A DNA stretch of 41,800 bases. Origin: Synergistales bacterium 54_24 (GTDB lineage Bacteria; Synergistota; Synergistia; Synergistales; Thermosynergistaceae). This document shows, one piece after another, positions 1 through 41,800 of this stretch. How positions within the stretch are numbered: the stretch's first letter is position 1; each line of letters opens with the position of its first letter. A model generated the notes under the pieces. The model was given only the letters and a program-made list of their open reading frames with translations. It searched no databases and was not told the DNA's origin. Made by a program: the position numbers and the translations under genes. The DNA lies in assembly GCA_001508935.1 (NCBI GenBank), contig LGFQ01000004.1, positions 1-41,800 on the forward strand. The letters are read 5' to 3'.

Positions 1-560
1 GAGCTTACGAGCTTACTGCCCTGCGCTTCGACCTCCTCGAGCGCCCTTGCGCTGTCGCCGTGACTTACGTCTACACCTCGCACGGCATCGACTATCACAT
101 ATACCCCGAAGCCATGTTTTAGAGCATCTGTAGCTGATGCCTTGACGCAATAGTCAGTTGCCAGACCGCACAAAAATATCCTCCTCGCTCCCGCTTCATT
201 CAACGTGACATGAAGGTCTGTACCGCTGAAGGCGGAGTAGGCTTCTTCCTTCGGATTTGTGCCCTTGCTAACGACTATTGCTTCCGGCGGCATGATCAGA
301 TCTGGGTGAAAGGCGGCTCCGGGTGAGTTTTGAACGCAATGAGGAGGCCAGATGCCGCCATATCTCTTGAAGCTACAATGGTTTTCGGGATGCCAGTCGC
401 GGGAGAAAACCACCTTTCCGCCTTTGCTTGAGAACAATTCGATAAGGCGATTCACCATCGGTACTATTTCGTCGCCCCCCGGCACGGACAGTGTACCCCC
501 AGGGCAAAAGTCGACCTGAAGGTCGACTACGAGCAACGCGTCTTCGCGACCTATCTTCAT
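1..560 (-). CDS. pncA: Nicotinamidase / isochorismatase-family cysteine hydrolase (C-terminus cut by window edge)
   Basis: Manual reverse-strand translation from 560: MKIGREDALLVVDLQVDFCPGGTLSVPGGDEIVPMVNRLIELF...VVFSRDWHPENHCSF...FLCGLATDYCVKASATDAL. Has the D...K...C nicotinamidase pattern. No stop before position 1. Confidence 0.92.
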   Translation of the reverse strand, partial: MKIGREDALLVVDLQVDFCPGGTLSVPGGDEIVPMVNRLIELFSSKGGKVVFSRDWHPENHCSFKRYGGIWPPHCVQNSPGAAFHPDLIMPPEAIVVSKGTNPKEEAYSAFSGTDLHVTLNEAGARRIFLCGLATDYCVKASATDALKHGFGVYVIVDAVRGVDVSHGDSARALEEVEAQGSKLVS

Positions 561-760
561 TCCCTCGTCCCTCCCTTTGAAGCTATGTTCATAGTTGTGA
601 ACAGTTTGCTAAGATTATATGCTACAATTCTAAAATGATATGGGCGCTTCCATATTCGCAGCGGGTTTTAAACTTTTTCGCATAAATATTATAGGCTTTG
701 CCGAAGCCTCAGATAAAGGTTAAAATTTTTTCAAGAGTGAAGATCCGAGGAGGGTCTAAT

Positions 761-2158
761 ATGAATGATCCCTTTAATGCGATCTTGCGAGCTCTGCCCT
801 CGATGGACAGTTTATTGGCCAAGGGATGGATTAGCCTTTTTGAAGACGAATTAGGCAGGAGCGCCGTCAAGTCGATAGCCTCTGAGGCGATGGACGAGTT
901 GCGCAAGGAGATAATCGCCGGACAAAGGATGGAAGTGGAAGAAAATGCCATAGAAGAAGAAATAAGGCGACGCCTCGAGGCGCGCGTCAAGATGAAGCTA
1001 AAACCTCTGGTAAACGCCACCGGTGTCGTCGTGCACACTAACTTGGGAAGATCCCCTCTGGCGCAGGAAGCGATAGAAACAGTGGCTAGCATTGCCCGCT
1101 CTTACAGCAACTTGGAATACGACTTAGCCGGGGGAAGCCGCGGCCACCGTGGTGATCACGTGGAATGGTTGTTAGAGCGAATAACAGGTGCTGAGTCAGC
1201 GCTCGTAGTAAACAACAACGCAGGCGCCGTTCTATTAGCGCTTTCCGCCCTGGCCAAGGGGAGAGAGGTCATAGTTTCAAGGGGAGAACTGGTTGAAATC
1301 GGGGGGTCCTTCAGAATACCTGAGATATTGGAGCTTTCCGGCGCAAAATTGGTGGAGGTAGGGACGACAAACCGCACCTACCCGAAGGATTACCAGTCGG
1401 CCATAACAGACCAGACTGCTCTCATTCTCAAGGTTCATCCCTCAAACTATCGCATCGTGGGCTTTACCTCCTCCGTTCCGCGGAGCACCCTCACAGACTT
1501 GGCTCGCCAAAGTGGGCTATACCTCGTCGAGGACCTCGGAAGCGGCGTGCTCGAAGACCTGACAGAAAGCGGCTTGCCGGGAGAACCAACGGTGAGCGAA
1601 TGCATAAAAGACGGCGTAGATCTCGTTACCTTCTCCGGGGATAAGCTCCTCGGAGGGCCCCAGGCGGGTTGTATAGTGGGGAGAAGAGATCTCATAGATC
1701 GCATGAGATCCTACCCTCTTTTGCGGGCATTGCGCACAGATAAAATGACGCTGGCAGCTTTGGAAGCGACGCTTTCGCTCCACATGCGAGGAGACTGGTC
1801 CTCTATCCCCGCGCTCGCCATGGTGACCGCCTCAGCCGAAGATCTCCTCTCTCGCGCCGAGGCGCTCGCTGAAAAGCTCAAAAAGGAACTACCGTCATGG
1901 TGCGTTTCTGTGAAGAAAGTTTACGACGTCGTCGGAGGGGGAGCCTTTCCGGAGCACCCGCTTGAGGGATACGCCGTGGCGGTGGCGTCACCACATATGA
2001 GTGAAGAAGAGCTTTGTGATTTCTTGAGAAGCTTCAAACCTCCCATCATATGCAACGTCTCAGGAAAGTCCTTGCTGTTTCATGTGAGGACGCTATTGTT
2101 AGGCGACGAAGACCATATAGAAAGGGCCCTCGTTGAAGCTTGGGGTGGTGAAAGGTGA
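761..2158 (+). CDS. selA: L-seryl-tRNA(Sec) selenium transferase
   Basis: ORF 698..2158. Start chosen at ATG 761 after the GGAGG-like RBS (cgaggagggtctaatATG). SelA signatures NATGVVVHTNLGRSPL, YSNLEYDLAGGSRGHR, VTFSGDKLLGGPQAG. Confidence 0.96.
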   Translation: MNDPFNAILRALPSMDSLLAKGWISLFEDELGRSAVKSIASEAMDELRKEIIAGQRMEVEENAIEEEIRRRLEARVKMKLKPLVNATGVVVHTNLGRSPLAQEAIETVASIARSYSNLEYDLAGGSRGHRGDHVEWLLERITGAESALVVNNNAGAVLLALSALAKGREVIVSRGELVEIGGSFRIPEILELSGAKLVEVGTTNRTYPKDYQSAITDQTALILKVHPSNYRIVGFTSSVPRSTLTDLARQSGLYLVEDLGSGVLEDLTESGLPGEPTVSECIKDGVDLVTFSGDKLLGGPQAGCIVGRRDLIDRMRSYPLLRALRTDKMTLAALEATLSLHMRGDWSSIPALAMVTASAEDLLSRAEALAEKLKKELPSWCVSVKKVYDVVGGGAFPEHPLEGYAVAVASPHMSEEELCDFLRSFKPPIICNVSGKSLLFHVRTLLLGDEDHIERALVEAWGGER

Positions 2159-4089
2159 ACAACGCGATCGTCGAAGTGCCGGTGGTGCTGGGCACGGCTG
2201 GCCATGTGGACCACGGAAAGACGGAGTTGGTGCGCGCCCTTACCGGCGTCGACACCGACCGACTCTCTGAGGAGAAGCGAAGGGGCATTACCATAGAGCT
2301 TGGCTTCGCTCCATTGATCTTGCCCGATGGCCGCATCGTGAGCATAGTCGATGTCCCGGGACATGAGCGCTTCATACGTCAGATGACTGCTGGAGCTGCA
2401 GGTATCGACGCCGTCATCTTTGTGGTGGCTGCAGACGAAGGTGTGATGCAGCAAACCAGAGAACACCTGGAGATATTGGAGTTGCTTGGCATCAGCGACG
2501 GAATCATCGTCCTCACCAAGGCTGACCTTGTGGATGAGGACATGCTCTCTCTGGCCAAGACGGAGGTAGAGGAGCTCGTCAAGGGCACATTCCTCGAGGG
2601 GAAATCGATTGTAGCCGTCTCCGCGGTAAAAGGGTTACACCTCGACGAATTGGTAAGAGAAATAGAAACGCTTGTGAACCGCATTCCTCCGAGGAGCGCC
2701 GGCGGATCGCTCTTCATGCCGATAGATAGAGCTTTTCCGATGTCTGGCTTTGGCACCATCGTAACCGGTACCATCTATGAGGGCGCTGTCTCCCTCGGCG
2801 ACGTTGTAGAATTAATGCCTAAAGGGATACGCGCAAAAGTGCGATCGCTACAGGTTCATGGCAAATCCGTCCAACGGGCGCAAGCTGGTCAACGCGCGGC
2901 AATAAACCTCGCCGGCATTCCGATCGCCGAAGTAAATAGGGGAGATGTGCTCTGCGGCGCAGAACTCTTGCGCTCGACCAAATGTGTCAATGTCTCTCTC
3001 GAATTGCTCGCCTCCGCCCCGATCAGCCTTAGGCACTGGCAACGGGTGAGGCTTCATGTCGGTACATCGGACCTCTTGGCCCGCGTTTCCCTTCTCTCTA
3101 AGGTCGAAATACATCCTGGAGACGAAACCTTCGCTCAGCTCCTCTTAGAGGACGACGTGGCGGTTAAAGCGGGGCAGAGGTTCATCGTCCGATCTTATAG
3201 CCCTTTGAGGACCATCGGAGGCGGCGTAATCCTATTTCCCTATGGCAAGAGGCCGAAGGGGAAGGCCGGCCGTTTCAAGACATTACAATTTCTTGAGCAT
3301 TTGAAGGCAGACACCAGTATAGAAGGGCGAGTTTTAGCCATCATCGAGTCTCTCAAATCTGTACACCTTGAGGAGTTGGCCATCCTAACGCAGGAAGGTA
3401 GAAGGGAAATAACCTCCGTCGGTAAAGAGCTGCAGAGGAAGGGCAAGTTGTATTTCTTCGAAGAAGAGGGAGGTTTCTTTTTGTCTGCCTCGGCCCTTGG
3501 CCAGCTCGAAGACGAACTTAAACGGACTTTAGAAGACTTTCACAGGAAAAATCCACACCTTCGCGGCGTTTCGCTCGAAGAAACAGCGGAGAGACTCTCT
3601 TTCAAGTTAGGCGCAAATCTGTTGCGAGCCATTGTTAAAGAAATGCAAAGCAGAGGAGAGATTGCAATTGGGCCCGACGACAAGCTGCGGCTCGCTAAAT
3701 TTTCCCCTTCTGCCGACGAGAATCTCCAGAAGATATGCGACCGTATCATCAGCCTCTGCCTTGAGCGCGGCTTTCAACTGCCGACGGTTGGCGAACTCGC
3801 TGAGGAAGTGGGCGCTAAAGGAGAAAAACTGACGAAAGCGTTGGAAATGCTGAAAGAAGGAGGAGCATTGCAGTTCGTCGGCGGAGAATTCGTCCTTGTG
3901 CGCCAAATTGAGGAAGAGTTCGTGAAGCTCCTTCTGGGGTTGGAGGAGATAACGATTTCGTCGGTAAGAGATTCGGCTAATGTAAGCAGAAAGTATCTTC
4001 TTCCTTTATTAGAATATATGGATGCAAAAGGGATAACACGTCGAGCTGGCAATAAACGCATATTGCTAAAGAACCAAAAATTGACTTGA
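2155..4089 (+). CDS. selB: Selenocysteine-specific translation elongation factor SelB
   Basis: GTP-binding motifs GHVDHGKTELVRALTG, DVPGHERFIRQM, TKADLV and C-terminal winged-helix region; GTG start overlaps the selA stop. Confidence 0.96.
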   Translation: MNNAIVEVPVVLGTAGHVDHGKTELVRALTGVDTDRLSEEKRRGITIELGFAPLILPDGRIVSIVDVPGHERFIRQMTAGAAGIDAVIFVVAADEGVMQQTREHLEILELLGISDGIIVLTKADLVDEDMLSLAKTEVEELVKGTFLEGKSIVAVSAVKGLHLDELVREIETLVNRIPPRSAGGSLFMPIDRAFPMSGFGTIVTGTIYEGAVSLGDVVELMPKGIRAKVRSLQVHGKSVQRAQAGQRAAINLAGIPIAEVNRGDVLCGAELLRSTKCVNVSLELLASAPISLRHWQRVRLHVGTSDLLARVSLLSKVEIHPGDETFAQLLLEDDVAVKAGQRFIVRSYSPLRTIGGGVILFPYGKRPKGKAGRFKTLQFLEHLKADTSIEGRVLAIIESLKSVHLEELAILTQEGRREITSVGKELQRKGKLYFFEEEGGFFLSASALGQLEDELKRTLEDFHRKNPHLRGVSLEETAERLSFKLGANLLRAIVKEMQSRGEIAIGPDDKLRLAKFSPSADENLQKICDRIISLCLERGFQLPTVGELAEEVGAKGEKLTKALEMLKEGGALQFVGGEFVLVRQIEEEFVKLLLGLEEITISSVRDSANVSRKYLLPLLEYMDAKGITRRAGNKRILLKNQKLT

Positions 4090-4113
4090 GTGTTATGATA
4101 AGATGAAGGGGTC

Positions 4114-4142
4114 TTGTATATAAATGAAAATAATAGTATAAT
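4114..4142 (+). promoter_or_regulatory. Sigma70-type promoter upstream of veg-ispE (TTGTAT-N17-TATAAT)
   Basis: TTGTAT at 4114-4119, 17-nt AT-rich spacer, TATAAT at 4137-4142, about 30 nt before the veg start. Confidence 0.7.
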
Positions 4143-4171
4143 TTATGCATTAATTTTCGGGAGTGAGGACC

Positions 4172-4417
4172 ATGCCTTCAAACCTAGTGAATATCAGAGA
4201 ATGGGTGACGCTTCACAAGGGGGCAAGGGTGCGCTGTCGAGAGCTCAGAAGTCGCAGGAAGGTCGAAATCAAACAGGGCGTCATATTGGAAACCTATCCG
4301 CGGCTTTTTACCATGTTCATCGAATCTCAAAACAGTACGGTTTCTTTCAGATATAGCGATTTACTCACCCACGAGGTGGAGATAGAGCTTCTATCTGCCC
4401 CTGAAGTGACCATATGA
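4172..4417 (+). CDS. veg: Veg family protein (DUF1021)
   Basis: MPSNLVNIREWVTLHKGARVRCRELRSRRKVEIKQGVILETYPRLFTMFI resembles Veg; sits directly before ispE as in Firmicutes. ATG 4172 preferred over GTG 4163. Confidence 0.8.
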   Translation: MPSNLVNIREWVTLHKGARVRCRELRSRRKVEIKQGVILETYPRLFTMFIESQNSTVSFRYSDLLTHEVEIELLSAPEVTI

Positions 4418-4476
4418 ATTTTACCATATGAGTTGATCTTGGCGATCTTGTTCGATCGTGGGAGCGAAAGCGAGAG

Positions 4477-5346
4477 ATGTCTGGACAAGAATGTAATTTA
4501 CCCAGCCCCGCTAAAGTCAACATCACGCTGAGGATTGTGTCCAAGCGGGCCAATGGTTACCATGATCTCGTCTCTACGTTCATAAGGATCGATGGAGTTG
4601 AAGAGATTTCCATAAAATTTCGTGACACCTGCGATGGAAAAGACGTGGTTCAAACTTACAACATTCGTATTGACGGCGAAAACCTGATCAACTCTACTCT
4701 CTCTTTTCTTAGGAAAAGGAATCTGCCTATACCTCCGCTCGAAGTGAAGGTTTGGAAACGAATTCCCCCGGGGAGCGGACTCGGCGGGGGGAGTGGCAAT
4801 GCTGCATCTATCCTCCATTGGGCTAAAAGCAGGTGGGGTGGCGATGTCACTCCGATGGAAACGAGCGCTATAGGAGCCGATGTGCCGTTTCTTTTCAGCG
4901 GTTATCGTGCAGCGCTCGTCCGCAAAATTGGAGATGACTTCACGCCAATTGAACCTCTTGAAGGATATGCCTTTCTGTTTTTGATTCCTAATTGGAGAGT
5001 CCCGACAACTTATGCCTTCAGCAAGCTGGACCAGCACTATGCCAGCTCAGGATGGCCGATGGACGAAGGCGCGGCCATTGACGAGACGTTAGAGCTGTTG
5101 AACAGGCTCAAAAGAGGCGATAGGGTTGGTCTTTTGCCAAACGACTTCCTTCCCGCTTTAGCAGAACATAGCAATGCTTACGAAGAGATTTTTCGCTCTG
5201 TAGAAAATACCGGCGCCTTGGCCTGGGGTTTGAGTGGCAGCGGCTCAGCGGCATTCGCTATATTCGAGGGCTCATGCGAGGCGCAAAGATCGAAGCAAAA
5301 GCTCTCCTCTTGTGGGTTGATAGATCGCATAATGGCCTTTGCCTGA
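4477..5346 (+). CDS. ispE: 4-diphosphocytidyl-2-C-methyl-D-erythritol kinase
   Basis: GHMP kinase motif PPGSGLGGGSGNAAS, N-terminal PSPAKVNITLRIVSKRANGYHDL, and GLSGSGSAAFAIF. Confidence 0.95.
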   Translation: MSGQECNLPSPAKVNITLRIVSKRANGYHDLVSTFIRIDGVEEISIKFRDTCDGKDVVQTYNIRIDGENLINSTLSFLRKRNLPIPPLEVKVWKRIPPGSGLGGGSGNAASILHWAKSRWGGDVTPMETSAIGADVPFLFSGYRAALVRKIGDDFTPIEPLEGYAFLFLIPNWRVPTTYAFSKLDQHYASSGWPMDEGAAIDETLELLNRLKRGDRVGLLPNDFLPALAEHSNAYEEIFRSVENTGALAWGLSGSGSAAFAIFEGSCEAQRSKQKLSSCGLIDRIMAFA

Positions 5347-5514
5347 GCGAGGCATGCGTACCTCCGCGGCAAGGCAGCAAATCATCCCCGCGGTGGTTAA
5401 GACTCCTCTTTATGTTTTGCGTTAAATCTTGGTCCATCTTTTACGCCATCCGGCCCGAGATTAAGGCGTCCTCCAAGGGGTGCTGGGATAGCGCGCGAAC
5501 CTCAACTCGGAGAT

Positions 5515-5543
5515 TTGACCACCTTTATCTTTTGCGCTACAAT
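5515..5543 (+). promoter_or_regulatory. Sigma70-type promoter for ferredoxin gene (TTGACC-N17-TACAAT)
   Basis: TTGACC 5515-5520, 17-nt spacer, TACAAT 5538-5543, about 30 nt before the ferredoxin start. Confidence 0.7.
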
Positions 5544-5572
5544 CCCACATAATTGACAGGAGGTGAACTTGC

Positions 5573-5764
5573 GTGCAAGTTAAACTCAACCGTGACGATT
5601 GCATAGGGTGTGGCGTCTGCGCACAGATATGCCCCGATGTCTTCGAACTTGACGAAGATGCCGGCAAGGCCAAAGTCATCAGGCCCGCAGGGGCGGAGTG
5701 CGCAAAAGAGGCGGCGGATAGCTGTCCGGTCTCTTGTATAAAAGTCGAGGAGGATAAGGAGTAA
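5573..5764 (+). CDS. [4Fe-4S] ferredoxin
   Basis: 63 aa with CIGCGVCAQICPDVF and C-terminal CPVSCI; strong RBS caggaggtgaac before GTG start. Confidence 0.93.
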   Translation: MQVKLNRDDCIGCGVCAQICPDVFELDEDAGKAKVIRPAGAECAKEAADSCPVSCIKVEEDKE

Positions 5765-5781
5765 ATATCGTGTCCCACCGC

Positions 5782-5809
5782 TTGCTTTTGTCGAGTCTTC
5801 GTATATAAT
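5782..5809 (+). promoter_or_regulatory. Promoter for tRNA-CAT (TTGCTT-N16-TATAAT)
   Basis: TTGCTT 5782-5787 and TATAAT 5804-5809 immediately before the tRNA. Confidence 0.6.
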
Positions 5810-5816
5810 TTCGATG

Positions 5817-5891
5817 GGGCCCATAGCTCAATGGTAGAGCCACCGGCTCATAACCGGAAGGTTCCTGGTTCGAGTCCAGGTGGGCCCACCA
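5817..5891 (+). tRNA. tRNA with CAT anticodon (elongator Met, or possibly Ile2)
   Basis: Cloverleaf: acceptor GGGCCCA/TGGGCCC, D stem GCTC/GAGC, anticodon loop CTCATAA, T arm CCTGG-TTCGAGT-CCAGG, encoded CCA. G1-C72 pair argues against initiator tRNA. Confidence 0.95.
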
Positions 5892-5910
5892 CTCTTGGTT
5901 TATTCGATGA

Positions 5911-5942
5911 AGGCCACCTACCTCTGGTTTGGTGGCTTTTCT
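5911..5942 (+). terminator. Intrinsic terminator after tRNA-CAT
   Basis: aGGCCACC-tacctctggttt-GGTGGCtttt followed by a T-rich tract. Confidence 0.75.
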
Positions 5943-5965
5943 TTATCGAGCGGAGGTAGTGCGCG

Positions 5966-6385
5966 TTGAACGATGTCAAGGTATATACGGATGGGGCATC
6001 TCGGGGCAATCCTGGAGCTGCTGCCGCCGCTTTTGTGGTATATTGGCCCGAAGGGCGCGTCGATCACATGGGCTTATATTTAGGCAGGACTACAAACAAC
6101 GTGGCCGAATATGTGGCATTGGTGGCGGCCTTGCGCTACATCTTAAATAGAGGAGTCGAGAGTTTTGCTCTTTTCTCCGACAGTGAATTATTGATAAAGC
6201 AGATCAAAGGGAGATATGCAGTGCGGTCGGCCCGTTTAAAGCGCCTTCATGAGGAAGCGATGTCGCTGTTATCTCGCTTTGACTCATATCGCGTGAATCA
6301 TGTGCCTCGGGAGGAAAACTTCGAGGCCGATCGTTGGGCGAACGAGACGCTGGATGCGGCAAGGGCTACCATGACGGCATTTTAA
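5966..6385 (+). CDS. Ribonuclease HI-like protein
   Basis: VYTDGASRGNPG, TTNNVAEYVAL, FSDSELLIKQI and NFEADRWAN carry the D-E-D-D active-site set. Confidence 0.88.
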   Translation: MNDVKVYTDGASRGNPGAAAAAFVVYWPEGRVDHMGLYLGRTTNNVAEYVALVAALRYILNRGVESFALFSDSELLIKQIKGRYAVRSARLKRLHEEAMSLLSRFDSYRVNHVPREENFEADRWANETLDAARATMTAF

Positions 6386-6407
6386 CGATAGACGAGGTGA
6401 CATCTTT

Positions 6408-7397
6408 ATGATGAAGCGTATTTTCAGCGGAATGCGACCAACTGGCAAACTACATCTGGGACATCTGGCTGGCGCCCTCACCAATTGGGTACGCCTTCAA
6501 GATGAATACGAATGTTTCTTCTGTATCGTCGACTGGCATGGCTTAATGTCAGAGTATGCCGATAGTAAGATGATTAGGGAAAATTGCATTGAAGTCTTGC
6601 TCGATTGGTTAGCTGTCGGCATCGATCCGAGGCGTTCGGTAGTCTTCATGCAATCTCATGTGCCAGAACACGCCGAATTGCATTTGGCCCTCTCCATGAT
6701 TACGCCTTTGGGCTGGTTGGAGAGGAACCCCACATATAAAGAACAGATTTTAAACATGCAAAACAAAGATCTCGGCACTTACGCCTTCTTGGGTTATCCT
6801 GTCCTCATGGCCGCAGATATCTTGCTTTATAAGGCAGAAGTGGTCCCTGTGGGTGAAGATCAATCTGCCCACCTGGAAATAACCAGGGAGATCGCAAGGC
6901 GGTTCAATAGCTTCTTCGGAGAGGTCTTCCCTGAACCGCAAATGCTCCTTACGCCCACACCGAGGGTCCCTGGCACAGATGGACGGAAGATGAGCAAGTC
7001 TTACGGGAATGCCATAAACATTTCAGACCCTTTTGATCTCATATGGGAGAAGCTCAGGACGATGGTCACCGACCCGGCTCGTTACCGTCGCACTGACCCG
7101 GGAGACCCGGATAAATGTCCGGTCTGGGATCTGCATAAGGTCTTCACGCAAGACCTGAACAAGAGGAATGAATTAGATCGGGGTTGCCGTACTGCTGGGA
7201 TCGGTTGCATAGATTGTAAAAAGGTTTTGTTTGAGAATATCAAGAACGCCCTTTCTCCGATTCAAGATAAAAGGCGCTATTATGAAGCTCACAGGGAAGA
7301 ATTCCTGGATGTATTGTATGATGGTGCTAAAAAGGCAAAAAGCGTGGCAAAAAACGTAATGGAGGAGGTTAAAGTATCGGTTGGCCTCACGCTGTGA
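6408..7397 (+). CDS. trpS: Tryptophanyl-tRNA synthetase
   Basis: RIFSGMRPTGKLHLGHLAGAL, LGYPVLMAADILLYKA, and KMSKSYGN. Confidence 0.96.
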   Translation: MMKRIFSGMRPTGKLHLGHLAGALTNWVRLQDEYECFFCIVDWHGLMSEYADSKMIRENCIEVLLDWLAVGIDPRRSVVFMQSHVPEHAELHLALSMITPLGWLERNPTYKEQILNMQNKDLGTYAFLGYPVLMAADILLYKAEVVPVGEDQSAHLEITREIARRFNSFFGEVFPEPQMLLTPTPRVPGTDGRKMSKSYGNAINISDPFDLIWEKLRTMVTDPARYRRTDPGDPDKCPVWDLHKVFTQDLNKRNELDRGCRTAGIGCIDCKKVLFENIKNALSPIQDKRRYYEAHREEFLDVLYDGAKKAKSVAKNVMEEVKVSVGLTL

Positions 7398-8113
7398 CGG
7401 ATGCTTTTAAGGTAGAAATCGAGGGGTTTTCGGGTCCGCTCGAGCTGCTCTGTTCTCTTCTTGAGAGCGGAGAACTCGACGCTTCCCTCATCAGCGCGAG
7501 GGAGATAGTATCTGCTTATTGGCAATTTCTCCACAAAAGCGGACGCACCTCTCTCGATGCGATCGCGGAGTTTCTAATTTTGGCAGCGCATCTTTTGTTG
7601 AGCAAGGCTAAAGCCTTAATCCCCCCCGCTGGTGATGTTGAAACCGAGGAAGACGAAGAAGAGATATTGCCTCCGACGGAGAGCCTCCTTCCTTATCGTA
7701 TGGCAGTCGATCTTCTCGCCAAGAAGTTTGCCGAGCGTCAGAGGTTCTTCAATCGCCCGCCTGAAGAGGGTACTCCCGTATTTGAAGTGGGGGACGTATA
7801 CTTATTATCGGCTATGTGGTGGGGGCTATATGCGAAAAAGAGCCAGTTAACCTGTTGTATAGAGGACGAATTGGCGTGGGAGGGGATCCCCACGCCAATT
7901 CCGGAGGAGGAGCAGGTGGAAAAGCGCATTGCCGAAGTTTGCTCTATCCTGGAGGAGAAAGGGGAGCTTTTTTTAGGCGATTTATTGGCGGGTAGGCGTA
8001 GCCGTTCGCATCTCGTGGTTACGCTGCTCGCGCTGTTGGAGTTGTGCCGTTTGGGTCGAATAAGTTTGAGCCAGGAGGGCCGTTGGAGTGATGTGGCCAT
8101 CGCCTTGCGATGA
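7394..8113 (+). CDS. scpA: Segregation and condensation protein A
   Basis: FSGPLELLCSLLESGELD at N-terminus and LVVTLLALLELCRLGRISLSQEG at C-terminus; adjacent to scpB. Confidence 0.92.
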   Translation: MTDAFKVEIEGFSGPLELLCSLLESGELDASLISAREIVSAYWQFLHKSGRTSLDAIAEFLILAAHLLLSKAKALIPPAGDVETEEDEEEILPPTESLLPYRMAVDLLAKKFAERQRFFNRPPEEGTPVFEVGDVYLLSAMWWGLYAKKSQLTCCIEDELAWEGIPTPIPEEEQVEKRIAEVCSILEEKGELFLGDLLAGRRSRSHLVVTLLALLELCRLGRISLSQEGRWSDVAIALR

Positions 8114-8666
8114 TGAGAAGCACAGCTTGACGAGAAAACTTGAAGCCTTGCTGTTCATGTCGCCACAGCCCGTTTCAACCCGGGAGCTCGCCTCGTTCTT
8201 GGGCTTTCCGCTCGGCGAGGTTGAATCTGCCCTTGAGGAATTATCCGAACATTATGCTGCAGGTCATGGCTTATCACTTTTGCGTTCGGCTGGTGGTTGG
8301 CAGATGGCCACAGCCCCAGATTTGTGCGAGGCGGTAGGGGGATTTCAAGTGAACGCCGAACGCCTGCGCCTTAGCAGGGCAGCCTTGGAATGCCTGGCCA
8401 TAATAGCCTACAATCAACCAGTCACTCGCCCCGAGATAGAGGAGATTCGCGGCGTTCGAAGCGACCGCGTTATTGATACGCTTTTGAGGTGTGGTCTCAT
8501 AAAATCAGCGGGAAGGAAGAAAGAGGCTGGAGCTCCAATTCTATACCGAACCACGAGCCTATTTCTCGATCTCTTCGGACTAAACGCTATAGGAGACCTA
8601 CCTCCCTTGAGCGAACATGACAGCGATATTGAGGTAGTAAAATTAGATGAGCACGAACTGCCTTAA
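8088..8666 (+). CDS. scpB: Segregation and condensation protein B
   Basis: LEALLFMSPQPVSTRELASFLG...LECLAIIAYNQPVTRPEIEEIRGVRSDRVIDTLL...GRKKEAGAPILYRTT. Confidence 0.93.
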   Translation: MMWPSPCDDEKHSLTRKLEALLFMSPQPVSTRELASFLGFPLGEVESALEELSEHYAAGHGLSLLRSAGGWQMATAPDLCEAVGGFQVNAERLRLSRAALECLAIIAYNQPVTRPEIEEIRGVRSDRVIDTLLRCGLIKSAGRKKEAGAPILYRTTSLFLDLFGLNAIGDLPPLSEHDSDIEVVKLDEHELP

Positions 8667-8688
8667 AGACAGTTCCTCGGATGAAGCT

Positions 8689-9405
8689 ATGCGAATAAAC
8701 CGCTATCTGGCGCGCTGCGGCCTTGGGTCGCGCAGGAAAGTGGAGAGTTTGCTCTTTCGAGGCCGCGTGTGTATAAACGGGGAGAAGGCGACTTCGCCAG
8801 CGCTCAAGGTTCTCCCTGGAGACGTGGTAACTGTAGACGGTTCGGTCGTTCGACCTGCAGGTTTGGTGTATGCGGTCATGCATAAGCCACGAGGGATAGT
8901 ATGCGCCGCCTCTGACAGGTGGAATAAGACGGTTTTGGATCTCCTCCCGGTTGACATCAAGGCATTGAGGCCCTTCCCGGTGGGAAGGCTCGATAAGGAG
9001 AGCGAGGGATTGTTAATCCTTACGAACGACGGAGATTTCGCGTTTCGCATCGCCCATCCGCGTTTCGGCATCTTGAAAGAGTACGAAACGTTGCTCGACC
9101 GACCCTTGGAGAGAGAAGACATGCTACGGTGGATAAGTGGGTTATGGGTAGATGGGTCGGTACGACGTCCCGTGCGGCTCGTATTGATCGATAGAGATCC
9201 GGAGGGGCAATGGGTTTCTGTAACCTTGGGGGAGGGTTTAAATCGGGAGGTTCGCAAGATGGTCGAAGTGCTCGGGTATTCCGTTCTGCGGCTGATCAGG
9301 AGGCGCATCGGCCGCCTGACTCTGGAGAATATCGCGCCTGGAGAGACGGCAATGAAGTCCAGAGACTCATTATGGCGCATGATCGCGGATGGAGGCTCAG
9401 TGTGA
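8689..9405 (+). CDS. RsuA/RluB-family pseudouridine synthase
   Basis: S4 domain MRINRYLARCGLGSRRKVESLL and catalytic FPVGRLDKESEGLLILTNDGDF. ORF opens at 8647; ATG 8689 preferred. Confidence 0.92.
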   Translation: MRINRYLARCGLGSRRKVESLLFRGRVCINGEKATSPALKVLPGDVVTVDGSVVRPAGLVYAVMHKPRGIVCAASDRWNKTVLDLLPVDIKALRPFPVGRLDKESEGLLILTNDGDFAFRIAHPRFGILKEYETLLDRPLEREDMLRWISGLWVDGSVRRPVRLVLIDRDPEGQWVSVTLGEGLNREVRKMVEVLGYSVLRLIRRRIGRLTLENIAPGETAMKSRDSLWRMIADGGSV

Positions 9406-9437
9406 GAGAATTGAAACTCCGGAGGTGAAGGCTTGTC

Positions 9438-10310
9438 ATGGATGAACGAACTCGAGAATTGATACAGACGCGGGTATTGAAGCGGATTAAAGACGTTCCT
9501 TCATTACCACAATTCGTCATCGAGACGCTTAAAAAACTCGATGATCCAAGCACGAGCGCTTCCGATGTCGCGGCTTCGCTTGCGAAAGACGAAGGCCTCG
9601 TTATGCGCGTTTTGAAGTTGGCCAACTCGGCCTTTTATGGTTTGCCTCGTAAGGTCTCGAGCGTTACCGAAGCGGTTGCCTTGCTCGGTTTTAAAGCTAT
9701 AAGAGGGATACTGCTCGCCGCATCGGTTTACCCATTCGTAAGGGGAAGCTTTGCCGGTTATGCTCTGGACAGAGGGGAGCTGTGGCGTCATTCTTTGGGG
9801 GTGGCATATATTTCACGCTATTTGGCTCAGAGAATGAATAACGGAGATCCCGAGGAGTCATATGTGGGTGGAATGCTCCATGACGTGGGAAAGATTGTGC
9901 TGAACGAATATGTGCGATTCGGCTATAGCCTGATTGCCAAACTCACGGAAGAAGAACGTGTGCCCTTTATGGAGGCGGAGCGCACTGTCTTAGGCTTCGA
10001 TCACGCGGAGGTGGGAGGGCTCGTTATCGCGCAGTGGAATCTCCCTGAGGCCTATGCTTGCGCTGCTCGCTTTCATCACGAGCCGGAGGCCTTGCCGCAT
10101 GACGAGGCGGACCATAGATCGATCGTGGACAGGGTTCATTTGGCCAACGTCATTTGTCTGATGCTCGGTTTTGGCTTGGGCGTAGATGGGTTGCAATACC
10201 CGGTTGCCCCCGGTGTGTTGGAGCGCATGGGCATTAAAGATCTTGAACCTGTTATGTCTGAGGCTGTAGAAATACTTACAGCATTAGACGAGGAGATAAA
10301 GTTGGAATGA
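9438..10310 (+). CDS. HDOD domain-containing protein
   Basis: VPSLPQFVIETLKKLDDPSTSASDVAASLAKDEGLVMRVLKLANSAFYGLP is typical HDOD; also has GGMLHDVGKIVL. Confidence 0.9.
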   Translation: MDERTRELIQTRVLKRIKDVPSLPQFVIETLKKLDDPSTSASDVAASLAKDEGLVMRVLKLANSAFYGLPRKVSSVTEAVALLGFKAIRGILLAASVYPFVRGSFAGYALDRGELWRHSLGVAYISRYLAQRMNNGDPEESYVGGMLHDVGKIVLNEYVRFGYSLIAKLTEEERVPFMEAERTVLGFDHAEVGGLVIAQWNLPEAYACAARFHHEPEALPHDEADHRSIVDRVHLANVICLMLGFGLGVDGLQYPVAPGVLERMGIKDLEPVMSEAVEILTALDEEIKLE

Positions 10311-10990
10311 GAGCTGACTGCCTGATAATAGCAATCGATGGGCCAGCTGGTTCGGGTAAAAGCACTGTGGCCAAAGCGGTGGCCCAAAGGTTAGGCATAA
10401 ATTATCTGGATACGGGCGCCCTATACCGTGCGATAGCCCTGTGGTTGGACAAACGCGGCGTGCCGCCGGAGGAATCAGAGCGCCTTAAAGAAGAACTAAA
10501 GAAGTTGCGCGTTAAGATTAAAGGCGGCAAGGTTTACGTCAACGGTTGCGATGTGACCGAAGCCATTCGCTCGTCGCGAGTCGACGCCATAGTTTCGGCC
10601 TATTCGGCACTCCCGACCGTTCGAGAGTGCTTGTTTTCCATCCAGAGAGCCCAAGTCAACTGCAGGGGCTTGGTGGCAGACGGCAGGGACATGGGCACGG
10701 TAGTCTTTCCAGAGGCTCAAATAAAGGTTTTTCTTACGGCCTCGCCCGAAGAGCGCGCCAGGCGCCGATGGCTTGAATCGTCCGACAAAGGAAGACTTTC
10801 TTACGAAGAGGTCTTAAAGGGAATAAGAGAGCGCGACGCCTTAGATTCCGGTCGATCCCTCTCGCCTCTCAGGACTGCTCCAGACGCTTGCGTGATCGAC
10901 ACCACCCGGCTTTCTGTGGATGAGGTAGTAGATCGAATAATTGACTTGGTGAAGCTTTTAAAACAAAACAATGGCGGTGCCTATGGATAG
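10307..10990 (+). CDS. cmk: Cytidylate kinase
   Basis: IAIDGPAGSGKSTVAKAVAQRLGINYLDTGALYRAIA and VADGRDMGTVVFPEA. Confidence 0.96.
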   Translation: MRADCLIIAIDGPAGSGKSTVAKAVAQRLGINYLDTGALYRAIALWLDKRGVPPEESERLKEELKKLRVKIKGGKVYVNGCDVTEAIRSSRVDAIVSAYSALPTVRECLFSIQRAQVNCRGLVADGRDMGTVVFPEAQIKVFLTASPEERARRRWLESSDKGRLSYEEVLKGIRERDALDSGRSLSPLRTAPDACVIDTTRLSVDEVVDRIIDLVKLLKQNNGGAYG

Positions 10991-11603
10991 ATTTTTTTAC
11001 AGTTTTTCGAAAGCGTTTTGTTGGGCCTTTTTCAAGCTGTATAACCGCCTGAGTTGCGGCAATTCTCCCGAGCTGCCAGAAGGGCCTGTGATCGTGGCGT
11101 CCAACCACTGCAGCAATTTAGACCCTGTATTGGTAGGCGTTGCTTTTCCGCGGAGGTTGCGATACCTTGCCAAGGCAGAACTATTTAGCATACCCGTCTT
11201 GGGGTCAATCATAAAGGCTTTAGGCGCTGTGCCTGTGAGTAGGGATGACAGTCTGAAGCGCGCCGCGGTCCTAAAGAAATTCATAGAGTTTTTACAAGAT
11301 GGCCAGAGCGTTCTGATTTTCCCTGAAGGAGGGCGTTCGCAAGGTGGCAAACTTCAACCGTTGGAAGGTGGGGTGGCATATTTGGCCATCAAATGTCACG
11401 TGCCGATCGTGCCCGCGTACGTGAAGGGTAGCCATCTGGCTATGCCTCCCGGGAGTAGCCGCATTAAACCGGTCCGCATATCCGTCTCCTTCGGTTCCCT
11501 CTTAGATCCCGCAGATTTTTTAGGCCTTTTGCCGAACGAGGCGAGGCGATGTTTGCTTGAACGATTGATGGAGGAGCTCAAAACGTTAGGAGGTGAAACG
11601 TGA
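10971..11603 (+). CDS. plsC: 1-acyl-sn-glycerol-3-phosphate acyltransferase
   Basis: Acyltransferase motifs NHCSNLDP and FPEGGRSQGGKL; overlaps cmk. Confidence 0.92.
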   Translation: MAVPMDRFFYSFSKAFCWAFFKLYNRLSCGNSPELPEGPVIVASNHCSNLDPVLVGVAFPRRLRYLAKAELFSIPVLGSIIKALGAVPVSRDDSLKRAAVLKKFIEFLQDGQSVLIFPEGGRSQGGKLQPLEGGVAYLAIKCHVPIVPAYVKGSHLAMPPGSSRIKPVRISVSFGSLLDPADFLGLLPNEARRCLLERLMEELKTLGGET

Positions 11604-12745
11604 AAAGACCTGTGGAGATTCAAGACAAAAACAGCAAGAGGGCGTTGTTGTTGATTTTGGGGCTGCAAGAGGATCGAGAAGTCGAACTGCTCGCCGGAGA
11701 GTTGGAACTGCTATTGAAGAATTTGGGCATTGCGCCGGCAGGGCGAATATTACAAGAACGGCGATCTCCCGACCCTGCCTATTTTCTGGGCCAAGGCAAG
11801 ATCGAAGAGGCTAAGGTTTTAGCCGAGGCGATGGGCGCAAATCTCTTGGTTTGTGACGATCCTCTCACTCCAAGCCAGATGAGCAATATCGGCGAATTGA
11901 CCGGTTTGGAGGTTTGGGATCGCCACCTCGTAATAATGAAAATCTTCGAGGCGAGGGCTCGCTCCGCAGAGGCGAAATTGCAGGTAGAATTAGCCCGTTG
12001 CCGGTACGAGATACCACGCCTGAAGGGTTTGGGGTTGCAGATGTCCCGCCCCGGGGGCGGCATAGGCACGAGAGGACCCGGTGAAACGGAGTTTGAGCGC
12101 CACCGCCGAAAGCTGATGCGGCGGGTACACAGCATCCGCGCTACATTAGAAAACATGCGCAGGCAGAGAGAGGACAGACGAAAGAGGCGAAAGAGGGTCG
12201 GGCTTCCGACTGTATCGTTGGTAGGCTACACCAACAGCGGCAAATCCACGCTCCTTAGGAGGCTGAGCGGCGATAAAAGCATATTGGTGGCCGATCAGTT
12301 ATTCTCCACGTTAGATACTACAGTGCGCAAAATTGTCCTGCCGCACGGTACGAGCGTCCTCTTTTCCGACACGGTGGGCTTCATCAGAAAGCTGCCTCCT
12401 GATCTGATCGCCGCATTTCAGGCCACGTTAGAAGAGCTCAAAAACGCGGATATTCTCCTCGTGGTGTTGGATGGCACCGACGACAGGTGGGCCGAGACGC
12501 TTAAGGTGATAGACGAAACGTTGGCAGCTATAGGAGCCGCCAAGATCCCTCGAATAATCGCGCTTAACAAGGTAGATGTGCTCTCTTGGGATGTGACGCT
12601 CAAAATCGTAAATCGCCTCGAGGCCGAAGGAGAAAGGGTTATCCCCATCAGTGCCCTCAGAGGTGATAATATCCCCTCGCTTCTCGATGCCGTTGAGGAG
12701 GAAGTGCGCTATCTCCGCGAAGGACTGTTCGTAAAATCCAGTTAA
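11600..12745 (+). CDS. hflX: GTPase HflX
   Basis: GGGIGTRGPGETEFERHRR and G1 motif GYTNSGKSTLLRRLSG; FSDTVGFIRKLPPDL. Confidence 0.95.
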   Translation: MKRPVEIQDKNSKRALLLILGLQEDREVELLAGELELLLKNLGIAPAGRILQERRSPDPAYFLGQGKIEEAKVLAEAMGANLLVCDDPLTPSQMSNIGELTGLEVWDRHLVIMKIFEARARSAEAKLQVELARCRYEIPRLKGLGLQMSRPGGGIGTRGPGETEFERHRRKLMRRVHSIRATLENMRRQREDRRKRRKRVGLPTVSLVGYTNSGKSTLLRRLSGDKSILVADQLFSTLDTTVRKIVLPHGTSVLFSDTVGFIRKLPPDLIAAFQATLEELKNADILLVVLDGTDDRWAETLKVIDETLAAIGAAKIPRIIALNKVDVLSWDVTLKIVNRLEAEGERVIPISALRGDNIPSLLDAVEEEVRYLREGLFVKSS

Positions 12746-12759
12746 AGCAGGTGGGATCG

Positions 12760-13644
12760 ATGCTGTCGAGCATGACAGGTTTTGGAAGCGCTTCGGAGGA
12801 GCACGATTGGGGTTCGGCTACAATCACAATCTCAAGCACGAACGCTCGTCATAAAGAAATATCGGTCAGCCTGCCGAAGGAGCTTTCTCATTTAGAATAT
12901 GCTATACAGGATATCATTCGCAGCTTCTTTAGGCGGGGGAGGGCACAGGTTCGCCTGACGGTCGTCTGGGCACCAGCTTTTGAGCTCGCCAGAATCGATG
13001 ACGAAGTGCTTGAGAAATATTACCGCCATCTCAGCGAAGTGCACTACCGGCTCAAACTGCTGGAGGAGATTCGCCTTGAGCAACTCGTAAACCTGCCAGG
13101 GGTGGTTGTCGTCCCCTCTAAAGAGGAAGAGGTACGAAAGGATAGAATCCAGAAGGCTGTCGAAGACTTAGCAAAAGCAGCTGCACTGCAATGGCAGAAA
13201 ATGCGATTGGCAGAGGGTGAAAATATCTATCGAGATCTTTTGAAGCATTTAGAAAAATTCGAGGAAATTATTGCTATCATTGAAAAACGGTGGCCTATCG
13301 CGAAGGATTCGACCGTTGACGCCATGAAAAGTCGTTTGCGTCAAGTCTTGGAAGGGCTTGAAGTTTTAGATGAAGGTCGCCTGAGCCAGGAGGTCGCGCT
13401 ATTGGCAGACCGTTGGGACATCGAAGAAGAGCTGAGCCGTTCTCGCAGCCATGCGGAGAGATTTCGAGCTTCCGTCGGCGGGGACGAGGAAGTGGGGCGC
13501 AAACTCGACTTCCTCGTCCAAGAAATGAACAGGGAAGTCAATGCTATAGCCTCTAAGGTGAGAGACGCAGAGATGCGTTGGCTCGTCGTAGAGGCTAAGA
13601 CTACCTTAGAGAAACTGAGAGAACAGGCTCAGAATGTGGAGTAG
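12760..13644 (+). CDS. YicC family endoribonuclease-like protein
   Basis: MLSSMTGFGSA at N-terminus; C-terminal GRKLDFLVQEMNREVNAIASK...VVEAKTTLEKLREQAQNVE is diagnostic. Confidence 0.95.
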   Translation: MLSSMTGFGSASEEHDWGSATITISSTNARHKEISVSLPKELSHLEYAIQDIIRSFFRRGRAQVRLTVVWAPAFELARIDDEVLEKYYRHLSEVHYRLKLLEEIRLEQLVNLPGVVVVPSKEEEVRKDRIQKAVEDLAKAAALQWQKMRLAEGENIYRDLLKHLEKFEEIIAIIEKRWPIAKDSTVDAMKSRLRQVLEGLEVLDEGRLSQEVALLADRWDIEEELSRSRSHAERFRASVGGDEEVGRKLDFLVQEMNREVNAIASKVRDAEMRWLVVEAKTTLEKLREQAQNVE

Positions 13645-13647
13645 GTC

Positions 13648-13935
13648 ATGGAATACAAACTGATCCACATCGGTTTTGGCAATGTCGTTATGGCTGAGCG
13701 CGTAATAGCCATCATCCACGCCGATTCCGCCCCTGCGAAGAAGCTAAAGGAGGAAGCCAAGATGAAGGGGCGCCTTGTGGATGCTACCCAGGGAAGGAGG
13801 ACTCGAGCCCTGATAGTAACAGATAGCGGCTACGTCGTCCTCTCGGCGATCTTACCAGAGACAATCGCTCGTCGATTTGAAGGAGAAACGGATGGAACGA
13901 AGGAGAGGACACCTTTTCGTCATTTCCGGCCCTAG
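13648..13935 (+). CDS. RemA-like / DUF370 family protein
   Basis: LIHIGFGNVVMAERVIAIIHADSAPAKKLKEEAKMKGRLVDATQGRRTRALIVTDSGYVVLSAI; position before gmk is typical. Confidence 0.9.
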   Translation: MEYKLIHIGFGNVVMAERVIAIIHADSAPAKKLKEEAKMKGRLVDATQGRRTRALIVTDSGYVVLSAILPETIARRFEGETDGTKERTPFRHFRP

Positions 13936-14467
13936 CGGTGCCGGCAAGAGCACGCTCAGGAAGAAGCTCTTAGAGCGCTTTCCTGACCTTGTCTACTCGG
14001 TTTCTTACACCACGCGCCTTCCACGCCCAGGCGAGAGGGAGGGCTGGGATTACCGCTTCGTGGACGAGGACAAATTCAGAAAGCTCGTGCGAGAGGGGAA
14101 ATTTCTCGAGTGGGCTCAGGTTCACGGAAATCTATATGGCACAAACCGGGAAGATGTGGAGAAGGCTTTGGAAGAGGGTTGCGATGTAATATTGGAGATA
14201 GATGTTCAGGGGGCTTCTCAGGTCAAGAGGCAGATGCCGGAGTCAGTGTTGGTCTTCGTCATGCCGCCTTCTGAAACTGCCTTGGAAGAACGCCTCTTGT
14301 CCCGCGGATCGGAGGCCCCGGAGGCTATAAAGGTACGTTTGGGCAATGCTCAAAAGGAGATGGCGAGCGCTGCCGATTATGATCATGTCATAGTAAATGA
14401 TGATATAAATAAAGCTGTTGATAAGCTTGCGAGCATAATAGCACAATATAGAAGACCAGAGAGGTGA
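13892..14467 (+). CDS. gmk: Guanylate kinase
   Basis: GHLFVISGPSGAGKSTLRKKLLE, SVSYTTRLPRPGEREGWDYRFV. ATG 13892 has GAAGGAG upstream; ORF opens at 13877. Confidence 0.96.
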   Translation: MERRRGHLFVISGPSGAGKSTLRKKLLERFPDLVYSVSYTTRLPRPGEREGWDYRFVDEDKFRKLVREGKFLEWAQVHGNLYGTNREDVEKALEEGCDVILEIDVQGASQVKRQMPESVLVFVMPPSETALEERLLSRGSEAPEAIKVRLGNAQKEMASAADYDHVIVNDDINKAVDKLASIIAQYRRPER

Positions 14468-14473
14468 AGATAT

Positions 14474-14746
14474 ATGATTTATTGTGATTTGAGAAAAATA
14501 TGCAAGGAGCGGAAGATACCCAACAAATATATCCTCGCCCTCGTCGTAGCCAAGCGAGCCCATCAGCTAAGCGTAAGGAAAGACAAGATTTTGACGGGAG
14601 AGTACGAGAGAAGAAAGCTGATTTCCATAGCGCTCAAAGAAGTAGCAGAGGGAAAGGTCACCTTCAGAGTTCCCATATTTGCGCTTAACCCGGGCCCAGC
14701 GAACGAGGGAGGCGGCATTCCCAGTGACGGCACTGTGGAAGAGTAA
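14474..14746 (+). CDS. rpoZ: DNA-directed RNA polymerase omega subunit
   Basis: NKYILALVVAKRAHQLS...ISIALKEVAEGKVTF between gmk and coaBC. Confidence 0.9.
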   Translation: MIYCDLRKICKERKIPNKYILALVVAKRAHQLSVRKDKILTGEYERRKLISIALKEVAEGKVTFRVPIFALNPGPANEGGGIPSDGTVEE

Positions 14747-15947
14747 TCGCCGCGTGCTCTTCGGCATATCGGGTGGGATATCAGCGTATAAGGCCCCTCA
14801 GATTGTGAGGGCCCTTAGGAGTTATAATTGCGAAGTAGAGATAATCTTAACTGAAGCGGCAGAGAAGTTCGTCGCTCCCCTGGTCCTGTCAACGTTGGCA
14901 GAAAGGAAGGTTTGGCGCCAATCGGACTTCTTGAATCCGGAGGAGGGATGGAAAATTCCTCACATCAAGCTGGCCGATTGGGCTGAAGTGGCCGTTGTTG
15001 CGCCCGCCACTGCCAACGTATTGCGCCGCGCCGCTTTGGGCGAAGCCGAAACCCTCCTCGGCGCTGCACTGTTGGCCACGCGTGCCCCCGTTCTCATTTT
15101 TCCGGCGATGAACGTTCATATGTGGGAACATGAAGCCACTCAGGAACATGTCGGGCGGTTGCGAGAGCTCGGATATTTCGTCTTTGAGCCGGAGGAGGGG
15201 GAGCTGGCCTGTGGATATGAGGGCAAAGGGCGATTGCCCAGCGTCGATGTAATCTTAGAAGAGATATGGCGATCCCTTTGCCCCAAAAAGGATTTGAAAG
15301 GCAAACACGTCCTCGTGACCGCTGGTCCTACATGGGAGTTCATCGATCCCGTGCGGTTTCTGAGCAACCCGAGCAGCGGCAAGATGGGGTACGCCATGGC
15401 CAGGGCCGCTTGGTATAGGGGGGCGGAGGTTGTGCTCGTCTCTGGCCCGGTCGGTTTGCCTCAGCCTCACTGGGCACACCTTGTTTCGGCTACCTCTGCT
15501 GAGGAAATGGGCCGAGCAGTGATGGAACATCTCTCGTGGGCAGATGTGATTGTAAAGGCGGCAGCAGTAAGTGATTTTAGAGCAGAAGAGCGAAAATCTC
15601 AAAAAATAAAGCGCCAGGGGAGAGATAAGCTCGACTTGCAACTCGTGCAAAATCCTGATATCGCCGCTGCAGTTGGCCTGAACAAGAGGCAGGATCAACT
15701 GCTGATCGGTTTTGCTGCGGAGAGCGAGGACCTTCTGGAGAATGCGCGGTCCAAGATGGCCCGCAAGGGCCTTGATATGATCGTCGTAAACGACATCACG
15801 GCGCCTGGAGCTGGCTTCGCTTCGGACACCAATGTCGTCAAAGTCTTGGATCCAAAAGGCGCGATAGCGGAGCTTAAGGGGAGCAAGGAAGCCGTAGCAG
15901 ACGCCATTTGGGAAATAGCGACAACGCGACTTCCTTCCGCGCGATGA
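14724..15947 (+). CDS. coaBC: Bifunctional phosphopantothenoylcysteine decarboxylase / phosphopantothenate-cysteine ligase
   Basis: [62 protein letters not shown] 14724 chosen over TTG 14679 because of the GGGAGG upstream. Confidence 0.94.
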
Positions 15948-17737
15948 GTTTATTTGTGGATGTGGCCCTTCCGGGTCTCTGGTGGAACGACCTTACCTAT
16001 CGCACAGAGCGCCCGATAGATCCCGGCTGTAGAGTCGTAGTGCCCTTGAGAAAGACAGAGCGAGTCGGCTTCGTGGTATCGATGGCCGATCGTCCTCCCG
16101 AGGGCGAAGCGCGCGAAATCGAGGCCGTTTTGGATAACGTGCCACCGTTGGGTCCCGAGCTATGGGAATTGGCCAAGTGGGCTTCGACTTCGTACCTGTG
16201 CAGCTTGGGAAGAGTGCTCAAACTAATGTCGCCGGCAGCGCTCATGAGGGGAGAGCCTGTGAGCGCATTCATCCAGGTGGCGCCAAAGGCAACCCGCAGC
16301 AAATTGGCATTTTGCTATGTCCCGAGGGATGCCGTCAGATGGGGGCAGTACGTCGAACTTTTAGAAAAAACCGAGGGCAACGCTCTGGTTTTATTCCCAG
16401 AACAAGTGCAGGCTCGCCTCTTCTGGAAGGCCTTGCCGGCAGGGTTGAAAGAAAAGGGATTGCTTTGGCCCGCTGGAGGCGGGAAGAAGGCGTGGGAAGC
16501 GTGGCTTTCTGTCCGCCTAAGAGAGGTTTCATTGGTCGTGGGATCTCCGGCGGCAACCTTCGCTCCCTTTCCCTCTCTCGACCTGATCGCGATTGACGAC
16601 GAATGCAGCGGTGCCCATACGTGGCAGATGGCGCCATACTTCAACTCGAGGCATATCGTCGCCAAAAGGGCGGATCTCACAGGGGCGTCTTTTGTCTTGG
16701 GCGGGCGCATGCCGTCCAGCGCGGTCTACGCAAGGCATTCCCCACCACCTCCAAAGTTTTCAAAGCGAAAGGTTCGCCTCGTTTCAATTCACAGAGCCCA
16801 TCTGTTCGATCATCCGGGTATTGCTGACGCATTGCCGATAAATCAGTTGCTCATCCAACGCACACTGGAAGAGGTAAGGGCAAAGCGGACGGTTCTATGG
16901 GTTTTAGACCGCAAGGGGTATGCCATGGAGGCGTTTTGCGAGGAGTGCGGGTGGTCTTTCTTTTGTCCCAAATGCGGTGCTGCTATGAGGCTGAGCGGCG
17001 AGGGGGAGCAACTGCGTTGCCCGTTGTGCGGCGAGAAGCTCGCTCTGCCCGGTGCTTGCCCGCGATGCAGGAGTTCGCTGATTTTGGGGCGCCGACCGGG
17101 ATTGGATATCCTCTTCCATACGGCAAATGCCTTACTGGGCGAAGACCACCCTACATTTTTGTGGCATAAAGAGCTACAGGGGAGGCGCAAGCTGACCGAG
17201 ATGCTTTCAGCCCTTAAGGATGGAGGTCTTGTAGTGGGATCGAGATTGGTCCTCTCCCTGTTAGATATACACCAGGTTTCTTTGATCGGTTGGATGAATG
17301 CAGATGCTGAGGCCTCCAGGCCCTCTTATGACGCTAAATTTCAAGCCTTCAGGATGATTTGGGATTCATGTTGGCGCGGAATCGAGCCCGATGAGAGGGA
17401 AATTATAGTCCAAAGCCGCATTCCAGGTAGGGGATGGCAGAGAGGACTCGTCAGGGGGTGGAAGGTCTTTTGGGATGACGAACTCAAGGAGCGGCGAGAA
17501 CTTTCTCTGCCGCCATATGTGTATCTGGTCGAGATATCTCCCCCCCGCGGTCGTAAGAAAGAGTTAGAGGTGGCCTTGCAAAAGGCGGCTTTAACGGTAT
17601 ATGATCCTGAGGCCGACAAGGACATCTTATGGGTCAAGGTTGAGCGGCTGTGCCATTTGCAGGAGGTTTTGCGGCCATTTATGCATATCGGTCAGTCGGG
17701 CAATGGTTTCCCAGAGATCGAGATATGGCGGGAGTGA
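15944..17737 (+). CDS. priA: PriA-like primosomal protein N' lacking recognisable helicase motifs
   Basis: N-terminal VDVALPGLWWNDLTYRTERPIDPGCRVVVPL; zinc cluster CEECGWSFFCPKC...LRCPLCGEK...CPRC; C-terminal SLPPYVYLVEI; position coaBC-priA. Start uncertain: ORF opens at 15908, ATG 15944 overlaps the coaBC stop. Confidence 0.85.
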   Translation: MSLFVDVALPGLWWNDLTYRTERPIDPGCRVVVPLRKTERVGFVVSMADRPPEGEAREIEAVLDNVPPLGPELWELAKWASTSYLCSLGRVLKLMSPAALMRGEPVSAFIQVAPKATRSKLAFCYVPRDAVRWGQYVELLEKTEGNALVLFPEQVQARLFWKALPAGLKEKGLLWPAGGGKKAWEAWLSVRLREVSLVVGSPAATFAPFPSLDLIAIDDECSGAHTWQMAPYFNSRHIVAKRADLTGASFVLGGRMPSSAVYARHSPPPPKFSKRKVRLVSIHRAHLFDHPGIADALPINQLLIQRTLEEVRAKRTVLWVLDRKGYAMEAFCEECGWSFFCPKCGAAMRLSGEGEQLRCPLCGEKLALPGACPRCRSSLILGRRPGLDILFHTANALLGEDHPTFLWHKELQGRRKLTEMLSALKDGGLVVGSRLVLSLLDIHQVSLIGWMNADAEASRPSYDAKFQAFRMIWDSCWRGIEPDEREIIVQSRIPGRGWQRGLVRGWKVFWDDELKERRELSLPPYVYLVEISPPRGRKKELEVALQKAALTVYDPEADKDILWVKVERLCHLQEVLRPFMHIGQSGNGFPEIEIWRE

Positions 17738-17741
17738 GGAA

Positions 17742-19067
17742 ATGTTGAGAACTGTGGCCATAGTAGGCCGTCCCAACGTGGGCAAGTCCACGCTATTCAA
17801 CAAGATCGCGGGAAGGCGCATATCCATAGTAGACAGCACACCTGGCGTCACGCGAGACAGGCTTTATGCCGACGTGGAGTGGAGAGGTGAACGCTTCCGG
17901 ATAGTCGACACAGGAGGGTTGTCACCGCGTCCAGACGAACCGCTTGCCGAAGGGATAAAAAGGCAGGTTACGCGGGCACTGGAGGAGAGCGGGCTGTTCC
18001 TCTTCGTCATCGACGGCCGTCAGGGCGTCACGTGGGATGACAGAGATATCGCCCTCTTATTGAGAAAGACAGGGCGCCCCGTCATATTGGTCGTCAATAA
18101 GTTAGATGATCCAAAGCACGACTCAGCCTTATATGAAGTTTCAAACCTCGGCTTTGAGCATGTGGTAGGGGTAAGCGCAGAACACAGCAGGAATCTCGGT
18201 GAGCTTTTGGATGCCATAATCTCGCTTATGCCAGAGGACGAACATGCAGAGGGTGAAAGAGACGATGAGATCGCCGCGGCCATAGTAGGCCGCCCCAACG
18301 TGGGCAAGTCCACTCTGCTAAATCTCATGGTTGGCCAGGAAAGATCGCTGGTTTGCGAATCTCCGGGCACCACCAGAGACGCGATCGACAGCGCTATCGT
18401 CTTCGGCGGCAGGCATTTTCGCTTTATAGACACCGCCGGCCTCAGGCGGAGGAGCAGCATAGACTCTCCAGTGGAGTTTTATTCGACGCTCAGGGCACAG
18501 AGAGCTATAGATAAAGCTCATGTAGTCTGCCTGGTGATGGATGCCGCAGAGTATGCTACAGATCAGGACAAGCGCATCGCAGGAAAGGTTGTAGAGAAGG
18601 GCAAGGGCCTCATCTTGATCATCAATAAATGCGACCTCATAGACGGAACAATGTTGAACCATTTAACTGCTGAAGTCAGGGATGTTATGCAATTTGTCGA
18701 TTACGCGCCATTGCTCTCCGTCTCCGCTAAAACTGGGATGAACGTCCACAAAGTTTATCCAGCTATTGTAGAAGTTCATGAAAACTGGCAAAGAAGGATC
18801 CCTTCGGCAGAGTTGAATCAAATGTTACGGGATCTTCTTGCTTTCCAGACGCTCCCGAGCAAGGTAGGGAGGGAGCTCAAGATCGTCAAGTGCTCTCAAG
18901 TGAGCACGGCTCCTCCTACTTTCGTCTTTTCGGTCAACGATGTCGATCTTGTCTCTAAGGCCTTTGAACATCATATAGATAAATTATTCAGAAAGGCTTG
19001 GGAATTCGAGGGAACGCCTCTGCGCTTTCTCTGGAGGAGAGTTGGCAAACGGTCGACATTGCGGTAA
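17742..19067 (+). CDS. der: Ribosome-associated GTPase Der (EngA), tandem G domains
   Basis: Two GRPNVGKSTL(F/L)N motifs, two D-(S/A)-x-G switch regions, and C-terminal KH-like domain. Confidence 0.97.
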   Translation: MLRTVAIVGRPNVGKSTLFNKIAGRRISIVDSTPGVTRDRLYADVEWRGERFRIVDTGGLSPRPDEPLAEGIKRQVTRALEESGLFLFVIDGRQGVTWDDRDIALLLRKTGRPVILVVNKLDDPKHDSALYEVSNLGFEHVVGVSAEHSRNLGELLDAIISLMPEDEHAEGERDDEIAAAIVGRPNVGKSTLLNLMVGQERSLVCESPGTTRDAIDSAIVFGGRHFRFIDTAGLRRRSSIDSPVEFYSTLRAQRAIDKAHVVCLVMDAAEYATDQDKRIAGKVVEKGKGLILIINKCDLIDGTMLNHLTAEVRDVMQFVDYAPLLSVSAKTGMNVHKVYPAIVEVHENWQRRIPSAELNQMLRDLLAFQTLPSKVGRELKIVKCSQVSTAPPTFVFSVNDVDLVSKAFEHHIDKLFRKAWEFEGTPLRFLWRRVGKRSTLR

Positions 19068-19071
19068 GGAC

Positions 19072-19100
19072 TTGACTTGACAGGGGCGAGCAGGTAATAA
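19072..19100 (+). promoter_or_regulatory. Promoter for HU gene (TTGACT-N17-TAATAA)
   Basis: TTGACT 19072-19077, 17-nt spacer, TAATAAT at 19095-19101, about 60 nt before the HU start. Confidence 0.65.
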
Positions 19101-19161
19101 TGGGAGCCAGTGAGCGCACTTGCTCCGAGTAGGCTAAAACACGAGCGAGGAGGTGTACTTG

Positions 19162-19440
19162 ATGACGAAGGTGGATTTGATCGATGCGGTATCAAAGGCG
19201 ACTGGACTTAGCAAAAAGGCGTCTGGAGAGGCGGTAGAGGCTGTGTTCGACGCTATATCGTCTGCCCTCGCCAAGGGCGAGAAGGTGCAACTTGTGGGTT
19301 TTGGCACCTTTGAGGTGCGTAATCGTGCTGCTCGCCAGGGGCGCAACCCTCAGAACCCCAGCCAGGTTATTGAGATTCCGGCAAAGGCGGTTCCAGCGTT
19401 CAGGCCAGGCAAAGCCCTCAGGGAGGTAGTAGGCAAATAG
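19162..19440 (+). CDS. hup: HU family DNA-binding protein
   Basis: [19 protein letters not shown]...[23 protein letters not shown]...[19 protein letters not shown]. Confidence 0.97.
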
Positions 19441-19445
19441 CGGCA

Positions 19446-20291
19446 TTACGTTCTCTTAATCATCGGGGGTGGGTTTTGCTCACCCCCCGGTAAGAACTCT
19501 TCAAGTTTATCCCGAAGATAAAGCCAGTCTTCGAAGCTCAGGTCTTCTGGACGAACAAGAAGGTTTAAGTTTTGCCTTTTTAACAGCTCCTCGAGAACCC
19601 TTTTTTCGATTGGAAGACAAGAGCTTAACGCGTTAGCCAAGGTTTTACGCCTTTTAGAAAAGCTCGCGCGTAAGATGTGTCTCCACAGCCTGTCGTTGGC
19701 CAATTCGATCCATCTGCATATATTGATTTCAACGATTGCGGAATTGACCTTAGGCATAGGGCGAAAGGCTGCGGGCGGTACTGAGCGCAATATTCTTGCA
19801 TTCCCCATGGCCTGAAGCGTAATCCCCAAAGGAGAGCGCTCCTTAGAATGTGGTTGGGCTTGAAGGCGCCGTGCAACCTCCTGTTGCACCATAACGATAA
19901 TCCTATGGAGCCCCTTGGGAGCCAAATCCTCCAAGATGTGCCACAAAAGCGGCGTGGTTATGTGGTAAGGGATATTGGCCACTACCTTGTTCGGCGCTGG
20001 GGCGAGAGCGGTAAAATCCAACTTCACAGCATCCCCGAAAATGAGCTCAAGACGTGGCCCTTCGAGTATTCTTAGGAAAGGCTTCAGGTCTGTGTCAATT
20101 TCTACGGCATACAAGCGACTGCAATCCGTCTCTAAGAGGAGCCTTGTGAGATTCCCTTCCCCAGCCCCGATTTCTAATATGACATCGTCTTGGCTGACCT
20201 CGGCGAACTTTACGATCTGGTTGAGGATACCCTTGTCTACGAGGAAATTTTGCCCGAGCTTGCTCTTTGTCGAACGAACTCTTCTGGTCAT
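19446..20291 (-). CDS. rsmA: 16S rRNA (adenine1518-N6/adenine1519-N6)-dimethyltransferase
   Basis: LGQNFLVDKGILNQIV, VILEIGAGEGNLTRLLLE, VVANIPYHITTPLLW. Confidence 0.96.
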   Translation of the reverse strand: MTRRVRSTKSKLGQNFLVDKGILNQIVKFAEVSQDDVILEIGAGEGNLTRLLLETDCSRLYAVEIDTDLKPFLRILEGPRLELIFGDAVKLDFTALAPAPNKVVANIPYHITTPLLWHILEDLAPKGLHRIIVMVQQEVARRLQAQPHSKERSPLGITLQAMGNARILRSVPPAAFRPMPKVNSAIVEINICRWIELANDRLWRHILRASFSKRRKTLANALSSCLPIEKRVLEELLKRQNLNLLVRPEDLSFEDWLYLRDKLEEFLPGGEQNPPPMIKRT

Positions 20292-20311
20292 ACCCTTCTT
20301 TCACATTAAGA

Positions 20312-20340
20312 AAGCGGGAAGCTTTTGCACCTTCCCGCTT
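20312..20340 (-). terminator. Intrinsic terminator downstream of tRNA-Pro
   Basis: Perfect 10-bp stem AAGCGGGAAG/CTTCCCGCTT with 9-nt loop, followed on the minus strand by TCTT. Confidence 0.75.
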
Positions 20341-20347
20341 AGATTTC

Positions 20348-20426
20348 TGGTCGGGACGAGAGGATTTGAACCTCCGACCACCTGCGCCCCATGCAGGTGC
20401 GCTAAACCAGGCTGCGCCACGTCCCG
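20348..20426 (-). tRNA. tRNA-Pro(GGG)
   Basis: Reverse strand CGGGACGTGGCGCAGCCTGGTTTAGCGCACCTGCATGGGGCGCAGG...GGAGGTTCAAATCCTCTCGTCCCGACCA; anticodon loop ATGGGGC, encoded CCA. Confidence 0.97.
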
Positions 20427-20439
20427 CGCTTGTACAGAT

Positions 20440-20468
20440 ATTTTAGCTGGACGAGGTCCTCAGGTCAA
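20440..20468 (-). promoter_or_regulatory. Promoter for tRNA-Pro (TTGACC-N17-TAAAAT)
   Basis: Minus strand TTGACC (20468-20463), 17-nt spacer, TAAAAT (20445-20440), 13 nt before the mature tRNA 5' end. Overlaps the 3' end of the GNAT gene. Confidence 0.7.
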
Positions 20469-20938
20469 GCGCTCGAGATCTTCTTTGCGTAAATCACCAA
20501 ATCGTCTCCGAGCTGATAAAAATCCTCAATTCGCCCCTTTTCCTCAAAACCGCAAGACTCATAAAATGACCTCTGTCTTGCGTAACTGGGCTTACCTGAA
20601 GTTTCAATCCTTAGGATCGCCTGTCCTGCCTGCCCAACGGCTTCTCGTTCCGCTTGCGCCATCAACAACTTCCCGATTCCCCTACCTTGCAACTCCGGAT
20701 CCACAGCTATCCAATATACATCCCAGGCGTATTTCGTCATAGGGGTCATCCCAAAGATGACGAATCCGCTGACCTTTTGGTCGTCGAAGAAGAGGCGCAA
20801 GCGGTATTCTTTCCCTTGAGAAGCAGCCCAATCGCGTAGAACCTCTTCGAGAACGTCAACTTCGGCTTCCGAGAAGGCATTTGTCCGATGAGCTATGTCG
20901 ATACACTGTGCTACTAAATCCTTTGTGTGGCTTGACAT
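20465..20938 (-). CDS. GNAT family N-acetyltransferase
   Basis: DVYWIAVDPELQGRGIGKLLMAQAEREA is the acetyl-CoA binding motif; SFYESCGFEEKGRIEDFYQLGDD. Confidence 0.9.
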   Translation of the reverse strand: MSSHTKDLVAQCIDIAHRTNAFSEAEVDVLEEVLRDWAASQGKEYRLRLFFDDQKVSGFVIFGMTPMTKYAWDVYWIAVDPELQGRGIGKLLMAQAEREAVGQAGQAILRIETSGKPSYARQRSFYESCGFEEKGRIEDFYQLGDDLVIYAKKISSA

Positions 20939-21947
20939 ATCTAAGCCTCCCGTTCATGGCCATCTCGACAAGTCTCGCTACCATAGACCGATAGTCATAC
21001 CCCCTATGTTCGCTCTGTTTTGTAAAGCCGCTGTCAACGTTGATATCCGGGTTTGGATTGACCTCAAGGATATAGAGTCCATCCGCTCCTTCCCGCAGAT
21101 CGATCCTGAAATACCCTTGACACCCCATGACGGAGCCGGCTCTCCTGCACAGTTGTTCAATTTCCCTGCGACGCTGCGGCGATATCCCTTTTTCGATGAC
21201 CGTTACGATCTTTTGGTAATCGATGCTTTCAGAGCGCCATTTGGAATCGAAGCCGCAGTATGTGCTGGTGCCGAGGTCTTTCCTGTACTCCACGCGCGCT
21301 GCCGCCACGAACTCAAAGGGTTGCACCCCCATAAGAGCAGCGCTGTATTCAAGTCCGTTGAGATATTCTTCCACAATGACGCCATGGGGGAAGAGCCGTA
21401 GCCTCTCTTTCAATAGATGCCAAAGATCGACTTTGTCGTAGACGATGGAGTCGCCATCTATGCCGACGCTGCCATCTTCTAAGCGCGGCTTCAAGAAGAG
21501 AGGAAACCTCAACCTCGAGACTTTGTGCAAATCCTTTTCAGAGGTGATACAGACTCCAGGTGCTATCGGAAGCCCGGCCCTGCGGAGCATCTCACGAGCG
21601 ATGGCCTTGTCGAGGCAGTTTGCCAGTGCACGAGATCCATTGCCTGTAAATGGCATACCCAGGGATTCGAGCAAAGCCGCGAACCGCGCCTCCATGAAAG
21701 GCGAATTCGAAAACCCCTCAAAGAGGTTAAAAACACACGCTGGCTCATACTGCAAGATTTTCATTATCAGGCTTTCGTATGAGGAAAAATCTTCTCTTGT
21801 GATATCTACAGGGATGGCCTCATAACCCGACTTCTCTAAGGCTTCCATGACCGAGTTGCGACATCGCAAAACGTCCAGAACGTCTTCACTATCGGTCTCT
21901 TCGCGCCCCACAACGACGACTATGCGACGATCATCAATACTCGGCAT
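20856..21947 (-). CDS. ATP-grasp ligase, D-Ala-D-Ala ligase-like (second of tandem pair)
   Basis: NLFEGFSNSPFMEARFAALLESLGMPFTGNGSRALANCLDKAIARE...FPLFLKPRLEDGSVGI...VIVEEYLNGLEYSAALMG...FRIDLREGADGLYILEVNPNPDI. Confidence 0.85.
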   Translation of the reverse strand: MPSIDDRRIVVVVGREETDSEDVLDVLRCRNSVMEALEKSGYEAIPVDITREDFSSYESLIMKILQYEPACVFNLFEGFSNSPFMEARFAALLESLGMPFTGNGSRALANCLDKAIAREMLRRAGLPIAPGVCITSEKDLHKVSRLRFPLFLKPRLEDGSVGIDGDSIVYDKVDLWHLLKERLRLFPHGVIVEEYLNGLEYSAALMGVQPFEFVAAARVEYRKDLGTSTYCGFDSKWRSESIDYQKIVTVIEKGISPQRRREIEQLCRRAGSVMGCQGYFRIDLREGADGLYILEVNPNPDINVDSGFTKQSEHRGYDYRSMVARLVEMAMNGRLRYVKPHKGFSSTVYRHSSSDKCLLGSRS

Positions 21948-23028
21948 AGGGAAGCTTCACCTCGACTAAATATGGCCAAGAGAGACCGTATCGAGCGAAA
22001 GCCTCGCTCAGAAGACCTCGCACAAGCTCTTCATACCTACCACCGCTGAGCCTATAGAGAATCGGAAGATCGCTGTAGGCCTCAGAGAGCCCCGGCAAAG
22101 GATTTACGTCTATGATCTTCGGAACGCCCCACCTGTCGAGCTTGAAATCTATGCGCGCGATGTCCTTGAGCTCTAAGAATTGAAAGCACCTTACGGCATC
22201 CCTTGAGACCGATAGGCGAATCTCTTCACCCAAGGCCTCCGGAGGCGCATAACGGACCTTCTGCTTCCAATTTCTCTTATGCTCAAGCGTGTAGAAGCTG
22301 TGGCCATCGTCGGTGGGTTCCGGGTTAACTGCCATCAGACCTATGACTTGCGGCGGCCTGTTGCCGAGCACGCCAACGGTGATCTCAATTCCTGGAAGGT
22401 ATTCCTCGACGATGGCCGGCTGCCTATAGCGTTCCCAAATTCTCCTAACCCTTTCGGCGAGCTCGGCGTGAGTCCTCACTATGGAATCAGCAAATACGCC
22501 TTTGGACGACCCTTCCCAACGCGGTTTTACTATATATTCCCTGTGATGCGAGAAAATCTGCCCTTGCGTCCAGAGGTCACCCTCCTCAGAGAACATAAAG
22601 AGCGTCGGCACCGGCAGCCCGGCAGATACAAGCATATGATGCGTGAGCCACTTGTCTAACGCGAGGGCGCAAGCTGCGGAGTCTGAGCCTGCATAAGGAA
22701 TTCCAAGGCTTTCAAGGATTGCTGGCACTTGCGATTCGCGCCCTCTCATAACTCCCAAGCCTTCAGCGATATTTACGATGAAGTCTGGCTTGGTTTGTCT
22801 GAGGGCGTCAAAGAAGAAGTCGTTCTGCTCCAGCAGAACGACTTTAAATCCAAATGCCTCTATTGTGTCTTTAAGTGACCGAACTGTCTCTATGCAATCA
22901 TACTCTTCATAGCGATCATCAGGTTCATCGCCAGCGGCACAGCGCCGCAGATTATAAGTGATGCCTATGACCCTAACTTCCGCTTTTTCATTTGCGCGCG
23001 ATGGTCCAGGATCCTCCTTTTCCATCAT
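21934..23028 (-). CDS. ATP-grasp ligase, D-Ala-D-Ala ligase-like (first of tandem pair)
   Basis: FIVNIAEGLGVMRGRESQVPAILESLGIPYAGSDSAACALALDKWLTHHM...YIVKPRWEGSSKGV...IVEEYLPGIEITVGVLG...ARIDFKLDRWGVPKIIDVNPLPGLSE. Start may be slightly downstream. Confidence 0.85.
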   Translation of the reverse strand: MMEKEDPGPSRANEKAEVRVIGITYNLRRCAAGDEPDDRYEEYDCIETVRSLKDTIEAFGFKVVLLEQNDFFFDALRQTKPDFIVNIAEGLGVMRGRESQVPAILESLGIPYAGSDSAACALALDKWLTHHMLVSAGLPVPTLFMFSEEGDLWTQGQIFSHHREYIVKPRWEGSSKGVFADSIVRTHAELAERVRRIWERYRQPAIVEEYLPGIEITVGVLGNRPPQVIGLMAVNPEPTDDGHSFYTLEHKRNWKQKVRYAPPEALGEEIRLSVSRDAVRCFQFLELKDIARIDFKLDRWGVPKIIDVNPLPGLSEAYSDLPILYRLSGGRYEELVRGLLSEAFARYGLSWPYLVEVKLPYAEY

Positions 23029-23288
23029 TACAACTACGCCCCCCGAAATTAAGAGTTATTCCCTTGCGGGAAGTGAAACTAAGGCCGGAAATCTACTATT
23101 CCAGTCCTTCGACAACCCCCACCTCCATTTGTCTTCCGGCATACCACAAGCCCTTCCTGTGATGCCGGCATTGCGATCCCAAAGACATCGGTTCGCTCAC
23201 CGTCAGGGGGCTTACATTCGCATAACCTACGCGCTTTCTCGCTTGCAGTGTCGGAAGATTGTTTGTATTTGGCCTCTTTTATTTGCGG

Positions 23289-23316
23289 ATTATACTCGGC
23301 TTTGGGCGAAATACAA
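23289..23316 (-). promoter_or_regulatory. Putative promoter of the ATP-grasp/GNAT operon (TTGTAT-N16-TATAAT)
   Basis: Minus strand TTGTAT (23316-23311), 16-nt spacer, TATAAT (23294-23289). Predicts a leader of about 250 nt before the 23028 start. Confidence 0.55.
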
Positions 23317-23462
23317 TAGAGTTGAGGCATGAATCTTTACTCAGTTTTCGAAAGACATGCCAAGGTCCTTGACACCTGTCCAACCTGCGCCCTTTCGATA
23401 AAATATAAAGAGCGATACTCGTAATTACAGGCGCATCTTCGCTCGGCAAAGGCTCGCTCTGA

Positions 23463-24497
23463 TTATGAAGCGAATATAAACGGTAGAGCTCCGATAACGA
23501 TTTGCGCGGTAATATCTGCGTTGCGCACATCCACCACCTCGTACGGCGAATGAGAGTAGCGACGCGGAATGAGGAAGGGCAAACAAGCGATGTCGGGGTG
23601 GGCATCGAAGATCCGGCATGCATCTGTGAAGGTGCGGCAGTTTATGTCCTCATTCACGGGGAGGCCTTGCTTTCTGGCGCTTTCCACCATTGCGTCACCT
23701 AAGAGGGCGCTCGAAAAGAGAATCGACGGCGGATAGAGCGGCCCTTTCGGTTGAGACATCACAAAACGCCGCACTACAGGCCCGGAGTCCAAAGGAGGGT
23801 TTTCGGGCAGAGCCGGATCGGAGGCGAAAGCCGTATCTATCGCAATGGCCCAGGTGGGCTTTATCTCTCCAGCGGCGAATACTGCCCCGTACCCCCCAAC
23901 CTCCTCCTGGACCGTAGCTACATAGTATATGTCGCACTCGGGTTGTTCTGTCAGCTTTTTGGCCACCTCGACGAGGACGCACAGCCCGATCCTGTCATCT
24001 ATGGCATGGCTCGCCAGTATTTTCTCGTCTGGGCTGAGCCATCTCGGATTCGTGGCGAACACGATGGGATCGCCGATCCCTACGTCGGACGTGCGGCTTC
24101 CCGTGTCAACCCAAAGCTCTACTTCTCCTCCGGTTTCCGCAAGATGGGCGCTCGTGGAGCGGATCACGCCTGGAATGTCTCCATCCCTTGCGAGGACGAG
24201 GACCGGCGAACCGAGGAGCGTCCTCGGATCTATCCACCCTACTACCTCGAAACGCACGACGTCGCTCACAGATTTTACGACGAGGCTGACTTCGTCCATA
24301 TGAGCGGCGAGCATCAGGCTTTTTTGGGAATTTTTGCCTTCTCTTTTGCCAATGACGTTGCCAGCTCTGTCGCGCCAGACCTCGTCCACATGGGGACGCA
24401 GTTTATCTTCCATCCACGCCGCCACGCGCCCTTCGTGGCCGGATGGGCCAGGGATCTGCACCGCCTCAAAAAGGAGTTTACTTATCAACCCTACCAC
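23463..24497 (-). CDS. M42 family metallopeptidase (aminopeptidase)
   Basis: IPGPSGHEGRVAAWM, AAHMDEVSLVV, ASHAIDDRIGL, TVQEEVGGYGA, AIDTAF, YSHSPYEVVD (metal ligands present). Confidence 0.92.
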   Translation of the reverse strand: MVGLISKLLFEAVQIPGPSGHEGRVAAWMEDKLRPHVDEVWRDRAGNVIGKREGKNSQKSLMLAAHMDEVSLVVKSVSDVVRFEVVGWIDPRTLLGSPVLVLARDGDIPGVIRSTSAHLAETGGEVELWVDTGSRTSDVGIGDPIVFATNPRWLSPDEKILASHAIDDRIGLCVLVEVAKKLTEQPECDIYYVATVQEEVGGYGAVFAAGEIKPTWAIAIDTAFASDPALPENPPLDSGPVVRRFVMSQPKGPLYPPSILFSSALLGDAMVESARKQGLPVNEDINCRTFTDACRIFDAHPDIACLPFLIPRRYSHSPYEVVDVRNADITAQIVIGALPFIFAS

Positions 24498-24598
24498 TTC
24501 CCTTCGCCGTGATGTGCTCGTCTTTATGCAAGGTCTTATTATAGAACATAAGGCGATATCGGCGCGCCGGACATATTCCGCAAACGCTATTGGCCACC

Positions 24599-24627
24599 TT
24601 CAAAAGGGGTTCAAAATAGGGTATGAT
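24599..24627 (+). promoter_or_regulatory. Putative promoter for the M20 hydrolase (TTCAAA-N17-TATGAT)
   Basis: TTCAAA 24599-24604, 17-nt spacer, TATGAT 24622-24627, about 45 nt before the start codon. Confidence 0.5.
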
Positions 24628-24671
24628 ATTTTGGCCACTTTAGAAATTATTTCAAAAAGGAGGCCTAACTG

Positions 24672-25955
24672 ATGGATGTACCTGCTAATATCGTGGATAG
24701 GATATCTCGTAGAGTCGACGAGATGAGAGAAGAGCTTGTAACTTTTTTAAGCGACATGGTGAAAGTGCCCACGGAAAACCCGCCCGGTCGATACTATAAG
24801 GAGTGTGCTCAGCTCATAGGTGAGAAGATGCGCGGGTTCGGCCATGAGGTGGCTTACGCGGAGGTCCCGAAAGACAGGATCCATGAGTTAGCTCCCCATG
24901 GAAATGGCCTTCCGAGGGTAAACGTCGTAGGGCGCATGAGGGGAGAAAAAGAGAAGCCTCTGCTTCATTTCAACGGTCACTACGACGTAGTTCCGGCGGG
25001 AGGCAACTGGACCGTCGATCCCTTCGGTGGAGTAGTTAGAGATGGCAAGATATATGGGCGAGGAGCCTCGGACCAGAAATCGGGCATAGCGGCGCAAGTG
25101 TTCGCAATAGAGGCGATAAGGAGAGAGGGCATATCCCTGTTGGGGACGGTCGAATCGAGCGCTACCCCGGATGAGGAGAGCGGCGGCCAGGCCGGTGTAG
25201 GGTACTTGGTAGAGCGAGGAATCATTTCTAAGGACAAGACCGATTATTGCGTCATTACAGAGTGCTTGGATTATGACAAGATATGCATCGGCCACCGTGG
25301 AACGCTCTGGTTTGAGGTCAAGACCAAAGGGAAGATGTGCCACGGGAGCATGCCGGTCTTGGGCGTAAACGCCATAGAAAAAATGGTAACTGTAATAAAC
25401 GCGTTTAACGCGAAAATAAGGCCTAAAATAGAAGCGATAAAGACAGCCTATCCCGTGATGCCGCCCGAGGCACGACAATCCAGCTTGACCGTTACGGTAA
25501 TCAACGGAGGCGCCAAAGTAAACGTGGTGCCAGATGAGTGCGCGGCCCAATTTGATTGGCGGCTCGTGCCGGAGCAGGATGTCTCAGATTCATATGCGGA
25601 GCTCTTATCTTGTCTGGAGGAGATCAAGCGAAGCGATCCCACATTTCGATATGAGGTAAGCAAAATCATGGAGACAGAGCCGACCATCGTTCCCACCGAC
25701 ACGAGCGTGGTCAAGGCCTTTCTCGAAGCGGGCAAGGCAATATTGGGAAGAGAACCCGACTTCTCCGTAAGTCCTGGCAGCGACGACCAAAAATATGTGG
25801 TCCACAAAGCGGGCATAGATCAGTGTATAGTCTACGGTCCTGGCCCTTTGAGCTTAGCTCATAAAATCGATGAATACGTGGAGGTAGAACATCTCGTCAA
25901 AGCCACAAAGATAATGGCGATAGGTGCCCTTTCTCTACTGGGCTTCAAAGCGTAG
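24672..25955 (+). CDS. M20 family metallo-hydrolase (ArgE/DapE-like; resembles YgeY-type)
   Basis: VPTENPPGRYYKECAQLIGEKM, LLHFNGHYDVVPAG, YGRGASDQKSGIAA, ATPDEESGGQAGVGYLVE, SPGSDDQKYV. Confidence 0.88.
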   Translation: MDVPANIVDRISRRVDEMREELVTFLSDMVKVPTENPPGRYYKECAQLIGEKMRGFGHEVAYAEVPKDRIHELAPHGNGLPRVNVVGRMRGEKEKPLLHFNGHYDVVPAGGNWTVDPFGGVVRDGKIYGRGASDQKSGIAAQVFAIEAIRREGISLLGTVESSATPDEESGGQAGVGYLVERGIISKDKTDYCVITECLDYDKICIGHRGTLWFEVKTKGKMCHGSMPVLGVNAIEKMVTVINAFNAKIRPKIEAIKTAYPVMPPEARQSSLTVTVINGGAKVNVVPDECAAQFDWRLVPEQDVSDSYAELLSCLEEIKRSDPTFRYEVSKIMETEPTIVPTDTSVVKAFLEAGKAILGREPDFSVSPGSDDQKYVVHKAGIDQCIVYGPGPLSLAHKIDEYVEVEHLVKATKIMAIGALSLLGFKA

Positions 25956-26697
25956 GAGAATACTGTCTTGTGACGAGCTGGGAAAGCTGCAAGGCGTTTA
26001 TGGCAGCATACCCAGCCTCGTCGTTGTCGAAGTAACAGAAGACGTCGTAGCCGTCGTCGGTCCAGCGACATATCTTGTTGGCCAATGACTCGATGAACTG
26101 TTGTGAATATGATCCTCTATACCTCACCTCGGGGCCGTGTAGTCTTATGTAAATGAAATTGGCCGTTATGACTTCAGGTGGACGCAGGCCTTCAAAGTCA
26201 TAGAGACACATGGCTGCGTTGTGGCGCCTTAGGAGATCGAATGCGCGGTCGTCAAACCAAGACTTGTTTCTCAGCTCAAAGGCCCACAGGTAAGCCCCAT
26301 CTAAGGCATCCAAGAAGGCGCCAAGCCTTTCCAGATCGAACTTCATGCTGGGAGGAAGCTGAAAAAGTATAGGGCCGAGTTTCTCTTCGAGCAAGCTCAT
26401 TCGCTCCAAAAAGGGCGGAATGGTATCCTTCGGGTCTATCAGTCTTTTGACGTGGGTTATCTGGCGACTCGCTTTTACCGCGTAGATAAAGCAGGGTGGG
26501 GCCAAGGTGCGCCAGCGCCGCACAGTTTCCGCCTTCGGGAGCCTGTAAAAGGTGCTGTTTATTTCGGCCGTGTTGAAGCGCTCAACATAATACTTGAGAA
26601 ACTCACCGGGTCGCAGTTCAGGCGCATAAAATGGCCCGATCCAGTGCATATACGACCACCCCGAGGTTCCAACCCAAAATTTTCCTCTCTTCGTCAT
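25945..26697 (-). CDS. DUF72 domain-containing protein
   Basis: FWVGTSGWSYMHWIGPFYAPELRPGEFLKYYVERFNTAEINSTFYRLP...FELRNKSWFDD...YIRLHGPE. ORF opens at 27216, but ATG 26697 has RBS ggggaggtaggtgcg. Confidence 0.92.
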   Translation of the reverse strand: MTKRGKFWVGTSGWSYMHWIGPFYAPELRPGEFLKYYVERFNTAEINSTFYRLPKAETVRRWRTLAPPCFIYAVKASRQITHVKRLIDPKDTIPPFLERMSLLEEKLGPILFQLPPSMKFDLERLGAFLDALDGAYLWAFELRNKSWFDDRAFDLLRRHNAAMCLYDFEGLRPPEVITANFIYIRLHGPEVRYRGSYSQQFIESLANKICRWTDDGYDVFCYFDNDEAGYAAINALQLSQLVTRQYSPTL

Positions 26698-26802
26698 CGC
26701 ACCTACCTCCCCTGCATAATAATAACAGCTACCTCCTTTGGCTCTTAAGGTGTAAGATGAGACACATCGTACAGTCCGAGCTAAGGTGTGGATGGAGGTC
26801 AA

Positions 26803-27933
26803 ATGGTCGAAGACAAGGGCGTTTTCCTCGGCAAATTGCAAGAGATATTGGACAAGGTGGCCCAGGCGCTTGAAGACGGATGCGCCGAGGTTCAAAAGAT
26901 CAGAAGTGGCACCGTGGATCGATTGAAGATCGTAAGGCAGGAGTTCGAAGAAATTCAAAGCAAGATGGAGGTTGCAATAGCAGAATACGAGACCACGCAA
27001 AGGGCATATGCTGCTGCAAGGCGTCGTCTTGTTGAAGCAACGAAATGCAAGGACGAAGCAGCTGAATGGCAGGCGTATCACGAAGCTGAATACCTCCTTC
27101 AGCAAAAAGGGAGGCTCGAAGAGAGGGAGGCTCATCTGAGGCGCAGGAGAGACGACCTTGAGCGCGAAATAGCGAGGCTTGAGGAGGTTTTGAGGCAAAG
27201 CGACCAAATGCTTCATAAGCTGGAGCTCGCATTGCAGCTTCTCCTATCTCAAGCGGGTGATGTCTCTTCTTTGCTCGAAGGTGCGGATTTTAAGGCCTTG
27301 GCGATAGCGCTCGAGTTGATCGAGAGGGAAAGGCGCCGCCTGACAAGAGATCTGCACGACGGCCCGATTCAGGAATGTGCATCGCTTTTGCTCTCCTTAG
27401 AATTGGTGGATCGATTCTGTGCCGAGGGGAAATTTGACGAAGTTGTAAATTGCCTAAAAGAAGCTAAGGTTCAGCTTATGGGCACAATGACGAGCATGCG
27501 CAACTTTATCCAAGGGCTAAAGACTTTGGAACCGGAAGACACACTTGAGGGTGCTATACGAAATCTTGCTCGCCGCGCCGAGACGACCTACGGCGTTCCT
27601 GTAAAGGTGTCTTTTGAGGGCAAGATGCCCTCGCTGAGAAAGATCCTGCTCGCACACTTGTTCCATATCATACAAGAAGCTACAATCAACGCAGCAAGGC
27701 ATGCGCGCGCTAAGGAGATAAAAATTATGGTAAGCGGTGGAGAGGATGCCTTGCGGGTCAAAGTCGTAGACGACGGAGTGGGTTTCGACGTTAAAAAGGC
27801 GTTAGGCGCCGCTGAGAGAGAGGCATGGGGTTTGCGCAGCATGCTCGACAGAGCGCAGATCTTGGGGGGAGAGATCTCTATCGAAAGCGCGCCATCGAGA
27901 GGCACGATCGTTACGCTCGTTGTTCCGCTTTGA
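26803..27933 (+). CDS. Cytoplasmic sensor histidine kinase, HisKA_3 / DegS-like
   Basis: H-box RRRLTRDLHDGPIQECASLLLSLELVD, N box EATINAARHARAKEI, G boxes DDGVGFD and WGLRSMLDRAQILGGEISIESAPSRGTIVTLVVPL; N-terminal coiled coil, no TM segment. GTG 26788 is an alternative start. Confidence 0.88.
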   Translation: MVEDKGVFLGKLQEILDKVAQALEDGCAEVQKIRSGTVDRLKIVRQEFEEIQSKMEVAIAEYETTQRAYAAARRRLVEATKCKDEAAEWQAYHEAEYLLQQKGRLEEREAHLRRRRDDLEREIARLEEVLRQSDQMLHKLELALQLLLSQAGDVSSLLEGADFKALAIALELIERERRRLTRDLHDGPIQECASLLLSLELVDRFCAEGKFDEVVNCLKEAKVQLMGTMTSMRNFIQGLKTLEPEDTLEGAIRNLARRAETTYGVPVKVSFEGKMPSLRKILLAHLFHIIQEATINAARHARAKEIKIMVSGGEDALRVKVVDDGVGFDVKKALGAAEREAWGLRSMLDRAQILGGEISIESAPSRGTIVTLVVPL

Positions 27934-27939
27934 TGTGAG

Positions 27940-29367
27940 CTACATCGCTTTGCTCCACCTCGTGCCGTGCGGCGTATCCTCAAGGATTATTCCCTTTTTT
28001 GCAAGCTCCTCCCTGATCGCGTCGGCTTTTTTGAAATCTTTTGCCTTGCGGGCCCTTTCCCTCTCGGAGACTAACCTTTCTATTTCGCTCGTCATTAAAT
28101 CATCGATGTCGGCTAAGCGCTCTATGCCTATTATCCCCATCACGCGGTCGACGCGCGCCAAAAAGCGCTCGGCCTCTATCAGAGATTCTTCGTCTACTTC
28201 TTCATGCTGAGCGAGATATGAATTTACAGCGCGCACGCAGTCAAACGCCGCACCCAACGCGCCAGCGGTGTTGAAGTCATCGTTTAACTCCTCCTCGTAA
28301 CGCGCTTCTGTTGCTTCTATAGTCTCTCTCAAAACGTCATCTCTCTCTTTTTTTCTCGGCCTATGCTGCAGAGCGAAAGAGAGCTCTTTCCAGCCGTTTT
28401 GCAGTCTCCCCGCGGCGCTTACGGCATGGTTTAGGGCTTCGCCGCTGAAGCTCAAAGGCGAACGGTAATGGGCGCTTAGCATGAACAGGCGTATGGCGAG
28501 GGGCGAATAGAGCCTCATCGCTTCCCGCACGGACACTATATTTCCTAACGATTTAGACATCTTTTCTTCTTCTATGAGCAGATAGCCGTTGTGTATCCAA
28601 TAGCGAACGAACGCCTTCCCCGTAGCCGCTTCGGCCTGCGCTATTTCATTTTCATGGTGAGGGAAAAGCAGGTCGCTTCCGCCCGCGTGTATGTCTATCG
28701 TCTCTCCTAATATGTCGATGGCCATGGCACTGCACTCTATATGCCAGCCCGGGCGACCCATCCCCCAAGGGCTGTCCCAAGCCGGTTCGCCCGGTTTTTG
28801 TGCTTTCCACAGAGCGAAGTCCAGCGGATGTCTCTTCTTAGGGTCGATCTCTACGCGTGCTCCCGAGAGGAGTTCTTCGAGGCTTTGCTTCGACAGCCTT
28901 CCGTATCCTGGGAAGCTCAAGACGTCAAAATATACGTCGCCGTCAACGACGTAAGCATGTCCTCTTTCTATCAGTCTCTCCACGAGTTTTATTATTTGTG
29001 GGATATAATGCGTGGCCCTTGGATATATTGTAGCGCGCCGTATACCAAGCGCATCGGCGTCCTCGAAATAAGCGGTTATGAAGCGCTCTGCCAACTCATC
29101 CACACTTATCCCTAAGTCGCGCGCCTTGTTTATCATCTTGTCGTCTATGTCTGTGAAGTTTTGTACATAAACGACCTCGTATCCCATATCTTCCATATGG
29201 CGCCTCAGTATGTCGAACAAGATAAACGGTCTGGCGTTCCCTACATGGATATAATCGTAGACGGTAGGACCACATACGTAAAAGCGCACCTTACCCTTTT
29301 CGAGCGGAGTAAAAATTTCCTTTTGATGCGTCAGGTCGTTGTATAAAAACAGCGGCATTCGCTGCAC
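27940..29367 (-). CDS. cysS: Cysteinyl-tRNA synthetase
   Basis: FYVCGPTVYDYIHVGNARPFILFDILRRH, GWHIECSAMA, and KMSKSLGNIV. Confidence 0.97.
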   Translation of the reverse strand: MQRMPLFLYNDLTHQKEIFTPLEKGKVRFYVCGPTVYDYIHVGNARPFILFDILRRHMEDMGYEVVYVQNFTDIDDKMINKARDLGISVDELAERFITAYFEDADALGIRRATIYPRATHYIPQIIKLVERLIERGHAYVVDGDVYFDVLSFPGYGRLSKQSLEELLSGARVEIDPKKRHPLDFALWKAQKPGEPAWDSPWGMGRPGWHIECSAMAIDILGETIDIHAGGSDLLFPHHENEIAQAEAATGKAFVRYWIHNGYLLIEEEKMSKSLGNIVSVREAMRLYSPLAIRLFMLSAHYRSPLSFSGEALNHAVSAAGRLQNGWKELSFALQHRPRKKERDDVLRETIEATEARYEEELNDDFNTAGALGAAFDCVRAVNSYLAQHEEVDEESLIEAERFLARVDRVMGIIGIERLADIDDLMTSEIERLVSERERARKAKDFKKADAIREELAKKGIILEDTPHGTRWSKAM

Positions 29368-29419
29368 CTCCTTTTTGCGTCAGGGATTATAATGATACCA
29401 GAAGGGAGAGACTTGTGTT

Positions 29420-30916
29420 ATGGAAACGAAGCTGCCCATGCCGGAGGCGCTCAAAGATAAAGCGAGGCGATTTCCAGATCGCCCAGGCGTTTATATAATG
29501 CACGATGAGTCAGGGCGCGTTATATACGTGGGAAAGGCAAGGTCTTTAAAGAAGCGCGTCCTCTCTTACTTTCGCCACGCCCAAATAGCTTCGCCCCGGT
29601 TGCGCAAACTGATTCACAGTATAAGCGATATATCGTTTATACGGACGGAGACAGAGGCTGAGGCGCTTGTAGTCGAGGCGAAGCTGATAAAACAATATCA
29701 GCCATTTTTCAACGTGGAGTTGAAGATGGGAGAGCGCTATCCTTATGTAAGGATAACGCACGAACGCTTCCCAAGGTTAATAATAACCAGACACAGGGAA
29801 GACGACGGATCTATTTATATAGGCCCATACACGCGCGTATCGGAGTTGAGGCAGGTGTTACGCTTAATAGAACGTTATTTTCCTCTGAGGAGCTGTAGCG
29901 CGACGCTCGAAAGCATACCTGCGCGAGAGAGACCGTGCCTGCGCCATTTTCTCGGCAAGTGTCTGGCACCGTGTACCGGTGCTTGTTCTGAGTCTGAATA
30001 TCGCGATAGAGTGGACGAGATCATAATGCTCCTTCGCGGTCAAGCCTTGCCGTTGGTCGAAAGGCTCAGAGCAAAAATGGAAAAGGCTGTGGAAGTCTTA
30101 GCCTTTGAGGAAGCGGCGCGAATGCGTGACGCGATTAGAGCTGTCTGGCGATTGAGCCGGCAAAAAGTGTCATACTCTCTATCGGAGGACCTCGACAAAA
30201 ATACATGGCATGCGATGACCGTGCTGCAAAGTCATCTGCAACTCGCAGCTCTGCCATGGAGGATAGACGGCTGTGACATATCCCACCTGAGCGGGCGCGA
30301 GTCATATGGCGTCTTCGTGGTTTTTGAACAGGGAGTGGCGAATCCGTCGCTATATCGTAAGTTTCGAATCCGCACCGTCGAGGGAGTGGACGACTTCAGG
30401 TGCATAGAAGAAGTGGTTTACAGACGATATAGACGCCTTCTCGACGAAGAAGAAGCGTTACCTCAACTCCTCTTGGTGGACGGAGGAGCCGTGCAGTTGC
30501 AATTTGCGCTCCAGGCTCTGCACAAACTGGGCCTCGACGATTTGCCGGTTGTGGCGATAGCAAAGGAAGAAGAGACGCTCTACCTGCCAGGAGAGAAGGC
30601 CCCCTTGAGGCTTTCGCGCGAAGACCCGGGCCTTAAGTTGCTGCAGCGCGTGCGCGATGAAGCCCACCGTTTCGCCGTAAGCAGTCATAGACACGGACGG
30701 GATCAGCGATATCGGCGGTCTGCCCTCGAAGAGATCCCGGGCGTGGGCAAAAGGCGGGCTGCTGCGCTTTTGGCGATGTTCGGAAGCGTCGCCAGGATAT
30801 CAGACCTCGAGCCAGAGCAGTTGACTGCCGTGCCCGGTGTTGGCCCCTCATTGGCCAAGCGTATAATAGATACGCTTAGGGAGGGTAAAGATGTCGAACT
30901 CTCGAAGGCACCTTGA
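29420..30916 (+). CDS. uvrC: Excinuclease ABC subunit C (short form)
   Basis: GIY-YIG PGVYIMHDESGRVIYVGKARSLKKRVLSYF; RPCLRHFLGKCLAPC; UVR motif EVLAFEEAARMRDAI; CDISHLSG; LLLVDGGAVQL; HhH EEIPGVGKRRAAALLAMFGS. Confidence 0.93.
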   Translation: METKLPMPEALKDKARRFPDRPGVYIMHDESGRVIYVGKARSLKKRVLSYFRHAQIASPRLRKLIHSISDISFIRTETEAEALVVEAKLIKQYQPFFNVELKMGERYPYVRITHERFPRLIITRHREDDGSIYIGPYTRVSELRQVLRLIERYFPLRSCSATLESIPARERPCLRHFLGKCLAPCTGACSESEYRDRVDEIIMLLRGQALPLVERLRAKMEKAVEVLAFEEAARMRDAIRAVWRLSRQKVSYSLSEDLDKNTWHAMTVLQSHLQLAALPWRIDGCDISHLSGRESYGVFVVFEQGVANPSLYRKFRIRTVEGVDDFRCIEEVVYRRYRRLLDEEEALPQLLLVDGGAVQLQFALQALHKLGLDDLPVVAIAKEEETLYLPGEKAPLRLSREDPGLKLLQRVRDEAHRFAVSSHRHGRDQRYRRSALEEIPGVGKRRAAALLAMFGSVARISDLEPEQLTAVPGVGPSLAKRIIDTLREGKDVELSKAP

Positions 30917-32000
30917 CGAGCACTTCATGCGCATGGCTTTGAGCCTGGCAGAAAGAGGTACAGGCCTGGTCAGCCCTAATCCCAAGGTAGGGTGTGTTTT
31001 GGTGAAAGAGGGGGCTGTGGTCGGGTGGGGTTACCACAAATATTTTGGGGGTCCACACGCAGAGATCATGGCCCTCGATATGGCTGGGAGGGACGCCTCA
31101 GGCAGCACAGCCTACGTCAGCCTCGAGCCGTGCTCTCACTGGGGCAAGACACCACCATGTGCACCTCGCCTGGTAGAAGCTGGCGTAACAGAAGTGGTGG
31201 CAGCCGTAATCGATCCGAATCCCGCAGTGAGCGGTTCTGGCATGAAGATCCTCGAAGCGTCAGGTCTTCGCACATCCGTCGGCGTTTTAGAGGAAGAAGC
31301 GAAATGGGCGAACCGTGGTTTCTTCAGGATGACTAAACTGCACCGCCCCTGGATCGTGTTTAAGTGCGCCGTGAGTTTAGACGGCATGGTTGCGCTCAAA
31401 AATGGCAAGAGCCGATGGATAACCAATTTACGCTCGAGAAGCGCGGCCCATCTCTTGAGAAGCGAGAGCGATGCCATCGTCGTAGGTGTTAATACGGTTA
31501 TATCCGATGATCCAGAGCTATCCGTCCGCTATGTAGAGGGAAGGAACCCTTTGAAAGTCGTGCTCGACGGTAATCTTCGCACTCCCGTAGGGGCTAAAGT
31601 GCTCGACGGCGGAGGTTGTATGATAATAGCAGCCGAAGGGTGCGACAGTGCGCGCGCACGAGCACTCGAGGATGCCGGTGGCGAGGTTGTAGTCCTGCCG
31701 CGCGACGAAAAAGGACACCCGAAGTTAAGCGATGTGCTCAACTTCCTGACATCCAGAGGAGTTTGCTACCTCCTAATTGAAGGAGGGCCGTCCATAGCGA
31801 GCTCTTTCGTTAGAGAAGGGTTTGTGGATTCGTTCGAGATCTTTGTGGCTCCGAAATTTCTGGGCGATGGTCTTCCTGTGTTGGGCCATCTGGAAACGGC
31901 CGCGATGGAGAGAGCCTTTGAAGGGGAAATAAGGGAAACAAAAAGCCTCGACGGCGATCTGTGGTTGGAGGTAAGGCCGAAATGTTCACCGGCATTATAG
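30891..32000 (+). CDS. ribD: Bifunctional riboflavin deaminase-reductase RibD
   Basis: NPKVGCVLVK, GPHAEIMALDMAG, VSLEPCSHWGKTPPC, and C-terminal reductase domain. Confidence 0.95.
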   Translation: MSNSRRHLDEHFMRMALSLAERGTGLVSPNPKVGCVLVKEGAVVGWGYHKYFGGPHAEIMALDMAGRDASGSTAYVSLEPCSHWGKTPPCAPRLVEAGVTEVVAAVIDPNPAVSGSGMKILEASGLRTSVGVLEEEAKWANRGFFRMTKLHRPWIVFKCAVSLDGMVALKNGKSRWITNLRSRSAAHLLRSESDAIVVGVNTVISDDPELSVRYVEGRNPLKVVLDGNLRTPVGAKVLDGGGCMIIAAEGCDSARARALEDAGGEVVVLPRDEKGHPKLSDVLNFLTSRGVCYLLIEGGPSIASSFVREGFVDSFEIFVAPKFLGDGLPVLGHLETAAMERAFEGEIRETKSLDGDLWLEVRPKCSPAL

Positions 32001-32623
32001 AAGAGGTAGGAAAGCTCAAGTCGATAAAGCGCGAGGGAGAAACGATAACTCTCGAGGTTAACGCCCCCTTCGTCTCAAGAGATATAGCGCTGGGCAGTTC
32101 TGTAGCTGTCTCGGGGGTATGCCTCACGGTTGTGGGTGTTAAGGGGGACATCTTCGTAGCGGAGATGATGGAAGAAACGGCTAAGAAGACAAAACTCTCC
32201 TTTCTGCGCCCTGGAGAGCTTCTGAATCTCGAGAGGTCGCTGAAGCTTTCTTCGCGCCTCGACGGGCATATAGTGCAAGGACACGTGGAGGGCATGGGAA
32301 TTATCTCAAGGGTAGTGGGCGGCAAGCGCACAAAGGTTATGTGGATAAAGACAGAAGAAGAGGTCTTTCGATATATCGTGCCGAAGGGATCCGTCGCCGT
32401 AGACGGCGTCAGCCTTACCGTGATAGAGATGGAAGGGAGCGCCTTTTCTGTAGGCCTCATACCGGCGACGCTCGAAAGCACCACACTCGGAAAGTCAAGA
32501 GAGGGAGACCAGGTCAACATCGAAACGGATATCCTTGGTAGATATATCGAACGTTTCCTCCACAGTGACAAAGAAGCTTCTTCGCTCACATGGGAGAAGC
32601 TTTCTCGCTACGGCTGGTTATGA
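31982..32623 (+). CDS. ribE: Riboflavin synthase alpha subunit
   Basis: [15 protein letters not shown] and duplicated lumazine-binding repeats ([29 protein letters not shown]). Confidence 0.95.
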
Positions 32624-32645
32624 TAATTTGCAGGGGGGAAGGATT

Positions 32646-33890
32646 TTGACGCAAACGTCATCGACGAGCACATTCTGTAGAGTGGATGAGGCCCTCGAAG
32701 ATATCCGCCAGGGAAAGATGATAATCGTGGTGGATGACGAGGAAAGGGAAAACGAGGGCGACTTGCTCATGGCAGCGGAAAAGGTGAGGCCTGAAGATAT
32801 AAACTTCATGGCCAAATACGGTAGAGGCCTGATATGCGCCCCGATAACTCAAGATAGAGCACGCGAGCTTCAGCTCGACTTTATGGTGCCGCGTAATACG
32901 GATCGCCATGGGACGGCTTTCACCATTACGGTCGACGCCGCTAAGGGGACGACTACAGGCATTTCAGCGGCCGAACGGGCACTGACGTGCCGGCTTTTGG
33001 CCGATCCATCTGCTGGCCCGGACGACTTCCGCCGTCCTGGCCACGTCTTCCCGCTCGTAGCCAGGAAGGGTGGGGTGCTGAAGCGAGCCGGACACACGGA
33101 AGCCGCAGTGGACCTATCACGTCTCGCCGGCTTGCAGCCCGCCGGCGTCATATGCGAGATAATGAACGACGATGGCACTATGGCCAGGGTCCCAGACCTG
33201 GTCCAATTTGCGGAGAGGCATGGGCTTAAAATACTAACCATTGCTGCACTGATACGCTATCGTCACGAGAGGGAGTGCCTAGTTGAAAGGGTTTCGAGCG
33301 TCCATTTGCCCACGATCTACGGCGATTTTATGGCTCACGCGTATCGCTTTATACTTGACGAGTCGCCGGAGCGGCTTCACATAGCGCTCGTTAAAGGAGA
33401 CCTGACGGCGGAGACGCCGGTATTGGTCAGGGTGCACTCCGAATGCCTCACGGGAGAGGTTTTCGGTTCGCTCAAGTGCGATTGCGGCCAACAGCTCCAT
33501 AAGGCCATGGAACTCATTGAAAAAGAGGGCATGGGGGTGCTCCTTTACATGCGCCAAGAGGGGAGGGGTATAGGCCTGCTTCCAAAATTGAAGGCCTACG
33601 AACTTCAAGAGAAGGGGCTTGATACTGTGGAAGCAAACTTGGCATTGGGCTATCCTCCCGATCTGCGCGATTACGGGGTAGGCGCTCAGATCCTCGTTCA
33701 TCTGGGATTGCGCAAGATTCGCCTTATGACGAATAATCCTAAAAAGATCGTTGGTTTGAGAGGGTACGGACTTGAGGTGGTGGAGAGGGTTCCTATCGAA
33801 ATCCCGCCTAACTCTTACAACCAAAATTACCTCAGGACTAAGCAAGATAAATTGGGCCACCTTTTGCACATCCGTGATTTTATCGGTTAA
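32646..33890 (+). CDS. ribBA: Bifunctional DHBP synthase / GTP cyclohydrolase II
   Basis: [23 protein letters not shown] and [24 protein letters not shown]...[13 protein letters not shown] 32646 start after ggggggaaggat; ORF opens at 32535. Confidence 0.94.
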
Positions 33891-33923
33891 ATCAAGAATT
33901 TGTCGATAGGGGATGATGAGAAG

Positions 33924-36464
<2,541 letters not shown>

Positions 36465-36591
36465 TACACACACTCTCTCCTTTTTCGATCCAAGATACAC
36501 TTTGTATGATCATAGCCTTGTCGTATATGGGTATGATACAATAACTTTGACCTTATAGCGATCACATCTTGCCTCGAAGGGAGGCCCGACA

Positions 36592-38322
36592 GTGGAAAGT
36601 AGCCTTGTATGGGGCCAAATCGCCATAGTAATGATCACAGCGATCGTCTGTCTTTTGATTCACAAAAGCCTGAAGAGAGTTCTTTTGCCTGACCAAAGGG
36701 ATTATGTGCGCGACCTTACGCTGACCGGGAGCATAGCCCTGCTCGCAATAGCGATAGGCTCCAGGTCTGCTCAGGTCGTGGTAGCCTTCGCCATTCTGGC
36801 CTTAGTGGTCGGCATAGCGCGCAGATATTACCCTCATCGGTTTTGGTCTCTTGCATATATACTTATCGGCCTGTTTTTTTCCGCTTTCGGCCCCAGGATA
36901 TCCTTCATGAGCCTGCCTCGAGGGGAGTATTATTATTTCTCGCCGTGGGCTTCGATAATGGTAACCACAATTTGGATGGCGCTCTTTCCCCTTCTACTTC
37001 AAGAACTGGACCAAACTCCGGGCCTCATGGGCCACTTGTTAGCGGTCGTATGGCTGTTGATGTCTATAGTGACGTTCGTACTTCCGCAGCACACACCGGA
37101 CGCCGTCTGGCTTTCAGCGGCGGGATTGGCCTTTACGGCCGTGTTTTGGAGCCGTCATGGACATCCCTTCCGCCGCTTAGGGGAACCGCTTGCCGGAATG
37201 TGGGGGGTCCTCATAGCTGGTACATCGATCCTGGGGGTGAGCAAAGGGGTGACGTTCACCGTGCTGTTATTCTTGCCTTTGGGGCTTTTCGCCCTTCCTA
37301 TTTTAGAAACGTCGCTCTATGTGGCAAGCAGAGCCTTTGCCGTGGATTTAGCTCGCTTTCCGTCGCTGTATCGCCGCTTTATATCGATGGGCATCGATCA
37401 TCCCAAAGCGATAAGGCTGGTCGCTCTGGTGTGCATGTGCCTCGGCGGTGCCGTCGCTTCTTCCGAGTTGCCATTAGGCTGGGCCTCGCGCCCTCTTACG
37501 GTGGCCTTTCTGAGCGCCGGCGTAGCAGTTGTATTGGGCAGCACCAGAAAGCTCTTGCCTAAAAGTGATATGCGATGGCCCGTATTATGGGGTATACGGG
37601 TGGATAATGTATCGCTCGCCTATGTCCTCTCTAAAGTCTGCGGATGGATCGAATCTGGAGGCTTTGCACGCTATGTGGTTACGCCCGACGCGTTGGCTGC
37701 TTATAGAAGCCGCACCGATGCGAACTATCGGCGAATCGTCAGGGCCGCTGATATGGTTTTGCCCGACGGAGTAGGGTTGATCTGGGGTTTGAGATGCCTC
37801 GGATACAAAGTGCAGGAACGGATAGCTGGCGTAGAGTTTATGGATCAACTTTGCAGAGTCGCCGCAGCGCAAGGATGGCCTGTGTATTTGTTGGGCGGTA
37901 AACCTGGCGTGGCCGAAGAGGCGGCTTGTAGGTTATCCGCAAGATATCCGGGCCTTGTCGTAGCCGGTGTTCATGACGGTTACTTTGATGAGACTCAAGA
38001 TGCCTCAATATGCGAAGAGATCCGAAATTCCGGCGCGCGGTTGCTATTTGTCGGCATGGGTTCACCGAAACAGGAAATCTGGATCGATCGGAACCTGAAG
38101 GGTTTGAACGGCATGGTCAGCGTGGGCGTGGGGGGGAGTTTCGACGTGCTGTCGGGACGCCTGAAGAGGGCCCCTGTTTTTTGGCAAAGGATGGGGCTCG
38201 AGTGGTTATACAGGACCGTTCAAGAGCCGTGGAGGATAAAACGCGTCAGTCGCTTGCCCATCTTCGCAATATTAGTCATAATGACGCGCCTGGGCGTAGA
38301 CAGGTGGAGGGAGGAACAGTGA
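36592..38322 (+). CDS. Fusion: polytopic WecA/TagO-like (apparently degenerate) membrane domain plus WecG/TagA/CpsF glycosyltransferase
   Basis: C-terminal half VVTPDALAAYR...ADMVLPDGVGLIWG...ERIAGVEFMDQL...VYLLGGKPGVAEEAA...FVGMGSPKQEIWI...GVGGSFDVLSGRLKRAPVFWQRMGLEWLYRTVQEPWR is a clear GT26. N-terminal about 320 aa is multi-TM and aligns by eye with TagO. Confidence 0.9.
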   Translation: MESSLVWGQIAIVMITAIVCLLIHKSLKRVLLPDQRDYVRDLTLTGSIALLAIAIGSRSAQVVVAFAILALVVGIARRYYPHRFWSLAYILIGLFFSAFGPRISFMSLPRGEYYYFSPWASIMVTTIWMALFPLLLQELDQTPGLMGHLLAVVWLLMSIVTFVLPQHTPDAVWLSAAGLAFTAVFWSRHGHPFRRLGEPLAGMWGVLIAGTSILGVSKGVTFTVLLFLPLGLFALPILETSLYVASRAFAVDLARFPSLYRRFISMGIDHPKAIRLVALVCMCLGGAVASSELPLGWASRPLTVAFLSAGVAVVLGSTRKLLPKSDMRWPVLWGIRVDNVSLAYVLSKVCGWIESGGFARYVVTPDALAAYRSRTDANYRRIVRAADMVLPDGVGLIWGLRCLGYKVQERIAGVEFMDQLCRVAAAQGWPVYLLGGKPGVAEEAACRLSARYPGLVVAGVHDGYFDETQDASICEEIRNSGARLLFVGMGSPKQEIWIDRNLKGLNGMVSVGVGGSFDVLSGRLKRAPVFWQRMGLEWLYRTVQEPWRIKRVSRLPIFAILVIMTRLGVDRWREEQ

Positions 38323-38783
38323 CTATAACCGCAAAAGATCTAATGCACCGAGACCTCACTGCGGTTGCAGAGGACGATTTGGTGCTCGATGCGGTGCGCA
38401 TCTTATACATGCAGCGCCTTTCCGGCTTGCCAGTCGTAAGGAATGACTGGATACTGGTGGGCTTTCTCTCGGAGAGCGACATTCTAAGGTTTGCCCTGCC
38501 AACTTATCTGGAAATATTAGCCCAGAAGGGCTTCTTGGACAATTCGGAAGGAAATCTCATAGAGCGTCTCGGCAGGTTGGGACATAAGTCGGTAGGGGAG
38601 TTCATGAATCGCGATCCGATATGTGTCGAGCCTGAGGTTAGCCTCATGACTGTGGCAGATTTGATGATACGGAAGAGAATAAAACGCCTCCCCGTAGTGA
38701 AAGAAGGGAGGCTTCTCGGTATCATAGACCGCAGCGCCTTTTGCGAATTTCTAATGGAGGAAGCCCATGAAGGAAGACCATAG
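38319..38783 (+). CDS. Paired CBS domain protein
   Basis: Two CBS repeats: DLMHRDLTAVAEDDLVLDAVRILYMQRLSGLPVV and EFMNRDPICVEPEVSLMTVADLMIRKRIKRLPVVKEGRLLGIIDR. GTG 38319 overlaps the upstream stop; ORF opens at 38010. Confidence 0.92.
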   Translation: MTITAKDLMHRDLTAVAEDDLVLDAVRILYMQRLSGLPVVRNDWILVGFLSESDILRFALPTYLEILAQKGFLDNSEGNLIERLGRLGHKSVGEFMNRDPICVEPEVSLMTVADLMIRKRIKRLPVVKEGRLLGIIDRSAFCEFLMEEAHEGRP

Positions 38784-39114
38784 CGCGACCTGGGACGTGG
38801 AGGCCGAGCTTGAGCGCTGTAGGCTACAACTGGAAGAACAGCTTGAGGCTAAGCGAAAAACCTTAGAAAAACGGCGCCTTGAGGCGCTTGAGCGCCTGGA
38901 GGAACTGGAGGAACTTTCCCTTAAGCAAGCCATGGAAAAGTGGAAGGAGCTCGAAGCTGACCTCGCCCAAGAGGAAGAGAGGTTAAGAACAGAAATGGAG
39001 GAAAAGTACCGGCGTCTAACCGATACGATAGATCGAAATGCCCTTCTCGGTGAGATCGTCGATTTTGCCGTGAGTGCAATCCTCGGTGAGTCTGGAGGGG
39101 ATATAAAAGCGTGA
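38767..39114 (+). CDS. V/A-type ATP synthase peripheral stalk subunit (G/H-like coiled coil)
   Basis: Heptad-rich 115-aa protein, LERCRLQLEEQLEAKRKTLEKRRLEALERLEEL..., directly before subunit I. Confidence 0.75.
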   Translation: MKEDHSATWDVEAELERCRLQLEEQLEAKRKTLEKRRLEALERLEELEELSLKQAMEKWKELEADLAQEEERLRTEMEEKYRRLTDTIDRNALLGEIVDFAVSAILGESGGDIKA

Positions 39115-41024
39115 TAGTGGAGATGGTTCGCGTTGCCGTATGGGGAATCGGCAGCGAAAAGGATGCAATCGTAGAAGAACTCCACGAGTTGGGCATGCTA
39201 CACCTCGATATTCCGAGCGCTCCGCCGCTTTCCAGCGAGGAACTTAAAGGATTGCGCCTGCTCGGCGCTACAATTCTGGGCATGGTAGAAGCTTTAGGTT
39301 GGAAAGAGTGGGACAAGATCAGCGATGAAACCCTCTTAGGGGCCAGAGGAAAGATCCGATTTGAAAGCCCGGAAGTTGTAGACGAAATAGCGAAGAGCTT
39401 GGAAGAGTTCAAAAGGAGGCTGCACCTCCTCCTCGAAGAGCGTTCGTCCTTGATGGAGACGTTGAGATCTCTCAGGATGACCCATCAAATAGCGTATCAT
39501 TTCCAAACCTTCCTCGAGGAGGAAGTGTCCAAGGGCAAGTGCGTATCAATATGGCGGCTCGATCACAAATCTCATGCCAGAGCGCTCTCCCAATTGAGGT
39601 CGCGTCTTAAAGTTGTCACTTCGCCGAAAGAAAGGCCTTACCTTTCACATCACAGCGTACAGCTTAAAGACAACGAGGCAATTTTGGCCATAAGCGTAGA
39701 CCCTCAAGGCGAAGAAATAGCGGAGGATTTCATGCGCTTAACCGGTGGGATGCCGTGGCATCCACCGGACGAAACAAAGGGAGAAGGTCTCCTCAAATCC
39801 ATTGAAGCGCTTGAAAAGAAGCTCTCTTGGGTGCCTAAAAGACTAAAATCCATAGACGAGGAGCTCGAGAGATGTAGGGAGGAATGGGGCCCTCACTTGG
39901 CCGCGCTCTATTTTTTGATCGAAGAAAAATTAGACCAACTGACAGTTAAGCAGCTTGCGGTCAAAGAAAACGGAGGCATGTTCGTCATCGAGGGATGGAT
40001 ACCGGAGGAAGTGCTGGAAACTCTTACCGCAAGGCTAAAGGAGCGCTTTAACGGTAGGATTTTAATACAATGGCGCTACCCCTCAAGCGAGGAATGGCAC
40101 GAGGTCCCTACTGCGTTGGACAATCCCTCCCAATTTAAACCCTTCGAGATCTTCCTTAAACTCCTTCCAGTACCCCGTTACGACGAGATGGATCCCACCG
40201 CTTTGATCGCCATCTTTTTCCCTTTCTTCGCGGGGTGTATGGTTGGAGACATCGGCTACGCAGTAATTATGGGCGTGCTGGGGTGGCTCTTGCGGCGCAA
40301 GTGCAAAAGAGAGCTGTGGCGCGACATCGGGTCTGTTATCATCCACATGGCCTGTTGGAGCGCCTTCTGGGGAGTCGCCTTTGGCGAGCTTTTCGGGGAC
40401 CTCGGGCATCGCCTCATCCATATGGAACCCTTATGGGTGGAACGCAGCCAGGCAGTTTTGCCCGTGATTTCTTTTAGCGTAGGCCTTGGCGTCGTACATG
40501 TGCTTTTGGGGTTATTCGTCGGTTTTTTGCACGGCCTCAGGCACAAGGATAATCACATGTGGATGGAACGCTTGGCCAACATATTGCTCATAACGGCACT
40601 GATAATCGCTTTGGTGCACGTCAAGGGATGGCTTCCGAAGTCGTTTTTCACTCTTTCAATCTCAATTACCATCGTGGGATTGCTCCTTCTCCTCAAGGTC
40701 GGCTTTCTCGGAGGGCTCGTGGAGACCATAGGAGCTGTGGGAAACATTTTGAGCTACGTGCGCATAGCCGCCATAGGGCTTTCATCGGCCATCTTGGCCG
40801 TCGTAGCGTCTCGTTTCGTCGATGCCCTGGGGGTATCTTTTATCGGCATCTTCTTGGCACTTTCTATTCATCTTCTAAATCTGATTTTAGCGGTAGCCGG
40901 ATCTGGCCTGCACGCAGCCCGCTTGCATTACGTGGAATTTCTGGGGAAGTTCTACAAGGGCGGCGGGAAGGAATACAAACCATTCGCAAGGAAAAGGGGG
41001 AGCCTCGTGTGGAAAAGGCGTTAA
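39111..41024 (+). CDS. ntpI: V/A-type ATP synthase subunit I
   Basis: Soluble coiled-coil N-terminus plus C-terminal membrane domain: DPTALIAIFFPFFAGCMVGDIGYAVIM, VGNILSYVRIAAIGLSSAILA, LHAARLHYVEFLGKFYKGGGKEYKPF. Confidence 0.94.
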   Translation: MIVEMVRVAVWGIGSEKDAIVEELHELGMLHLDIPSAPPLSSEELKGLRLLGATILGMVEALGWKEWDKISDETLLGARGKIRFESPEVVDEIAKSLEEFKRRLHLLLEERSSLMETLRSLRMTHQIAYHFQTFLEEEVSKGKCVSIWRLDHKSHARALSQLRSRLKVVTSPKERPYLSHHSVQLKDNEAILAISVDPQGEEIAEDFMRLTGGMPWHPPDETKGEGLLKSIEALEKKLSWVPKRLKSIDEELERCREEWGPHLAALYFLIEEKLDQLTVKQLAVKENGGMFVIEGWIPEEVLETLTARLKERFNGRILIQWRYPSSEEWHEVPTALDNPSQFKPFEIFLKLLPVPRYDEMDPTALIAIFFPFFAGCMVGDIGYAVIMGVLGWLLRRKCKRELWRDIGSVIIHMACWSAFWGVAFGELFGDLGHRLIHMEPLWVERSQAVLPVISFSVGLGVVHVLLGLFVGFLHGLRHKDNHMWMERLANILLITALIIALVHVKGWLPKSFFTLSISITIVGLLLLLKVGFLGGLVETIGAVGNILSYVRIAAIGLSSAILAVVASRFVDALGVSFIGIFLALSIHLLNLILAVAGSGLHAARLHYVEFLGKFYKGGGKEYKPFARKRGSLVWKRR

Positions 41025-41227
41025 TAGCTTTGGCAGCAGCCCTCGCAGTGAGCATTCCAGCTTTAGCGACGGCCTACGCGCAAGCAAGGATCGGAAGCGC
41101 AGGAGCTGGCACAGTGGCGGAGAAACCGGAGACAGCGGGCACAATGATCATCCTCGAAGCCATTCCCGAGACGATGGTCATCTTGGGCTTCGTTGTGGCA
41201 ATCATGCTCATCCTCCAGTTCGCATAA
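41009..41227 (+). CDS. ntpK: V/A-type ATP synthase subunit K (c-ring proteolipid, two TM)
   Basis: 72 aa from GTG 41009: MEKALIALAAALAVSIPALATAYAQARIGSAGAGTVAEKPETAGTMIILEAIPETMVILGFVVAIMLILQFA. Confidence 0.92.
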   Translation: MEKALIALAAALAVSIPALATAYAQARIGSAGAGTVAEKPETAGTMIILEAIPETMVILGFVVAIMLILQFA

Positions 41228-41231
41228 CGAG

Positions 41232-41800
41232 ATGCCTGATCTACCGCGCTTTGCGGCTACCGAAGAAGAAATCGAGGCGTTCAAGCGTTCTCTAAATGAA
41301 GAATACGAGCGCAAGATCTCCGATTTGGAGAAGCGCCTCGAAAGGGAGTTGGAGGAGCTGATCGCGAACTCTCGCTCGGCGGTAGAGAAAAGGGTCATAG
41401 CTATCCAGCAAGATCTGAATAGGCGCTACGACGAAAACCTTAAGCTGGTTGCAAGACGCACGCAAAAGTTGGGAAGAGAAAGGCTCCTCGCCTTTTCCGA
41501 TGAATTGCTACTGTCAGCCGAAAAGCGCATAACGAAGACATTAATGACGATAAGACAAGACGAAGAGCGCTACGCAAGGGCAATGAGGACACTCTTAAAT
41601 GAGGCGCTGAGGGAAATAGACGGGATGGCGGTTGTAGTCGTGGGAAGAGGCGATGGAAGGTTTTTATCTCAGTGCGATAGAGTGTCGGCCGTGCGCGAGG
41701 AGGACATACCTTTAGGAGGATGCACGGTGACGGATGCAGAGGGAGAGAGGATTGTCGACAACACGTTTGAAGGACGATGGAAGAGGATCAAGAAATCGAT
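41232..41800 (+). CDS. V/A-type ATP synthase subunit E (truncated by window edge)
   Basis: Manual translation from ATG 41232: MPDLPRFAATEEEIEAFKRSLNEEYERKISDLEKRLERELEELIANSRSAVEKRV... Coiled coil then globular domain; no stop before 41800. Confidence 0.8.
   Translation, partial: MPDLPRFAATEEEIEAFKRSLNEEYERKISDLEKRLERELEELIANSRSAVEKRVIAIQQDLNRRYDENLKLVARRTQKLGRERLLAFSDELLLSAEKRITKTLMTIRQDEERYARAMRTLLNEALREIDGMAVVVVGRGDGRFLSQCDRVSAVREEDIPLGGCTVTDAEGERIVDNTFEGRWKRIKKS

Follow-up and report, generated by a model that had tools for sequence, protein, structure and literature searches.

The gene at positions 36592-38322 (+ strand) of the window, the whole 41,800-nucleotide stretch that was analysed, encodes a fusion of 576 amino acids. 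Its N-terminal domain is genuinely homologous to the polyprenyl-phosphate HexNAc-1-P transferases, the superfamily of MraY, WecA and TagO. Judging from its substituted motifs, it looks unable to do the classical reaction. The C-terminal domain is a TagA/WecG (GT26) glycosyltransferase. Taken as a whole, the protein is probably a pseudo-TagO, lipid-presenting scaffold joined to an active-type TagA; this is the best explanation of the sequences and structure models. In a search of the open-access literature, neither a pseudoenzyme of this superfamily nor such an architecture was found.

The features of the fusion gene are:

36592..38322 (+): fusion gene, putative pseudo-TagO/WecA membrane domain plus TagA/WecG (GT26) glycosyltransferase; ORF, 576 aa, GTG start
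36592..37548 (+): PNPT-fold domain, residues 1-319, 10 predicted TM helices and an 11th; from AlphaFold, Foldseek, hhalign and PF00953 on sister-group orthologues
36820..36825 (+): R77-R78, position of the catalytic Asp pair DD (GILDD to GIARR), by alignment
37000..37023 (+): loop C, QELDQTPG (137-144), position of N-x-x-D-G-x-(D/N)-G, by alignment
37180..37185 (+): G197-E198, position of the Mg2+-binding Asp (MraY D265), by alignment
37306..37308 (+): E239, position of the PIFDT Asp (PIFDT to PILET, 236-240); acid kept in 69/72 fusions
37363..37374 (+): SLYR (258-261), position of the HIHH motif of loop E (HIHHRL to SLYRRF, 258-263), by alignment
37477..37548 (+): TM11, residues 296-319 (model helix 289-312, residue +7); in the predicted topology, required for a cytoplasmic GT domain
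37573..38319 (+): GT26 catalytic domain with C-terminal appendage, residues 328-576, by alignment to TagA 7mpk
37681..37683 (+): T364, equivalent to TagA T37 in the 7mpk alignment, invariant in 72/72 fusions
37765..37767 (+): D392, equivalent to TagA D65 (catalytic base) in the 7mpk alignment, invariant in 72/72 fusions
38212..38235 (+): R541 and R548, equivalent to the TagA appendage residues R214 and R221 in the 7mpk alignment, invariant in 72/72 fusions

Homology and fold of the two domains

The C-terminal half had been described in the initial annotation as an intact GT26 enzyme, and the searches bear this out. PF03808 matched residues 386-551 of the 576-aa fusion above the Pfam cut-off (E=2.8e-67), and the domain aligned over its full length with residues 3-240 of Thermoanaerobacter italicus TagA (7mpk, E=1.8e-79). 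For TagA, D65 has been proposed as the base, ManNAc is positioned by T37, and arginines of the appendage reach into the active site (PMC6493773); their equivalents T364, D392, R541 and R548 are all conserved. The TarA/TagA equivalog model NF041710 gave the fusion 172.8 bits, below its 350-bit cut-off, which makes it a superfamily member whose donor and acceptor are not assured by the model.

For the N-terminal 330 residues of the window protein, no significant Pfam or NCBIfam match was found. The gathering cut-off of PF00953, missed by the window protein, was passed by two sister-group orthologues of the same fusion (L149 and L150). Profiles were compared by hhalign, one built from 41 orthologues of the N-domain and the other from 24 WecA-type proteins, mostly resident Synergistota WecA. 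They aligned with a score of 53 over 203 columns, with all motifs in register. Reversed WecA profiles scored 14-15 and ten block-shuffled profiles 28-34. The score against MraY was 24, within the control range, and direct descent from MraY was rejected at this control-level score. The family likeness and the motif register had also been read by eye in the initial annotation, and hhalign arrived at the same register independently.

Structure prediction could have shown an unrelated fold; it gave that of MraY and DPAGT1. The AlphaFold model of the N-domain, made from the 41-orthologue profile, had a pLDDT of 86 and a pTM of 0.85. In a Foldseek search of the PDB, ranks 1-31 were all MraY or DPAGT1 (probability 1.00, TM 0.48-0.69 by query length), and the next match had a probability of 0.08. 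The viral structure library gave no match at E < 0.001. A PDB sequence search with the N-domain alone gave weak WD40 matches over ~43 residues, which were taken as chance. Topology was derived from the helix pattern and the known topology of WecA and MraY; in the model, the 11th helix would return the chain to the cytoplasm.

Residues at the catalytic positions

Residue conservation was counted over 72 fusions, with TagO and WecA as controls. The catalytic residues of MraY are D117, D118, D265 and H324, with Mg2+ bound by D265 (PMC4790310, PMC6606608). At the DD position, none of the 72 fusions has DD and most relatives have Q/E followed by K/R, whereas all TagO and WecA controls have DD. In loop C, NLIDGLDGL has become QELDQTPGL (137-145), with the Asn replaced by Q137 and the second Asp/Asn by P143. 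D196 of MraY is part of the uridine pocket, and the uridine-pocket Asp is Pro in most fusions. GDTGS has become GEPLA (197-201); the Mg-binding Asp position holds Glu in 35/72 and Asp in 3/72, the rest being mostly other residues. The three fusions that keep the GD aspartate are Acetomicrobium-type sequences. HxH is found in 0/72; S258 takes the place of its first His, and the second is replaced by an invariant Tyr (Y260, 72/72).

The N-domain therefore seems unable to do the classical reaction, since the DD pair, the Asn, the second loop-C Asp, the Mg-binding Asp and HxH are lost. Catalytic Asp or His residues conserved elsewhere in the domain were looked for in the alignment of the 72 fusions and are absent. 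The initial annotation had held that the family positions are substituted; this is right for the listed motifs, but not for every position. All 72 fusions keep G144 and the first loop-C Asp, D140, which corresponds by register to MraY D193, and position 239 is acidic in all but three. MraY itself has an invariant Glu in the segment that probably matches the PIFDT position. Further polar residues in the N-domain loops are likewise invariant or nearly so, namely D41, FWSR 185-188, SKG 217-219, Y260 and H270.

Distribution, ancestry and wall-polymer genes

The same fusion was sought as orthologues, as the initial annotation had suggested, and it is present across Synergistota. It was found in 174/183 genomes of the class and in 112/113 of the good-quality ones, nearly always as one match. 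The orthologues in the class are full-length and nearly all lack internal stops. PF03808 was present in 175/188 Synergistota genomes, almost always once, and all named matches in a scan with a conserved N-domain stretch were Synergistota. A phylum search also revealed the fusion in f11, a family outside the window's order. The f11 N-domains are matched directly by PF00953 (over the curated cut-off in L149 and L150), and their tblastn matches include Firmicute TagO-type genes, with E down to 1e-17. A partial sequence at a contig end in G187 (family f12) looks like a third fusion lineage.

The window-type N-domain profile matched the f11 domains with E from 1e-27 to 7e-21 and TagO proteins with E from 1e-13 to 4e-5. 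The best TagO reached 1.4e-13, compared to 1.4e-3 for the resident WecA; shuffled controls were at or above 0.8. Maximum-likelihood analysis placed the pseudo-domains of the two groups in one clade (100/99), apart from MraY, WecA and TagO. Judged by these comparisons, the N-domain comes from a source more like TagO than like the resident WecA, and the domain is therefore no recent copy of WecA. Descent from the resident WecA was rejected on the same E-values and the separate clade.

The N-domain is under strong purifying selection, with a dN/dS of ~0.05. Between the window and a same-genus relative, dN/dS was 0.057 for the N-domain and 0.070 for the GT domain; in the same genome pair, it was 0.075 for intact WecA and 0.115 for MraY. 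Two other pairs gave 0.048-0.051 for the N-domain. In Acetomicrobium-type pairs, the values were 0.21-0.22 or rested on almost no changes, so that constraint is less sharply measured there. A decaying pseudogene is ruled out by the dN/dS values and the retention across the phylum.

The gene order ribH-serS-fusion recurs widely, and a CBS protein gene and V-ATPase genes often come next. Divergent from the fusion gene in the window lies a gene for an LmeA-like phospholipid-binding protein (PF11209, 35664-36500, -), a neighbour recognised in the nearest families only. Other genes of the window include selA adjoining selB, which is selenocysteine machinery (698-4089, +); a protein resembling PriA, with 3'BD and zinc-ribbon domains, no Pfam helicase domain match and possibly a degenerate motor (15908-17737, +); and two overlapping tandem D-Ala-D-Ala-ligase-like ATP-grasp genes of 363 and 364 aa (20856-23028, -).

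Elsewhere in its genome, the window organism encodes an intact MraY and an intact WecA, the latter adjoining a UDP-GlcNAc 2-epimerase; the separate intact enzyme considered in the initial annotation is hence there. Most relatives have two PF00953 proteins, and nearly every genome that has the fusion also encodes an intact WecA. A third PF00953 protein beside MraY and WecA occurs in a few genomes (L053, L054 and L055, in G118, G117 and G119). Among 33 good-quality relatives, MnaA was detected in 33, CsaB in 33 (a few below the curated cut-off), the LCP ligase in 32 and SLH domains in 27. The assembly that contains the window (93% complete) yielded no LCP; the same-genus genome G172 has one. The f11 genomes have LCP (5/5 counting f12) and CsaB-like proteins below the cut-off. 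The SLH protein of the window genome begins with an N-terminal SLH domain, followed by an apparent coiled coil and a beta-barrel ending in Phe, a layout that appears OmpM-like by eye.

TagO/WecA, MnaA, TagA, CsaB and LCP occurring together in the relatives' genomes make up the gene set of pyruvylated secondary cell wall polymers (SCWP). From Paenibacillus alvei, MnaA, TagA and CsaB made a pyruvylated ManNAc-GlcNAc lipid precursor in vitro (PMC6030368). A pyruvylated wall polymer in Synergistota is a reasonable inference from the co-occurrence of MnaA, CsaB, LCP and SLH. In addition, MnaA, CsaB, a single LCP and SLH proteins (e.g. L178:1796-3346) suggest that the outer membrane may be tethered by SLH domains. 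The initial annotation had named wall teichoic acid and ECA synthesis as the settings in which WecA/TagO acts just before TagA; the genes found here resemble a pathway for wall teichoic acid linkage units or SCWP rather than for ECA. An ECA pathway is the less probable one, as PF03808 is single-copy and the CsaB/LCP/SLH set suits a wall polymer better.

Possible roles of the N-terminal domain and known systems

For the scaffold reading, we infer the catalytic death, the lipid holding, the identity of acceptor and donor, and the final polymer along the following lines. In an ancestor shared by at least two deep Synergistota groups, a TagO-type GlcNAc-1-P transferase would have been stripped of the residues that handle metal and nucleotide, while its fusion to TagA, which acts next in the pathway, persisted. 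The dead domain would fix the GT26 domain to the inner membrane on the cytoplasmic side. Its old lipid groove probably still takes the undecaprenyl chain of Und-PP-GlcNAc, which would be made by the separate intact WecA, and presents this substrate to TagA. Acceptance of the undecaprenyl lipid is our best guess because the old fold and the invariant loop residues are kept. The AlphaFold model of the full-length fusion (pTM 0.57) does not fix the orientation of the two domains, so that a shared lipid path between them is a conjecture. TagA would then add ManNAc from UDP-ManNAc, supplied by MnaA, and the product would be Und-PP-GlcNAc-ManNAc. The same disaccharide, GlcNAc-ManNAc, is found in wall teichoic acid linkage units and in pyruvylated SCWPs. 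TagA is proposed to become active once membrane contact orders its C-terminal appendage (PMC6493773), and this proposed need gives a rationale for a permanent membrane domain.

The dead domain might instead be a mere membrane anchor, with no lipid-specific role and replaceable by any TM bundle. TagA is proposed to require membrane association (PMC6493773), and with the modelled 11 TM helices the GT would lie on the cytoplasmic side. We nevertheless consider an anchor alone rather unlikely: the conservation of polar loop residues (D41, D140, FWSR 185-188, SKG 217-219, Y260, H270) is unexpected for an anchor, as is such a low dN/dS, and the GT domain keeps a C-terminal membrane appendage of its own. 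Pairing of the dead domain with the intact WecA, coupling the first two steps so that Und-PP-GlcNAc is passed straight to TagA, is less probable still. It would agree with the dimer seen in MraY crystals, which is consistent with the oligomeric state of that enzyme (PMC6606608), and with the near-constant presence of an intact WecA in genomes that have the fusion; however, the N-domain is nearer to TagO than to the resident WecA, and wecA is found at a distance from the fusion gene, about 46 kb away in G172.

E239, which is nearly invariant, and the invariant D41, D140, Y260 and H270 might in principle serve a different chemistry. An enzyme of altered chemistry acting through D140, E239, Y260 and H270, to which the GD aspartate of the three Acetomicrobium-type sequences might also point, is very improbable given that nearly all fusions lack DD, the Mg-binding Asp and the His motif at once, that the uridine-pocket Asp is mostly Pro, and that a separate intact WecA is present. 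A merely compositional likeness to WecA, to which the window protein's lack of a significant Pfam/NCBIfam match and the control-level score against MraY might point, is refuted by the in-register profile match, the exclusive structural match, PF00953 on the orthologues and the TagO-like intermediates.

The scaffold reading agrees with the pathway-internal pseudoenzyme fusion proposed in the initial annotation: the PNPT fold, the lost catalytic set, the separate intact WecA and the sharing of the fusion by orthologues all fit it. Throughout Synergistota, an enzyme of the pathway has apparently been converted into a membrane-embedded partner of the enzyme that acts after it. A bolder version, which we hold to be doubtful, is that the first pathway enzyme became a non-catalytic lipid-presenting module of the second and may dimerise with the living WecA, as a two-step membrane unit for a polymer that ties the outer membrane to the wall via SLH/OmpM-type proteins.

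The putative pseudo-TagO domain is ancient, occurs throughout the phylum and is under strong constraint. It is a natural test case for the non-catalytic roles of the PNPT fold, such as lipid binding or dimerisation, and for the way in which GT26 enzymes encounter a lipid acceptor. Together with MnaA, CsaB, LCP and SLH, it suggests a testable answer to how the outer membrane is attached to the Synergistota cell wall.

Compared to TagO/WecA (PF00953), the N-domain shares the fold, the TM order, the motif register, the first Asp and the Gly of the NxxDGxDG loop, and a periplasmic hairpin region as in TagO. It differs in the absence of the DD pair, the Asn, the second loop-C Asp, the Mg-binding Asp and HxH, in the attached GT26 domain, and in that the window protein is missed by the Pfam model. 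Compared to TagA (T. italicus 7mpk/5wb4; P. alvei), the likeness extends over the whole GT26 domain, including the equivalents of T37, D65, R214 and R221 and the C-terminal appendage, whereas no N-terminal membrane domain is present in the known structures or in the P. alvei enzyme. The pyruvylated SCWP pathway of P. alvei and Bacillus anthracis (TagO-MnaA-TagA-CsaB-LCP) is matched in Synergistota by its gene set and SLH proteins. In contrast to that pathway, Synergistota are diderm, their genes are dispersed, the polymer is a predicted one, and TagA carries an apparently dead TagO domain.
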